From a virus, in IMG/VR virus record IMGVR_UViG_3300029998_000044, positions 1 to 52,555 of that record: a stretch of 52,555 nt of DNA. One strand, 5' to 3'. Under the pieces are notes generated by a model. It did not search any database. It saw nothing but the letters and a program-made list of their open reading frames with translations, and was not told where the DNA came from. Shown in pieces: positions 1 to 52,555 of this stretch (its first letter is position 1; the number at the start of each line of letters is the position of its first letter). Both the position numbers and the translations under genes were made by a program.

Positions 1-183
1 CAGGCAAATATGGAAAAGAAATCAGAAATCAATCAAGAGTTAGTGTTAAAGAGCTTGCAGGAATTAAGAGATAAACCTGTAAAAAATTATGACCAAATAA
101 AAATGGCAGTATGGATTTTCATTGCTACCTATATCATAGGTAATATTTTTGGATTGATGAAGATTTTCACGCCCGCCAGCTAA
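1..183 (+). CDS. XhlA-like small membrane protein (5' end at window edge)
   Basis: The frame is open from base 1 and ends at the TAA at 181-183. An ATG at position 10 could be the true start, so the gene may be complete or cut by the edge. The product has a charged N-terminal helix (about 40 residues) and one C-terminal membrane segment (WIFIATYIIGNIFGL). That plan matches the haemolysin XhlA family, which accompanies holins and endolysins in Firmicute phages. It lies just upstream of an amidase and a holin, which supports a lysis role. The family call rests on topology and context. Confidence 0.6.
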   Translation, partial: QANMEKKSEINQELVLKSLQELRDKPVKNYDQIKMAVWIFIATYIIGNIFGLMKIFTPAS

Positions 184-207
184 AAAGTAACGAAAGGAGA
201 CGATATT

Positions 208-933
208 TTGATTGACGAACATATTGTATGTCTAAATCCATCCAAACAGGGTTCAAACATAGGCGTGGATGATTACGGAACAGAGAAGGACAACGCCCAC
301 ATCATAGGCTATCGTGTCAAAGATATTCTGGACTGGAACGGTGGCTTTAAAAAAGCATATTGCACGCCTAAGACAATGACATTATCCGAAGGTATCAAAT
401 TCAGCAACGATGTTAAAGCTACAATCCATGTAGATATACATAGTAACGCATGGATGTATAAAAACAGAGGATGCCAAGCTTGCTACAAGTCGGCAAAGGG
501 CAAGGTCCTCGCAAAGTGCATATATGATGAAGTTGCATCCGTTACACCAACAGCAGATGAAGGACTTAAATACAGAGATGATTTAGGAGCCCTTAATCAG
601 ACAAATGCAACAGCCGCATTGGTCGAAATGTTCTATCACGACAACTATGACGATGTGGAATTTTACAAAAACCACAAAGAGGAATTTGCAAGAGCAATAG
701 CTGCAGGCATTATGAAATACGCTGGGGTTCCAGAGAGACAGGAAACAGTATATAAAACTGTAACAGCTACGCAACTTAATGTTAGGGACACACCATCAGC
801 AGCAAGCCCTGATACTATTATTGGCCATTTAAACAATGGAGATAAAGTTCATGTTGGTTTTGAAAAGAACGGATGGGCCAACATATTCTTTGGTAACAAT
901 GGTGGCTGGGTATCATCAGCATACTTAAAATAA
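208..933 (+). CDS. N-acetylmuramoyl-L-alanine amidase endolysin with SH3b domain
   Basis: 241 aa, TTG start behind GAAAGGAG. Residues about 5-170 form an Amidase_3 zinc amidase that cuts the lactyl-L-Ala bond of peptidoglycan: the GTEKDNA segment, the IHSN metal-site segment and the catalytic EMFYHDN segment are visible. Residues about 177-241 (TQLNVRDTPS to GGWVSSAYLK) are a bacterial SH3 cell-wall binding domain. The first metal-ligand region reads NPSKQ where the second amidase of this window (37491) reads DPSHQ, so the usual His is Lys here. The holin gene follows directly. Confidence 0.92.
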   Translation: MIDEHIVCLNPSKQGSNIGVDDYGTEKDNAHIIGYRVKDILDWNGGFKKAYCTPKTMTLSEGIKFSNDVKATIHVDIHSNAWMYKNRGCQACYKSAKGKVLAKCIYDEVASVTPTADEGLKYRDDLGALNQTNATAALVEMFYHDNYDDVEFYKNHKEEFARAIAAGIMKYAGVPERQETVYKTVTATQLNVRDTPSAASPDTIIGHLNNGDKVHVGFEKNGWANIFFGNNGGWVSSAYLK

Positions 934-950
934 TGGGAGGTACAGAAGAA

Positions 951-1550
951 ATGCAAGATTTAATAAACCAAATTGCAGTTGTTATACTTACATCAATTGC
1001 AGCTTATACCGGAACGATTCTTACTCATTGGTGGAATGAAAATCAGGCCTTGATAGAATCAAAAATGCAGCAGATTCAGCAGGCTATGGGAATAGAAAAG
1101 TACAATAAAGACATTAAGACAGCAAAAATTCTCATAGGCAGCATAGAACAACAGGCCATTAAAAATGATTGGATAGGAGTAACCAAGAGGTCCAAGGCTT
1201 GCAGCCTGATACAACAGTACACAGGCCTCACTAATGACCAAATAGGCCACATTATAGAATCAACAGTCAATGAATTTAAGATGAACACCAGCACCATTGA
1301 CTTGAACAAATTAACGGTTCCGGGAACAGATACGAAGGAGGTTACAGTTTTAAGACTAGCCGATGATGGAAAGTACAAAGAAGAAAAAGCGACCATCCCG
1401 GTAGAAGTAGCCTCCTTAGAAGAACCTGCAGCAGTAGAAGAAGTTCCGGCAGCAGAGCCAGTAGCAGAGGCAACCCCGATAGTAGAACCAGTAGTAAATC
1501 CACAGAGTATCACAATTAACGGAATAGAATATGTTCCTGCAACCGCTTAA
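951..1550 (+). CDS. Phage holin, LL-H family
   Basis: 199 aa from the ATG at 951, which has GGGAGG 9 nt upstream; an ATG at 933 overlaps the amidase stop but lacks such a site. One N-terminal membrane helix (IAVVILTSIAAYTGTILTHWW) is followed by a long helical region and the segment YTGLTNDQIGHIIESTV, typical of LL-H type holins. The C-terminal third is rich in Ala, Val, Glu and Pro and ends in a short conserved-looking segment (ITINGIEYVPA). It would permeabilise the membrane for the preceding amidase. A terminator follows at once. Confidence 0.8.
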   Translation: MQDLINQIAVVILTSIAAYTGTILTHWWNENQALIESKMQQIQQAMGIEKYNKDIKTAKILIGSIEQQAIKNDWIGVTKRSKACSLIQQYTGLTNDQIGHIIESTVNEFKMNTSTIDLNKLTVPGTDTKEVTVLRLADDGKYKEEKATIPVEVASLEEPAAVEEVPAAEPVAEATPIVEPVVNPQSITINGIEYVPATA

Positions 1551-1560
1551 TATAGAAGTA

Positions 1561-1590
1561 AAAAGCCTTGAGTTAAATCAGGGCTTTTTT
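1561..1590 (+). terminator. Rho-independent terminator after the first lysis cassette
   Basis: An 11-bp stem, AAAAGCCTTGA pairing with TCAGGGCTTTT (one G-U pair), is followed by a T-run. It separates the lysis genes from the regulator module. Confidence 0.9.
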
Positions 1591-1614
1591 TATATAATTA
1601 TTTAGCCAAAACAC

Positions 1615-1643
1615 TTGACATAACGGAAACGGTAGTTTACACT
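1615..1643 (+). promoter_or_regulatory. Sigma-A promoter for the Xre regulator
   Basis: TTGACA at 1615-1620, 17-bp spacer, TACACT at 1638-1643. It lies about 30 bp upstream of the Xre gene. The spacer contains ACGGAAACGGTAGTTTAC, which may carry an operator. Confidence 0.75.
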
Positions 1644-1672
1644 TAGAATAATGAAAGTTTGGAGGTGATTAG

Positions 1673-1876
1673 ATGAAAAACAGACTAAAAGAATTAAGGG
1701 CTAGACACAATATAACTCAGCAGGAACTAGCTACTAATGTGGGCGTAAGCAGACAAAGCATAAACGCAATAGAGAATGGAGATACTACCCCGGCAGGAGA
1801 CACAATGCTTAAAATAGCTAATTACTTCAATATGAATGCAAGCGAAGTATTTGAGCTTAACGAAAAGGAGGTCTAA
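1673..1876 (+). CDS. Xre-family helix-turn-helix transcriptional regulator
   Basis: 67 aa, a single HTH_3 domain: RARHNITQQELATNVGVSRQ holds the helix-turn-helix and INAIENGDTTPAGDTMLKIANYF completes the fold. Small proteins of this type (YozG/cro-like) act as DNA-binding repressors. It has its own promoter and GGAGGTGATTAG upstream of the ATG. The next gene begins 5 nt after its stop. It may regulate lysogeny or its own operon; the target is not visible. Confidence 0.93.
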   Translation: MKNRLKELRARHNITQQELATNVGVSRQSINAIENGDTTPAGDTMLKIANYFNMNASEVFELNEKEV

Positions 1877-1880
1877 AATT

Positions 1881-2006
1881 ATGACATTCGATTTTGGAAC
1901 ATTAACCCCACAGGAACACAGAAAAGTATCTGAAATAATATCCATAATAGCTACAATAACATTCTTGTCAGCAATAATAATAGGTCTAGCGGTTTACTGC
2001 TCATAG
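1881..2006 (+). CDS. Small single-span membrane protein
   Basis: 41 aa (MTFDFGTLTP to AVYCS) with AAAGGAGG upstream of the ATG. The C-terminal 22 residues form one hydrophobic helix. It follows the Xre regulator directly and is probably cotranscribed. No family recognised. Confidence 0.65.
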   Translation: MTFDFGTLTPQEHRKVSEIISIIATITFLSAIIIGLAVYCS

Positions 2007-2015
2007 GAGGAAAAT

Positions 2016-2264
2016 ATGGAGCAACAGCCAAATTATGATGAAAAAGGAAGGATGAAGTATAGCCCTGAATACCATAGCAAAAACGGAACTTTATGGACTT
2101 ATGATGAACTTGACTACTTAATAACATGGTATGCAAAAATAGGCCCGGTAGAAATGTCTTTTGCACTTGAAAGAACAGTAGCATCCATTAACAAGAAGGT
2201 AGCAGACTTGAAAAAATCCGGCAAGATGGAAGATAAACCGAATGAAAAACATTTTACAAGATAA
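2016..2264 (+). CDS. Small Myb/homeodomain-like DNA-binding protein
   Basis: 82 aa with ATAGGAGGAAAAT before the ATG. The core (LWTYDELDYLITWYAKIGPVE, then RTVASINKKVADLKK) resembles small phage proteins with a SANT/Myb-type trihelical fold that likely bind DNA. Hairpin 2266-2285 begins 1 nt after its TAA. Confidence 0.65.
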   Translation: MEQQPNYDEKGRMKYSPEYHSKNGTLWTYDELDYLITWYAKIGPVEMSFALERTVASINKKVADLKKSGKMEDKPNEKHFTR

Positions 2265-2265
2265 T

Positions 2266-2285
2266 CGCAACCTGAATAAATTGCG
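2266..2285 (+). repeat. Intergenic 10-nt-loop hairpin, copy 1
   Basis: CGCAA and TTGCG pair perfectly around the 10-nt loop CCTGAATAAA. It starts 1 nt after a stop codon and lies before the methyltransferase ribosome binding site. Member of the dispersed family described in the findings. Confidence 0.75.
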
Positions 2286-2308
2286 TCCGACTTTAGGAGG
2301 TGGGGAAA

Positions 2309-3031
2309 ATCGAACAAAATAAAATATATTTAGGTGATTGTTTGGAATTGATGCCTAAAATAAAAGACAAATCGGTGGATATGATACTATGCGACCTTCC
2401 CTACGGAACAACACAAAACAAATGGGATAGCGTGATACCTTTGAATGAACTTTGGGGGCAGTATAACAGAGTTATAAAAGACAATGGAGTAATTGCATTA
2501 TGTTGTGTTGAGCCTTTTACATCAAGCCTTATAATGAGCAATTTGAAGCATTTTAAATATAAATTAGTATGGGAAAAGTCGAAAGCAACTAATTTTTTAA
2601 ATGCTAAAAAACAACCTTTAAGGAAATATGAAGAAGTAGCAATATTTTATAAGAAACCGCCTGTATATAATCCGCAAATGAGAGCAGGAGAGCCATACAA
2701 CAAAGGAATAAGGAAAGACCAACTAACAGGTAGTTATGGTGATTTTAAGCCCGTAGAAGTTAAGAGCGGAGGGTTAAGATACCCAACCGACATATTGTAT
2801 TTTAAGACAGCAGAAAGCGAGGGCGAAGTTTTTCACTCAACACAAAAACCTAAATCTTTGTATGAATATTTGATTAGAACATATAGCAACGAAGGTGATT
2901 TAATACTTGATAATGCTTGCGGTAGCGGAACAATAGGAGTTGCTCAAAGTATAGGTAGAAACTTCATGGGAATAGAAAAAGACGAACATTATCACGAAAT
3001 AGCAGTAAACAGAATTAAGGATTTTAAATAG
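2309..3031 (+). CDS. Phage DNA methyltransferase (N6-adenine/N4-cytosine type)
   Basis: About 240 aa. The catalytic motif is DLPYGTT (a D-x-P-Y type loop, about residues 30-36) and the AdoMet-binding FxGxG-like motif is near the C-terminus (DNACGSGTIGVAQ, then GRNFMGIE), the order seen in beta-class enzymes. It would methylate host or phage DNA, perhaps to escape restriction. The start is odd: a GTG at 2300 overlaps the Shine-Dalgarno sequence TAGGAGGTG. The position with ideal spacing, just before the family-typical N-terminus (EQNKIYLGDC), is an ATC at 2309. A non-canonical start or a mutated ATG is possible. Confidence 0.88.
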   Translation: MEQNKIYLGDCLELMPKIKDKSVDMILCDLPYGTTQNKWDSVIPLNELWGQYNRVIKDNGVIALCCVEPFTSSLIMSNLKHFKYKLVWEKSKATNFLNAKKQPLRKYEEVAIFYKKPPVYNPQMRAGEPYNKGIRKDQLTGSYGDFKPVEVKSGGLRYPTDILYFKTAESEGEVFHSTQKPKSLYEYLIRTYSNEGDLILDNACGSGTIGVAQSIGRNFMGIEKDEHYHEIAVNRIKDFK

Positions 3032-3037
3032 TAAATC

Positions 3038-3063
3038 ACGAACAATTCAAATATGTTTTTCGT
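3038..3063 (+). repeat. Intergenic 10-nt-loop hairpin, copy 2
   Basis: ACGAACAA pairs with TTTTTCGT (7 of 8 pairs) around loop TTCAAATATG. It lies 7 nt after the methyltransferase stop. Confidence 0.65.
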
Positions 3064-3091
3064 AATAAATTAAATGAAAGAAGGTATAAAA

Positions 3092-3334
3092 ATGAAAAAA
3101 TTATCAGTAACAATCAATTCAGGATTAATGGAATTGTCCAGCTACAGCAACGAAGTGAGAATTGAAAATATCAGAATCGAAGAAATCATAAGGTATAACT
3201 TGCCAAAAGAAATTCAAGTATCAAAGCCTTATATTGTAAACGCAAAGATTGAAATTGAAATCATAGAATCAGGAATACATGTTGATTCTGAGGGCTACGA
3301 AAATAAGGAGGGTATCACAAATGGAGAAGGTTAA
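3092..3334 (+). CDS. Hypothetical small phage protein
   Basis: 80 aa from the ATG at 3092 (AGAAGG upstream); an in-frame ATG at 3074 lacks a clear site. The composition is rich in Ile and Glu with alternating beta-type segments (RIENIRIEEIIRYN, IVNAKIEIEIIES). Its end overlaps the start of the ERF gene by 14 nt. No family recognised. Confidence 0.65.
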   Translation: MKKLSVTINSGLMELSSYSNEVRIENIRIEEIIRYNLPKEIQVSKPYIVNAKIEIEIIESGIHVDSEGYENKEGITNGEG

Positions 3335-3986
3335 TAAGGAACTTGAATTAAAGCCTGCAACAATGAACATATACCAGAAAATCCAGAAATGTAAATGTGA
3401 GCTTGGCAAGGCAGACCTGAAAAAATCAGGGAAGAATACCTATAGTAACTACAATTACTATGAATTAGGAGACTTCCTCCCAAAGATAAATGATGTAATG
3501 GACAAATACGGATTGACAGCAATATTTAACTTCAAGGAGGATTTAGCCTCCCTCACAGTAGTAAATTGCGAGAACCCATCCGAGACATTATATTTTAGCA
3601 CACCAATCTCAATAGCAACTTTAAAAGGGACCTACGCAATCCAGAACATAGGAGCTACACAGACCTATGCTAGGAGATACTTGTATGTAATGGCCTTTGA
3701 GATAGCTGAATCCGATGTACTGGACGAGAAGGAACATGACGAGGACCTTATAGAGAGAGGCCAAAAGATTAATAAGGTTAGAGCAGCAAGCATAAATGCT
3801 ATGTTGGAACAGACCGGAGCGGATGTTAAGGGATTCCTGAGATACTACAAGCTAAAGGAAATCGAGGACATAACAAATGACTTATTCCCGGACATAATGG
3901 CAGAACTGCAGAAGAAACTTGAAAAGGTAAAGAAAGCTCCGCTCCCGGAAGTAGGTAAAAATAAAGTACCGGACCTTGGTATGTAG
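3321..3986 (+). CDS. erf: ERF-family single-strand annealing protein
   Basis: 221 aa from the ATG at 3321, with AAGGAGGG 8 nt upstream. The N-terminal 130 residues match the ERF superfamily pattern (KKSGKNTYSNYNYYELGDFLPKI, then LYFSTPISIATLKGTYAIQNIGATQTYARRYLY). ERF proteins promote annealing of complementary strands for phage recombination and genome circularisation. The Lys-rich C-terminus is probably flexible. The window also encodes an unrelated annealing protein of the RecT type at 42962. Confidence 0.85.
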   Translation: MEKVNKELELKPATMNIYQKIQKCKCELGKADLKKSGKNTYSNYNYYELGDFLPKINDVMDKYGLTAIFNFKEDLASLTVVNCENPSETLYFSTPISIATLKGTYAIQNIGATQTYARRYLYVMAFEIAESDVLDEKEHDEDLIERGQKINKVRAASINAMLEQTGADVKGFLRYYKLKEIEDITNDLFPDIMAELQKKLEKVKKAPLPEVGKNKVPDLGM

Positions 3987-4006
3987 CACAACATGAATAT
4001 ATGGTC
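3987..4006 (+). repeat. Intergenic 10-nt-loop hairpin, copy 3 (degenerate)
   Basis: CACAA, loop CATGAATATA, TGGTC. Only 3 of 5 stem pairs form, but the loop sequence, its length and the position immediately after a stop codon match the family. Confidence 0.45.
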
Positions 4007-4014
4007 CGTAATTA

Positions 4015-4121
4015 GAAAGGAGAAAAATATGAGAACAACGGAAAAAAATAAAGAAATGGCAAATGCCTTACTTAAACTAATAGCGGAAAATCCAGAATTA
4101 GAAGTAGTCCCAATGGTGGAC
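4015..4121 (+). repeat. 107-bp exact repeat of the window's last bases
   Basis: Every base from 4015 to 4121 equals 52449-52555. The repeat covers the ribosome binding site and first 31 codons of the gene at 4029. Upstream sequences differ, and the right copy is cut by the window edge. Confidence 0.97.
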
Positions 4122-4385
4122 ACAGAGTGTATTTTTGATGATAGCTACAGCACTTGGATGGCTAGATGGGGCAGTGCAGACATAGATGAATACTGGTGTT
4201 CAAATGAACGAGTGTATTTCAAATCAATAGATTTCGATACTTTAGTCGAAGAATTTATTGATAACAACTACGAAGATTATCCGACACTTTCGGATGAAGA
4301 TGAAGAATTGCAAAAGTTAGCAGAAGAAAAAATAAATGCCTACGATTGGATTAAGGCAATATCGGTCAATATTGTACATTGCTAA
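4029..4385 (+). CDS. Acidic hypothetical phage protein (duplicated gene)
   Basis: 118 aa from the ATG at 4029, 7 nt after GAAAGGAG; an upstream in-frame ATG at 3993 has no site. It is acidic, with a run around residues 85-105 (EDYPTLSDEDEELQKLAEEK). No family recognised. Two related pieces exist: a 5' copy at the window end (identical over the visible part) and a 3' fragment at 5387-5446. Each full 3' end is followed by the same hairpin motif. Confidence 0.75.
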   Translation: MRTTEKNKEMANALLKLIAENPELEVVPMVDTECIFDDSYSTWMARWGSADIDEYWCSNERVYFKSIDFDTLVEEFIDNNYEDYPTLSDEDEELQKLAEEKINAYDWIKAISVNIVHC

Positions 4386-4387
4386 TC

Positions 4388-4455
4388 ACGAACAATTCAA
4401 AGCTATTTCGCTATATGAAAAAATGGCGCACGATTCACAACTGCATAAAATTTTG
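4388..4455 (+). repeat. Three tandem 10-nt-loop hairpins (copies 4a, 4b, 4c)
   Basis: Copy 4a (4388-4410) has CGAA pairing with TTCG. Copy 4b (4409-4428) has CGCTA pairing with TGGCG (one U-G) around TATGAAAAAA. Copy 4c (4436-4455) has CACAA with TTTTG (one mismatch) around CTGCATAAAA. All lie between one stop codon and the next ribosome binding site. Confidence 0.65.
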
Positions 4456-4471
4456 AAAGAGGTGTATGAAT

Positions 4472-4690
4472 ATGAATTATGACAAAATGCCAAGCAGGGG
4501 CAAAATAACTTCTGATGGAGAATGGGCTAAGGATTGTGGTTGCGGTGGCAAAGCCTATGTCTTTTATGATGAAGATGCCACATACAATGTTGAATGTGAA
4601 AATTGCGGTACAGTTCTCAGGCTTATAACATCAAGCTTGGATGGGGCAATAAAGTTTTGGAATAATACATTAGAAGTTGGAGGTAATTAA
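4472..4690 (+). CDS. Lar-like restriction alleviation / zinc-ribbon protein
   Basis: 72 aa; the ATG at 4472 gives better spacing from AAAGAGG than the one at 4466. The pattern CGCGGKAYVFY, then VECENCGT, then SLDGAIKFWN follows the Lar restriction-alleviation family (two Cys pairs, then AI..WN). Lar-type proteins reduce host type I restriction. That function is inferred from family likeness. Confidence 0.7.
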   Translation: MNYDKMPSRGKITSDGEWAKDCGCGGKAYVFYDEDATYNVECENCGTVLRLITSSLDGAIKFWNNTLEVGGN

Positions 4691-4948
4691 ATGAGTGCTG
4701 AAATAGTAATGGGAAACCTTGTTATGTGTAATATATGCCATAAAAGAATAGCCACAAAACTATGTGATATGCCTGTTAGAAGAACAAAAAACTTTCACAT
4801 AAAGATTAATGGAATGACAGATACAAATTTGAGCTTTAAAGAATATACCGCAACTTGTGACAAATATATCTGCGACAAATGTGCTGCAGAAGTTGGAAAC
4901 GGAATACACTTTTGCAAATCGTGTATGTCAAAGCTAAAAAGGGTATGA
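4691..4948 (+). CDS. Small Cys-rich zinc-finger protein
   Basis: 85 aa. Four CxxC units (CNIC, CDKYICDKC, CKSC) suggest two treble-clef zinc sites around a beta segment. It begins 1 nt after the preceding stop and its TGA overlaps the next ATG (ATGA). Function unknown. Confidence 0.7.
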   Translation: MSAEIVMGNLVMCNICHKRIATKLCDMPVRRTKNFHIKINGMTDTNLSFKEYTATCDKYICDKCAAEVGNGIHFCKSCMSKLKRV

Positions 4949-5139
4949 CCATGATAAATAAATACAATTTAAACGATATTGTTAAAATTGAAAAAGGAAA
5001 TGAAGTTTACAAAATAGTTGGAATGCACTTAAACACATACAATAACCCCAAAAAGGTATGGTATTCGCTATATCGTTTATCGGATGGATATATATGCAAT
5101 ATTGCCGAAAATATACTTACACCTGTTATTGCTGTTTAG
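4945..5139 (+). CDS. Hypothetical small phage protein
   Basis: 64 aa, translationally coupled to the preceding gene through ATGA; an in-frame ATG at 4951 is an alternative start. The small beta-rich sequence (YNLNDIVKIEKGNEVYKIVG, then VWYSLYRLSDGYI) resembles SH3/YodC-like phage proteins. No function can be assigned. Confidence 0.6.
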   Translation: MTMINKYNLNDIVKIEKGNEVYKIVGMHLNTYNNPKKVWYSLYRLSDGYICNIAENILTPVIAV

Positions 5140-5141
5140 TG

Positions 5142-5161
5142 CGCAATACAAAAATATTCTA
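5142..5161 (+). repeat. Intergenic 10-nt-loop hairpin, copy 5 (weak)
   Basis: CGCAA and loop TACAAAAATA match copy 8, but the right arm TTCTA pairs poorly. It lies 2 nt after a stop codon. Confidence 0.35.
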
Positions 5162-5178
5162 CATAAGGAGGTCTCAAC

Positions 5179-5319
5179 ATGGGTGGAAAGTATGAAGTAC
5201 GATATTGTTACAACGATACATTGCAAGTTTATCTATCGGAATATACAAACAGCTGGTTCAAATTTATGATACTGAGGTTCACCAAAAAGGTCATATATTA
5301 CAAGGTACAAATGTTTTGA
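5179..5319 (+). CDS. Hypothetical small phage protein
   Basis: 46 aa (MGGKYEVRYCYNDTLQVYLS to VQMF), with a strong AAGGAGGTCTCAAC site before the ATG. Similar short proteins (GGKYEVRYW.., then a SW..F hydrophobic stretch) are common in clostridial phages, function unknown. A second overlapping frame at 5205-5387 is open but has no good initiation site. Confidence 0.6.
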   Translation: MGGKYEVRYCYNDTLQVYLSEYTNSWFKFMILRFTKKVIYYKVQMF

Positions 5320-5386
5320 GCAAGAGAGATTGGATGGATGAAAGGAACAGAAGAATGCGGAGAGAGAAGAATATGGATGCAAGCTA

Positions 5387-5446
5387 AAAGAAATCAGCAT
5401 TAAAGGCTGGATTAAGGTAATATCGGTTGATATTGTACCTTGCTAA
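5387..5446 (+). pseudogene. 3'-terminal fragment of a paralogue of the 4029 gene
   Basis: In frame it reads as a truncated tail (GWIKVISVDIVPC, then stop) against DWIKAISVNIVHC at the end of the intact gene at 4029-4385. The DNA match continues past the stop into hairpin copy 6. The 5' part of the gene is missing. Confidence 0.75.
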
Positions 5447-5448
5447 TC

Positions 5449-5474
5449 ACGAACAATTCAAAAATATTATTCAC
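5449..5474 (+). repeat. Intergenic 10-nt-loop hairpin, copy 6
   Basis: ACGAACAA, loop TTCAAAAATA, TTATTCAC. The inner pairs form and the outer ones are lost. It follows the gene remnant ending at 5446. Confidence 0.45.
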
Positions 5475-5481
5475 AATGTAC

Positions 5482-5510
5482 TTGACATACCCAATATATC
5501 ATGCTATAAT
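5482..5510 (+). promoter_or_regulatory. Sigma-A promoter for the mazF-nrdDG operon
   Basis: TTGACA 5482-5487, 17-bp spacer, TATAAT 5505-5510. An exact consensus promoter 34 bp upstream of the MazF-like gene. Confidence 0.9.
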
Positions 5511-5543
5511 AAGTTATAAAGTTAAATAAAGGAGAGATAAATT

Positions 5544-5864
5544 ATGAAAAGAGCAGAGATATATTGGGTAGACTTAGGGGAAACAGTAGGTAGTGAACAG
5601 AGGAGATGTAGACCATGCTTAATAATACAAGCCAATTTAGGTAATGCAACCTCGCCTACAGTAACAATTGTTCCAATAACGTCTGCTACCAAGAGTTTCA
5701 CGATAACTCATGCCCCAGTAGATGGTCTTATTAAACCATCAATAGCATTATGTGAGCAGATAAGAACAGTTGATAAGAAAAGAGTAAAGGGTTATATTGC
5801 TACGGTAAGTGATTATACTATGATTAATATATCTGAAACAATAAGGTTGACATTAGGCTTATAA
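5544..5864 (+). CDS. MazF/PemK-like endoribonuclease toxin without adjacent antitoxin
   Basis: 106 aa, the normal MazF length, with GGAGAG before the ATG. Family features: KRAEIYWVDLGETVGSEQRRCRPCLII (start of the PemK fold), TVTIVPITS, and SIALCEQIRTVDKKR near the C-terminus. MazF toxins cleave single-stranded RNA at short motifs. No MazE-like gene lies upstream (only remnants) or downstream. It heads an operon with redoxin and ribonucleotide reductase genes, so it may act as a host mRNA nuclease rather than half of an addiction pair. Confidence 0.88.
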   Translation: MKRAEIYWVDLGETVGSEQRRCRPCLIIQANLGNATSPTVTIVPITSATKSFTITHAPVDGLIKPSIALCEQIRTVDKKRVKGYIATVSDYTMINISETIRLTLGL

Positions 5865-5909
5865 TGTGGTATAATGATTACAGAAGTTAAATTTAAGGAG
5901 GATTAATAA

Positions 5910-6113
5910 TTGATACTTTATAGTAACGGATGCACAAACTGTGAACGATTGAAAGAGCAACTGGATATATCTAAAATTGAATATCAAGTTTCAAGTGATT
6001 ACAGAAGGTTGATTGAATTGAATATAAGGTCTGCACCATGCTTAGAATTTGAAGATGGAAGTTTCATGCTCTATGATGAAGCCATGATGTATGCCATAAA
6101 GAAAAGGGGATAG
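5910..6113 (+). CDS. Glutaredoxin/NrdH-like redoxin
   Basis: 67 aa, TTG start behind AAGGAGGATTAATAA. The redox motif CTNC (residues about 8-11), the later conserved APCLEF (cis-Pro region) and the YDEAMMY helix fit the glutaredoxin/NrdH fold. Position immediately before nrdD suggests it supplies electrons to the reductase. Confidence 0.8.
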   Translation: MILYSNGCTNCERLKEQLDISKIEYQVSSDYRRLIELNIRSAPCLEFEDGSFMLYDEAMMYAIKKRG

Positions 6114-6116
6114 ACA

Positions 6117-7895
6117 ATGGAAAAGCAATTATTAGATTCTAAAACATTAGTGGAGGATTATTTATTCAATAAAGATTGGAGGACAAAAGAAAATTCAAAC
6201 GCACCTAGAAGTTTTGGCTCGCTCAATAAATATATAATTGGAGAAGTTAGTAAAAACTATTGGTTGAATGAAGTATACAATAAAGAAATAAAATGTGCAT
6301 ATCTTAATGGTGATTTTCACATCCATGATTTAGGGGCATTAACATTATACTGCGTTGGATATTCATTAGAAAACATACTATTAATGGGGGTACAAGGTAT
6401 AAGTAATATACCAGTATCAAGTCCACCTAAACATTTCAAAAGTGCTTTATCACAAGTTGTAAATTTGGCAACAGTATACCAAAATGAACAAGCTGGAGCA
6501 GTAGCATTCAATTCCGTAGATACGTTATTAGCACCTTTTATACGAGAAGATGATTTGGATAAAATCCAAGTTAAACAAGAATTACAGAATTTTATATTTG
6601 CCTTAAATAGCAATTCAAGAATGGGGGCAGAACCAGCATTTACAAATATAACATTAGATATAACTCCTTCACCAGATATGTTGCGTAAAAATATAATCAT
6701 AGGTGGAGATTATAGATTGGATGTATATGGTGATTTTCAAAAGGAAATGGATTTATTTAATGAATGTTTTGCTGAAATAATGCTAGAAGGAGATAGTAAG
6801 GGTCAGCCATTTTCATATCCAGTATTGACTTATAATATAGGAAAGAGATTTGATTGGAATAATCCTAAAAATGATAAAATATTTGAAATGGCTGGTAAGT
6901 TTGGATATCCATATTTTTCAAATTTTATAAATTCTGAAATGGATGAATCTGATATAAGAAGTATGTGCTGTAGACTTAGATTAGATTTAACCGAGTTAAG
7001 AAGAAGAAATGGTGGATTATTTGGAGCAGGAGATTCAACTGGTTCAATTGGTGTAGTGACTCTAAATATGCCTAGAATAGGTTATATATCATCAAATGAG
7101 ATTGAATTTTTTAATAAACTAGATATTATATTGAATTTAGCAAAAGATTCATTAGAACTCAAACGAGTATTCTTGCAAAATGAAGTATTGGATGGTGGAT
7201 TAATTCCAGCTTATTCTCAATATGTTGGAACGATTGATAATCATTTTAGCACTATTGGTATAATTGGGTTTAATGAAATGTGTGAAAACTTTTTAGGAAA
7301 AGACATACTATCAATAGAAGGTAAAGAGTTCTCCGTAAAAGTTGGTGAATATATCTTAAATAAAATAAAAGAATTTCAAGTAGAAACTGGTCATCTATAT
7401 AATTATGAAGCATCACCTAGCGAATCAACTTGTTATAGACTGGCTAAAAAAGATAAAGAGTTATTTCCCGATATAATAACACAAGGTAATTCAGTTCCAT
7501 ACTACACTAATTCTTCTCATATACCAGTATCCAAAGTAACTACTATCAATGATATGATGGCACATCAAGAAGCTTTACAAGTTCAATTTACTGGAGGATG
7601 TGTAAATCATATATATTTAGATGGAGCAATATCTGGTGAACAAGCTAAACATATGGTTAAAACTTGTTTAACAAATTATAGAAATCCATATATAAGCCTT
7701 TCTCCAGTAAATAGATATTGTCCAGAACATGGTTATATTGAAGAACGAGTTGAAAATTGTCCTAAGTGTGGTATGAAGTTGGATATTATGCAACGCGTAA
7801 CTGGTTATTTAAGGAAAGTTGAAAATTTCAATGATGGTAAAAAAGAAGAATTTTATGATAGAAAACAATTTAATGGTATAATTGATTTAAAATAA
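6117..7895 (+). CDS. nrdD: Anaerobic (class III) ribonucleoside-triphosphate reductase
   Basis: 592 aa glycyl-radical enzyme that reduces NTPs to dNTPs without oxygen. It starts 3 nt after the redoxin stop. The C-terminus shows a zinc site (CPEH, then CPKC) and the glycyl-radical loop RVTGYLRKVENF. A Cys pair lies in SMCCRLRLDL and the substrate-pocket segment QFTGGCVNHIYL is also present. It is shorter than cellular NrdD (about 700 aa) because no N-terminal ATP-cone is visible, suggesting little allosteric shut-off by dATP. The neighbouring redoxin suggests a redoxin-dependent rather than formate-dependent type (inference). Confidence 0.96.
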   Translation: MEKQLLDSKTLVEDYLFNKDWRTKENSNAPRSFGSLNKYIIGEVSKNYWLNEVYNKEIKCAYLNGDFHIHDLGALTLYCVGYSLENILLMGVQGISNIPVSSPPKHFKSALSQVVNLATVYQNEQAGAVAFNSVDTLLAPFIREDDLDKIQVKQELQNFIFALNSNSRMGAEPAFTNITLDITPSPDMLRKNIIIGGDYRLDVYGDFQKEMDLFNECFAEIMLEGDSKGQPFSYPVLTYNIGKRFDWNNPKNDKIFEMAGKFGYPYFSNFINSEMDESDIRSMCCRLRLDLTELRRRNGGLFGAGDSTGSIGVVTLNMPRIGYISSNEIEFFNKLDIILNLAKDSLELKRVFLQNEVLDGGLIPAYSQYVGTIDNHFSTIGIIGFNEMCENFLGKDILSIEGKEFSVKVGEYILNKIKEFQVETGHLYNYEASPSESTCYRLAKKDKELFPDIITQGNSVPYYTNSSHIPVSKVTTINDMMAHQEALQVQFTGGCVNHIYLDGAISGEQAKHMVKTCLTNYRNPYISLSPVNRYCPEHGYIEERVENCPKCGMKLDIMQRVTGYLRKVENFNDGKKEEFYDRKQFNGIIDLK

Positions 7896-7951
7896 AGATT
7901 GACAATGTATAAGTGACATAAATAATAATAGAAGGTGGAGGTATACAACAA

Positions 7952-8509
7952 ATGGTTAGATATAAATATATAGAACATGAACGCAGTGAAGATGCTAATT
8001 TTATTGGAGCATTGATAGTAGCATCTGATTGCAAAATAAAATGTAGAGGATGTTTTAACCGTGACATCAAAAAGATGGAAACGAAGAAGGATACTGCACA
8101 GAATATCATCAAGGAGGTGCTTTCTAATCCATTCAACGAGGGTATTATACTAGCTGGCTTGGAGTGGTCTAGCACACCTACAGACCTCGTAGAACTGGTC
8201 ACAGAAGCCGATAAACATGGTCTGAAGATAATGATATACACAGGATTAGATTTGGGTGAGTTTGAAATGAGGATAGGCAAGGCTTGTTGCGATAAGGTTG
8301 GAATTAAAGAACTTCCAAAAGATTACAATGATACTTCAATGATGTATGCTTGTATTGGTGGGATGGTTCTTGATAATGCAATCCATAGTGATTATTATAT
8401 AAAATCTGGAGCATATGTAAAGGAACTGGAAGTAACTGGTAGAGAAGCATTTGGTGTGACATTGGCAACAAGTAATCAGAATGTTATAAAAATTCAGAAA
8501 GAGGTGTAG
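7952..8509 (+). CDS. nrdG: Anaerobic ribonucleotide reductase activase (radical SAM)
   Basis: 185 aa. The radical-SAM 4Fe-4S motif is CKIKCRGC (Cys spaced 3 and 2), followed by FNRDIKKM. It generates the glycyl radical on NrdD using S-adenosylmethionine. GGTGGAGG precedes the ATG. It lies 56 nt after nrdD and ends 1 nt before the dUTPase ATG. Slightly longer than usual NrdG, with a C-terminal extension. Confidence 0.94.
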   Translation: MVRYKYIEHERSEDANFIGALIVASDCKIKCRGCFNRDIKKMETKKDTAQNIIKEVLSNPFNEGIILAGLEWSSTPTDLVELVTEADKHGLKIMIYTGLDLGEFEMRIGKACCDKVGIKELPKDYNDTSMMYACIGGMVLDNAIHSDYYIKSGAYVKELEVTGREAFGVTLATSNQNVIKIQKEV

Positions 8510-8510
8510 T

Positions 8511-9011
8511 ATGGAGAGGGAGATATGTTTCGCAAAAATGAGAGTGGATGCAATCATTCCTAGTAAGAATCTGGAAAATGCTGGGTATGATGTGTATGCC
8601 AACTTTCCAGAGGAATATATAGTTATAGAGCCACATGAAACCAAGATGATACCAACAGGAATTGCTAGTGTCCTTCCAGATAGCCTAGTGTTCGTTCTAA
8701 AGGAGCGAGGGTCTACTGGTACTAATGGTATGGGACAGAGGGCAGGAGTCATTGATAGTGGCTATAGAGGTGAATGGTTTGTACCTATCACCAATCACAA
8801 TGATGTTCCACTGGTAATCTATAAATGTATAGAATTGTTGGACTCAGACTTATTTCCAATAGATACCATATTCTATTCTTATAAGAAAGCAGTCTGCCAA
8901 GCAATATTGGTGGATGTTCCAGTTGTAAGAATCAAACAAATTCACAAAGACCAGCTTTCAAATTATGTGTCCGAGCGAGGTTCGGGGTCATGTGGTTCGT
9001 CTGGTAAATAA
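8511..9011 (+). CDS. dut: dUTP diphosphatase
   Basis: 166 aa trimeric-type dUTPase that hydrolyses dUTP to dUMP. Five motifs are visible: NAGYDVYA (I), KERGSTGT (II), GVIDSGYRGEW (III), KKAVCQAIL (IV) and the Gly-rich C-terminal arm ERGSGSCGSSGK (V), where the usual aromatic residue is Cys. It keeps uracil out of phage DNA and feeds thymidylate synthesis, fitting the ThyX-like gene at 51483. Confidence 0.93.
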   Translation: MEREICFAKMRVDAIIPSKNLENAGYDVYANFPEEYIVIEPHETKMIPTGIASVLPDSLVFVLKERGSTGTNGMGQRAGVIDSGYRGEWFVPITNHNDVPLVIYKCIELLDSDLFPIDTIFYSYKKAVCQAILVDVPVVRIKQIHKDQLSNYVSERGSGSCGSSGK

Positions 9012-9012
9012 T

Positions 9013-9032
9013 CATAATATGAATAAATGGCG
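9013..9032 (+). repeat. Intergenic 10-nt-loop hairpin, copy 7 (degenerate)
   Basis: CATAA, loop TATGAATAAA, TGGCG. 3 of 5 pairs including a U-G. It starts 1 nt after the dUTPase stop. Confidence 0.45.
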
Positions 9033-9055
9033 AGCAACTATATGGAGGTTCAAAA

Positions 9056-9205
9056 ATGGGAGATAATAACTATATTGTTTGTAACAATGATTTGTGCAAA
9101 TATTGGCGAACAGAGGGTAAATGCACATATTGGAAAACAGGAAACTGTGTAGAAATTGAAGTTGAAAATGGTGTATCAATATGCAAATCTTTTGAAGCGG
9201 ATTAA
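9056..9205 (+). CDS. Small Cys-rich hypothetical protein
   Basis: 49 aa with TGGAGG upstream. Four Cys in CNNDLCKYWRTEGKC and TGNC suggest a small metal site; W, Y and K are frequent. Bounded by hairpin copies 7 and 8. No family recognised. Confidence 0.6.
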   Translation: MGDNNYIVCNNDLCKYWRTEGKCTYWKTGNCVEIEVENGVSICKSFEAD

Positions 9206-9206
9206 T

Positions 9207-9226
9207 CGCAATACAAAAATAGTGTG
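9207..9226 (+). repeat. Intergenic 10-nt-loop hairpin, copy 8
   Basis: CGCAA pairs with GTGTG at 4 of 5 positions (one G-U) around TACAAAAATA, 1 nt after a stop codon. Confidence 0.5.
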
Positions 9227-9229
9227 ATT

Positions 9230-9257
9230 GAGAGGGGAGGAATCCTCTCTTTTTTAT
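9230..9257 (+). terminator. Rho-independent terminator
   Basis: GAGAGG pairs with CCTCTC around an 8-nt loop, followed by a T-run. It ends the mazF-nrd-dut transcript. Confidence 0.9.
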
Positions 9258-9269
9258 TTTTAAAAAGGG

Positions 9270-9298
9270 TTGACATGGTGTAATATTCATGGTAGAAT
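9270..9298 (+). promoter_or_regulatory. Sigma-A promoter
   Basis: TTGACA 9270-9275, 17-bp spacer, TAGAAT 9293-9298, upstream of the small gene at 9333. Confidence 0.8.
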
Positions 9299-9332
9299 AA
9301 GGTATAGTCAAATTAAAGAAGGAGTGAGATAC

Positions 9333-9434
9333 ATGAGTGGTCAAGAAATGGTAGTGGTTTGCATAATTAAATTATGGTGGATAATAATTCCATGTATCAT
9401 AGGTGGAATATTAGTCTACAAAACTGAAAAATAG
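9333..9434 (+). CDS. Tiny membrane protein
   Basis: 33 aa with AAGGAGTG upstream of the ATG. One membrane helix (VVCIIKLWWIIIPCIIGGILVY) and a basic C-terminus. It sits alone between two promoters. Function unknown. Confidence 0.55.
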   Translation: MSGQEMVVVCIIKLWWIIIPCIIGGILVYKTEK

Positions 9435-9437
9435 TTG

Positions 9438-9466
9438 TTGACAAGTACACTTCAAAGTGGTATACT
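9438..9466 (+). promoter_or_regulatory. Sigma-A promoter with spacer palindrome
   Basis: TTGACA 9438-9443, 17-bp spacer, TATACT 9461-9466. The spacer holds the palindrome CACTTCAAAGTG (9448-9459), a possible operator. It drives the SprT-like gene. Confidence 0.85.
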
Positions 9467-9506
9467 AAGTATAGAAAGTTAAATAAATCAAACGGAGGTA
9501 GTTAAA

Positions 9507-10139
9507 ATGAAAGCATCAATTAGACCAATGATAGAAAACCTAGAGTTATTATTTGTAGTACTTAATGAAGAATACTTTAATGGTGAATTGGAAAAACCAG
9601 TTATAACAATCGCACCAGACACTACTAAAGGTGCTTATGGATGGCTGACTAATTGGAGGGCATGGCAAGAAGAAGGTACAGAAGGTTACTATGAAATCAA
9701 CTTGTGTGCAGAACATACTGCAAGAGGTTACAAAGCATTAGCTGAAACATTATTACACGAACTAGTTCATCTGTACAATCTCCAGAAGGGTATAAAGGAC
9801 TGTTCAAGAGGTGGCACTTACCATAACAGGAAATTCAAAATCATGGCTGAAACAAAGGGACTCATGGTAGAGCAGAGCCAGAAAAACGGATGGGCATACA
9901 CACAGTTGAACCCAGAAACCAACAGATTCCTTGACACTGTAACAGGAATAGATTTTGTACTATTCAGAAGCAAAGTTGAAAGTTCATCTTCAACAAAGAA
10001 GTCAAGTAGTAGAAAATACGTATGTACACAATGTGGTCAGTCAATCAGAGCCACTAAAGAAATCAAAATACTTTGTGGTGAGTGTTCAACAGAAGATGAT
10101 TTATGGATGATGATATGCGAAGAAAGTGATGAAGATTAA
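9507..10139 (+). CDS. SprT-like zinc metalloprotease-fold protein
   Basis: 210 aa with CGGAGG upstream. Residues about 8-150 form a SprT-like domain with the HExxH zinc motif LLHELVHLYN and a later H in GGTYHNRKFK. The C-terminal about 45 residues form a zinc ribbon (CTQCGQ, then CGEC) after a Ser-rich linker. The family includes DNA-protein crosslink proteases such as Spartan. Target in the phage unknown. Confidence 0.85.
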   Translation: MKASIRPMIENLELLFVVLNEEYFNGELEKPVITIAPDTTKGAYGWLTNWRAWQEEGTEGYYEINLCAEHTARGYKALAETLLHELVHLYNLQKGIKDCSRGGTYHNRKFKIMAETKGLMVEQSQKNGWAYTQLNPETNRFLDTVTGIDFVLFRSKVESSSSTKKSSSRKYVCTQCGQSIRATKEIKILCGECSTEDDLWMMICEESDED

Positions 10140-10140
10140 T

Positions 10141-10160
10141 CACAACATGAAAAAATTGTG
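10141..10160 (+). repeat. Intergenic 10-nt-loop hairpin, copy 9
   Basis: CACAA pairs perfectly with TTGTG around CATGAAAAAA, 1 nt after the SprT-like stop. Compared with copy 1 the stem differs at one pair on both sides (G-C to A-T). Confidence 0.75.
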
Positions 10161-10183
10161 ACCGATTGAGGGGGGGTATGATT

Positions 10184-10345
10184 ATGAAAAATAGATATGA
10201 TGGAGTATGTGTATTTTGCTCTTGCAAAGTGCCTAAAAAAGATGGTATATGCTTTGAAAATAAAGAAAAAGGTTGGGTAATATCATGTTTTAAATGTGCT
10301 AATGTAGGTGTTAATTTAAACAAAAGATTAGATAAATTACGTTAA
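10184..10345 (+). CDS. Small zinc-ribbon protein
   Basis: 53 aa with GAGGGGGGG upstream. CVFCSCK and CFKC form a likely zinc knuckle pair. Its TAA is followed by a half-copy of the hairpin motif (CGCAA at 10347) without a pairing right arm. Function unknown. Confidence 0.6.
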   Translation: MKNRYDGVCVFCSCKVPKKDGICFENKEKGWVISCFKCANVGVNLNKRLDKLR

Positions 10346-10376
10346 TCGCAATTCGAGCGAGCAAGGAGATAAGTTT

Positions 10377-10508
10377 ATGGAAACTGTAAAAATTGATTGT
10401 AGATGTAAAGATTGTGAACACAGTGAAATTAAAGGTGATGGAGTAGGTAATGACAATATCATAGAATGTGACAGCTACGCATCGAAAAATGAGGAATGGG
10501 GAAAATAA
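10377..10508 (+). CDS. Small Cys-rich protein
   Basis: 43 aa with AAGGAG upstream. Motif CRCKDCEHSE and a later C give a possible metal site; the start resembles small phage proteins of the form DCxxCxHxE. Function unknown. Confidence 0.55.
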   Translation: METVKIDCRCKDCEHSEIKGDGVGNDNIIECDSYASKNEEWGK

Positions 10509-10510
10509 AG

Positions 10511-10540
10511 TTACGAACAATTCAAATAAATTATTCGTAA
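10511..10540 (+). repeat. Intergenic 10-nt-loop hairpin, copy 11
   Basis: TTACGAACAA pairs with TTATTCGTAA (9 of 10 pairs, one C-A mismatch) around TTCAAATAAA. The longest and best-paired copy, between a stop codon and GAAAGGAG. Confidence 0.8.
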
Positions 10541-10556
10541 TTTGAAAGGAGAAATC

Positions 10557-10853
10557 ATGGAAAAGAAAAATTGTTGGAACTGTAAACACTATGTGTTTTC
10601 AATGATTGTTTTACCTTGTTGTTATTGTAAGGATTGTAATAAATGGGAAAGAAGAAATTATGATGATTCAAAATGTCCATGTTGCCCTAAGTGTGGTTCA
10701 GAGGATTATGTTGAAGTAGAGGAAGGTATCAAATGCCCATTCTGTGGTCAGATAGATGATAGGGGTGATAAAGAATGTTCAATGTGTAGAAGGTCATTGG
10801 ATGATGGTATAGAAGTGGTGTACGGTGATGGCGAAGTATGGGAGGTAGAATAA
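10557..10853 (+). CDS. Multi-zinc-ribbon protein
   Basis: 98 aa from the ATG at 10557; an in-frame ATG at 10542 includes the ribosome binding site. It has about 14 Cys, many in CxxC pairs (CWNC, CYCKDC, CCPKC, CPFC, CSMC). A hydrophobic FSMIVLPCCYC lies near the N-terminus. It could bind nucleic acid. Its stop overlaps the next ATG. Confidence 0.65.
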   Translation: MEKKNCWNCKHYVFSMIVLPCCYCKDCNKWERRNYDDSKCPCCPKCGSEDYVEVEEGIKCPFCGQIDDRGDKECSMCRRSLDDGIEVVYGDGEVWEVE

Positions 10854-11011
10854 TGAGTATTCTTACAATTGATTATGGTTTAATTCCAATAGTATTAGTA
10901 GAGAATAGAAGGGGAATTAGATGTATAGATGGTGTTGAAACCTCAGAAGGGGAGTATTATGATATAATTCAAGTAGCCGATGAATTTTATGCAATGAAGG
11001 AGTGTGTGTAA
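10853..11011 (+). CDS. Hypothetical small protein
   Basis: 52 aa; the ATG overlaps the preceding TAA (TAATG), implying coupling. Begins SILTIDYGLIPIVLVENRRG. No family recognised. Confidence 0.55.
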   Translation: MSILTIDYGLIPIVLVENRRGIRCIDGVETSEGEYYDIIQVADEFYAMKECV

Positions 11012-11012
11012 T

Positions 11013-11219
11013 ATGGGTAGAAGACCAAAGGAAGACCTAAGTTTTTTTGAAAATGCAAAAGGTGAGATAGAGTATCTAAAGTGTTGTAATGAGTGTCCAG
11101 AGGCTTGTAAACAGTCACACAAGGTAGTCAGTATTTGTTGCAGGACATATAATGAAATGAAAAAGAATTTAAGAAAAAAGAAAAAAGATGTTGACAAGAT
11201 ACTACCTCGCATGGTATAA
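11013..11219 (+). CDS. Small basic Cys-containing protein
   Basis: 68 aa, ATG 2 nt after the preceding stop, AAGGAG upstream. CCNECPEAC and CC motifs in the middle, then a very Lys-rich tail (NLRKKKKDVDK), suggesting nucleic-acid binding. Its stop codon lies inside the -10 box of the next promoter. Confidence 0.6.
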   Translation: MGRRPKEDLSFFENAKGEIEYLKCCNECPEACKQSHKVVSICCRTYNEMKKNLRKKKKDVDKILPRMV

Positions 11220-11220
11220 T
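11191..11220 (+). promoter_or_regulatory. Sigma-A promoter overlapping a gene end
   Basis: TTGACA 11191-11196, 18-bp spacer, TATAAT 11215-11220. The -35 box is inside the preceding coding region. It serves the genes from 11248 on. Confidence 0.85.
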
Positions 11221-11247
11221 AAGTTCATAAGGTTAAGGAGGTAGCAC

Positions 11248-11427
11248 ATGAGCAAGAAAGATATACACATAGGCACAATAAACGGAATAGACTTACTACT
11301 GCACAGGAGAGGTAAGGTTGATAGGACAGATGATAATGTCAAGAGAGGGGTGGGAGTACATATTCCCAACAAGTACAAGACCAAGACAAAGCAACGAGAA
11401 CAGAACGAACTAAGGAGGATGTATTAA
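11248..11427 (+). CDS. Hypothetical small basic protein
   Basis: 59 aa with AAGGAGG upstream. Rich in Lys and Arg; no Cys. TAATG overlap with the next gene. No family recognised. Confidence 0.6.
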   Translation: MSKKDIHIGTINGIDLLLHRRGKVDRTDDNVKRGVGVHIPNKYKTKTKQREQNELRRMY

Positions 11428-12662
11428 TGAAAAAGTTTAGAAAAGGTGACAAAGTAAGGTTTATAAATAACGCATCATTCGTACCAAAAGGATACACCGG
11501 AACAGCAATGGGTGATGATAGAAAAGATTGTGAGGTATTAGTTGAGGTAGATAACTGGCATGATGGTCATGGTGGACATGAATTTGGAATTGGTGGAGAT
11601 AGTTGTTGGTACTGCTGGACTGATTCATTGGAACTGGATAGAAAATTCAAGGCTGGAGATATCGTAAAGATAATAAATAATGGTGCTTCTTATACTACCT
11701 ACAGAGATTGGTATGAAGAATACTTAGCAGATTGTGGTTTTTATGAAGACAATGCATCACCAGAAGATGGCGAGTATGAGGTCATGGTAGTAGCAAGTCA
11801 TGGTAGTTGGAGTGGAACTCTTTATGGAATAAGAGAAGCCAAAGGAGATTTTTCATCACAAGTTTATATCATAGGTGAGAATGGTTTGGAGTTAGTTTCA
11901 GAAATAGTGAAGGAGGAAGTTGAATTGAAATCAGACGAGAATCCAGTATATAAAATGGGAGAATTTGTAAGATGTATCTCCAGAACAAAGGACAATGTCG
12001 AGGGTCTTATCCTTGGCGAAGTTTATGAAATGGTCGGAGCAAGTATGTATGACGGTAATTTGATACTCTCAGTAAAAGGAAAAGATGGTAAGTTGTTCCA
12101 TTCCATAGATAGATTTGAAAGTGTAGATTCAGAAAAGGTTACAGAAGATGATTTCTATATCATGAAGTGTGATATTGCTCCATTGGGTAAGGTTGGATAT
12201 AAAGAAATGGGAATCTGTGAAATTGCTCCAGATATGGTCAACGAGCCACCACACTACAAGACTGGTGGAATAGAGTGTATCGACTACCTTGAAGCCAAGA
12301 TGGGTATAGAAGCCTTTGAGGGATTCTGTATAGGTAATACACTCAAGTACCTCTCAAGGCTTGGACAGAAGGGTGACAGGCTTGAAGATATGCTCAAGGC
12401 ACAGTTCTATCTGAATAAGGCAATTAGTCTTCATACTGCCCCTACAGAGCCTACAGAGGTGGATGGTGCTTGTAATAGACCAATAACCTCCAAGCAGATA
12501 GGTTATATAGCAGGACTTACCAAGAAATTAGAAATAGATAGGTATGACCTACCAGAATATATCTCACCATTATACAACTACAAAGAACTATCAGAAGCAG
12601 AAGCAAGCATAGTCATAGACAAGCTTATAGCAATTAAAGATTACAAGGAGATTGGGTTATAA
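11427..12662 (+). CDS. Large DUF3310-domain protein with SH3-like N-terminal repeats
   Basis: 411 aa. Near residues 270-340 lies a DUF3310 (SaV-like) domain: PPHYKTGGIECIDYLEAKMG, then FCIGNTLKYLSRLGQKGDRLEDMLKAQFYL. Two N-terminal modules (KFRKGDKVRFINNASFVPKG; KFKAGDIVKIINNGA) and a third near residue 177 (YKMGEFVRCISR) look like SH3/KOW beta-barrels. The C-terminal part (SKQIGYIAGLTKKLEI) resembles a small helical region seen in phage recombination proteins. DUF3310 proteins are common in phage early regions; function is not settled. Confidence 0.75.
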   Translation: MKKFRKGDKVRFINNASFVPKGYTGTAMGDDRKDCEVLVEVDNWHDGHGGHEFGIGGDSCWYCWTDSLELDRKFKAGDIVKIINNGASYTTYRDWYEEYLADCGFYEDNASPEDGEYEVMVVASHGSWSGTLYGIREAKGDFSSQVYIIGENGLELVSEIVKEEVELKSDENPVYKMGEFVRCISRTKDNVEGLILGEVYEMVGASMYDGNLILSVKGKDGKLFHSIDRFESVDSEKVTEDDFYIMKCDIAPLGKVGYKEMGICEIAPDMVNEPPHYKTGGIECIDYLEAKMGIEAFEGFCIGNTLKYLSRLGQKGDRLEDMLKAQFYLNKAISLHTAPTEPTEVDGACNRPITSKQIGYIAGLTKKLEIDRYDLPEYISPLYNYKELSEAEASIVIDKLIAIKDYKEIGL

Positions 12663-12766
12663 TGTTCTGGGCAATAGTATTCAATCTAATAATGATAGGC
12701 ATAACGGGTGGATGGTGGATATTAATAATGCTCATAGCATTGTTTGTAAAATTAATGAGGGGGTAA
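12662..12766 (+). CDS. Tiny membrane protein
   Basis: 34 aa, TAATG-type overlap with the DUF3310 gene. Almost entirely one hydrophobic hairpin or helix (IVFNLIMIGITGGWWILIMLIALFV). Function unknown. Confidence 0.5.
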   Translation: MFWAIVFNLIMIGITGGWWILIMLIALFVKLMRG

Positions 12767-12770
12767 TAAA

Positions 12771-12986
12771 ATGGAAGAATTTGTAAAGTCACTAGTTGAA
12801 CAGGCAATATTACTAGAGGAAACCCTGATACAAACCATAAAAGTTATGGAAGTATTTGAGGAAATGGTTGAGGGTGCTAGAAATAATCCAGACATGGATA
12901 TAGACCGACTCTCTGATGAAATTGACATATATCCAATATTCGACAGGATAGCTAAACTTGTAGATAATTTAAGTAGTAGATTATAA
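12771..12986 (+). CDS. Small acidic helical protein
   Basis: 71 aa with GAGGGGG upstream. Acidic, with heptad-like Leu/Val/Ile spacing suggesting a coiled coil. Followed directly by a promoter. No family recognised. Confidence 0.6.
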   Translation: MEEFVKSLVEQAILLEETLIQTIKVMEVFEEMVEGARNNPDMDIDRLSDEIDIYPIFDRIAKLVDNLSSRL

Positions 12987-12993
12987 AAAACAG

Positions 12994-13022
12994 TTGACAA
13001 AGTTCCTTGCTTATAGTATACT
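12994..13022 (+). promoter_or_regulatory. Sigma-A promoter
   Basis: TTGACA 12994-12999, 17-bp spacer, TATACT 13017-13022. A leader of about 110 nt separates it from the ATG at 13136. Confidence 0.85.
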
Positions 13023-13135
13023 TATATTAGTGGCAAGGGATTGCTACATAACAGAAAAGGATGGTGTTGGGGACGGTAGAAATGTGGATTGATTTAATGG
13101 ACGAGAATAAGGTGTATATTAAGGAGGAATTTATA

Positions 13136-13327
13136 ATGGAAATTAATGTAGCAGGAGATTGGAGAGAAGTAATAGACATTCACAGCACAGCAATATCATA
13201 TCGAAAGGTAGTCAAGGGTAGTCCAGATGTATTTATAATCGGCTCATGCTCACCAGATAAAGCCAAACTTAGATTCCAAGACCAGTTTGATGGTTGGGTA
13301 TACTTCAAACTTGAAAGAGGGTTATAA
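13136..13327 (+). CDS. Hypothetical small protein
   Basis: 63 aa from the ATG at 13136, which has TAAGGAGGAAT upstream; the frame is open further 5' (to 13061) without a comparable site. Sequence MEINVAGDWREVIDIHSTAI to WVYFKLERGL; no family recognised. Confidence 0.55.
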   Translation: MEINVAGDWREVIDIHSTAISYRKVVKGSPDVFIIGSCSPDKAKLRFQDQFDGWVYFKLERGL

Positions 13328-13328
13328 C

Positions 13329-13502
13329 ATGGAAGGGAGAACACTTACAATCATAATGTTCATTATCCTATTGATATTAAATATAATAACAACAATTATG
13401 TTTGTACTTTCCAATGCTGGTATAGTAAACATAATAATAGAAGTGGTATCAATTGTAACTTGCATCGCATTATTAATTTCAACAATAAGAGGAGGAAAAT
13501 AA
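13329..13502 (+). CDS. Two-span membrane protein
   Basis: 57 aa. Two hydrophobic helices (TIIMFIILLILNIITTIMFVL and IVNIIIEVVSIVTCIALLI) with a short loop and a basic C-terminus. Overlaps the next ATG. Function unknown. Confidence 0.6.
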   Translation: MEGRTLTIIMFIILLILNIITTIMFVLSNAGIVNIIIEVVSIVTCIALLISTIRGGK

Positions 13503-13702
13503 TGGAAAAGAATAGTTGTATGGAGTGTGGAGATACAGTCAGAAAATCATGTGGGTGTGGTAAGTCAGTCATGGGTGTACCACTTTGCAATCAATGTTTC
13601 TTCGGTAGCATCAAAGTGAATGACTATCCTTGCAACGATTGTTCTGGAACATTAGCCACAAGTAAATGTCACTTTGCTCCAAAGAATTTGGGAGGTTATT
13701 AG
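13502..13702 (+). CDS. Small zinc-binding protein
   Basis: 66 aa; the start overlaps the preceding stop (TAATG). Cys motifs CMEC, CGCGK, CNQC and CNDC suggest two zinc sites. Function unknown. Confidence 0.6.
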   Translation: MEKNSCMECGDTVRKSCGCGKSVMGVPLCNQCFFGSIKVNDYPCNDCSGTLATSKCHFAPKNLGGY

Positions 13703-14023
13703 ATGATTTGGGTTAAATCACAGGAAGGTAATGCAATACACGAATGTTCTGGTGTATTTGTCAATGAATGTTCGCTTAGGGTATTCAGTGGGGAACAGTG
13801 GAACACAGTTGGTAGATATGATACTCCAGAGATAGCACAGGATGTTATGAGGATTGTCTGGAGGGCAATACAGAGTGGTGGTAATGCAGTAAACTTACCT
13901 ATCAATTCGGATGGCTCATACACTGACAAAATAGATGTAACTTCCTTTGAAGGTGGTAAAAGAGAGATAGATGGTTTGAAACATAGTCCCGATGAATATA
14001 TTATAAATTTTGCGAGGGTGTGA
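13703..14023 (+). CDS. Hypothetical phage protein
   Basis: 106 aa, starting directly after the preceding stop with GGGAGG upstream. Beta-rich start (MIWVKSQEGNAIHECSGVFV) with GRYDTPEIAQDVMRIVWRAI in the middle; similar short proteins occur in clostridial phages. No function. Confidence 0.6.
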   Translation: MIWVKSQEGNAIHECSGVFVNECSLRVFSGEQWNTVGRYDTPEIAQDVMRIVWRAIQSGGNAVNLPINSDGSYTDKIDVTSFEGGKREIDGLKHSPDEYIINFARV

Positions 14024-14027
14024 GATA

Positions 14028-14357
14028 GTGGATACTAATAGATTAAAGGTCATGCTAAATGAGGTATCTGACATAAAAGGTAAACGAAAAGCTATGAATT
14101 ATTGGTTTAGGTGTGAATGTGAAAAGTTAAAACCAACTACTGTAAATTGGTGGTTGGGAACTTCACCTAAAATACTTGACAGAGTTATTATAGATGTGTA
14201 TAATGAATATGTAGAGTATTGTCATGTAAAACACAAAAGACCATTCAAAAGGACAAAGTTTGGAATTGAAATGACATCGTTTGGATATGTGTCAAAGGTA
14301 AAAACTATAAAAGGTGCAAATTACCGAGTGTATGATAAAGTTACAGATTACAATTAA
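14028..14357 (+). CDS. Winged-helix protein resembling the primase D5 C-terminal domain
   Basis: About 109 aa from the GTG at 14028 (GAGGGTG upstream). The C-terminal half (RPFKRTKFGIEMTSFGYVSKVKTIKGANYRVYD) resembles the winged helix at the end of P4/D5-type primase-helicases, and TTVNWWLGTSPKILD could be part of it. The full primase-helicase at 49554 lies elsewhere, so this could be a separate DNA-recognition module. Moderate certainty. Confidence 0.5.
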   Translation: MDTNRLKVMLNEVSDIKGKRKAMNYWFRCECEKLKPTTVNWWLGTSPKILDRVIIDVYNEYVEYCHVKHKRPFKRTKFGIEMTSFGYVSKVKTIKGANYRVYDKVTDYN

Positions 14358-14724
14358 ATTACAGACCAGTTACAAGTTGAATTGAAATCAGTACAATGAT
14401 TGGTATCACTGGGTTACAACTACTATTATAATTTTAATATATTAAAAAGGTTGTAACCTTCTGTAATTATTGATATGACTGGATGGAGCATATATATTAC
14501 TATATAATACAACTATTTCTTCTAATAAAAAGTAATATAAAGTAATATATAAATGATATATATAGAGAATAGGAAAGTTGCGTAATCTGTAATTTGAAAT
14601 TTAAAGAATTAAGCTATTACTTGCTTGCGAGGATTTCAAAAATTACAAAATTACAGAACGATTTTCGACTATTCTAATTTTCGACCAAAACGGTTATAGT
14701 ATTACTGAAAAGGAGTTGATATAA
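14358..14724. promoter_or_regulatory. Non-coding control block A upstream of terS
   Basis: 367 bp without a gene. It holds many copies of RTTACAG/CTGTAAY-like words (ATTACAG 14358, GTTACAA 14369 and 14413, CTGTAAT 14461, GTAATCTGTAATT near 14583, ATTACA pairs near 14640-14655), and the 14-bp palindrome AAGGTTGTAACCTT (14447-14460). TTGATATGACT (14470) and a TAAAAAGTAATAT stretch (14526) also recur in block C (41242-41734). It ends in the candidate late promoter at 14691. Confidence 0.65.
14691..14709 (+). promoter_or_regulatory. Candidate late promoter element (terS)
   Basis: CGGTTATAGTATTACTGA. It shares the GTTATAGT core with sites at 18416, 23703, 26536 and 36424. There is no TTGACA-like box upstream. 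Possible target of the phage sigma-like factor. Confidence 0.5.
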
Positions 14725-15246
14725 TTGGCAAATAAAGGAATTCATACTTCGCCAGAAACTGCTGGTATACAAAATATGCCACCAAATTATCCAGATACAC
14801 ATAAAGATGATTTAGGAACAATGAAAGGCTTAATGCCTATATGGAACAGAGGATTTCAAAACAGAGAGAATTATAAAGGCCTTTGGACTCCAGAAACTTT
14901 GAAAATGGAAATTAATGCCTTTTTTGAATATTGTTTCGATAATGAAGTCAAACCAGCTAAAGTGGGGCTATCACTATGGTTAGGGGTTACGAAACAAACT
15001 TTATGGGTTTGGGAAAAAGAATCTACGGATTTCAAATCTGACCTTATAAGATGGGCAACATCATTAATTGAAATGTCTTATGTGGGCAGAGCCGAGAAAT
15101 ACCCAACTGCAAACATATTCTTGCTAAAATCATCTCATGGTCATGTTGAAACTTCCAGATTGGATGTAGTTGCGACAAATGAGCAGATGCAGACTGATGA
15201 AGTACAAGACAGAATTGCACAACTTGGACTAGATAAGCCTAAATAA
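14725..15246 (+). CDS. terS: Terminase small subunit
   Basis: 173 aa, TTG start with AAGGAG 10 nt upstream. A helical DNA-binding N-terminal half (WTPETLKMEINAFFEYCFDN, then VGLSLWLGVTKQTLWVWEK with a helix-turn-helix look) and a NIFLLKSSHGHVE segment fit phage small terminases. It recognises the packaging site and recruits TerL. It is separated from TerL (19467) by more than 4 kb containing unrelated genes, which is unusual. Confidence 0.75.
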   Translation: MANKGIHTSPETAGIQNMPPNYPDTHKDDLGTMKGLMPIWNRGFQNRENYKGLWTPETLKMEINAFFEYCFDNEVKPAKVGLSLWLGVTKQTLWVWEKESTDFKSDLIRWATSLIEMSYVGRAEKYPTANIFLLKSSHGHVETSRLDVVATNEQMQTDEVQDRIAQLGLDKPK

Positions 15247-15254
15247 TGTAAATT

Positions 15255-15277
15255 GCACTCAGAAATGGGTGCTTTTT
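15255..15277 (+). terminator. Rho-independent terminator after terS
   Basis: GCACTCA pairs with TGGGTGC around GAAA, followed by TTTTT. Confidence 0.9.
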
Positions 15278-15479
15278 CTATGCCCAGAAATAATAGGGGT
15301 AGAGTGGTCAAAATAGGCATTTTTACGATGGGGCTATAGGCTGATTCCCAGACTTGATATTTTGATTTGCTCAACGGAGAGCATAGGGAAATGTGTTCAA
15401 CGTATACTTTGTTCACTAAGGGGGTAAAGTCGCTTAGAATGGCTCTAAATCGCATAAATAATCATTCTCCGTTAGACCT

Positions 15480-15553
15480 ACTTTCAAACTCTATAGGTTT
15501 ATGTGAAAGTTTACTTTCAAACTCTATGGGTTTTTACTTTCAAACCCTATATG
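15480..15553 (+). repeat. ACTTTCAAA repeat array 1
   Basis: Three copies of an 18-bp unit begin at 15480, 15513 and 15536 (ACTTTCAAACTCTATAGG and variants). The 9-bp core recurs in the array at 41247-41324. Confidence 0.85.
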
Positions 15554-15824
15554 TCTATGACTGGATGTGCGAATGTTTCGAAAATTGTGAATCTTCTGAA
15601 TATTGTGAATGTTTTGAATTTTCAGACAATTCAGATTAGTGTGGGTTGTGCGAAATGTTCAAACAATTCAAACAAATAGAACAAATGAAATAATTCAGAA
15701 TATTGTGAATGTTCGGAATGGTACGAACGTTCGTGTTTTTTCCAATAATTCGAATAGTTCATACAATTCAAACAATATATCGAATTGTGTTGTTGGAGGT
15801 AGGTTTTGGATTGGATAACTACCC

Positions 15825-15866
15825 TGTGGATAACTCTGTGGATAAGTATCATAAATCTGTGGATAA
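15825..15866 (-). promoter_or_regulatory. Cluster of three perfect DnaA boxes
   Basis: TGTGGATAA at 15825-15833, 15837-15845 and 15858-15866; each is TTATCCACA on the - strand, the exact DnaA-box consensus. A near match (TTGGATAAC) lies at 15811. They lie just upstream of a sigma-A promoter. Confidence 0.8.
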
Positions 15867-15872
15867 AATATG

Positions 15873-15901
15873 TTGACATTATATACTATGGATGTTATAC
15901 T
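15873..15901 (+). promoter_or_regulatory. Sigma-A promoter beside the DnaA boxes
   Basis: TTGACA 15873-15878, 17-bp spacer, TATACT 15896-15901. It drives the gene at 15959. Confidence 0.88.
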
Positions 15902-15958
15902 ATATTTAGAGGTTAGGAAAACGGTAACCTACTAAATGGTAAAAGGTGGTAATACATT

Positions 15959-16171
15959 ATGAAAAGATTTGAATTAGTACTGAAACAAGGTAACATGGAG
16001 GTTTTGGTATCATTTGACAAAATAGACAATGACACGTCCGAGCAGTTCATGTTTTTAAGAGTCGCTAATAAGTCAATAGCTTTACTGGATAAAAAAAGAC
16101 AGCAGTTGACTTATAAGTTCCAAACAGTAGATACCGTATTCTTCACACTAACAGAAAAGGAGGTGAAATAA
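15959..16171 (+). CDS. Hypothetical small protein
   Basis: 70 aa with AAAGGTGG upstream. Begins KRFELVLKQGNMEVLVSFDK; beta-rich, no Cys. First gene after the DnaA boxes and promoter, so its expression may respond to DnaA. No family recognised. Confidence 0.6.
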   Translation: MKRFELVLKQGNMEVLVSFDKIDNDTSEQFMFLRVANKSIALLDKKRQQLTYKFQTVDTVFFTLTEKEVK

Positions 16172-16172
16172 T

Positions 16173-16310
16173 ATGGAAGAAGAAAAAATCTACTATATTA
16201 CATGGGTTGATATGTTTGGAGAAATACAAGAATTCGAATATGACGAGCAGGGCAAAGAAGACGTACTAAAATATGCTAAATTGATTATTGAAATAGAAGA
16301 AATAGAGTAA
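16173..16310 (+). CDS. Small acidic protein
   Basis: 45 aa, ATG 1 nt after the preceding stop, AAAGGAGGTG upstream. Acidic (MEEEKIYYITWVDMFGEIQE to IEIEEIE). Possibly cotranslated with the gene before it. Function unknown. Confidence 0.55.
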   Translation: MEEEKIYYITWVDMFGEIQEFEYDEQGKEDVLKYAKLIIEIEEIE

Positions 16311-16365
16311 CAAAAAATAATGGTTCGCTGGTTCATCCATAAAGTCAGTAAATAAAGGGGATAAG

Positions 16366-16587
16366 ATGAAAAATACAATTGTTGGATATGATAGTATCAG
16401 CAAAAAGAAAATTGAATTAGAATATGAGGATATCTATTCTGTTAACTGTTGGCACAATGTCTACGGTAATCCACAGTATGGTGTATACATGAAGAATGGA
16501 AAAAATTATATATTAGTCGATAACTACTCATTATGCAGAAGTTATGTGAACAACTTACATTATGTATCACGCAAAAAAGATTTATAA
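16366..16587 (+). CDS. Hypothetical small protein
   Basis: 73 aa with AAAGGGG upstream. Mixed sequence (KNTIVGYDSISKKKIELEYE, then VYMKNGKNYILVDNYSLC). No family recognised. Confidence 0.55.
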   Translation: MKNTIVGYDSISKKKIELEYEDIYSVNCWHNVYGNPQYGVYMKNGKNYILVDNYSLCRSYVNNLHYVSRKKDL

Positions 16588-16594
16588 AAAAGTG

Positions 16595-16624
16595 TTGACA
16601 GGATGCAAAATTACATGGTATAAT
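16595..16624 (+). promoter_or_regulatory. Sigma-A promoter with 5' leader hairpin
   Basis: TTGACA 16595-16600, 18-bp spacer, TATAAT 16619-16624. The leader that follows (about 16632-16663) can fold as GGGT..ACCC enclosing GGGGG..CCCCC with a 6-nt loop, just before the ribosome binding site of the next gene. Confidence 0.8.
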
Positions 16625-16676
16625 TAGTTATAGGGTTTTGGGGGATTTGAGCCCCCGACCCATAGGAGGTAATTAC

Positions 16677-16832
16677 ATGAATAATGAATATATTTTAAAA
16701 TGTGATAGAATTTGTGCCGAAAATTCAATAACTTTAAGTGGTTGTAAAGGTTGTCCGAACTACGCAAACAAAAAAATAAGTTGTAGTGAAATAATGAATT
16801 TAGCTAGAAAAATTAAAAGGGGTGTAAAATAA
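16677..16832 (+). CDS. Small Cys-rich protein
   Basis: 51 aa, AGGAGG 7 nt upstream of the ATG. Cys pattern CDRIC, CKGC, C; basic C-terminus. It overlaps the next ATG at its stop (TAATG). Possibly a partner of the gp88-family protein. Function unknown. Confidence 0.6.
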   Translation: MNNEYILKCDRICAENSITLSGCKGCPNYANKKISCSEIMNLARKIKRGVK

Positions 16833-17464
16833 TGAAAATATCTAAAGGCAATTCAAAACTTGGCAAAATAGCAAATTTTAACATTACTCCATTGAGAACT
16901 TGTTCCCCAGAAGCTTGTAATACATGTGGTAAAAATGGTTGCTATGCTTTGAAGGCTTATAGGCAATATCCAGCAGTTAGGACAGCATGGGACGAAAATA
17001 CCGAACTAGCAATAAATGACATTCCTACATTATATCAGGATTTAAGAAAATACTTTACTACATTTAAGGGAAAAATATTCCGTATCCATTCAGCAGGTGA
17101 TTTTGTATCAATTGACTATTTAAAAATGTGGGCTGATATAGCGTTTGAATTTAAAAATATCAACTTTATGGCGTATACAAAACAATTTAAAATATTGCAA
17201 TATTTTATAGATATCTATGGTCGCAATTACATGACACGTAACTTTAAAATAATACTTTCTTCGTGGACTGGATTAGATATACCTTCAGAACTCTCTTACA
17301 AGTTCTCTATTGCATGGTTATGTGAAGACGGACAGAACGCCCCTGTTATGGTATATAATCTTAAAAAGGCTGGTAGAAGTGTTAGGATATGTGGAGGGGA
17401 TTGCACTGTTTGCAAGTACTGTTATGAACCAACTGGATTAGATGTTATATTCATAAAGCATTAA
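16832..17464 (+). CDS. Gene product 88 (gp88) family phage protein
   Basis: 210 aa. Family pattern: ISKGNSKLGKIANFNITPLRT, then CYALKAYRQYPAVRTAWDEN, FRIHSAGDFVSIDYLKMWADIA and FMAYTKQF; the C-terminus has CGGDCTVCKYCY. It is known from mycobacteriophages and many other phages; biochemical function is not established. The conserved Cys sites suggest a metal or Fe-S centre (inference). Confidence 0.8.
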   Translation: MKISKGNSKLGKIANFNITPLRTCSPEACNTCGKNGCYALKAYRQYPAVRTAWDENTELAINDIPTLYQDLRKYFTTFKGKIFRIHSAGDFVSIDYLKMWADIAFEFKNINFMAYTKQFKILQYFIDIYGRNYMTRNFKIILSSWTGLDIPSELSYKFSIAWLCEDGQNAPVMVYNLKKAGRSVRICGGDCTVCKYCYEPTGLDVIFIKH

Positions 17465-17499
17465 TAACATATACCTAATACTATAAAGGAGGGCATTAT

Positions 17500-17574
17500 A
17501 TGTTTACTGTGCTGGTGTATATACTCATAATACCGATTGTTATAATAAAGAACTTAGTTAAGTTTAATGGTTAA
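17500..17574 (+). CDS. Very small membrane peptide
   Basis: 24 aa (MFTVLVYILIIPIVIIKNLVKFNG) with AAAGGAGGG before the ATG. One hydrophobic helix with a basic end. Short, so existence is uncertain despite the good site. Confidence 0.4.
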   Translation: MFTVLVYILIIPIVIIKNLVKFNG

Positions 17575-18012
17575 CATGATATAGATAACTACATTACATG
17601 ATATAATATACTGTATAGTTATACACTAATAATGTATAGTTATACAGTATTATTATGCCCTATTATTGCATACTAATTGTATGTATAGTGTACACAATGC
17701 ACACTAATCTGACTATTCATAATATTATTAATTATTTTAATTGTTTCGTTTGTACGAATTGTTTGATTTGTTTTAATTGTTTAAACAATGGTGAATTGCG
17801 TGAATATTCATACCCCTCCCACTATTCAGAATATTCTGACAATGACTAATCAGTCCCATTACCAACTTCTAAATTTTCTGAACAGTTTTAGTGACCTCAA
17901 AAAATTCTCGGAAAATTCTATAACAGTTTTTGCAAGTTACCGACAAGTTAGCAAAGCCAGTTATATCAATGGTTGTAGGGTTATGAATTAGTAGCAAATT
18001 AGTAGTTGCAAG
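17575..18012. promoter_or_regulatory. Non-coding AT-rich block with operator-like palindromes
   Basis: About 440 bp with no supported gene. Contains two exact 14-bp palindromes TGTATAGTTATACA (17612-17625 and 17633-17646), then AATTGTTT-rich sequence (about 17735-17790), TGAATATTCA (17801-17810) and the palindrome TCAGAATATTCTGA (17826-17839). The two open frames here are low-complexity and lack ribosome binding sites. Confidence 0.6.
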
Positions 18013-18189
18013 TTAAACTACCATTACACCTCCAGTCATTATATTCCATGCCCATTTATGTCCTCGCTCATATGTGATTTCAGTTGAGTGCATTGTGGAG
18101 TAAAAGTATTCCCCATCCCAGAAAATTACTTCCTCCTCAAAGAATGTGTTTATGATTTCCATTATTGTGTATGGTGTTTTATTTGGCAT
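18013..18189 (-). CDS. Hypothetical small protein on the - strand
   Basis: 58 aa: MPNKTPYTIMEIINTFFEEE, then VIFWDGEYFYSTMHSTEITY and more. Its ATG (18189-18187) lies inside the end of the upstream - strand gene, with GGAGGAAGAT upstream, so the pair is coupled. No family recognised. Confidence 0.65.
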   Translation of the reverse strand: MPNKTPYTIMEIINTFFEEEVIFWDGEYFYSTMHSTEITYERGHKWAWNIMTGGVMVV

Positions 18190-18328
18190 TTTTATCTTCC
18201 TCCTCCTTAATTGATTCTACTAATTGTGCATATGTGGTTCTAATTTCTATTGGTATCCTATTATCCATTAACATCAATCCTAGAACTCTACATATTGATG
18301 CTAATGTTTTTTTATGTTTATCTTCCAT
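18179..18328 (-). CDS. Small helical protein on the - strand
   Basis: 49 aa from the ATG at 18328-18326, preceded by TTTAGGAGGTGAGGGA (the frame is open further upstream without a site). Helical and charged (EDKHKKTLASICRVLGLMLM, then RTTYAQLVESIKEEEDK). First gene of the only - strand operon, divergent from the late genes, so it may be regulatory (inference). Confidence 0.65.
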   Translation of the reverse strand: MEDKHKKTLASICRVLGLMLMDNRIPIEIRTTYAQLVESIKEEEDKNAK

Positions 18329-18347
18329 TCCCTCACCTCCTAAACAT

Positions 18348-18376
18348 ATTATACCATATAGGATAGGTAATGTCAA
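18348..18376 (-). promoter_or_regulatory. Sigma-A promoter, - strand
   Basis: On the - strand TTGACA (18376-18371), 17-bp spacer, TATAAT (18353-18348). It drives the two - strand genes. Confidence 0.9.
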
Positions 18377-18415
18377 GAAATATTTTTGGAAATGTAGGTT
18401 AAAATGAGGTAAAAT

Positions 18416-18433
18416 CAGTTATAGTAGTTATGA
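18416..18433 (+). promoter_or_regulatory. Candidate late promoter element (terL operon)
   Basis: CAGTTATAGTAGTTATGA, matching the sites at 14691 and 26536. About 50 bp upstream of the phosphoesterase gene and divergent from the - strand promoter. Confidence 0.5.
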
Positions 18434-18482
18434 GAAATGACATAGGAAGAAAGAAGGGATTAATATTTTAAAAGATTACGAA

Positions 18483-19238
18483 ATGATAGTGCATAAATTT
18501 GGTAGGGATGTTGACCATATAAATCTGTATTCGCTGGGAGATTTGCATATAGGTTCTAGTGAGTTTTCATTGGAACAGTGGTATAAGTGGAAAACCAGAG
18601 TTATGGAGGATGAATTTGGATATATAGTAGTTTTAGGTGATTTAATGGACAATGGTTTAAAGAATAGCAAGACTGATTGTTTTGGAGCAACTATGCGACC
18701 AAGAGAGCAAAGAGAATGGCTTGTAGAGGAACTTAGACCGTTAAAAGATAAGATATTATGTATAACCAGAGGAAACCATGAAAAAAGGTCGGCTGACTTA
18801 TCAGATGATTGTCCCATTTATATAGTGGCTTGTATGCTAGGTATAGAGCATTTGTATCGTGAGAATATGTGTTTTGTCAAGGTATCTTTGGGTGACAAGA
18901 ATAAAGAAAGGCAGTATTCTTATGGAATAGCAGTTGGACATGGCTCGTCAAGAGGTAAGGCTAAAAATTTCAGCTATTCAATTGACAGCATGGATGTATT
19001 TTTTACTGGTCATACTCATACTCCAGAGGAAAGTTATCCAGCTAAACTGGTTATGGACTTGAGAAATGAAACTGTAGCACAAGTAGGCTTTATACACATG
19101 ATAGTGCCAAGTTTCTTGGAATTAGGTGGGTATGCCCTTGCTGGGATGTATATGCCCACAGACTTTAGAAGGATACCATATGTATCGTTGCTTGGAACAA
19201 AGAAACAAATAGATGTACACAATTTAGGGGGGATGTAG
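18483..19238 (+). CDS. Calcineurin-like metallophosphoesterase
   Basis: 251 aa. All two-metal motifs are present: GDLHIG (DxH), GDLMDNG (GDxxD), RGNHEK (GNHE), AVGHGSS and GHTHTP (GHxH). It could process nucleic acid ends or another phosphodiester. The ATG at 18483 lacks a close ribosome binding site; an in-frame ATT at 18465 lies about 7 nt after AAGAAGGG and would add six residues, so a non-canonical start is possible. It opens the late operon before TerL. Confidence 0.85.
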   Translation: MIVHKFGRDVDHINLYSLGDLHIGSSEFSLEQWYKWKTRVMEDEFGYIVVLGDLMDNGLKNSKTDCFGATMRPREQREWLVEELRPLKDKILCITRGNHEKRSADLSDDCPIYIVACMLGIEHLYRENMCFVKVSLGDKNKERQYSYGIAVGHGSSRGKAKNFSYSIDSMDVFFTGHTHTPEESYPAKLVMDLRNETVAQVGFIHMIVPSFLELGGYALAGMYMPTDFRRIPYVSLLGTKKQIDVHNLGGM

Positions 19239-19239
19239 G

Positions 19240-19482
19240 ATGGATATTAGAAATATAATGATTTTGTTTGATAAAACTAAATTTACAAAAGAGGAAATAG
19301 TAGCTGAATTAAAAGCTGAAGGTTATAAGCATAATTTCATATTTGCGAACAAGATAGATTTGGATTATGCGAAAGATTATATGCGAAAGTGTGAAGAAGT
19401 GTGGTGCTTCGGTGACTGTGAAGAAATGTTTATGTATATGATGGCAACAGATGAAGGTATGGATATATGGACAATGGGTTAG
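19240..19482 (+). CDS. Hypothetical small protein
   Basis: 80 aa with GGGGGG upstream, 1 nt after the phosphoesterase stop. Its end overlaps the terminase start by 16 nt. Sequence has DYAKDYMRKCEEVWCFGDCE; no family recognised. Confidence 0.6.
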   Translation: MDIRNIMILFDKTKFTKEEIVAELKAEGYKHNFIFANKIDLDYAKDYMRKCEEVWCFGDCEEMFMYMMATDEGMDIWTMG

Positions 19483-21023
19483 AATTAACTAAAGTAGAGG
19501 AATTGGTGAAGGTGGTAATACCTAATCTTGAAGATGAACTTTCAAGAGAGGGTGTTGCCCCTTCTGACCTTGTAGAATTATATAACCTCTATGTGGAAGT
19601 ATTGAGAATGGTTGCTCCATATGATTTTGTTTCTTATAACAAATATCTAGAATTGGATGAAGACCATTCGTCACCAACTAAAGCATTTTATCACCACAGG
19701 AAAAAGCACCTAGCTGAAATGTTTGAAGCTTTTAATGATATGGAAACTTACGATAAGTATGATGTATTATTAATTTCACTTCCTCCAAGAACTGGTAAGA
19801 CCACTACTGGTATACGGTTTTTGTCTTGGATTATAGGAAAGTACCCAGAGCATACTGAAATGGCAACTTCCTATTCAGATAGTATAACAACTTCCTTTTA
19901 TATGGGAGTCATGGAGATAATTCAGAACCCACGATACAATGAGATATTCCCAGATGCTCCACTTGTATCACAGAACGCAAAAAGGGAAGAAATCTGGTTA
20001 AAGGTGGCAAAGAGATATCCATCTATAACCTTTGTTCCTATTGGTGGTTCAATGACTGGTAGATGTGAAGCTGGTAAGTATTTGTATTGCGATGACTTGG
20101 TGTCTGGTATTGAAGAAGCACTTTCAATTACTAGACTTGATAAATTATGGCAGATGTATACAGTTAACTGTAAACAGAGAAAGAAGGATAAATGCAAGGA
20201 AGTACATTTGGCTACAAGATGGTCTGTCCATGATGTAATCACTAAACTTGGAACTGCACATGAGGATAATCCTCGATGCAAGGTTATTAATGTATCGTGT
20301 TATGACGAGAACGAGGAAAGCCAATTCGACTTCTTAGGTGGTTTTGGAACTGATTATTACAAGGACTTAGAAACTACAATGGATGAAGCCAGTTTTGGAG
20401 CATTGTATAAACAAGAGCCTATAGAACGAGAAGGATTATTGTACCATAAAGAGGACTTGCAGTATTTCTTTGACCTTCCAGAAGAACCAGCCGATTCAAT
20501 CGTTGCGATATGCGATAGTAAGAACATGGGTAAGGATTTTGTGTCTGCTCCTATTGGATATGTATATGGTGATACTGTATATATTGATGATGTGACTTAT
20601 AGTAATGCCCTTCCAGATATAACTAGACCAATGGTTGCTAATAAATGGGTAGAGCATAAAGTAGTTCGTGCTGATGTAGAGGTGAACAATGGTGGCAACT
20701 ACTATGCCGAGGATTTGGATGAACTAATTAAAGCCAAAGGTGGTAGAACCAGTATTAGGACTTTCTTCAGTAGCAATAACAAGCAAGTAAAGATTATAAC
20801 ATATGCTGATTATGTTGTGAAGCATTTCGTGTTCAAGCATCCTAGTAAATATTCACCGAATAGTCAATATTCCCAATTTATGAAAGATATGCTAAAATGG
20901 ACACAAATGGGTAATAATAAACATGACGATAGTGTTGATAGTATTGCGATGTTGGCACAATTAGTGCAATCATTATCAGATGGACAGATTAAGTTTTTAG
21001 ACCGTAGAAAATTAGGAATATAG
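19467..21023 (+). CDS. terL: Terminase large subunit
   Basis: 518 aa packaging motor and nuclease. ATPase domain: Walker A is SLPPRTGKTTTG (about residue 105), the Walker B-like segment is YLYCDDLV, and the coupling region HLATRWSVHDV follows. The C-terminal RNase H-like nuclease starts at AICDSKNMGKDF with further Asp in DVEVNN and KHDDSVDSIAML. It cuts concatemers and drives DNA into the procapsid through the portal encoded next. Confidence 0.95.
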   Translation: MDNGLELTKVEELVKVVIPNLEDELSREGVAPSDLVELYNLYVEVLRMVAPYDFVSYNKYLELDEDHSSPTKAFYHHRKKHLAEMFEAFNDMETYDKYDVLLISLPPRTGKTTTGIRFLSWIIGKYPEHTEMATSYSDSITTSFYMGVMEIIQNPRYNEIFPDAPLVSQNAKREEIWLKVAKRYPSITFVPIGGSMTGRCEAGKYLYCDDLVSGIEEALSITRLDKLWQMYTVNCKQRKKDKCKEVHLATRWSVHDVITKLGTAHEDNPRCKVINVSCYDENEESQFDFLGGFGTDYYKDLETTMDEASFGALYKQEPIEREGLLYHKEDLQYFFDLPEEPADSIVAICDSKNMGKDFVSAPIGYVYGDTVYIDDVTYSNALPDITRPMVANKWVEHKVVRADVEVNNGGNYYAEDLDELIKAKGGRTSIRTFFSSNNKQVKIITYADYVVKHFVFKHPSKYSPNSQYSQFMKDMLKWTQMGNNKHDDSVDSIAMLAQLVQSLSDGQIKFLDRRKLGI

Positions 21024-21034
21024 GAGGTAAATAA

Positions 21035-22528
21035 ATGATTCTCAAAGGACGTAGAAAAATAACTAGTGAATTAACTCCAGAAGAACTTCACGATAAGTCT
21101 AAGTTGGCTAAATTACTTAATACTAGCCGAGTAATTCACTTACAGAATAAATCTGAGATAGATTATTTGGTTAATTATGGTAAAGGTGACCAGCCTGTTT
21201 TATTAAAAACTAAGGTAGTCAGAGATGAAATAAACCATAAGATAGTCATGAATCATGCTCAGATGATAACTAGAAGTGTTAATGGATACTTTCTTGGAAC
21301 ACCAATTCAGTTTATACAAAGTGGATATACGGATAAGAAAGAACAGATAGATATGCTCAATAGGTTTGTACAGTATGAGGACAAGTCCTCGTCTGATAGT
21401 GAACTTGGAGTATTTCAAAGTATGACTGGTACTGCATATAGGATAATCTATACCGATGGATTATTTGCAGATGAAGTTCCATTTGAGGAAAGAACTCTTG
21501 ACCCATCAACTACTTATGTGGTATATCAGAATAATATTGCAGAGAAACCATTATTGGGGGTAACTTATTATACCATAGTTAATGAGGATAATGCAATAGT
21601 TGGAATGAAAATATATGCATATACTGATAAGGGTAGATATGAAATAGTAACTGACGATTTAAGTGGACTTGTAAATGAAGATTCAATGATTGACTTTCTT
21701 CCATACTCAGTTGGTGGTATTCCAATAATAGAATATCCTAACAATATGTGGAGAATAGGTGACTGGGAATTATGTATTGGACTCATGGATGCCATAAATG
21801 ATTTACAGTCTGGCAGACTTGATGATATAGACCAAGTTATACAGTCATTGTTAGTATTTATAAATGCTGATGTAGACCAAAATGGATATGACCAGATGCG
21901 TGAGAGAGGTATCGTTCTACTGAAGAATACTACTGGAAATCCAAGTTCCGTTCAGACTATGAGTAATGAACTTGACCATACTGGTATGAATTTGTTTTCA
22001 CAGGAATTAGAATCTATGTTGTATGCCTTGATTGGTATACCAGATAGGAATAACCGTTCTGGTGGAGGTGGAGATACTGGACAGGCAGTTGAACTTAGAG
22101 ATGGCTGGGCAGATTTGGAAACACTTGCTAGGAATAAGGAACTTGCATTTAAGAAGTCAGAGAAACAGGCTTTGAGAATCATTCTCAATATAGTGAATGG
22201 TAAGTTAGGTTTTGACCTTTCTTTATTGGATATTGATATTAAATTCTCAAGAAATAAGAGCAATAACCTTTTGGTTAAAACACAGGGATATACAACTCTG
22301 TTGGCTACAAAAACTCTTAGTCCAGAAGATTGCTTGACAATCGTTGATATTGTTTCAGATGTAAATGAGTATATATCAAGAGGTAAAGCTTTTTGGGGAA
22401 CTGCATTTGCTGGATTAGAACAAGCTACTGTTGCTGTTGATTCTAGTAAAGTAGCATTGGAAACTGCAAAAAATCCTCCAGAACCAGTTGTACAGAAGGA
22501 AGTAGTTAAAAAGGAGGTTAGTAAATAA
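21035..22528 (+). CDS. Portal protein (SPP1 gp6-like)
   Basis: 497 aa with AGGAGG upstream, 11 nt after terL. Family features include an N-terminal helical part (INHKIVMNHAQMITRSVNGYFLGTP), the central YTDKGRYEI beta region and a crown-type C-terminal helical region (VEL..DGWADLETLARNKELAFKKSEKQALRIIL). Forms the dodecameric DNA channel at one capsid vertex. Overlaps the next ATG by 1 nt. Confidence 0.93.
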   Translation: MILKGRRKITSELTPEELHDKSKLAKLLNTSRVIHLQNKSEIDYLVNYGKGDQPVLLKTKVVRDEINHKIVMNHAQMITRSVNGYFLGTPIQFIQSGYTDKKEQIDMLNRFVQYEDKSSSDSELGVFQSMTGTAYRIIYTDGLFADEVPFEERTLDPSTTYVVYQNNIAEKPLLGVTYYTIVNEDNAIVGMKIYAYTDKGRYEIVTDDLSGLVNEDSMIDFLPYSVGGIPIIEYPNNMWRIGDWELCIGLMDAINDLQSGRLDDIDQVIQSLLVFINADVDQNGYDQMRERGIVLLKNTTGNPSSVQTMSNELDHTGMNLFSQELESMLYALIGIPDRNNRSGGGGDTGQAVELRDGWADLETLARNKELAFKKSEKQALRIILNIVNGKLGFDLSLLDIDIKFSRNKSNNLLVKTQGYTTLLATKTLSPEDCLTIVDIVSDVNEYISRGKAFWGTAFAGLEQATVAVDSSKVALETAKNPPEPVVQKEVVKKEVSK

Positions 22529-23712
22529 TGGCAGAACAGAGAGTAATAGCAATTGATTTAGATAATATATCCACTACACTGACCTCCGATACCCTTATTA
22601 GACAGGGTGAGAGTAAAGCTTCAAGGCTTGAAATCACTCTCAATGAGGAATTTACTGGATTTGATTATGTGCTTGTATTCCAAATTAATGATAACATACC
22701 TTATTCGGCATCTGTAACACCAAGTGAAGGTATCTTATCATTTGAATTAAGTAATACAGTAACTTTTGATTCTGGATATTTAAAAGTTGAACTTCAAGCA
22801 TTTAATGTTGATGATGAGATATTAATAAAAACTTGTGTGTTCACATTCAAAATTAAAATGTCGGTAGAAGGAACACCTATTGATATACCTATATCTGATT
22901 ACACAGCTTATATTCAATTGGTCGAGTATTATATGAATAAAGATATATATGACCCACAGGGTATAGTATCTGACGCATTTGATATGGATAATATGACCGA
23001 TGGTGTGGATAAAGTGGCAATGTTAGTTAGTGAACGAATAAAATTAAATGAACTATCTACTGGTGGTAATTCGGCATATGCTAATCAAATTGATGCCCCA
23101 CCTATTGACCCTAATATTATAGATGATGAGTTTGATGGTGATTCTCTTGATGATAAATGGATATGGGTAAACCAAGGACTATCAAGTGTTTTAGTTGATA
23201 ATAGTATTATTGAATTAACTGCTGAAAATCAAGATAATGGAGTTGATTGTAGGGGTATAATTCAACCAGCACCTGATAGTATAGATTTCACTATTGTGAC
23301 TAAATTTTTAGGTACTAATCTTTGGAAAGATTATTCCAAAACTGGAATATTAATATCTGAATCTCCAACTGGTAAACAACTTGGTATTTGGCACGCATAT
23401 GATGGTAGTTGGAAAGGCTTGATGGGTGAATTTTTCGCAACTCCAGCTACAAGAGGTGCTTATACTTATTATGGTACACCAGTTCAAGCACAAGGTGGAT
23501 ATATTAAGACTAGGATATATAAAGTTGGTGAAATATGGTATGTTGATTTCTATTATAGTTTAAATGGATATGTTTGGATAACTTCCAAAATAGGATTGGA
23601 AATTGGGTTTACTCCAAATTATGTTGGTTTAGGATGGGACTTTGAAACAGCAGAAGTAGGAAAATCTTACTTTGATTGGTTTAGGGTTACAATTTATAAT
23701 ATTGGGTTATAG
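22528..23712 (+). CDS. BppU-like N-terminal domain fused to a laminin-G-like domain
   Basis: 394 aa. Residues about 1-150 resemble BppU/DUF2479 baseplate upper proteins (DTLIRQGESKASRLEITLNE, then FSGYLKVELQAF-like strands). Residues about 195-394 look like a concanavalin/LamG carbohydrate-binding fold (DEFDGDSLDDKWIW to SYFDWFRVTIYNI). This is the domain order of a receptor-binding or decoration protein. It lies between portal and scaffold, an unusual place. Its end carries a GGTTATAGT sequence. Confidence 0.75.
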   Translation: MAEQRVIAIDLDNISTTLTSDTLIRQGESKASRLEITLNEEFTGFDYVLVFQINDNIPYSASVTPSEGILSFELSNTVTFDSGYLKVELQAFNVDDEILIKTCVFTFKIKMSVEGTPIDIPISDYTAYIQLVEYYMNKDIYDPQGIVSDAFDMDNMTDGVDKVAMLVSERIKLNELSTGGNSAYANQIDAPPIDPNIIDDEFDGDSLDDKWIWVNQGLSSVLVDNSIIELTAENQDNGVDCRGIIQPAPDSIDFTIVTKFLGTNLWKDYSKTGILISESPTGKQLGIWHAYDGSWKGLMGEFFATPATRGAYTYYGTPVQAQGGYIKTRIYKVGEIWYVDFYYSLNGYVWITSKIGLEIGFTPNYVGLGWDFETAEVGKSYFDWFRVTIYNIGL

Positions 23713-23720
23713 TGTAAATG
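23703..23720 (+). promoter_or_regulatory. Candidate late promoter element (fibre genes)
   Basis: GGGTTATAGTGTAAATGA, overlapping the end of the BppU-like gene; resembles 26536 closely. Confidence 0.4.
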
Positions 23721-23744
23721 AATAATTAATAAAGGAGATTGATA

Positions 23745-24284
23745 AATATGGCAATAGTAAAAATATCAATAGATAATTTAGAAAGCAATGTAAAGCATTA
23801 TGTATGTCTTCCAACAGATGCAGTTTCTACCTTCGCAACGGATATAGGTGATGGGTCAACAATGTCGGTGAGAAATGCAGTATCACTTAAGCAAATTGCT
23901 AGACTTAGATTCGATGGAGTTGTTTGGCAGTATATTGAAGAACCAGAAGTTGAAGATTTATTCGATGTTAAAATAGTTGCTGGAAGTGGTACTGGTTTAG
24001 ACACTTATGCAATTGATTTGGAGAACAAGGCATTTAAGTATATCCAGATAGCAATAGCTGATACGGATTCCAAAACCTTGACAGTAGCTAATGTTCCTAC
24101 GGAAGCACAGTTTGAACTTAAAGTAGTAACAACTGCAACTGGTACAATGGGTGCATGGATGGCTGGAATAGTATGGGATGCTGGAACTGCTCCTACTCTT
24201 ACAACTGGTAAAACTATTAGATTGAAATTCTACACAGTAAACGGTGGAACTGCTTGGCATGGTAAAATACTCGGTACTTGGTAG
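23745..24284 (+). CDS. Virion-associated structural protein, fibre-like
   Basis: About 179 aa; the ATG at 23748 (MAIVKISIDNLESNVKHYVC) has AAGGAG at spacing 11. The first 65 residues are similar to the whole 64-aa product at 24349 (shared NxK.Y.CL.TD..ST..T.I), a common cap module. The rest is beta-rich. A weak hairpin, AGGGA to TCCCT, lies just after the stop (24289-24308). Likely a minor virion protein. Confidence 0.55.
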   Translation, partial: NMAIVKISIDNLESNVKHYVCLPTDAVSTFATDIGDGSTMSVRNAVSLKQIARLRFDGVVWQYIEEPEVEDLFDVKIVAGSGTGLDTYAIDLENKAFKYIQIAIADTDSKTLTVANVPTEAQFELKVVTTATGTMGAWMAGIVWDAGTAPTLTTGKTIRLKFYTVNGGTAWHGKILGTW

Positions 24285-24348
24285 TGAATAGGGAGATTAA
24301 ATTATCCCTTTCCATTGTAATAAATAATTGTAAATTTAGGAGGTTAAT

Positions 24349-24543
24349 ATGAGTGTAAAAGAAGTATTTAGAAATGAAGGAAGTAATATAAAAACATATA
24401 TGTGTTTGACAACTGATTTATCATCTACTTATCCAACTAATATAGCGTGTGACCCATTAAGTAAAATGATAGTGGTCAATGTTAGTACACATATAACAGA
24501 TAAGTATTTATTCTTTGATGGTACTAATTGGAATGAAGCATAA
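24349..24543 (+). CDS. Small virion-associated module, paralogue of the 23745 N-terminus
   Basis: 64 aa with TAGGAGG upstream. Similar to the N-terminal part of the preceding protein, and may be a stand-alone adaptor domain. The next gene starts 12 nt after its stop. Confidence 0.55.
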   Translation: MSVKEVFRNEGSNIKTYMCLTTDLSSTYPTNIACDPLSKMIVVNVSTHITDKYLFFDGTNWNEA

Positions 24544-24555
24544 AGGAGGTAAATT

Positions 24556-25965
24556 ATGGAAAGACAAGATGATTTTAAAACAATATTAGAGATGCACAAT
24601 GCTAATATTGGAAGATTAAATAGCAAACAATTGGAAAATATTGTTCGTGAACAGTACAAAGTTTACGGTTGTTTTTGGAACAAAGGCTCAAGCCCAACAT
24701 TGACAAGAATGCAGGACGCAAGGGGAGCAGTGGCAAACGCAGGAGTTGATGCAGTAAAAGCCTACAACGAATTTGATTTAACGCCGTTGTTTAAAGACTT
24801 TACGGAGGTTACTGACAGCTACGGCAATGTGTTTGTAAGAATCCCTAAGATGTATATTAAAAAGGTTGATGCAAGTGGCTACAAATCAAGACAGATAAGC
24901 AGAACGCCATTTACAGGAGCATATCTGCCAGAATGCTTTAAAAACCAAGCAACAGGCTTAGAACTTGATTATATTGATGTGGGTAAATATGTAGCCACTA
25001 CCACGGACGGTACAAAGCTTGAATCAAAAGCTGGCGCATATCCCCTGATAAACAAAAATATAGTACAGTTCAGGGATATGGCAAAAGCTAATAATATTGG
25101 CGCGATAAAAGGTTATCAGATAATGGACATCCATGTTATGGATTTATTGCAGACATTGTTTTTGATAGAGTTTGCAACGATAAACAGCCAGAGTATAGTT
25201 GCGGGATATACAAATGGCCAATATACGGATACGCACCTGATAACATTAGTTACGACAAACACGAACACAGCCATAGTGGCAAATGCAACAGCCGCGTTAT
25301 ATGCAGTAGGACAAGTAATATCAGTTGGCTCAACGCAAGGCGGAAATCAGAGATTTTACGGACGAACAATAACGGCAATAGGAGCAAACGATTCAGGCGG
25401 CGCAGGAAATGCCGTAATAACTTTTGATGGTGTGGTGGCAAGTTTATCCGTAAATGACAGACTGTATAATACGGGCATGAAAACAGGGTTTAGTTCTGCC
25501 ATAACCACAAGCGTTGGCAGCCCTACATCAAACTCAGATGGTAAAAAATCATTCGTTTATCATGGCATAGAATCGCTATACGGTGATGTTTGGCAGTTTG
25601 TAGATGGTCTTAATATTAACGAGAAGCAAGCGTGGGTTTGCAAAAATGCAGATAACTACGCAAGTAATGTGTTCGCGGCACCTTACGAGCAGTTAGGATA
25701 TGTCAACGGAAATACTGATGGATATACAACGGCAATGGGTTATGATGCAAATTTACCGTTTTGTGAACTACCAGTGGCAGTCGGCGGCGCATCAACAACT
25801 TATTACTCGGATTATTATTATCAGACCACCGGTCAGAAGGTGGCTCGTGTTGGCGGCAGCTGGAGCAATGGCGGTAATGCCGGTTTGTTCTTCTGGAGTC
25901 TGTACTACACGTCCTCCTATGCCGGCGTCGACATCTCCTCCCGCCTTCTTAGAAAAGCCCTGTGA
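24556..25965 (+). CDS. C-type-lectin-fold receptor-binding protein, DGR-target-like
   Basis: 469 aa. The C-terminal about 130 residues have the formylglycine-generating-enzyme/C-type lectin fold typical of diversity-generating-retroelement targets: YHGIESLYGDVWQFVDGLNI, then GQKVARVGGSWSNGGNAGLF, FWSLYYTSSYAGVDISSR and LLRKAL at the end. Several positions that vary in this family are encoded by NNC/NNT codons here (TTC, AGT, TAC, TAC, TAT, GGC, GTC, GAC). From about codon 35 on, the DNA is richer in GC than its neighbours, so it is probably acquired. No reverse transcriptase or template repeat was found in the window. Confidence 0.8.
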   Translation: MERQDDFKTILEMHNANIGRLNSKQLENIVREQYKVYGCFWNKGSSPTLTRMQDARGAVANAGVDAVKAYNEFDLTPLFKDFTEVTDSYGNVFVRIPKMYIKKVDASGYKSRQISRTPFTGAYLPECFKNQATGLELDYIDVGKYVATTTDGTKLESKAGAYPLINKNIVQFRDMAKANNIGAIKGYQIMDIHVMDLLQTLFLIEFATINSQSIVAGYTNGQYTDTHLITLVTTNTNTAIVANATAALYAVGQVISVGSTQGGNQRFYGRTITAIGANDSGGAGNAVITFDGVVASLSVNDRLYNTGMKTGFSSAITTSVGSPTSNSDGKKSFVYHGIESLYGDVWQFVDGLNINEKQAWVCKNADNYASNVFAAPYEQLGYVNGNTDGYTTAMGYDANLPFCELPVAVGGASTTYYSDYYYQTTGQKVARVGGSWSNGGNAGLFFWSLYYTSSYAGVDISSRLLRKAL

Positions 25966-25985
25966 GGGGGATAGGGGGTAAAGCC
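25830..25985 (+). other. Candidate variable region of a diversity-generating retroelement
   Basis: The GC-rich 3' end of the lectin gene, from the GGSW codons to the stop, followed by a G-rich tract (TGAGGGGGATAGGGGG). The layout matches a variable repeat followed by an initiation-of-mutagenic-homing-like sequence. The call rests on protein pattern, codon form and base composition. Confidence 0.5.
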
Positions 25986-26026
25986 TGTAGTCAAAATACA
26001 CAAAGCAAGGAAGGTGGTTAGTAACC

Positions 26027-26299
26027 ATGACAAAAGAAATAAGATATGCAACAATACCTGAAACATTTGACGAAACAAAGCACTATATTGAGCAGTTGCC
26101 AGCAGTAGATATGGGTGAGTATCTGTGGGTTGATGTTATAGTCAAGAATTTAGATTTAACATCAACACCAGAGTCGGCACCCGTGACAAGCGAGCCATAT
26201 GTCCCAGAGCCTACAACGGAAGAAAATATAACATTAATGGCTGAACAATTAACTTTAGCACAAACTGCACTTGACTTTATATTGATGGGGGTTGTGTAA
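26027..26299 (+). CDS. Hypothetical protein downstream of the lectin-fold fibre
   Basis: 90 aa with AAGGTGG upstream. An N-terminal beta part, a Pro/Glu-rich middle (SAPVTSEPYVPEPTTEE) and a C-terminal helix (LMAEQLTLAQTALDFILMG) often seen in small proteins next to phage fibre genes. Probably moved with the lectin-fold gene. Confidence 0.6.
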   Translation: MTKEIRYATIPETFDETKHYIEQLPAVDMGEYLWVDVIVKNLDLTSTPESAPVTSEPYVPEPTTEENITLMAEQLTLAQTALDFILMGVV

Positions 26300-26434
26300 A
26301 TGAGCGGATATTTAGCAATGAGAATAGAATTAGGTAGATTGGATTATGCAGCAGTTGTGGCAAAATACACACAGTTTAAGGCTGAAATAGACGGAATACT
26401 TATCAATGACGGATTTCAAAGTTTAATAGTTTAA
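26300..26434 (+). CDS. Small hypothetical protein, XkdX-like position
   Basis: 44 aa (MSGYLAMRIELGRLDYAAVV to FQSLIV), starting directly after the preceding TAA. Such short proteins commonly sit between fibre and lysis genes in clostridial phages. Hairpin copy 12 and a terminator follow. Confidence 0.6.
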   Translation: MSGYLAMRIELGRLDYAAVVAKYTQFKAEIDGILINDGFQSLIV

Positions 26435-26436
26435 CT

Positions 26437-26456
26437 CGCAATTGATTAATATTGTT
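26437..26456 (+). repeat. Intergenic 10-nt-loop hairpin, copy 12
   Basis: CGCAA pairs with TTGTT at 4 of 5 positions (one G-U) around TTGATTAATA; followed by CGTAAC as in copies 2 and 11. Confidence 0.5.
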
Positions 26457-26470
26457 CGTAACATTATTAT

Positions 26471-26497
26471 GGGAGATTGGATTCTCCCTAATTTTTT
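26471..26497 (+). terminator. Rho-independent terminator
   Basis: GGGAGA pairs with TCTCCC around a 6-nt loop, followed by a T-run. It ends the fibre segment before the capsid operon. Confidence 0.9.
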
Positions 26498-26535
26498 AAT
26501 ATATTATATCACAATGGAATAATATTGTCAATAGT

Positions 26536-26553
26536 CGGTTATAGTGTTTATGA
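26536..26553 (+). promoter_or_regulatory. Candidate late promoter element (capsid operon)
   Basis: CGGTTATAGTGTTTATGA, the best match to the sites at 14691 and 18416; it lies directly after a terminator and 42 bp before the scaffold open frame. Confidence 0.55.
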
Positions 26554-26607
26554 AAATAATGTGATGGGGCGAGAGTCATGTCATGGGATTTAATAGGAGG
26601 AAGAAAG

Positions 26608-27210
26608 ATGGCAGATGTATTAACACAGGAACAGATTGACAAGTTGGTAGCAGATAAGATAGCAGAAGCAACTAAGGGATTACTTACTGAAGAAGAAGTA
26701 ACTCGCAGAGTAACTGCTGAAGCTGATAGACGAGTAGAGAGTGGTATCCAGAAAGGTCTGGAAACTAAAAAGCAAATATGGGAGAGAGAGTATGCAGAGA
26801 GATTACAACTTAGTGCAGAGGAACTTGCTCAAAAGGAATACTCAGAAAAACTTCAAAGTGTAACAGCAAAGGAGAAAGAGATTCAAAAGAAAGCAAATAA
26901 ACTCGAAGCAAAAGATATGTTATCCGAAGCATCTATTCCTAAAGCACAATATGAAAAACTACTAGGTATGCTTGTATCAGATGATGATGCTACTACAAAG
27001 GCAAATGTTCAAGGCTTTATTGATATGTATAATTCTACAAAAGTTGAATTAGAAACTTCAATAAAAAGCCAGTTCGCTAATATACCACCTCCACATACTG
27101 GTGGCAAAGATGATGTAGTAACTCAAGATTCTTTTAGGAAAATGGGATACGCAGACAAGTTAGCTTTTAAACAGGCTAATCCAGAACTTTACAAACAATA
27201 TATAAAATAA
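26608..27210 (+). CDS. Capsid scaffolding protein (GP20/DUF4355-like)
   Basis: 200 aa from the ATG at 26608 with TAGGAGG upstream; the frame is open to 26578. The central region is a long charged coiled coil (EEEVTRRVTAEADRRVESGI and on), rich in E, K, Q, A. A C-terminal VTQDSFRKMGYADKLAFKQ segment is typical of these proteins. It guides capsid assembly and is then removed. The major capsid gene follows. Confidence 0.85.
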   Translation: MADVLTQEQIDKLVADKIAEATKGLLTEEEVTRRVTAEADRRVESGIQKGLETKKQIWEREYAERLQLSAEELAQKEYSEKLQSVTAKEKEIQKKANKLEAKDMLSEASIPKAQYEKLLGMLVSDDDATTKANVQGFIDMYNSTKVELETSIKSQFANIPPPHTGGKDDVVTQDSFRKMGYADKLAFKQANPELYKQYIK

Positions 27211-27225
27211 AGGAGATAATACAAT

Positions 27226-28242
27226 ATGGGTACAAATTTAAGTTTTCCTTATGATTCAGAGATATTCAACTATGATTGGAAAAATACACCAGATGTAATT
27301 CTTACGAGCCTTTTAGATTCTGGTGCTATGGTTAATGATAGTGAAATAGCAAATATGATTTCCAATGGTTCGAATTTCTTCACAGTTCCTTTCTACAATA
27401 TACTTGGTGGAACAGAGGATGTATACAACGGAGTAAGTAACTTTACTGGTGCTTCACTTACTGGTGGTAGCTATAGTGGTTGCGTATTCGGTAGAATGTC
27501 AAAATGGACTGCTAAATCGTTCATCAAAGACTTCAATAGTGGTGCTGACCCAATGGCACAGATAGTATCTGGAGTTGCTGGTTTCTGGCATAAAGCTAGA
27601 CAGACAAGAGTTATCGCAATTCTTGAAGCAGTATTCGGTATTACTGGAGATGCAGATTGGACTAAGCATAAGATTAATATAGCAACTACTGGTTCAACTA
27701 CTACTGATTCAAACAGAATGGGAGCAACAACTATCAATGATGCTTGTATATCAGCTTGTGGAGATATGGCTACAGACTTCACACTTGCCATCATGCATTC
27801 GAATGTTGCTAATAAACTGGCTAACCATCAGTTGCTTGAGTATAGCAAGTACACAGATGCAATGGGTATCACTAGAAATCTTCCAATAGGACAGATAAAT
27901 GGTAAGACTGTTGTAATCAATGATAATGTTCCTACTAAATCATCTTCAAGTGATACTGATGAATTTGAGTACACAACTTATGTCCTTGGACTTGGCTCAC
28001 TCAGATATGCACCAGCACCAGTTGATGTACCTTCCGAAATGGATAGAAACCCAGATACAAATGGTGGACTTGATATGATATACACTAGACTCAGAGAATG
28101 TATCCATCCTTATGGCTTCTCATTCAAGGGTGATGTTACAACTGATGTAGGTGTTCCAGATGCCGTTCTTACTGCTAGTGCTTCATACGAAAGAAAACTG
28201 CCAGCAAAGGCAATCAAAATGGTTAGAATTGTAACTAACTAG
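27226..28242 (+). CDS. Major capsid protein
   Basis: 338 aa with AAGGAG upstream, directly after the scaffold gene. The sequence fits HK97-fold capsid proteins found with SPP1-type portals: a P-domain region TRVIAILEAVFGITG, then LAIMHSNVANKLANHQLLEY and the ending DAVLTASASYERKLPAKAIK with VRIVTN. It forms the icosahedral shell. Confidence 0.9.
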   Translation: MGTNLSFPYDSEIFNYDWKNTPDVILTSLLDSGAMVNDSEIANMISNGSNFFTVPFYNILGGTEDVYNGVSNFTGASLTGGSYSGCVFGRMSKWTAKSFIKDFNSGADPMAQIVSGVAGFWHKARQTRVIAILEAVFGITGDADWTKHKINIATTGSTTTDSNRMGATTINDACISACGDMATDFTLAIMHSNVANKLANHQLLEYSKYTDAMGITRNLPIGQINGKTVVINDNVPTKSSSSDTDEFEYTTYVLGLGSLRYAPAPVDVPSEMDRNPDTNGGLDMIYTRLRECIHPYGFSFKGDVTTDVGVPDAVLTASASYERKLPAKAIKMVRIVTN

Positions 28243-28253
28243 TAGAGGAGATA

Positions 28254-28535
28254 ATGAGTATGTATATTTATCAGAACGGTAAGTTATATGCTCGTAAAGA
28301 TGATAAGCTAGTCGGAGTGGATTTCTGCTCCGACCAAGCTATTCCTGTTGAGGGAACTGAATGTGAACTTGCAGAAATATATCAAGACTTATCTCTTTAT
28401 GAGGTATTACGAAAGTTTCAGATTATAAATGGTAAGGATTATAAATTCCCTAGAGAGGTTGAGGTGAAAGCTGATGTCACAATCGAGCCAGTTGTCAAGC
28501 CTAAAAGAACTCCTAGGAAATCCATCAGTAAGTGA
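28254..28535 (+). CDS. Small head protein
   Basis: 93 aa, GAGGAG upstream. Short beta-rich sequence (YQNGKLYARKDDKLVGVDFC) with a Lys/Arg-rich C-terminus. Located between capsid and connector genes; overlaps the next gene by 62 nt in another frame. Probably a head-associated protein. Confidence 0.6.
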   Translation: MSMYIYQNGKLYARKDDKLVGVDFCSDQAIPVEGTECELAEIYQDLSLYEVLRKFQIINGKDYKFPREVEVKADVTIEPVVKPKRTPRKSISK

Positions 28536-28803
28536 TAGTATACTCCAGTTTTATCTGGATTGTGCTAGAGATATTATATGTGAGTTGAGAAACACAGATA
28601 TGATTGAACTTAAATATTTAACAATCCAAATTAGAATGGCAGTTGAAATGTACAATAAAAGTGGTGCAGAAGGTCAAACTGCTCATAGTGAAAATGGAAT
28701 TGCCAGAACCTATGAGAAAGGTGATATATCAGATTCACTTTTATCTAAGATTACTCCAGCAGTTAAAACCCCATTCTCAGAAGTTAGGATTGTTACAGTA
28801 TGA
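28474..28803 (+). CDS. Head-tail connector protein (gp6-like)
   Basis: 109 aa helical protein, ATG with GAGGTGAAAG upstream. The pattern SLKELLGNPSVSDSILQFYL, then MRMAVEMYNKSGAEGQ-like fits phage gp6/gp15-type connectors that dock under the portal. The overlap with the preceding gene suggests coupling. Confidence 0.75.
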   Translation: MSQSSQLSSLKELLGNPSVSDSILQFYLDCARDIICELRNTDMIELKYLTIQIRMAVEMYNKSGAEGQTAHSENGIARTYEKGDISDSLLSKITPAVKTPFSEVRIVTV

Positions 28804-29153
28804 GAACTTTAGGAATCAATAAAACAAAGTTATGGCTTGTTAGACAATCTGGTGTTACAGATAATTTTGATTCTGATGGATTTAAAACTGGAGAAAAGAT
28901 AAAAGTTTATAGCACACCGACAATTGTTTATATAAATATTTACCCTTCAAACGGTAAGATTGTAGAACAGATATTTGGTAAAGATTATTCATGTGATATG
29001 ATGGCAGTAAGCAACGAAGTACACTTGCTAAAAGATGATTTGTTATTCTTGTCATTACCAGTAAGTAATTATGATGAAACTTATGATTATAGATTGGACA
29101 AAATAAACAAGAGTATTAATACCACAAATTATGGATTAAGGATGCGAACTTAA
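28800..29153 (+). CDS. Head closure / head-tail joining protein
   Basis: 117 aa, ATGA overlap with the connector gene. Position and beta-rich sequence (GEKIKVYSTPTIVYINIYPS, then YDYRLDKINKSINT) fit the stopper protein family. Function by synteny. Confidence 0.65.
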   Translation: MRTLGINKTKLWLVRQSGVTDNFDSDGFKTGEKIKVYSTPTIVYINIYPSNGKIVEQIFGKDYSCDMMAVSNEVHLLKDDLLFLSLPVSNYDETYDYRLDKINKSINTTNYGLRMRT

Positions 29154-29635
29154 TGTTTAAGGATATACAAGTAAACATAGATATTAATAATATTGATGTT
29201 GGCATTAGAGAATGGAAAGAAGTTCACGCAAAGTTTCAACGAGGTTATGAACTTGGAATAGAGGAATTAGCAATTAGAGTTGAAGGTAAGATTCAAGAGT
29301 ATTTAGATATGTATGGTCTTGGAGGTAGCGAATTATCAAGTACGGTTCACATATCAGAAGTTGAAGGTGGATTAAGAGTTGAAGTTGGCACAGACTATGC
29401 TATGTATGTTGAATATGGAACTGGTATCGTTGGTGAACAATCTCCACATCCCCATCCTTGGGCATATGATATAAACAATCATGGAGAACAAGGATGGCAG
29501 TATATTGGAAAAGATGGTAGACTTCATTGGACTATGGGTTCAGAAGCTAAACCTTTCATGTACAATTCATGGTTATGGGCAAAGCGAAGTGCATATAATA
29601 TCATAATGAAGAACATAAGAAAACAATTCAAGTAG
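29153..29635 (+). CDS. HK97 gp10-like head-tail joining protein
   Basis: 160 aa. The YAMYVEYGTGIVGEQSPHPH to GSEAKPFMYNSW pattern is characteristic of HK97-gp10/tail-completion proteins. Overlaps the previous stop by 1 nt. Confidence 0.85.
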   Translation: MFKDIQVNIDINNIDVGIREWKEVHAKFQRGYELGIEELAIRVEGKIQEYLDMYGLGGSELSSTVHISEVEGGLRVEVGTDYAMYVEYGTGIVGEQSPHPHPWAYDINNHGEQGWQYIGKDGRLHWTMGSEAKPFMYNSWLWAKRSAYNIIMKNIRKQFK

Positions 29636-29647
29636 GAGGATACGGTA

Positions 29648-30040
29648 TTGATAATTGATATAACAAATGAAGTTTTGACATACGTTCAAACTAATTACCC
29701 AACTATGAATTTATTATCTACCTATCCATCCACAACACCAGTTTTCCCATGCGTGGTAATGGAAGAAATGACTAATAACCAATTAAAGGAAACGGTTGAT
29801 AGTGATGGTGAACATCATAGTGATGTGATGATTCAAGTTGATATTTTCACTCAAGGAGATAGAAAAATATCAGATGCCAAAGCAATCAGAAAACAGATAG
29901 ATGATATAATGAGTGGTTATTATAAAATGGGTAGAACTTATTCTGGTATAACTCCAAACTTCTTGGATACAAATATATACCGATATACCTTGAGATATTC
30001 ATTTATAGTAAGTGAAAATAAAGTTATATATAGGGGGTAA
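29648..30040 (+). CDS. Tail terminator / tail completion protein
   Basis: 130 aa, TTG start after TAGGAGGATACGGTA. The pattern YPSTTPVFPCVVMEE, then VMIQVDIFTQGDRKISDAKA and YRYTLRYSFIVSE fits the minor capsid/tail terminator family in this gene order. Confidence 0.75.
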   Translation: MIIDITNEVLTYVQTNYPTMNLLSTYPSTTPVFPCVVMEEMTNNQLKETVDSDGEHHSDVMIQVDIFTQGDRKISDAKAIRKQIDDIMSGYYKMGRTYSGITPNFLDTNIYRYTLRYSFIVSENKVIYRG

Positions 30041-30045
30041 AATAA

Positions 30046-30447
30046 ATGGCGGTTTCAACAGTTACTACCACACTAAATTATAAAGTTTTAGTTGGAGATA
30101 GTTATGCTAAGTTGTGCGATATAGTTAGTTATCCAGATTTGGGTTCAGCACCTTCCAAACTTGATACAACTGATTTAGCACAGACTAGTGTAAAAACTAA
30201 TATTCTTGGACTGCAAGATGCACCAGATTTAACATTTGAGTGTAATTATGATGAAGCAACGTATAACACAATAAATGCTTTGAATAAATCTACTGTATAT
30301 TTCATACAATTATTGTTTGGAACAGATGGTGCATTTACTTGGACTGGTCAAATAAGAGCATATGTAACTGGTGCTGGTGTTGACGAAGTTCGTAAAATGA
30401 GCATAGTCATTGGAACTTATACACCAATTGCATTCGCAGTAAACTAA
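30046..30447 (+). CDS. Major tail (tube) protein, copy 1
   Basis: 133 aa with AGGGGGT upstream. Tail-tube fold features include CDIVSYPDLGSAPSKLDTTD, LGLQDAPDLTFECNYDEATY and a C-terminal GAGVDEVRKMSIVI. It is closely related to the next gene. Confidence 0.85.
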   Translation: MAVSTVTTTLNYKVLVGDSYAKLCDIVSYPDLGSAPSKLDTTDLAQTSVKTNILGLQDAPDLTFECNYDEATYNTINALNKSTVYFIQLLFGTDGAFTWTGQIRAYVTGAGVDEVRKMSIVIGTYTPIAFAVN

Positions 30448-30460
30448 TAGGAGGTAAATT

Positions 30461-30871
30461 ATGGCAATATTAAGTACAGCTAATACTACACTTAATTATT
30501 GTGCCACTCAAGGTGGAGTATATACGAAACTTGTTGATATAGTTTCTTATCCAGATATGGGTGCTTCTCCATCTAAGTTAGACACAACTGACCTAAGTGC
30601 TACGGTATCTAAGACTAATATTCTTGGACTGCAAGATGCACCAGATTTAACCTTTGAATGTAACTATGATGAAACAGCATATAATACTTTGAAAGGTCTT
30701 ACTGGTACTTACTGGTTTAACCTATTCTTTGGAACTGCTGGAGCAGATGGTATATTCGAATGGCAAGGAAAAATAAACGTATTTAGTACTGGTGGTGGAG
30801 TAGACGAAGTTAGAAAAATGTCTGTAGTTGTATCTAATGCTACACCAATAACTTTCGAATATTCTGCTTAA
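30461..30871 (+). CDS. Major tail (tube) protein, copy 2
   Basis: 136 aa paralogue of the preceding gene with AGGAGG upstream. The two share VSYPDxGxxPSKLDTTDL, the entire LGLQDAPDLTFECNYDE segment and GVDEVRKMS. 38 bp of DNA (from 30206 and 30613) are identical. Confidence 0.85.
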   Translation: MAILSTANTTLNYCATQGGVYTKLVDIVSYPDMGASPSKLDTTDLSATVSKTNILGLQDAPDLTFECNYDETAYNTLKGLTGTYWFNLFFGTAGADGIFEWQGKINVFSTGGGVDEVRKMSVVVSNATPITFEYSA

Positions 30872-30901
30872 TAAAATAATGTGAAATTGTAGGAGGATGG
30901 A

Positions 30902-31246
30902 ATGAATATTAATATTGATGGCAAAGATGTGGAATTAGGATTCTCATATAACTCATTCAAGTATATGCAAGATTTTGACCTAAGTGAATTGGTAGGAATG
31001 GAAGGTAAACCTTTCAAGATTATAACAATTACGGAAAGCCTATTAATAGGAGCAGTTAATTGTGACCCTAAAGTTAAGTTTCCAGAAGCCAAAGTTACAG
31101 AGTTCCTTGAGGAATATGTAGTTGAAAATTCTATAGCTGACTTGTTAGAGGAATTAATGAAACTGTTGGAGGATTCACATTTTTTCAAGTCACTTCAAAA
31201 GACGAACCAGAAAGCACCAATGAGTGTGCCGAAGAAGAAGAAATAA
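30902..31246 (+). CDS. Tail assembly chaperone, short form (gpG-like)
   Basis: 114 aa with AGGAGGATGGA upstream. Acidic helical protein typical of the tail chaperone slot before the tape measure. Near its end the 0-frame contains the slippery heptamer T TTT TTC (31180-31186). The -1 frame is open from 31141 to 31632, so a longer frameshifted form can be made. Confidence 0.85.
   Translation: MNINIDGKDVELGFSYNSFKYMQDFDLSELVGMEGKPFKIITITESLLIGAVNCDPKVKFPEAKVTEFLEEYVVENSIADLLEELMKLLEDSHFFKSLQKTNQKAPMSVPKKKK
31180..31186 (+). promoter_or_regulatory. Programmed -1 frameshift site
   Basis: Heptamer T TTT TTC read in the chaperone frame (codons CAT TTT TTC AAG). A -1 slip joins residues up to HFF to QVTSKDEPES and on into the downstream frame. 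Confidence 0.75.
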
Positions 31247-31632
31247 TTGCCGACACTTTTGAAGATGAATTAGATAGTATACCCTTCTTGCAAAAGATAG
31301 AGGATGAAGTTTTACCTAATGCCTTAATGATAGGGGTTGATTATGATTTGTTTTGGACATTAAATCCTAAATCATTATCCCCATTCGTTAAGGCTTTTTC
31401 TTTGAAGCAGAAACATGAAGATGCTTTGGCATGGTCACAGGGTATATATATCAGACTGGCAATTTCAAGTTGTTTAAATAAAGCAAGTAAATATCCAGAA
31501 AAGCCAATGATGGCTGATAAGATTAAAGTTGAACCAGAAAAGCCTATGAGTATGGAAGAAATAAAAAGAAGGTTTATGGCTCATGCTAATGATATAAATA
31601 TAAAATTTAGAAAGGAGGTAACTAATGGCTAA
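31187..31632 (+). CDS. Tail assembly chaperone, frameshift extension (gpT-like)
   Basis: The -1 frame is open from 31141 to 31632, with no good independent start: its first ATG/TTG (31288) has no ribosome binding site. Translated from the slip it begins VTSKDEPESTNECAEEEEII and continues through DYDLFWTLNPKSLSPFVKAF and ALAWSQGIYIRLAISS, which fits the phage GT-type domain. As in lambda gpG-T, the fusion loads the tape measure for tail assembly. Confidence 0.8.
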
Positions 31633-34168
31633 AGATACTATGGGTCTTGGCATACTGATTAGTGGTAATGCAAAAGGTGGAATAAAAGCTATTGATGATA
31701 CAACTAGTTCTTTTAAAAGACTGGGAACTGCTACTAAGGGTACTGCCGATAGTATGTCTAAATTTTATGATAAAACCAGAAATACAAATAACGCATTAAA
31801 CAATATAGCAAAAGATGCAAACCGTTCTGCTGAAGGACTTTCAAAAATGGGAAAGGCTATGAACCAGATGGCTGGTGCTACTGGAGTTTATATGCTTGCA
31901 AATGCACTTTCAAAAGCAATACAATCCTCTATGGATATGATAGAAACAGTCAATCTGTTTAGTGTATCAATGGGAGATATGGCAGTTGAAGGTCAGCAAT
32001 TTGTAGTTGCTATGAGTGATGCCTTTGGATTTGACCAGACTAACATACAGAATGCAGTAGGTAACTTTAATCTGTTGGCTAGGTCAATGGGATTCTCAAC
32101 AGAACAGGCACAAACTTTATCTACTAATACCTATAAACTAGGTAAGGATTTGGCTTCATTAACCAATGTACCTATAAATCAAGTTATGCAAGATTTACGT
32201 TCTGGTTTGATAGGTCAGACTGAAACTGTATATAAATATGGTATGGACTTAACAGAAGCAAGTTTGGGAGCAGAAGCAGTTGCACAAGGTATAACTAAGT
32301 CAGTAAGGTCAATGTCACAGGGAGAGAAGATGGCATTAAGGTATTCCTTGATGTTGAAACAAAGTACTTTGGCTCAAGGTGACTTTGCACGAACTATTCA
32401 ATCTCCAGCTAATCAGTTGAAGGTTCTTAGTGAAAGATTTGTTACACTTGGTAGGTCAGTTGGTTCAATGTTCATTCCACTACTTACTTCTATCTTACCA
32501 TATCTGAATGCGTTTGTCAAGACTCTTACTGGAATATTTAATACGATAGCAACATTCTTCGGTTATGTTCCACCAACAGTAAGTGATATGTCTGGAACAT
32601 TTAGTGGAGTAGAAGATGGTGCTGATGCAGCAACTGATGCAGTAGATGGTACAACTACGGCAATAAAAGAAATGAAAACTGCTACACTTGGTATAGATGA
32701 ACTTAATCTCATTCCAGATACTTCGGCTAGTGATAGTGCAAAAAAAGCTGGCTCTGGTGTAGGTGGAGCATCTATATTACCTAATTTTGAAATGCCATCA
32801 TATGACGATTTAATGAGTTCAGTTAAAAACACTAGTGATGAAATAGCTAAGAGCATGAAAACTGTTTGGGATAATTTTGTTAAGTTATCACAACCGTTGA
32901 TATTCGCAAATTGGGAGTCACTTAAATATAGTGTTGAGCAACTTGGTAAAGCATTAGGTAATCTAGGTAAAGTATCCCTTGCTGGATTATCATGGTTCTA
33001 TAAAGAAGTATTAGTTCCAATAGGTGTTTGGTTAATTGAAAAAGGATTGCCAGCATTCGTAAATGTACTCGCTCAATCATTCCAAACTTTAGCAGATGTA
33101 TTTACTGCACTTGCACCAGAAGGTCAGAAGTTTACTGAGAACATAATAAAACCTTTAGGAGAACTGGCTGGAACATTCATAATAGATACTCTTAACGGAA
33201 TAACTGGAGCATTAAAAGGTATAAGTGATTGGGCAAAGAATAATAAAACTGATGTAAAAGCTTGTGCTGATATTATTGCTGGATTCTTCACAGTATGGCA
33301 AGTTGGTAAGATGGTTGAATTTGTAACCAATGCTGGTGGAGTAGTAGACGCATTGTTGAAGTTTAAAAACGGTTTCATGGAACTAACAATAATAGAAACT
33401 ATAGCAACTACCATGACAACCATATTTACTGGTGCTTGTTGGTTGCTGGAAACTGCTATAGCAGTATTAACTTCTCCAATAACTTTGACTATATTAGCAA
33501 TAGCAGGAGTAATCGCAATAGGATATTTGCTTATAAAGAACTGGGATTTAGTTATCCAGACTGCTCAAAATCTAGCAATGGGAACTGCTAATGCATTCCG
33601 TAATCTTGGAGATTGGATGCAGAAAAATGTTGGTGATAAATTAACCAAGATGTTTAATGACACTTGGAATAATATATACAACAATATAAGATGGGCAATT
33701 AATGGTATAATAGGTTTAATGAATGGTATGATAGATGGTATGGGAGGTTTGATTGAAGGTATATTAGTTGGTATCAATAAAATGATATTAGCTTTCAGTT
33801 TAGCAAAATCGGCTCTAGGTATTGCTGGATGGGTATATCCAATATCATTCTCAACATCAATGCCCCATATACCATATCTCGCAAAGGGTGGACAGTTAGA
33901 TGCTGGACAACAATTTGTAGCAGGGGAATCTGGAGCAGAGATGATTGGTAGTTACAAAGGTAAGACAACCGTTATGCCATTGGAGAATACAGACTTTGTA
34001 CAAGCTATGCATGATGCAGTTCTTAGTGCAATGACTAAGAGTGGGGCAGAGAATAACCAAGTTATAGAGAATGTAGTAAATCTTGATGGTCAAGTTATAT
34101 ACGCAAATCAGCAGAAGGTTTCAACTCAACGAGGTAAGAACTTTGGAATGGGGGTATTCGCAAGATGA
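31625..34168 (+). CDS. Tail tape measure protein
   Basis: 847 aa with AAAGGAGGT upstream. N-terminal helical repeats, TMP-type region about 85-260 (MDMIETVNLFSVSMGDMAVE to QGEKMALRYSLMLKQS), membrane segments near 605-640 (LLETAIAVLTSPITLTILAI), and a C-terminal part with AGGQLDAGQQFVAGESGAEM-like sequence. It sets tail length (about 0.15 nm per residue in general) and indicates a siphovirus-type tail. Confidence 0.95.
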   Translation: MAKDTMGLGILISGNAKGGIKAIDDTTSSFKRLGTATKGTADSMSKFYDKTRNTNNALNNIAKDANRSAEGLSKMGKAMNQMAGATGVYMLANALSKAIQSSMDMIETVNLFSVSMGDMAVEGQQFVVAMSDAFGFDQTNIQNAVGNFNLLARSMGFSTEQAQTLSTNTYKLGKDLASLTNVPINQVMQDLRSGLIGQTETVYKYGMDLTEASLGAEAVAQGITKSVRSMSQGEKMALRYSLMLKQSTLAQGDFARTIQSPANQLKVLSERFVTLGRSVGSMFIPLLTSILPYLNAFVKTLTGIFNTIATFFGYVPPTVSDMSGTFSGVEDGADAATDAVDGTTTAIKEMKTATLGIDELNLIPDTSASDSAKKAGSGVGGASILPNFEMPSYDDLMSSVKNTSDEIAKSMKTVWDNFVKLSQPLIFANWESLKYSVEQLGKALGNLGKVSLAGLSWFYKEVLVPIGVWLIEKGLPAFVNVLAQSFQTLADVFTALAPEGQKFTENIIKPLGELAGTFIIDTLNGITGALKGISDWAKNNKTDVKACADIIAGFFTVWQVGKMVEFVTNAGGVVDALLKFKNGFMELTIIETIATTMTTIFTGACWLLETAIAVLTSPITLTILAIAGVIAIGYLLIKNWDLVIQTAQNLAMGTANAFRNLGDWMQKNVGDKLTKMFNDTWNNIYNNIRWAINGIIGLMNGMIDGMGGLIEGILVGINKMILAFSLAKSALGIAGWVYPISFSTSMPHIPYLAKGGQLDAGQQFVAGESGAEMIGSYKGKTTVMPLENTDFVQAMHDAVLSAMTKSGAENNQVIENVVNLDGQVIYANQQKVSTQRGKNFGMGVFAR

Positions 34169-34548
34169 TAAGTAATGGTTTTATTAAAGTGAACGGTGTG
34201 GTACTCCCATACCCTTCCTATGGTGTTAATATTCAAAGACAACAGTTTGTAGATAGTGCAAGAAATGCTTATGGTCAAGTCATAGCACAGAAGGTTAATC
34301 GAAGAATAGTTAAGATAGATGGACTAGAATGGAGTCATTTAACTTCAGCACAATGGCATACTATACTAGTTGAGATAGAGAAGTTTACTGGTACACTTGA
34401 GTTTTGGGATTCCTTATCAATGAGTTATATTACACGAACTGTTTATTGGGGTGATGCTAGTGAAGAAATATATAGGATTGACCCATCAACTGGTGAAGTA
34501 ACTGAATATATAAATTGTAAATGCAACTTAATTGATATGGGATATTAA
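34165..34548 (+). CDS. Distal tail-type protein
   Basis: 127 aa, ATGA overlap with the tape measure stop. Short beta-rich protein (MISNGFIKVNGVVLPYPSYG to CNLIDMGY) directly after the tape measure, the place of small Dit-like or baseplate hub proteins. Family not certain. Confidence 0.6.
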   Translation: MISNGFIKVNGVVLPYPSYGVNIQRQQFVDSARNAYGQVIAQKVNRRIVKIDGLEWSHLTSAQWHTILVEIEKFTGTLEFWDSLSMSYITRTVYWGDASEEIYRIDPSTGEVTEYINCKCNLIDMGY

Positions 34549-34562
34549 GGAAGGAGGTAGCT

Positions 34563-36440
34563 ATGTATATTGTTTCAGATGAATATAAAGAACAAATAAG
34601 GCAACCTCTTAGAAATTCATCAAGTGTTAAGGTGTTGTTGGATATAGAAAATGCAGATGCAGATGATGATTCAACTATAACAGAGTCAGCACCAGCAAGT
34701 CCTATATCAAATGCTTCAGTATTAAATGATGATTATTTTGTAAATGATAGAATTGGTACTATGGAGATAAATAGGTTCATACTTGATGGTGAGTCTAATT
34801 TTGGAAAATATGCTGACCAAGAAATATATCAAGGATATATAAGTCAGATTCCAAGTAGTTCATCAAATGTATGGGCAAGTAATCCATATATAACTATAGA
34901 TTTTTCATATGAACAGATACTAGATGGACTATCGTTTGTATTCGATAACCTATTATATGGTTATCCTACAGATATGAGAATAGAAGTATTCAATGGAGTA
35001 ACATCAGTATTAGATACTCATGTATATCCAGATAGTTATGAGTGGACATATAACTCTCCTATACCAGCTTGTACTAAGATTATTTTAACTGCACAGGCAA
35101 CTAGTCTTCGATACTGGAGATTCAGAATAGAAGATATAATATTTGGAATAGTCAAACAATTAGATTCTAGTGTAATAACAACTTGCAATTGGAAACAAGA
35201 AGTTGATTTAGTTGATGCTAAACTTCCAACATATGATTTTGATTTTTCATTCTTAGATATTGCTGGTGAATTTAATCCAGATGATGATACTAGTTTGTAT
35301 CAGTATTTAGGTAGAAGACAAAGGGTTAGATTCTATTTCGGATATGAATTAAATGATGCTACTATAGAATGGGTAAAAGGTAGTGAGTATTTTACAACTG
35401 GTGAGGTATCAGTTGATGCTCAGTCCAATATACCAATAGTTTCCATAAAGAGTTCTTCACGATTATATTTCTTAACAGAAGAATATACAGAAGGTAAGTA
35501 TCTTAATGTATCATGGTCATTAGGTGGATTACTAGAAGACTTAACTACTTTCATGGGTATAAATCCATTGTATAATGATATACTGCATCAGTATTCATAT
35601 GTAATATCTGACTATACTTATTTTAATGTACAGACAAAACTTCCATTACCCAAACTTCCAATAAATCAGTGCTTACAATTATTGGCTAATGCTAGTATGT
35701 GCGTATTGGAAATTGATAGAGATGGTAAAATAGTAATGTTCCCTAGGAAATTAGGAGCAGAAGATTTCGCATTGACTTTTACAGATATGTATAAAGCACC
35801 ATTGATTAAGAAATATCCTCAACTTCAAGGTGTTGATACTGCAATAAATTTAATATCAAAAGAGAGTTCGCTTAGTACAATATTGACAACTGATGTTACT
35901 GGAGCAGTAGCAAGATTTTATGAGTTTTCATATGATGGATATACGGATGTTATTGTAACTTTGACTGGTTTATCCTATGTTGGAACTCCAGAAATATATG
36001 ATGGTCTTATGAGATGTTATGTAACTGGAACTGGAAGTATCAAAATAGAAGGTAAACAATTAATAACAACTGAACAATTAGTATCATACGAATATCAATT
36101 AAGAGGTGAAAGATGTCCTTCTAAAAATGAATTGATATACACTCTAGAACACGCATTAGATTATGCTGAATGGATTTCTGAATATGCATCATGTACCAAT
36201 CAATATGAAATTGAAAATAGAGGATTTCCAGAATTAGATATGGATAATATAACTTTTGATACAGTTCTTAATACCAATTTATATGGTACTGTATTCTATA
36301 ATGAAGTAACATATGATGGAACTCTTAAAGGTAAGACTAAAATATTGATGGCTAAAAATTTATTTACAACAATTGTAAATGTTTCTGGTACTTTCGCTTC
36401 TGGACAGGAATTAATCCTTCCAATAGGTTATAGTAAGTAG
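34563..36440 (+). CDS. Tail-associated baseplate hub protein (Tal-like)
   Basis: 625 aa with AAGGAGGT upstream. Contains an F5/8-type carbohydrate-binding-like stretch near residues 80-190 (SSNVWASNPYITIDFSYEQI, then SLRYWRFRIED) and hub-like beta domains around 205-420 (WKQEVDLVDAKLPTYDFDFS). No lysin domain is visible. Likely forms the tail tip with a sugar-binding module. Confidence 0.65.
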   Translation: MYIVSDEYKEQIRQPLRNSSSVKVLLDIENADADDDSTITESAPASPISNASVLNDDYFVNDRIGTMEINRFILDGESNFGKYADQEIYQGYISQIPSSSSNVWASNPYITIDFSYEQILDGLSFVFDNLLYGYPTDMRIEVFNGVTSVLDTHVYPDSYEWTYNSPIPACTKIILTAQATSLRYWRFRIEDIIFGIVKQLDSSVITTCNWKQEVDLVDAKLPTYDFDFSFLDIAGEFNPDDDTSLYQYLGRRQRVRFYFGYELNDATIEWVKGSEYFTTGEVSVDAQSNIPIVSIKSSSRLYFLTEEYTEGKYLNVSWSLGGLLEDLTTFMGINPLYNDILHQYSYVISDYTYFNVQTKLPLPKLPINQCLQLLANASMCVLEIDRDGKIVMFPRKLGAEDFALTFTDMYKAPLIKKYPQLQGVDTAINLISKESSLSTILTTDVTGAVARFYEFSYDGYTDVIVTLTGLSYVGTPEIYDGLMRCYVTGTGSIKIEGKQLITTEQLVSYEYQLRGERCPSKNELIYTLEHALDYAEWISEYASCTNQYEIENRGFPELDMDNITFDTVLNTNLYGTVFYNEVTYDGTLKGKTKILMAKNLFTTIVNVSGTFASGQELILPIGYSK

Positions 36441-36441
36441 A
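36424..36441 (+). promoter_or_regulatory. GGTTATAGT motif at the end of the hub gene
   Basis: AGGTTATAGTAAGTAGAG. It shares the core of the candidate late promoter, but it lies inside coding sequence and could be chance. Confidence 0.25.
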
Positions 36442-36452
36442 GGTGATAATTT

Positions 36453-36953
36453 ATGGCATGGGTAGAACCTATAAAAGACAGAACGAAAGCTGATGTCGAT
36501 TATATAAAATCAATAGTATCAAGGATAAAAGATATAGGGTATAGTGGACTAACAGTTGGAGAAAAAGCTGATTGGGAATCTGCTACCCTCAAGGGTGCAT
36601 TTAATATGGTAGACTTACAGAGAATTGAAGATGATATAACTTATCTTGCAACTAAACTTTCAAGTTATGGATTTACAGTTCCAATAACTGCTGGAATAAC
36701 TTGGACTAGGAATTCAATTCCATATATGGATGACCTTGATAGAATAAAGAATAATATAATTTCTATTGTAAATGGATTTTATAATGATGCAAATAATCCA
36801 ATATTACCTATTACTGGTGTAAGAACTATGGATTATATCATAGCAAATAACATTGAACAAGTGTTATATAATACAAAATTACTATTGGATAGTATGGTTT
36901 TGAGTATGAAACCTTGTGGAACATTCAATTGTGGAGCAACTATATTTTTATAA
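36453..36953 (+). CDS. Tail/baseplate protein
   Basis: 166 aa with AGAGGTGA upstream. The start WVEPIKDRTKADVDYIKSIV and the repeated related segment (ITWTRNSIPYMDDLDRIKNN) form two copies of a helical module common in clostridial phage tail proteins. The later GTFNCGATIFL end is beta-type. Function by position. Confidence 0.6.
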   Translation: MAWVEPIKDRTKADVDYIKSIVSRIKDIGYSGLTVGEKADWESATLKGAFNMVDLQRIEDDITYLATKLSSYGFTVPITAGITWTRNSIPYMDDLDRIKNNIISIVNGFYNDANNPILPITGVRTMDYIIANNIEQVLYNTKLLLDSMVLSMKPCGTFNCGATIFL

Positions 36954-36967
36954 ATGGAGGTAATTAA

Positions 36968-37474
36968 ATGGCTTATACTAAAACGGTTTGGGTTGATAGA
37001 GTAGTACAGTACCCAACAAAATATACTACAACTGGTTCTGTTCCAGGGGATATTGTACTAACTGCAAATACAGGAACTATAACACAGGCTGGTACACCAG
37101 TAAATGCAACTAATTTGAATAAGATTGAACGGGCAATATTTGATATGGATGCCAAAGTGAATTATACAGAAGAATGGACTACACCAGCACTATCAAATAG
37201 TTGGGTGCCATATGATACTATAAATGGCTCATATGCTTATAAGAAAGATAGTGATGGAGTAGTTTGGTGTAGAGGCGCTATTAAAAGTGGTACTCTTGGT
37301 GCTGTTATTTGTACACTTCCTGCTGGATATAGACCAACTAAAGCACAAAACTTTTCTGGATGTTCTGGTGATTATAATGGTGCTAGAATAAAAGTTGGAA
37401 CAGATGGTACAGTAGAAGTTAATGGTGGAAGTAATACACTTATCACAACTTGTTTCTCGTTTCGAACAGACTAA
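36968..37474 (+). CDS. Short tail fibre-like protein
   Basis: 168 aa with TGGAGG upstream. The N-terminus (WVDRVVQYPTKYTTTGSVPG, then GTPVNATNLNKIERAIFDMD) is a frequent tail attachment module. The C-terminal about 95 residues (YAYKKDSDGVVWCRGAIKSG to CFSFRTD) resemble a fibre head domain. Likely a receptor contact protein. Confidence 0.7.
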   Translation: MAYTKTVWVDRVVQYPTKYTTTGSVPGDIVLTANTGTITQAGTPVNATNLNKIERAIFDMDAKVNYTEEWTTPALSNSWVPYDTINGSYAYKKDSDGVVWCRGAIKSGTLGAVICTLPAGYRPTKAQNFSGCSGDYNGARIKVGTDGTVEVNGGSNTLITTCFSFRTD

Positions 37475-37490
37475 TGGAGGATTGTAAATA

Positions 37491-38369
37491 ATGATTAATG
37501 AAATTTTGTATATAGACCCATCCCATCAGCATGAAAATCAAGGTGTTGCTGGATATGGAACAGAAGCAGATAATGCGTTCGTAATTGCTAAAAGAGTTTA
37601 TGAAATACTCCAAGGTTCTGGTTTGTATAAAGCAGTTCATCTTGGTGGATTTGGATTAACACTTGCTCAAGCCATTGCAGAAGCTAATAGTTTGGGTGCT
37701 ACACTAATTCTGGATATTCATTCAGATGCTGGTGGTAGTAGAGGATGTACTGGATTATACAAATCTGCAAAAGGAAAAGAGTTTATACAATGTGTTTATA
37801 ATAAAGTGTCGGCTCTTACACCATCTTCTGATAGAGGTGTATCACAGAGAACTGATTTAGGTATTCTTAACCAGACCAAAGGTGTTGCTGGATTGATAGA
37901 GATGTTTTTCCATGATTCACCAGAAGATGTTGCGTTTTTCGAATCACACAAAGAAGATTTCGCAGTTGCAATAGCACAGGGTATATGTGATTATTTCAAA
38001 GTAGCATTACCTTCTGGTGGAGTAACTCCAGTACCAGCACCGATAGTTAAGCCAGTTTCTGGTGGGAATGAGTTTGTAAAAGCATTGCAGAATGAATGTA
38101 ATGCACAGGGTTTTAAAGATGTAAACAGAAGTCCATTAGGTGTTGATGGAATTGCTGGTAATCACACACTTGAAGCACTTGGAAAAGTTATACTAAAAGA
38201 AGGAAGTGCTGGAAACTTTGTTAAAATATTACAAGGTAAGATTGGTGTAACAGCCGATGGTAAGTTTGGAGTAATAACAAAAACAAAAGTAATTGAATTT
38301 CAGAAGTCAGCAAGACTATCTCCAGATGGTATCGTTGGGTATAACACTTGGTATGCACTTACCAGATAG
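37491..38369 (+). CDS. N-acetylmuramoyl-L-alanine amidase endolysin with peptidoglycan-binding domain
   Basis: 292 aa with TGGAGG upstream. Amidase_3 domain about 5-175: DPSHQHEN metal site, GTEADNA, LDIHSDA and catalytic EMFFHDS. After a Pro/Val linker, residues about 190-292 form a PG_binding_1-type domain (FVKILQGKIGVTADGKFGVI, then FQKSARLSPDGIVGYNTWYA). Homologous to the amidase at 208 but with a different wall-binding module. Confidence 0.93.
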   Translation: MINEILYIDPSHQHENQGVAGYGTEADNAFVIAKRVYEILQGSGLYKAVHLGGFGLTLAQAIAEANSLGATLILDIHSDAGGSRGCTGLYKSAKGKEFIQCVYNKVSALTPSSDRGVSQRTDLGILNQTKGVAGLIEMFFHDSPEDVAFFESHKEDFAVAIAQGICDYFKVALPSGGVTPVPAPIVKPVSGGNEFVKALQNECNAQGFKDVNRSPLGVDGIAGNHTLEALGKVILKEGSAGNFVKILQGKIGVTADGKFGVITKTKVIEFQKSARLSPDGIVGYNTWYALTR

Positions 38370-38380
38370 GAGATGGTATT

Positions 38381-39019
38381 ATGAAACTTGCTATAATGGG
38401 TAATAGTATTATATCGGTAGATGCTATGGTAAAATATTTACTATCCAAAAATAGTAATCCGAAAATTGACATTTCAGTAAAGGAATTCTGTCAATTGTAT
38501 ATAGATTTAGGTTTATTAGAAGGGGTAAGGGGAGATATTGCCTTTGCCCAATCTTGTGAAGAAACTGGACATTTCAAATTTGGTGGAATGGTAACTCCAG
38601 ATATGCACAATTATGGTGGACTTGGTGCTACAGATGGTTCTCCTAAAGGTACTGGTGGAAGGTTTCCAGATGCTAGGACTGGTATTCTCGCTCAAATACA
38701 GCATCTCAAAGCATATGCTAGTACAGAAGACTTGAACAAATATGATATAATGGTTGACCAAAGATTCAATCTTGTAACTAGAGGTATAGCACCATATGTG
38801 GAAGACCTTGTTGGAAGATGGGCAACTAATCCATCATATGCTAAAAATATATATGATATTTATAATGAACTAGCTAAGACAAAAGTTGAACCAGTAATAG
38901 AACCAGTTAAACCAATAATTAAACCAATAGAACCAATTAAACCAGTAGTAATAACAACACCATATAAAAAGATAGTCAGTAATGTTAGGAAGTATTTCAA
39001 AAATATATTCATAGGTTAG
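38381..39019 (+). CDS. Glucosaminidase-type lysin
   Basis: 212 aa from the ATG at 38381 with TAGGAGATGG upstream. The catalytic segment VRGDIAFAQSCEETGHFKFG contains the glucosaminidase-family Glu; NYGGLGATDGSPKGTGGRFP and GILAQIQHLKAYAS complete the domain. The C-terminus is a run of Pro/Lys/Ile repeats (EPVKPIIKPIEPIKPVV) and a basic tail, perhaps for wall binding. It cuts peptidoglycan glycan strands. Confidence 0.85.
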   Translation: MKLAIMGNSIISVDAMVKYLLSKNSNPKIDISVKEFCQLYIDLGLLEGVRGDIAFAQSCEETGHFKFGGMVTPDMHNYGGLGATDGSPKGTGGRFPDARTGILAQIQHLKAYASTEDLNKYDIMVDQRFNLVTRGIAPYVEDLVGRWATNPSYAKNIYDIYNELAKTKVEPVIEPVKPIIKPIEPIKPVVITTPYKKIVSNVRKYFKNIFIG

Positions 39020-39031
39020 GAGGTTGGTAGA

Positions 39032-39172
39032 ATGGAAGTTGGAAATATTGTGGAACACATCTTATCTAAGGATTGGCTTTTGATTATTGAAGTTAATGAT
39101 TCAAAAATAATGTGTAGAAAGAAAGATTTACAGTTAATTGAGTTGTTCAAATTCGAAGTCAAACTAAGATAG
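39032..39172 (+). CDS. Hypothetical small protein
   Basis: 46 aa with AGGAGG upstream (MEVGNIVEHILSKDWLLIIE to VKLR). Between lysin and holin-like genes. Looks like a small SH3-like fold; no family recognised. Confidence 0.5.
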   Translation: MEVGNIVEHILSKDWLLIIEVNDSKIMCRKKDLQLIELFKFEVKLR

Positions 39173-39182
39173 GAGAATTAAA

Positions 39183-39509
39183 ATGCAAGAATGGTTTCAG
39201 AAATATTGGGTAGAAGTTGCCCTTGGATTAACTACTACTGTCACAGCATATGTTATGAGAAGGATAAACAAAAAAGTAAATGAACAAGAAGCATTAAAAC
39301 TTGGTGTTCAAGCATTACTAAGAGATAGGATAATTCAGTCCTATAATCATCATTCAGAAAAAGGTTATTGTCAGATTTATGCAAGAGAGAACCTTGATGA
39401 ACTGGCAAAACAATATTATAATTTAGGTGGCAATGGGGTTGTTCATAAACTAATGGACTTGACATTTTCATTACCCACAGCACCACAAGATATAGATACT
39501 AAATCTTAG
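39183..39509 (+). CDS. Holin-like membrane protein
   Basis: 108 aa with TAGGAG upstream. One N-terminal membrane helix (WVEVALGLTTTVTAYVM) followed by the pattern EALKLGVQALLRDRIIQSYN, then YCQIYARENLDELAKQYYNL and GGNGVVHKLM that is common to phage proteins next to endolysins. Holin or holin-associated role is inferred. Confidence 0.65.
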   Translation: MQEWFQKYWVEVALGLTTTVTAYVMRRINKKVNEQEALKLGVQALLRDRIIQSYNHHSEKGYCQIYARENLDELAKQYYNLGGNGVVHKLMDLTFSLPTAPQDIDTKS

Positions 39510-39518
39510 GAGGGTATT

Positions 39519-40319
39519 ATGGAAAAACATATATTTAATTATGTAAGAGATACAATAGATTTAAGAGATTATAAATTTTCAAAAGCAGTTGGACAAAAAG
39601 TAGAAGTACCTTCCAGTATAGACTTATCTCCTAAGATGCCTAAGATTTTTAATCAGTTGACATTAGGTAGTTGTTCATCGAACTCTACTGCAAGAGGATT
39701 AATGTTTGCTAGGAACGATACTGAAAGTGTACTTTCAAGACTGTTTCAGTACTACAAGACAAGAGAACTTGAAGGAACTATTCCAGAAGATAGTGGAGCG
39801 AGTAACAGAAATGCTATAAAGTCAACTAATAAGTTTGGAATATGTAAAGAAGAATTAATGCCATATGAAATATCTAAGTTTACAGAAGCACCTACAGAAG
39901 AAGCAGTATTAGAAGCTATGAACCACAAGTCCCATTCTTACTACTCATGTGATTCATTGGATGATGTATTCCAAGCACTAGCACAGGGTTATCCTGTTGT
40001 TATTGGAATGGAAGTATTTGAATCATTTGAAACCAAAACTGTAGCAAGAACTGGAAAAATGGTAATGCCTAGTATGACTGAAACTATATTGGGTGGTCAT
40101 AGTGTATTGATAGAAGGTAAATTTGACAACATGAAAGTTAGCAAGTTGACATTCTTCAGAAAAATAGCAAACTTCCTGTTTGGAACTAAGATGCACGTCA
40201 ACAAAGGGTATTTAAAAGTAGCCAATAGTTGGGGTGAAGAATGGGGAGATAAGGGATATTTTTATATGCCATACGAATATTTTGAAAAATATGTGTTCGA
40301 TTGTTGGTGTATAGTATAA
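39519..40319 (+). CDS. Papain-like (C1A) cysteine peptidase
   Basis: 266 aa with TAGGAGG upstream. Three catalytic regions of the papain family are visible: the Gln/Cys site NQLTLGSCSSNSTARGL (about 46-62), the His site GGHSVLIEGK (about 193-202) and the Asn site VANSWGEEWGDKGYFYMPYE (about 239-258). No signal peptide or long pro-domain is apparent. It lies among lysis genes and may cut wall cross-bridges or a host protein. Confidence 0.85.
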   Translation: MEKHIFNYVRDTIDLRDYKFSKAVGQKVEVPSSIDLSPKMPKIFNQLTLGSCSSNSTARGLMFARNDTESVLSRLFQYYKTRELEGTIPEDSGASNRNAIKSTNKFGICKEELMPYEISKFTEAPTEEAVLEAMNHKSHSYYSCDSLDDVFQALAQGYPVVIGMEVFESFETKTVARTGKMVMPSMTETILGGHSVLIEGKFDNMKVSKLTFFRKIANFLFGTKMHVNKGYLKVANSWGEEWGDKGYFYMPYEYFEKYVFDCWCIV

Positions 40320-40335
40320 AACAGGAGGATTAAGG

Positions 40336-40746
40336 ATGCCAGTAATGGATGATGTAAAAGAATTGGTAGATAGTGTAAAATCTATTGGGGAGAATGGTGC
40401 AACGATTGCCCAGAATGTAACCCAGAATATGAACACTACTTCCCAAATAACAGGAGACGCCACCTTGGAAGAAGGGTGTACTTATATAGCAACACCTTAT
40501 ATGTCGCATACCGTTAAATTGGTATGGACTATAACTATATTTTCGATGTTATTGTTTATAGTAACCATTGCATCGGATGTAATATTTCATGTAAATGTAA
40601 GTTATGTATTGACATATGACATAGGTGTATGGGTTCCAATGTTGATAACATATTGTACCAAGTCTTATCTTGAGAAGAAACATAATATCATCGGAGCAGA
40701 AACACTTGTAAATCCAATCGTTAGTCCTGTTGAGGAGGTTAAATAA
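40336..40746 (+). CDS. Membrane protein, possible holin component
   Basis: 136 aa with AGGAGG upstream. A polar N-terminal half and two membrane segments (LVWTITIFSMLLFIVTIASD and VSYVLTYDIGVWVPMLITY). Its stop overlaps the next start. It may be a lysis or superinfection membrane protein. Confidence 0.6.
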   Translation: MPVMDDVKELVDSVKSIGENGATIAQNVTQNMNTTSQITGDATLEEGCTYIATPYMSHTVKLVWTITIFSMLLFIVTIASDVIFHVNVSYVLTYDIGVWVPMLITYCTKSYLEKKHNIIGAETLVNPIVSPVEEVK

Positions 40747-41210
40747 TGAATTTGAACAGTTTTATAATATTTATTCAGACTAATCCAATATTTATGATTT
40801 TATTTGGTGGTGTGGTAGTAGTCGGTGGACTTGCCATAGTACTGAAATTGTTTGGTTTGAAGTATATAAATATAACCAAAAGTATAGTTTTATTTGCCAA
40901 GAATAACTTGGAACAGTTAGGTATGAGTAACGAAAAGATAAAACTCATATTGGATATAATGTTGCAGGCAATTACAACTGCTATCGTAATAGATTCCAAC
41001 CAGACAACTGATGAAAAAGTTGAAAATGCAATGACCTTTGTGTCCAATATATGTGGTGAACTTGGTCTGACATTTACTGATTTTGAAAAGACAATCATAA
41101 GAGATGTGTTTATATTGGTATTTATATTCATTAACACATTGAAGATTTCTCCGACAAAGGTGAGTTACAACAAACTCGCAAAAGCAAATTTAAAATTGAA
41201 TCAGAAATAA
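40746..41210 (+). CDS. Membrane protein, possible holin component
   Basis: 154 aa with GAGGAGG upstream. One N-terminal membrane segment (FIIFIQTNPIFMILFGGVVVV and onward) followed by a helical region and a second hydrophobic stretch (VFILVFIFINTLK). It ends the late operon; a terminator follows. Confidence 0.6.
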   Translation: MNLNSFIIFIQTNPIFMILFGGVVVVGGLAIVLKLFGLKYINITKSIVLFAKNNLEQLGMSNEKIKLILDIMLQAITTAIVIDSNQTTDEKVENAMTFVSNICGELGLTFTDFEKTIIRDVFILVFIFINTLKISPTKVSYNKLAKANLKLNQK

Positions 41211-41215
41211 AACTT

Positions 41216-41241
41216 AGCGACCAGAAATGGTTGCTTTTTTT
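41216..41241 (+). terminator. Rho-independent terminator ending the late operon
   Basis: AGCGACCA pairs with TGGTTGCT (one G-U) around GAAA, followed by TTTTTT. The design is the same as the terminator after terS (GAAA loop). Confidence 0.92.
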
Positions 41242-41246
41242 CGCTT

Positions 41247-41324
41247 ACTTTCAAAAACTGAAGCCTTGCTTTCAAAAAGGCAGAGGGGTCACTTTCAAAA
41301 AACGCAAACCTCTTGCTTTCAAAA
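41247..41324 (+). repeat. RCTTTCAAA repeat array 2
   Basis: Four copies of ACTTTCAAA or GCTTTCAAA at 41247, 41268, 41291 and 41315, spaced 21, 23 and 24 bp, about two helical turns, so all face the same side of the DNA. Confidence 0.85.
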
Positions 41325-41667
41325 TGTAAGACCTTCCAACATTCCTAGAAAAATTAACAGAATGTTAATATGTAAATATATGTATAATCAGAATAGTCTG
41401 AATATTCCTAATTACACAGAATATTCTGTCTGTAATTGCGTAATCTCCATCTGTAACCCAGCAAACCGTTGATATGACTAAGTTCTTTCTTCATAAATTA
41501 CAGATTACACCTTTTTTCTAAATAAAAAGTAATATTAGTAATAGTATAAAGTATATATAAGGAGTATAGGAAATCAGCGTAATTTTGTAATTTACATGAC
41601 TTAGACCAGTAATAGCCTTATTCTTTGAGTAATTAAATCTGTAATGTTCTGTAACCTAAAGTAATTG

Positions 41668-41696
41668 TTGACATTGTTTGGAATGTATGATATAAT
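41668..41696 (+). promoter_or_regulatory. Sigma-A promoter for the sigma-like factor
   Basis: TTGACA 41668-41673, 17-bp spacer, TATAAT 41691-41696. Confidence 0.92.
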
Positions 41697-41734
41697 GTCT
41701 GTAGAGAGAAAAATTATAAAAGGAGGAAGTTATT

Positions 41735-42199
41735 ATGAAGTTGACAAAAGAACAGGCTGAATTAGTTACCAAACATCATTCTCTTATATACTGGTATATC
41801 AATATGTATCATTTGGAAGTTAGTGAGTGGTATGACCTATTGGCAATAGAGTTGTGCTATACTGCTATGAACTATGATGCTGAGAAGGGTGCGTTTTCAT
41901 CTTATTTTAAAAAGAGAGCCAATTGGAAACGAGCCAAAGAATATAGAAAGTCCCAGACTCAGAAAAGAAGTTTTCAAGGAGTTACCTATATAGAAGGGTT
42001 TCACAATACCAACTATCAATCAGATGTACACGATATATTGGAACTGCAAGATTGGATTGAGGATGACGCAACGGACGTACTACTATATAAGAGTAGAGGG
42101 TTCAACCAAAGTGAGATAGGAGATATACTTGGAGTGAGCCAGACTCATGTATCCAAAACACTTAAAAAATTAAAGGAGGAATATACTATTGACAGATAA
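41735..42199 (+). CDS. Phage RNA polymerase sigma-like factor
   Basis: 154 aa with AAAGGAGG upstream. The N-terminal half resembles sigma region 2 (SLIYWYINMYHLEVSEWYDL, then YDAEKGAFSSYFKKRANWKR). The C-terminal region 4 helix-turn-helix is ALGVSQTHV-like: FNQSEIGDILGVSQTHVSKT. It could redirect host RNA polymerase to phage late promoters such as the GTTATAGT sites. Small size is usual for phage sigma factors. Overlaps the next gene. Confidence 0.8.
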   Translation: MKLTKEQAELVTKHHSLIYWYINMYHLEVSEWYDLLAIELCYTAMNYDAEKGAFSSYFKKRANWKRAKEYRKSQTQKRSFQGVTYIEGFHNTNYQSDVHDILELQDWIEDDATDVLLYKSRGFNQSEIGDILGVSQTHVSKTLKKLKEEYTIDR

Positions 42200-42692
42200 G
42201 AAGATGTCTGATATAATGAGTAATATAGTAGTGGTAGTAGATTCCAGAGAGAAACAGAATGACCATATCCTTTCATATCTCAAGGATAATGATATTCCCT
42301 ATATCGTAGAAAAACTTCATTCTGCGGACTACTCATTTATATTGCCCGACTATCCAGAACTTAACATGGACAGAAAGATACTTGTGGAAAAGAAGAACTC
42401 ATTGGATGAAATATCACAGAACTTCACAAGTGGTCGAGAACGGTTCGCCAGAGAATTTGAAAGACTTACCGATGAAAAGATACACTTGGTAGTCGAGGAT
42501 GCCACATGGAAGAAGTTGACAAAAGGTTCGTATAGAAGCAAACTACCTCCAAAATCATTCACTGCTTCTATGCTTACTTGGAGTATAAGGTATCGGTGTC
42601 CAGTATGGTTTGTTGGAAGGGATGAAAGTCCAGAGTTGATACACAAGTTGTTACACTATGAATTATTAGAATTTTTGAAAGGGATGAAATAA
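42189..42692 (+). CDS. ERCC4-type nuclease
   Basis: 167 aa, TTG start after AAGGAGGAATATACTA, overlapping the sigma-like gene by 11 nt. Motifs: VVVVDSREKQND, HSADYSF and KILVEKKNSLDEISQNF (the ERKxxxD-like nuclease core), then FTSGRERFAREFERL. ERCC4/XPF-fold nucleases cut branched DNA; it probably helps process recombination or replication forks. Confidence 0.85.
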   Translation: MTDKKMSDIMSNIVVVVDSREKQNDHILSYLKDNDIPYIVEKLHSADYSFILPDYPELNMDRKILVEKKNSLDEISQNFTSGRERFAREFERLTDEKIHLVVEDATWKKLTKGSYRSKLPPKSFTASMLTWSIRYRCPVWFVGRDESPELIHKLLHYELLEFLKGMK

Positions 42693-42693
42693 A

Positions 42694-42891
42694 ATGAGTT
42701 TATGGCAATCAATTCTTCATAAAAAAGACCACAGAAAATTATATATTGGATGTAGGTGTGACCATTGTATTGCTGGTAAACTTCATAGACAAAATAAAAA
42801 AAGAGTATTGACAAGGATAGATAAGGATGATATACTTAGTGTAACAAGTCGATACGATTTAAAAGAACCAACTAAACTTGGAATATTTTAA
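42694..42891 (+). CDS. Hypothetical small basic protein
   Basis: 65 aa, ATG 1 nt after the preceding stop. Motif CRCDHCIAGKLHRQNKKR suggests a metal and nucleic acid site. Function unknown. Confidence 0.55.
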   Translation: MSLWQSILHKKDHRKLYIGCRCDHCIAGKLHRQNKKRVLTRIDKDDILSVTSRYDLKEPTKLGIF

Positions 42892-42899
42892 AATAGTTA

Positions 42900-42928
42900 T
42901 TGACAGATTAAACTATATGTGTTATAAT
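42900..42928 (+). promoter_or_regulatory. Sigma-A promoter for the recT operon
   Basis: TTGACA 42900-42905, 17-bp spacer, TATAAT 42923-42928. The spacer half TATATGTGT is shared with the promoter at 46311. Confidence 0.92.
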
Positions 42929-42961
42929 AAGATATAAAGAAAGTTTGAAGGAGGAATACTT

Positions 42962-43591
42962 ATGGAAGAAATTAATGCATTAGAAACCGTAGCAAATTCA
43001 GTAGCAGTAAGACCAGATGCAACATCCACAGTAATGACTACCGAGAAGTTGATGGATATGAGCATGATGTTGGCCAAGTCCACAATAGTTCCTGTGATGT
43101 ACCAGAATAGACCAGAGAACTGCTTCGTAGCACTTGATATGGCTTCAAGGATGGGTTTGTCACCAATGGTGGTTATGCAGAACCTATTCGTTATTCAAGG
43201 TAAACCATCATGGTCTGGACAGGCAATAGCTTCAATGATTAGAGCCAATCCAAACTATCGTGATGTAGAACTTCATTTTGTAGGACAGGAAGGTACTGAT
43301 CAGAGAGGTGCATTTGTAACTGCTCATAGAATATCAACTGGTAAGACCATTGTAGGCTCAACTGTCACAATCGGCATAGCTAAGAAAGAAGGATGGTATC
43401 AGAAAGCAGGAAGTAAATGGCAGTCAATTCCAGAGGTAATGTTATCATACAGAGCATATGCTTGGTTCGGTAGGGTTCACTGTCCAGAGTTAATGATGGG
43501 TATGCAGACAATCGAAGAAGTACAAGATGTAATAATTGAAGATGCCAAAGCCAAAGTACTCAATCCATATGAAGGTGGTGTATCCAAATAA
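42962..43591 (+). CDS. recT: RecT-family single-strand annealing protein
   Basis: 209 aa with AGGAGG upstream. Family features include MYQNRPENCFVALDMASRMG, SPMVVMQNLFVIQGKPSWSG and the later SIPEVMLSYRAYAWFGRVHC. RecT/Red-beta proteins anneal complementary strands and work with a 5'-3' exonuclease; the PD-(D/E)XK gene at 43764 is a fitting partner. Confidence 0.88.
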   Translation: MEEINALETVANSVAVRPDATSTVMTTEKLMDMSMMLAKSTIVPVMYQNRPENCFVALDMASRMGLSPMVVMQNLFVIQGKPSWSGQAIASMIRANPNYRDVELHFVGQEGTDQRGAFVTAHRISTGKTIVGSTVTIGIAKKEGWYQKAGSKWQSIPEVMLSYRAYAWFGRVHCPELMMGMQTIEEVQDVIIEDAKAKVLNPYEGGVSK

Positions 43592-43767
43592 TGGCAACTT
43601 TTATATTAGCATTATATATGTTATTCGTATTCATGACAGTTGCAGTAATGATATTAAAGGATGAAAAAACATCAACAGGATTAAAAGTATCATCCTTAAT
43701 ATTTGTAGTATTTCCAGTACTCTATCTGATATTGACTATAATATTCAGTAGAGTAGTATTTATATGA
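43591..43767 (+). CDS. Small two-span membrane protein
   Basis: 58 aa. Two hydrophobic helices (TFILALYMLFVFMTVAVMIL and VSSLIFVVFPVLYLILTIIF). Starts at the RecT stop and overlaps the exonuclease ATG (ATGA). Unusual membrane gene between recombination partners. Confidence 0.6.
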   Translation: MATFILALYMLFVFMTVAVMILKDEKTSTGLKVSSLIFVVFPVLYLILTIIFSRVVFI

Positions 43768-44522
43768 ATTTAACAAATGCCAACTACTTTGAGGATACAC
43801 ACTATATGTCTGTGTCCTCATATAAACTCTTTAAGCATTGTGAGAACAAAGGTCTTAAAGGCTTTGGTACTCCATCTAAAGATATGTTGGTTGGTTCATA
43901 CGTTGATGCATATGTTGAAGGTACACTTTCAGAATTCTGTGCAGAGCATCCAGAAATCATATCCTCTCAAGGTAAGACAAAAGGTGAATTGAAAGCTGAG
44001 TTCAAAAAGGCAGTAGAGGTTTGCGACTTCATAGACCATGACAAAGTATTACAACAGTTCCTATCTGGAGAGAAGCAAGTCATAATGACTGGTGAGATTA
44101 CGGATGTTCCATTTAAAATCAAAATGGATAGTTATTCTCCAAAGATTGCTATTAATGACTTAAAGGTAATGTATACCATCACAGATAGTAGAGGAAATTA
44201 TATAGACTTTATATCTAAATGGGGTTACGATTTACAGCTTGCGTGTTATCAAGAGATAGTTTTCCAGAACACAGGAGATAGACTTCCAGTATATATTTGT
44301 GCAGTTACAAAAGAAAATCCAATCAATAGTGCAGTAATAAACATACCACAGGTAGTATTAGATAGGGCATTATACTCCGTACAAGCCGATTTAAGCCATT
44401 ATTATGATGTTAGGCGAGGTATAGTACTACCTAAAGGATGTGGTTTATGTGCAGAATGTATAAGCAAACGAGAGAAGACTCCAATAATAAGCATGATTGA
44501 TATTATGGAAGGAGGATATTAA
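43764..44522 (+). CDS. PD-(D/E)XK exonuclease (RecE/Cas4-like)
   Basis: 252 aa. Nuclease core: GSYVDAYVEG (motif region I), then FKIKMDSYSPKIAINDLKVM (D then D-x-K) and a QLACYQEIV helix. Near the C-terminus CGLCAEC holds Cys that may bind metal. It likely resects DNA 5' ends to give substrate for RecT. Confidence 0.82.
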   Translation: MNLTNANYFEDTHYMSVSSYKLFKHCENKGLKGFGTPSKDMLVGSYVDAYVEGTLSEFCAEHPEIISSQGKTKGELKAEFKKAVEVCDFIDHDKVLQQFLSGEKQVIMTGEITDVPFKIKMDSYSPKIAINDLKVMYTITDSRGNYIDFISKWGYDLQLACYQEIVFQNTGDRLPVYICAVTKENPINSAVINIPQVVLDRALYSVQADLSHYYDVRRGIVLPKGCGLCAECISKREKTPIISMIDIMEGGY

Positions 44523-44717
44523 ATGGATGAATTATTTTTAGTTGGAAGATTTGATATGGATGGTAGATTTTTAAGTTATGTGGCAACTGGCAGAGGTGGT
44601 GGGGTGGCTTGTTTTACAGAATTATCCAGTGCTAAACGATGTATGGCACAGATGAAATGTAGAAGTTATACCTATGCTATATTGAGTACAAGTGATGCCA
44701 CAATTTGGGAGGGTTAA
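44523..44717 (+). CDS. Hypothetical small protein
   Basis: 64 aa, ATG directly after the preceding stop, GGAGGATATTAA upstream. Begins DELFLVGRFDMDGRFLSYVA and has a C-terminal SYTYAILSTSDATIWEG. No family recognised. Confidence 0.55.
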   Translation: MDELFLVGRFDMDGRFLSYVATGRGGGVACFTELSSAKRCMAQMKCRSYTYAILSTSDATIWEG

Positions 44718-44718
44718 A

Positions 44719-44847
44719 ATGAGTGATAAAGTAGAAGTAAATTGGGAAAAAATGGTTGACATTTCATGTGGTCTTTCATGCAAAGAATGTGAAGACAGAT
44801 GTGAGGAAGACAAGTCGATATTTGGCTTTGATGAAAAATTAAAATAA
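44719..44847 (+). CDS. Small acidic Cys-rich protein
   Basis: 42 aa with GGGAGGG upstream, 1 nt after the previous stop. CGLSCKECEDRC suggests a small metal site. Function unknown. Confidence 0.5.
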   Translation: MSDKVEVNWEKMVDISCGLSCKECEDRCEEDKSIFGFDEKLK

Positions 44848-44850
44848 TGT

Positions 44851-44879
44851 TTGACATCCACACTTCGGTGTGGTATACT
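44851..44879 (+). promoter_or_regulatory. Sigma-A promoter with perfect spacer palindrome
   Basis: TTGACA 44851-44856, 17-bp spacer, TATACT 44874-44879. The spacer holds CCACAC-TTCG-GTGTGG (44858-44873), a likely operator. Confidence 0.88.
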
Positions 44880-44910
44880 TGATTCATAAGGTTGAAGAAG
44901 GAGGTATTGG

Positions 44911-45462
44911 ATGATAGATTATAAACAGGAATTTAAAAAGATAGTTAGAAACAATATCAAAAGAGAAGGTATTAATGAGTTGATGACATCACTTGAAAAG
45001 TCTGACTTTTATACTGCCCCAGCATCTACAAGATACCATGATTCAGAAGAAGGTGGATTGGTAAAACATTCGGTAGAAGTGTTTGATTGGTTGATGAAAG
45101 ATTATGGAGATAAGTATGACCATGAAACAATAGCATTGGTTAGTCTGTTCCATGACATATGTAAAATTGGTTATTATAAGGTTGAAATGCGTAATGCCAA
45201 AGATGATAAGGGTAAATGGGTACAAGTTCCATATTATACAGTTGACGATAAATTACCAATTAATCATGCTTGTAAAAGTGTAATAATGTTACAACAAGTT
45301 ATAAAATTAAACAATGATGAAATATTAGCAATTGCATCCCATATGGGATTATCTGAACCGAAGGAAAATTATAGTACTATATCTAAAGCATTTACAGAAT
45401 GTCATTTAGCATTGCACTTGCATCTATCGGATATGAAATCCACATATATAGGTGGTGTTTAA
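44911..45462 (+). CDS. HD-domain phosphohydrolase
   Basis: 183 aa with AGGAGG upstream. HD metal motifs: VKHSVEVFDW (H), LVSLFHDICKIG (HD) and the later IASHMG and LALHLH. It could hydrolyse nucleotides or signalling molecules such as dGTP or (p)ppGpp; the substrate cannot be read from sequence. Confidence 0.85.
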   Translation: MIDYKQEFKKIVRNNIKREGINELMTSLEKSDFYTAPASTRYHDSEEGGLVKHSVEVFDWLMKDYGDKYDHETIALVSLFHDICKIGYYKVEMRNAKDDKGKWVQVPYYTVDDKLPINHACKSVIMLQQVIKLNNDEILAIASHMGLSEPKENYSTISKAFTECHLALHLHLSDMKSTYIGGV

Positions 45463-45514
45463 AGTTAAAAAACGAAGAAGTAATATAAATATAAAACTTT
45501 AAGGAGGAATAATA

Positions 45515-45745
45515 ATGAATATTGAAAAGAAGATTGCAAAACTCGATAAGGTTAATATGAAGGTACTGGATGTTTTCGACAAATCACTTGACCTCATGGA
45601 AGCCAATAACAGGGTTATGCTGGCACATCAAGGAGTATTAGAAGCAGAGATAGAAGCAAGTAAAAGACTTGTATCTGAAATTGAAGTTAAGGTTTCAAGA
45701 ACTGAACTAGTTATACAAAATTTCAAAACTCTTTTAGGAAGATAG
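45515..45745 (+). CDS. Small helical protein
   Basis: 76 aa with AAGGAGG upstream. Fully alpha-helical and charged with heptad Leu/Val spacing (coiled coil). Followed directly by a promoter. Function unknown. Confidence 0.6.
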   Translation: MNIEKKIAKLDKVNMKVLDVFDKSLDLMEANNRVMLAHQGVLEAEIEASKRLVSEIEVKVSRTELVIQNFKTLLGR

Positions 45746-45774
45746 TTGACAGACAGTAATCAGTATGGTATAAT
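45746..45774 (+). promoter_or_regulatory. Sigma-A promoter
   Basis: TTGACA 45746-45751, 17-bp spacer, TATAAT 45769-45774. Confidence 0.92.
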
Positions 45775-45845
45775 GTATATATGAGGTTGAGGTTGAGGGA
45801 AGTACATTCTCTCTCCTACAATAAATATGATGGAGGATGATGGTT

Positions 45846-46301
45846 ATGGGATTTAAAGTTGGAGATAAGGTAAGGGTTAAGTCAAATCTTATAGTGGGTA
45901 AATCATACGCAGGAATCGGTGGGATCGAAGATACGTTTGTAGCACCAATGGATGATGTTAGTGGAAAAGTGGTAACTATTACCGATAAAAGAAGTGGATT
46001 GTATTTTATAGACGAGAGTAGAGGTTGGGCTTTCACAGATGAAATGTTTGAGCCAGTTCAAGAAGTTGTTCCAGAACCAATCCCAACACCTATTTCAAAA
46101 GCTGAAAAGACTAAGATTGAGTTCATAGCCACATCAATTACACACTTTATTGTTATAGGTGATGTTACAATCTGTATTCCACTTGATTGTCCAGTAGGAG
46201 TTGCAGTAAAACATCCAAATGATGAACCAGATGCAGAATTTGGTATGGCTCTTGCTCAGTTCAGAATGTTCAATGATGCAGAAGCAAATGATTTACTTTA
46301 A
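45846..46301 (+). CDS. SH3-like hypothetical protein
   Basis: 151 aa from the ATG at 45846 (GGAGGATGGT upstream; the open frame allows 45837). N-terminal KVGDKVRVKSNLIVGKSYAG to GWAFTDEMFEPV resembles a KOW/SH3 barrel like those of the 11427 protein. The rest holds CIPLDCPVGVAVKHPNDEPD and PNPI-type linkers. No function. Confidence 0.6.
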   Translation: MGFKVGDKVRVKSNLIVGKSYAGIGGIEDTFVAPMDDVSGKVVTITDKRSGLYFIDESRGWAFTDEMFEPVQEVVPEPIPTPISKAEKTKIEFIATSITHFIVIGDVTICIPLDCPVGVAVKHPNDEPDAEFGMALAQFRMFNDAEANDLL

Positions 46302-46310
46302 AAATAATAG

Positions 46311-46339
46311 TTGACAAGTAGTTGTATATGTGTTATAAT
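46311..46339 (+). promoter_or_regulatory. Sigma-A promoter for the SSB-like gene
   Basis: TTGACA 46311-46316, 17-bp spacer, TATAAT 46334-46339. Confidence 0.92.
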
Positions 46340-46382
46340 AAGTGTATAGCAAATAAATAAAAATTAAAGGAGAAATGATAAT

Positions 46383-46874
46383 ATGAGTAATTTATGGGAA
46401 AGATTTGATGGTATAGTAACTGCAACAGAGGTGGATGAAGTAGTAAAGAGTTTTGCACCATTGGTGGCTGGTGAATACGAAGGCAACCTTGAAGAACTAG
46501 TAGCTGGTGAAAGTAAGTCTGGTCTTCCAATGCTTAAAGGTAAGTTTAGACTTGCTTCTAACAGAGTTGTATTTTACAATCAAGTATTGCAGAACGCAAA
46601 CAATCCAGCATTTACTGCTATGAATGTTGCAAAGGCAGTCAATGATGTTGGTTTCATTCTGGGAGAAGAAATTGAGTTTACTACTCTCGGCGAGTTCGCT
46701 GGTATAGTAATGGGAATGACAGGAATGGATGGAAAAGTATTACCAGAATTTGCTGATAAGGTGCTTAGACTCAAGATTTCATACGGTAAGAATGACCTTG
46801 AGATGAAGTTTCCAATAGTATCAGTAGAAGGTGAAGCATTAGTATCAGTAGATGATGGTGATGTTCCTTTCTAA
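46383..46874 (+). CDS. DUF669-type single-stranded DNA-binding protein
   Basis: 163 aa with AAAGGAG upstream. DUF669-like start (NLWERFDGIVTATEVDEVVK), OB-like core (GEYEGNLEELVAGESKSGLP) and an acidic tail ending DDGDVPF, the typical SSB partner-binding tip. It probably coats phage single-stranded DNA for replication and for RecT/ERF. Confidence 0.8.
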   Translation: MSNLWERFDGIVTATEVDEVVKSFAPLVAGEYEGNLEELVAGESKSGLPMLKGKFRLASNRVVFYNQVLQNANNPAFTAMNVAKAVNDVGFILGEEIEFTTLGEFAGIVMGMTGMDGKVLPEFADKVLRLKISYGKNDLEMKFPIVSVEGEALVSVDDGDVPF

Positions 46875-46913
46875 GCAGAAGACAAGGAGGTGCGAGTCCT
46901 CCAATACATATGA

Positions 46914-46988
46914 TAAATCGTAGTCTAATGGTAAGACAACACACTTTGACTGTGTTAATTAGAAGTTCGAATCTTCTCGATTTAACCA
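46914..46988 (+). tRNA. tRNA-Gln (anticodon UUG) with encoded CCA
   Basis: Cloverleaf checked by eye: acceptor TAAATCG pairs with CGATTTA (7 of 7); D-stem GTCT with AGAC; anticodon stem ACACA with TGTGT and loop CTTTGAC (anticodon TTG); T-stem AGAAG with CTTCT and loop TTCGAAT; discriminator A and an encoded CCA. It reads CAA, a common codon in this AT-rich genome. Confidence 0.93.
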
Positions 46989-46990
46989 AT

Positions 46991-47122
46991 AGACCCACAA
47001 GGCTAATTAAGTGGATTCCATTCGTACGATGGGGAGTTGCTTAAAATCCTCAAATGGTGCTGACCTTAAAAGTGCTAAGTACACGCACAACTCCGTAGGG
47101 TCTGGTCAGCTACGGAATACAT
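46991..47122 (+). ncRNA. Candidate structured non-coding RNA between tRNA genes
   Basis: No gene. Strong complementary segments: AGACCC (46991-46996) with GGGTCT (47098-47103); GGAGTTG (47033-47039) with CAACTCC (47088-47094); GCTGACC (47059-47065) with GGTCAGC (47104-47110), crossing the previous pair as a pseudoknot; CCGTAG (47093) with CTACGG (47110) as an alternative; and a small hairpin CCAT..ATGG (47018-47032). No known RNA class was recognised. Confidence 0.5.
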
Positions 47123-47195
47123 GGGAGGTTAAATAGTAGTAATTGCGTGGACTCCAAACCCATGCACAGATGTTCGATTCGTCTATCTCCCGCCA
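47123..47195 (+). tRNA. tRNA-Trp-like (anticodon CCA) with degenerate D-arm
   Basis: Acceptor GGGAGGT pairs with ATCTCCC (one G-U). The anticodon stem-loop region has CTCCAAA (CCA anticodon) with a CGTGG/CCATG stem and one inner mismatch. T-stem AGATG pairs with CGTCT around TTCGATT; discriminator G, the usual tRNA-Trp base, then CCA. The D-arm is short (AAT..ATT) and lacks the conserved GG, so it may be divergent or non-functional. Confidence 0.65.
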
Positions 47196-47205
47196 AAACA
47201 AAAGG

Positions 47206-47234
47206 TTGACCACACACCTAAAGTGTGGTATAAT
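47206..47234 (+). promoter_or_regulatory. Sigma-A promoter with spacer palindrome
   Basis: TTGACC 47206-47211, 17-bp spacer, TATAAT 47229-47234. CCACAC (47210) and GTGTGG (47223-47228) form an inverted repeat like the one at 44858. Confidence 0.82.
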
Positions 47235-47249
47235 ACATTTAAGAGGTGA

Positions 47250-47789
47250 GTGAGTATGGATGAAATATGGAAACCAATTAAAGATTACGAATGTCTTTAT
47301 GAGGTGAGTAATTGGGGTAGAGTTAAAAGTTTAGAAAAAATTAGGGATACTCCCAACGGTGGAGTTAGAGTATATCCAACTAAAATATTAAAACAACTTA
47401 TAGTAACTGGTGGATATACTAGAGTTAAATTATGTAAAGATGGGAATGTAATTGGTCATTTAACTCATAGATTGGTGGGTGAAACACATATAAATAATGA
47501 TTTTAATAAATTATATATAAACCACAAAGATGGCAATAAAACAAATAACAATGTAGATAATTTGGAATGGTGTACTGCAAAAGAAAATGTAATACACGCT
47601 TTTGCAACAGGGTTAAATCCAATACAACGAATCGTATATCAATTTAATTTAAAATATGAACACATAGGAACATTTAAATCTACAAGAGATGCCGAACGAA
47701 TAACTGGTATAAATCATAGTGGAATTAGTTATTGTGCGTTAGGAAATTACAAACAGTATAAGGGATTTATATGGAGGTATGAATTATGA
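47250..47789 (+). CDS. HNH homing endonuclease with NUMOD4
   Basis: 179 aa. NUMOD4 DNA-binding motif at the N-terminus (WKPIKDYECLYEVSNWGRVK), HNH nuclease about residues 70-110 (HRLVGETHINN, then NHKDGNKTNNNVDNLEWCT), and a C-terminal NUMOD1/helix-turn-helix-like part (FKSTRDAERITGINHSGISY). It cuts a DNA target to spread its gene. It overlaps the polymerase start by ATGA, so it sits directly in the replication operon. Confidence 0.92.
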   Translation: MSMDEIWKPIKDYECLYEVSNWGRVKSLEKIRDTPNGGVRVYPTKILKQLIVTGGYTRVKLCKDGNVIGHLTHRLVGETHINNDFNKLYINHKDGNKTNNNVDNLEWCTAKENVIHAFATGLNPIQRIVYQFNLKYEHIGTFKSTRDAERITGINHSGISYCALGNYKQYKGFIWRYEL

Positions 47790-49504
47790 TTTTCTATGAT
47801 TTTGAATGTTTTAAAGAGGACTGGATTATTTGCTGGCTAGATGCAGAAACAAGAAAGATGCACCATATTGTAAATGACAAAGAGAAATTTGAGAAGTTCT
47901 ATGAATATTATAAACATAGAATATGGGTAGGGTATAATAGTAGAAATTACGACCAGTGGATTGCAAAGGCAATATTATGTGACTTCAATCCTTATGATAT
48001 GTCTGATTGGCTCATTAATAAGGGACAAAAGGGATTCATGTTTTCAAAACTACTTAATAAATTTCCAATATTAAACTACGATTGTTCAGTTGGATTCAGA
48101 GGATTAAAAGAACTTGAAGCATTTATGGGACACGATATCCAAGAAACTTCAGTACCATTTGACATTGATAGAAAATTAACAAATGCTGAAATTAACTTGA
48201 CATTGAAATATTGCAAGCATGATGTTATGGAAACATTTGCAGTATTCATAGAAACCAAACAGGAGTTCGAAAGCCATACTGGATTGATAAAGGAATTTGG
48301 TATGCCGATAACAGAGATTAACAAAACCAAAGCACAACTGTCTGCCATGATTCTGGGAGCGAGCAAAAGACCACACAATGATGAATTTGACATTTCATTT
48401 CCAGATACTATGGACTTAGGAAAGCATAACTGGATAGCAGATTGGTATATGGAATGGGCAACAAATGAAAAGGATTATGAAACCATGAAACTCCAGACTG
48501 ATATTAATGGTGTACCACATACTTTTGGAATAGGTGGATTGCATGGTAGCCGAGATAAGTATTTTGGAGAGGGAATATATATCATGGCTGATGTAGGTTC
48601 GTACTATCCAGCTTTAATGATAGAGTATAATTTCCTATCCAGAAATGTATCTAATCCAGCTAAGTACAAAATCATGAGGGATGAAAGGCTCGTTATGAAA
48701 GCCAATAAAGACCCTAGAGAAGCACCTAGAAAGATTGTACTTAATGGTTCATTCGGTGCATCTAAAGACCAGTACAATGCCCTATATGACCCTCTACAGG
48801 CTAATAACACTTGTATTGCTGGTCAGTTACTCCTAATTGATTTGCTTGAAAAACTTGAAGGGAAATGTGAATTGATACAGAGTAATACGGATGGTATTCT
48901 AGTTAAGGTGTATAATTTAGCAGAGAAGGATGAAGTTATTGCTATGTGTGAAGCATGGGGAGCAAGAACTAGAATGACTATGGAATACGATATGTATTCT
49001 AAGGTTATCCAGAAGGATGTAAACAACTATATCATAATTCCAGAAGGTGAATTGTATGATAGCAAAGGCAAGCCAAAATGGAAGTGTAAAGGAGCATGGG
49101 TAAAGAAGTTGAGCCTATTGGACAATGACCTTCCTATCGTAAACAAGGCAGTCAAGGACTACTTTATTTTTGGAATACCAGTGGAGCAGACTATTGGACA
49201 GGCTAATATGTTAATAGACTTCCAGAAGGTTACAAAAATATCCAGTAAGTATTCTCATGGACACCATAATGGAAAGGTAATAACTGGAAAAGTACACAGA
49301 TGTTTTGCAAGTGCAGATTCAAAAGATGGTACACTTTACAAGTATCACAAAGGAAAAGAAGCATTGGAAAAGACTTCCAGTACACCAGTAAACTGTTTTT
49401 TGGATGATGGGAATATTGAAGGTAAGAGAGTGCCAGCTAAACTTGACAAAAACTGGTATATAGATTTAGCCAATCAGAGAATAAAAGATTTTGTTGACAG
49501 ATAG
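47786..49504 (+). CDS. Family B DNA polymerase
   Basis: 572 aa, short for the family. Exonuclease motifs: FYDFECF (Exo I, DxE), YNSRNYDQW (Exo II) and YCKHDVMET (Exo III). Polymerase motifs: DVGSYYPALMI (A, DxxSLYP-like), KIVLNGSFGASK (B, Kx3NSxYG-like) and SNTDGIL (C, DTD-like). It replicates the phage genome with proofreading. No terminal-protein-priming signature was sought beyond sequence inspection. Confidence 0.9.
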   Translation: MIFYDFECFKEDWIICWLDAETRKMHHIVNDKEKFEKFYEYYKHRIWVGYNSRNYDQWIAKAILCDFNPYDMSDWLINKGQKGFMFSKLLNKFPILNYDCSVGFRGLKELEAFMGHDIQETSVPFDIDRKLTNAEINLTLKYCKHDVMETFAVFIETKQEFESHTGLIKEFGMPITEINKTKAQLSAMILGASKRPHNDEFDISFPDTMDLGKHNWIADWYMEWATNEKDYETMKLQTDINGVPHTFGIGGLHGSRDKYFGEGIYIMADVGSYYPALMIEYNFLSRNVSNPAKYKIMRDERLVMKANKDPREAPRKIVLNGSFGASKDQYNALYDPLQANNTCIAGQLLLIDLLEKLEGKCELIQSNTDGILVKVYNLAEKDEVIAMCEAWGARTRMTMEYDMYSKVIQKDVNNYIIIPEGELYDSKGKPKWKCKGAWVKKLSLLDNDLPIVNKAVKDYFIFGIPVEQTIGQANMLIDFQKVTKISSKYSHGHHNGKVITGKVHRCFASADSKDGTLYKYHKGKEALEKTSSTPVNCFLDDGNIEGKRVPAKLDKNWYIDLANQRIKDFVDR

Positions 49505-49522
49505 TGAAAAGCATGATATACT
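49494..49522 (+). promoter_or_regulatory. Sigma-A promoter for primase-helicase
   Basis: TTGACA 49494-49499 (inside the polymerase 3' end), 17-bp spacer, TATACT 49517-49522. Confidence 0.88.
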
Positions 49523-49553
49523 AGGTTTATGTTAGAGGAAGGGGATTGAGCCT

Positions 49554-51482
49554 ATGCAACTTTTTAAGGGGTATATAGCAAGTAATGGTAAAATTCCCTT
49601 GTCGAGTGTTAAGACAGGGGATATACTTCCAGAGCCACCAGCAACAGGAGATTTTGTAGGGGTTCTGAAAGACAATATAATTCAACTTGATTTTGATGAT
49701 GAAGAAAGTTCCAAGATAGCTTTAGAGATAGTCAACGAGTACAAACTTAGATGTGACATACTCAAGACCACAAGAGGTATTCATTTATACTTCATAGAGG
49801 ATGGCACAGTAAAAAGTCAATCCGTTGGAGTATTCAATGCTATTGGACTTCATTGTGATATTGGATTAGGATTCAAGAACAGAGTGATACCACTCAAAGT
49901 GACCAAGGATAAGAATGTAATCAGAATTGTGAATGGGGAAGAAGTTCAATCGACTACCAAAGAAACCACATTAAGAGAGTGGGTTCAGACATATGATGAA
50001 TTGGATAAACTACCAGCATTTTTCAGACCGATAGGAAAAGTAGACCATAACCTAAAAGGATGTAATACTAGAAACCAAAGCCTATTCAGTTATATACTTG
50101 TACTTCAAACTCACAATTTCAATAAGGATGAAACCAGAAGGACTATCAAAATCATAAACAAGTATGTAGTGGAGTCAGCTTTGGATGATAGCGAGATTGA
50201 TACCATAACAAGGGATGAAGCTTTCTCAGAAGAATTGTTCTACAATGAGAGAGGTAGTTTCCTCCATGACCGTTTCGGTAACTATATGCTCACAAACTGC
50301 AACATCATAATGATTGACGGACAGATACACATTTATACGCACGATAATCTATACAGTAATGACCCAGCAGAGTTTGAAAAAGTAATGCTTGACAAAATAC
50401 CAAGTTTGAGAGATAATCAAAGAAAGGAAGTTTACAAGTATATTGCTTTGAAATGCAGTGCCATTGGAGAGTTCGCTAATTCCAAATATATTGGGTTAAA
50501 AACTACTATATTGGATATTGAAACAGGGGATGAATTTCCATATTCTCCTAAATGGATTATAAACAATAGAATCAATATCGACTATGACCAGACTGCGTAT
50601 TCCAAAGTTATGAATGATACACTGAATAAGGTATGTTGCCATGACCCACAGATAAGGTCTTTACTGGAAGAAATGATAGGGTACACTATGTATCGCAAGA
50701 ACTCAATGCAAGTATGTTTCATATTGACAGGGGAGGGTTCAAATGGTAAGTCAACAATCCTTAATTGTATCAAAAAACTGCTCGGTAAGCAAAATTATAC
50801 TTCACTCGATTTACGGGAACTTGAAGAAACCTTCAAACCAGCCGAACTATACAATAAACTCGCCAATATCGGTGATGATATATCAGCGAAATACCTTGAA
50901 AATTCCTCCGTATTCAAAAAAGTGGTTACAGGAGAATCCTTCATGGTACAACGCAAATATGCTCAGCCGTTTGAACTTGAGTGTTATGCCACACAGATAT
51001 TCTGTGCCAACGAACTTCCACAAGTGCATGACAAGTCAGACGGATTCTCAAGGCGAATAGTGCTTGTACCATTCAATGCCAAATTCCAGAAAACGGATGC
51101 CGATTATGACCCATTCATAGAGGACAAACTTCTATCAGATGAAGCTATAAACTATTTGTTAAAAATTGGCGTTGAGGGATTGACCAGAGTAATATACAAT
51201 AAGCAGTTCACTAAGTCAAGTGCTGGAGAATCTGAGAAGGATGATTATATGAAACTCAATAACAATATGCTTGAATGGTTCGAGAATGACCCTAGCATAG
51301 AGAATGAGAGTGTCAACGATGTATACCTTGCCTATCAAGTCTGGTGCGTTCAGAATGGATGTATGGCAGTTAAAAAGCTTAATTTCAGCAAGGATATAAA
51401 GAAACATAAGAAACTGGTGTCAAAACCTAAGACAATTCAAGGAAAGTCGGTTCGAGTGTATGTGAGGGAGGATGATGTGTAA
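49554..51482 (+). CDS. Primase-polymerase/SF3 helicase (D5/P4-like)
   Basis: 642 aa. The N-terminal about 140 residues look like an archaeo-eukaryotic primase: IIQLDFDDEESSK (DxD) and TTRGIHLYF (sxH). The C-terminal SF3 helicase has Walker A LTGEGSNGKSTIL, Walker B-like ANIGDDIS and motif C IFCANELPQ, with an arginine-bearing segment GFSRRIVLVPF. A bifunctional primase-helicase for phage replication. Confidence 0.9.
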   Translation: MQLFKGYIASNGKIPLSSVKTGDILPEPPATGDFVGVLKDNIIQLDFDDEESSKIALEIVNEYKLRCDILKTTRGIHLYFIEDGTVKSQSVGVFNAIGLHCDIGLGFKNRVIPLKVTKDKNVIRIVNGEEVQSTTKETTLREWVQTYDELDKLPAFFRPIGKVDHNLKGCNTRNQSLFSYILVLQTHNFNKDETRRTIKIINKYVVESALDDSEIDTITRDEAFSEELFYNERGSFLHDRFGNYMLTNCNIIMIDGQIHIYTHDNLYSNDPAEFEKVMLDKIPSLRDNQRKEVYKYIALKCSAIGEFANSKYIGLKTTILDIETGDEFPYSPKWIINNRINIDYDQTAYSKVMNDTLNKVCCHDPQIRSLLEEMIGYTMYRKNSMQVCFILTGEGSNGKSTILNCIKKLLGKQNYTSLDLRELEETFKPAELYNKLANIGDDISAKYLENSSVFKKVVTGESFMVQRKYAQPFELECYATQIFCANELPQVHDKSDGFSRRIVLVPFNAKFQKTDADYDPFIEDKLLSDEAINYLLKIGVEGLTRVIYNKQFTKSSAGESEKDDYMKLNNNMLEWFENDPSIENESVNDVYLAYQVWCVQNGCMAVKKLNFSKDIKKHKKLVSKPKTIQGKSVRVYVREDDV

Positions 51483-52088
51483 ATGAAAACAATAATAAAT
51501 AATGTAGATGGTAGTTGGAAAAATGTTAAAAACAAGTGTCGCACCACTATAAACAAGGAATATTCGGAGGTGGATGCGTCACCTTCCTTTATTTACAAAT
51601 TGCTAATATCAGAGCATAGTCCAATTAGATTGATAAGTGTGGATTGGTCTTGGAAGAAAATACCATATTGGGTTTCAACTGAATGGAGTAGACACAAATT
51701 TGAAAAGTTCATTTCAACACAGAGAACGGATAGGACAGGGATTGAACGAGCCATACTTCCACAAGGAGTTGATGTAAACTTTGATGGATATGCTAATGCT
51801 CAAAACCTCATAGATGCTTGGCGAAAGAGATTATGCTTTCAAGCCACACCAGAAGCCAGAGGACTTGCTATGGACTTCAAATTGAAACTGCAAGATGTGG
51901 AAGTAGAACTTGCAAACGTGCTTGTTCCTAATTGTGTATATCGTGGTGGGTGTCCAGAATTTGTACCTTGTGATTTCTATGGTAAGTTTGTAAATTATTG
52001 TTATGAACATAGTGTGAACATGAATAACATTCAATCCAGATATGATGCTTATAATGAGTTTGTAAGTATACCAGAGTGGTTAAAATAG
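51483..52088 (+). CDS. thyX: ThyX-like FAD-dependent thymidylate synthase
   Basis: 201 aa. The pattern EHSPIRLISVDWSWKKIPYW, then VSTEWSRHKFEKFISTQRTD (ThyX signature-like, diverged from RHR..S.N..S.RY) and ANAQNLIDAWRKRLCFQATP matches phage ThyX-type proteins. ThyX makes dTMP from dUMP with folate and FAD; the dUTPase at 8511 would supply dUMP. A 3' fragment of a relative lies at 52376-52415. Confidence 0.7.
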   Translation: MKTIINNVDGSWKNVKNKCRTTINKEYSEVDASPSFIYKLLISEHSPIRLISVDWSWKKIPYWVSTEWSRHKFEKFISTQRTDRTGIERAILPQGVDVNFDGYANAQNLIDAWRKRLCFQATPEARGLAMDFKLKLQDVEVELANVLVPNCVYRGGCPEFVPCDFYGKFVNYCYEHSVNMNNIQSRYDAYNEFVSIPEWLK

Positions 52089-52091
52089 GGT

Positions 52092-52109
52092 ACAATATGA
52101 ATATATTGT
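52092..52109 (+). repeat. Intergenic 10-nt-loop hairpin, copy 13
   Basis: ACAA pairs with TTGT around TATGAATATA; followed by CGTTATTAGAAAGGAG, similar to the sequences after copies 3 and 11. It lies 3 nt after the thyX-like stop. Confidence 0.65.
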
Positions 52110-52135
52110 TCGTTATTAGAAAGGAGAATTAAACA

Positions 52136-52339
52136 ATGAGTAAAGCAGACCATCCATATAATAACGTCTTAGGAACACTTGATTTTACAGAAAAGGAAGG
52201 ACTTTTCAAGATAGTACAAAGTAGGTTTGATGATGCGATTAGCATCTTGATAGCAGGACATTTATGGATTGATATAACCGAAGAACAATATGCACATCTG
52301 CAAGATGCAATAAATCTAAGAACAGAAAGAGGATATTAA
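52136..52339 (+). CDS. Hypothetical small protein
   Basis: 67 aa with GAAAGGAG upstream (MSKADHPYNNVLGTLDFTEK to RTERGY). No family recognised. Between hairpin copies 13 and 14. Confidence 0.6.
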   Translation: MSKADHPYNNVLGTLDFTEKEGLFKIVQSRFDDAISILIAGHLWIDITEEQYAHLQDAINLRTERGY

Positions 52340-52340
52340 T

Positions 52341-52415
52341 ATGCTTGGATTAAACACTATTTACAATATGGATTGCTTATGAAGAATATTTAAAATTTCC
52401 AGAATGGTTAAGATA
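52341..52415 (+). pseudogene. Chimeric gene remnant (methyltransferase start joined to thyX-like end)
   Basis: The first part reads MLGLNTIYNMDCL, like the start of a DNA methyltransferase (compare NKIYLGDCL at 2309). It then reaches a stop. In another frame the rest reads YEEYLKFPEWLR and a stop, matching the end of the thyX-like protein (YNEFVSIPEWLK). DNA similarity continues through the stop into hairpin copy 14. Confidence 0.6.
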
Positions 52416-52418
52416 AGA

Positions 52419-52436
52419 ATAATATGAATAAATTGT
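52419..52436 (+). repeat. Intergenic 10-nt-loop hairpin, copy 14
   Basis: ATAA pairs with TTGT (one U-G) around TATGAATAAA. It follows the thyX-like remnant and precedes GAAAGGAG. Confidence 0.6.
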
Positions 52437-52448
52437 GATTAACATTTT

Positions 52449-52555
52449 GAAAGGAGAAAAATATGAGAACAACGGAAAAAAATAAAGAAATGGCAAATGC
52501 CTTACTTAAACTAATAGCGGAAAATCCAGAATTAGAAGTAGTCCCAATGGTGGAC
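52449..52555 (+). repeat. 107-bp exact repeat of 4015-4121
   Basis: Identical to 4015-4121 up to the window edge. The bases just before (ATTTT against AATTA) differ, so the repeat has a sharp left border in the ribosome binding site region. Confidence 0.97.
52463..52555 (+). CDS. Second copy of the acidic hypothetical gene (truncated by window edge)
   Basis: 31 codons identical to the start of the gene at 4029, with the same GAAAGGAG site. The 3' end lies outside the window. It shows that this gene is present at least twice. Confidence 0.85.
   Translation, partial: MRTTEKNKEMANALLKLIAENPELEVVPMVD

Follow-up and report, generated by a model that had tools for sequence, protein, structure and literature searches.

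Three exact DnaA boxes in a phage contig of 52,555 bp (the whole stretch of DNA analysed, referred to here as the window) lie in the final part of a 712-bp non-coding gap that also holds two further repeat systems, both missed by the initial annotation. Our preferred explanation, offered tentatively and at somewhat less than even confidence, is that the boxes are accessory sites for host DnaA within an older, family-wide control region, where they would assist or time an origin for which DnaA is not strictly required. The conserved anatomy of this phage family is a set of iterons following terS, not the DnaA triplet, and the boxes seem to be an optional addition to the phage's own origin rather than its core.

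The DnaA boxes and their setting

The window encodes an endolysin, Erf, NrdD/NrdG, terminase, portal, capsid, RecT, a DNA polymerase and a primase-helicase. The gap (15247-15958) separates terS from a new operon beginning with a 70-aa ORF at 15959, and its elements follow one another in the order terminator-like hairpin, three iterons, 9-bp-period array, DnaA boxes and promoter (Table 1). A terminator-like hairpin after terS was noticed by eye in L020, L024 and L025 as well. Searches with the gap DNA returned zero matches among sequenced phages, those with the box region returned only short and weak matches to plasmids, and no prophage relatives were found in genome contigs.

Table 1. Features of the terS-proximal region and of the replication genes; positions are those of the window except in the last row
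Feature	Position	Strand	Remarks
115-aa stand-alone protein	14010-14357	+	Resembles the C-terminal end of the phage primase-helicase; just upstream of terS
Small terminase subunit, terS	14725-15246	+	Pfam GP3_package, phrog_606
Intrinsic-terminator-like hairpin	15255-15272	+	After terS; upstream operon ends here
Three iterons, CTTTCAAAC[T/C]CTATRNGT	15481-15554	+	Starts 15481, 15514, 15537
9-bp-period array, GAANNTTNN-like	15562-15790	both	
DnaA box 1, TTATCCACA	15825-15833	-	Exact match
DnaA box 2, TTATCCACA	15837-15845	-	Exact match
DnaA box 3, TTATCCACA	15858-15866	-	Exact match; centre ~-46 from inferred transcription start
Sigma-70-type promoter, TTGACA-17-TATACT	15873-15901	+	11/12 matches; TG before -10
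70-aa ORF	15959-16171	+	First downstream of promoter; no family match
Second 9-bp-period array	17677-17855		~2.1 kb downstream of first
DNA polymerase	47786-49504	+	
SF3/D5-type primase-helicase	49554-51482	+	
Three perfect DnaA boxes of L020	6738, 6749, 6761	+	Positions in L020

The initial annotation had described three perfect boxes on the minus strand within 42 bp, next to a TTGACA-17-TATACT promoter, and both were confirmed at their exact positions. Exact copies of TTATCCACA number four in the window on both strands together (expected 1.01), the fourth being a single site at 23004-23012 inside the coding ORF 22528-23712. The accompanying claim that such a density is unlikely by chance also holds, as the Poisson expectation for three copies on one strand within 42 bp is ~5 × 10-8 per window. 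A degenerate copy, TTATCCAAT, read by eye on the minus strand at ~15811-15819, adjoins box 1. Judged from their match to the consensus, the three boxes are very likely bound by host DnaA.

Iterons and 9-bp-period arrays

The three iterons of the gap share the full form CTTTCAAACYCTATRNGT at 15481, 15514 and 15537, and the remaining 51.8 kb of the window contains none. TerS and TerL searches revealed nine further lineages with a terS-proximal gap, namely L006, L015, L020, L021, L022, L024, L025, L168 and the near-identical group L171-L173; the near-identical contigs L002-L005 (100% over the shared stretch) are uninformative on conservation. Every one of the ten lineages has same-strand iterons of the TTTCAAAC/T type, two to seven in number, just after terS and almost none elsewhere, with the variant TTTCAAATCGG in L171/L172.

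The first 9-bp-period array has a lag-9 identity of 0.65, compared with at most 0.475 in 40 simulated copies, and the window has no ORF of at least 60 aa running across it. Arrays over the threshold occur in five of the ten lineages (the window, L006, L020, L024 and L168), and L015 and L172 have weaker or shorter ones. The second array of the window sits at the far end of a small-gene block; similarly paired arrays, the second ~1.6-2.2 kb downstream of the first, are found in L006 (second array at ~5760-6330), L024 (at ~2800) and, more weakly, L015 (at ~3300). The idea that these arrays are degenerate DnaA boxes was rejected, as TTWTNCACA occurs in none of them. A palindromic element near ACTTTAACGTGCTAAAGT is repeated in the gaps of L020 (6480-6715, where it separates the 9-bp array from the DnaA boxes), L022 (3400-3480) and L172 (~5760-5815) and is absent from the window. 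An uncharacterised cis-acting region of TTTCAAAC iterons and 9-bp arrays marks the terS/terL family, and among published accounts of DnaA boxes in phages none was found that describes this family.

Distribution of the triplet among relatives

Conservation of the boxes, which the initial annotation had proposed as a check, turned out to be confined to two of the ten lineages, the window and L020. The L020 triplet stands at the equivalent place on the opposite strand, with spacings of 11/12 as against 12/21 in the window. Apart from the boxes of L020, no exact box pair within 30 bp was found in seven records besides the window, and the loci retrieved for the remaining lineages have no such pair within 40 bp. 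G003 (the record of L025 and L018; 47,968 bp), the near-complete closest kin of the window, has no box pair anywhere.

In the TerL tree L020 pairs with the box-less L024 at full support, and the triplet must therefore have changed, by gain or loss, at least twice. Moreover, the other strand and spacing of the L020 triplet argue for selection on DnaA binding and against a single inherited accident. The two triplet lineages and their nearest box-less relatives, which share the same surrounding region, form a natural experiment on the contribution of host DnaA to a phage.

A putative origin assisted by host DnaA

The control region after terS comprises same-strand iterons and the next operon's promoter, usually with a 9-bp-period array as well. 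Its iterons would be bound by a phage protein, either the SF3 primase-helicase, which would make the region a phage origin, or TerS, which would make it a pac site; candidate initiators are the helicase itself and the 115-aa protein encoded upstream of terS. Host DnaA on the triplet would then be an accessory that helps or times strand opening and loading of the phage initiator, and it may incidentally affect the adjoining promoter. The direct repeats and the repeat array between operons give the gap a resemblance to known phage-origin layouts.

The replication proteins point in the same direction. By sequence, the nearest solved chain to the primase-helicase is 7ola (E = 1.3 × 10-26), which we take to be a staphylococcal self-loading Rep helicase. 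With a helicase of this type DnaA should not be needed to load a DnaB helicase, and since most relatives also lack the boxes, DnaA would be a helper, not an essential initiator. The 115-aa protein matches the C-terminal end of the helicase at 31% over 67 aa (E = 2 × 10-5), and homologues of it are encoded near terS in G003 and L020. A phage polymerase and SF3 helicase of its own, together with this helicase-like gene adjoining terS, would suit an accessory role for DnaA; against that role, the boxes are missing in eight of the ten lineages and the iterons might just as well form a pac site.

Three boxes clustered in non-coding DNA match the arrangement of at least three that a DnaA-driven origin would have, and same-strand iterons lie close to them as in P1-type origins. 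DnaA-dependent origins are further expected to carry three or more DnaA-trios no farther than ~16 bp from a box (PMC8287927). Beside the window boxes only a weak NTN run was found, scored as highly by 28% of shuffles, and there is no trio beside the L020 boxes. Likewise, no low-stability unwinding element adjoins the boxes, the adjacent DNA not being unusually unstable: in 100-bp windows the 9-bp array ranks mid-genome, and the 100 bp from the promoter onward fall in the lowest 4-6%. The least stable 200-bp stretches of the whole window, 14419-14620 and 17541-17740, flank the terS/gap block. The GC skew, suggested earlier as a check near 15.8 kb, is positive everywhere without a minimum and so is uninformative for an origin.

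The proposal of the initial annotation that the boxes form an origin or a DnaA-controlled promoter therefore survives in part. In its favour stand a non-chance, non-coding cluster, a triplet at the equivalent place in L020, and surroundings of a replication- or packaging-like kind (iterons, array, inter-operon site). As an origin claim it is weakened by the sparse distribution, the near-complete relative lacking any box pair, chance-level DnaA-trios, ordinary stability and the missing skew minimum. A bolder form of the accessory role, in which a self-loading SF3 helicase of the phage drives replication across the family and lineages repeatedly gain a perfect host-DnaA triplet at the iteron region as an optional sensor of the host cell cycle while the origin otherwise ignores DnaA, is speculative and on present reckoning unlikely.

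Comparison with known systems

In iteron-plasmid and P1-type origins, DnaA assists an initiator encoded by the element itself, and a host factor would assist an element-coded initiator in the phage too. The gap shares with P1 oriR and iteron plasmids the combination of direct-repeat iterons and compact same-strand DnaA boxes in one non-coding region. However, no such Rep was found among the phage ORFs scanned, the iterons adjoin terS instead of a rep gene, and the phage boxes are dispensable across the family. To judge by titles cited in PMC5043065, one DnaA box suffices at P1-type origins, and its position affects directionality and copy number.

Other systems are alike in fewer respects. The oriL and oriR of SPP1 consist of direct repeats and an AT-rich region (PMC6316719), a likeness within a phage, but SPP1 uses gp38/gp39/gp40 (with a DnaB-type helicase and loader), and DnaA is unmentioned in that account. 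SaPI-type origins depend on a self-loading SF3 helicase Rep, which the phage primase-helicase likewise resembles through its match to 7ola, although the phage gap is not beside the helicase gene. Perfect tandem consensus boxes in one orientation recall the basal unwinding system of bacterial oriC; unlike oriC, the phage region has no significant DnaA-trio or adjacent unwinding element.

Packaging, promoter control and other explanations

The gap may instead be a pac region bound by TerS, with the boxes as a separate regulatory insertion, an explanation that can be combined with either role of the boxes and is possible, if on balance unlikely. The iterons have a direction, follow terS closely in every lineage and are almost missing from other places, and TerS belongs to the GP3_package family, so that directional repeats stand beside the gene for a headful-type TerS as they would at a pac site. 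Furthermore, the contig ends of G003 overlap by ~131 bp at 99% inside terL, as expected of a circularly permuted genome. The more distant relative L182 carries ~8 tandem ACTTTCGTA 9-mers directly 3' of terS (5799-5880), a possible compact pac or origin array that is counted here in favour of packaging. Packaging by itself leaves the DnaA boxes unexplained, however. Wherever the record of an iteron-bearing lineage extends as far as the replication module, a helicase relative of at least 51% identity is also present, so that helicase and TerS go together and their co-occurrence favours neither as the iteron ligand.

Alternatively, DnaA may act as a transcription factor that activates or represses the promoter at 15873 and ties the downstream operon to the host DnaA level, which we consider rather unlikely. 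The boxes do adjoin the promoter, as at DnaA-regulated promoters: box 3 ends 6-7 bp before the -35 (15873-15878; -10 at 15896-15901), the box centres lie about 46, 67 and 79 bp upstream of the inferred start, and boxes 2 and 3 are two helical turns apart. L025, which has the same -10 and leader (TGTTATACTATATTTAGAGGTTAGG), lacks boxes and its -35 (TTGTGT) is poorer, a contrast counted in favour of promoter control; it also means that the promoter is not box-dependent throughout the family. In L020 a strong promoter (TTGACT-18-TATAAT, minus strand, 6678-6649) likewise sits beyond the 5' end of the boxes, directed away from them. This promoter is nevertheless ~60 bp from the boxes and would transcribe the non-coding gap in the direction of terS, and the forward promoter of L020 is ~300 bp from the boxes, so that compared with the window the orientation is mirrored, the distance different and the target another.

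A survey of viral contigs bears on the same question. At least 120 carry TTATCCACA three times with gaps of at most 16 bp, a class that is mixed because plasmids and host DNA may be among the IMG/VR contigs. Among the matches listed, 64 of the 79 unique triplets fall outside ORFs of at least 100 aa (expected 22.4), and promoter-like sites are not enriched near them, with 16 compared to 21.4 ± 3.8 at random intergenic positions. AT-rich flanks and DnaA-trios are not enriched beside the listed triplets either. Viral triplets therefore look like selected DnaA-binding clusters, unlike oriC unwinding modules or, class-wide, promoter operators, and for these intergenic triplets, among the matches listed, a non-promoter role fits better. 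Promoter control is nearly as good an explanation as accessory DnaA sites for the window alone, and is weakened by the mirrored geometry of L020 and by the survey. DnaA-box triplets, mostly intergenic and, as a class, not promoter-linked, are present in at least 120 public viral contigs.

It is improbable that the boxes serve as decoys, replicated phage copies soaking up host DnaA and slowing initiation of the host chromosome. Exact consensus boxes, variable orientation and an accessory distribution fit such a position-independent role, and in E. coli the initiation mass rises when multicopy plasmids carry DnaA boxes (PMC5835720), which is counted in its favour; three sites per genome are few, though, and their placement in the gap twice over would be unneeded. 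Chance or neutral repeat expansion, in which the TGTGGATAA copies could come from local duplication (two boxes have similar flanks, repeat family D4), is highly improbable given the Poisson expectation above and the perfect triplet that L020 has at this place in another arrangement.

Further observations on the contig

A 135-bp repeat, 93% identical, links 52421-52555 with 3990-4121, and the assembly probably broke at this repeat because the contig end falls within it. Another repeat (30118-30269 and 30536-30687, 79% identical) lies within the structural gene region. Two distinct single-strand annealing proteins, Erf-like (3279-3986) and RecT-like (42962-43591), are encoded in the one phage. 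Finally, the genes for an NrdD/NrdG-like anaerobic ribonucleotide reductase (6117-8509) suggest an anaerobic host.
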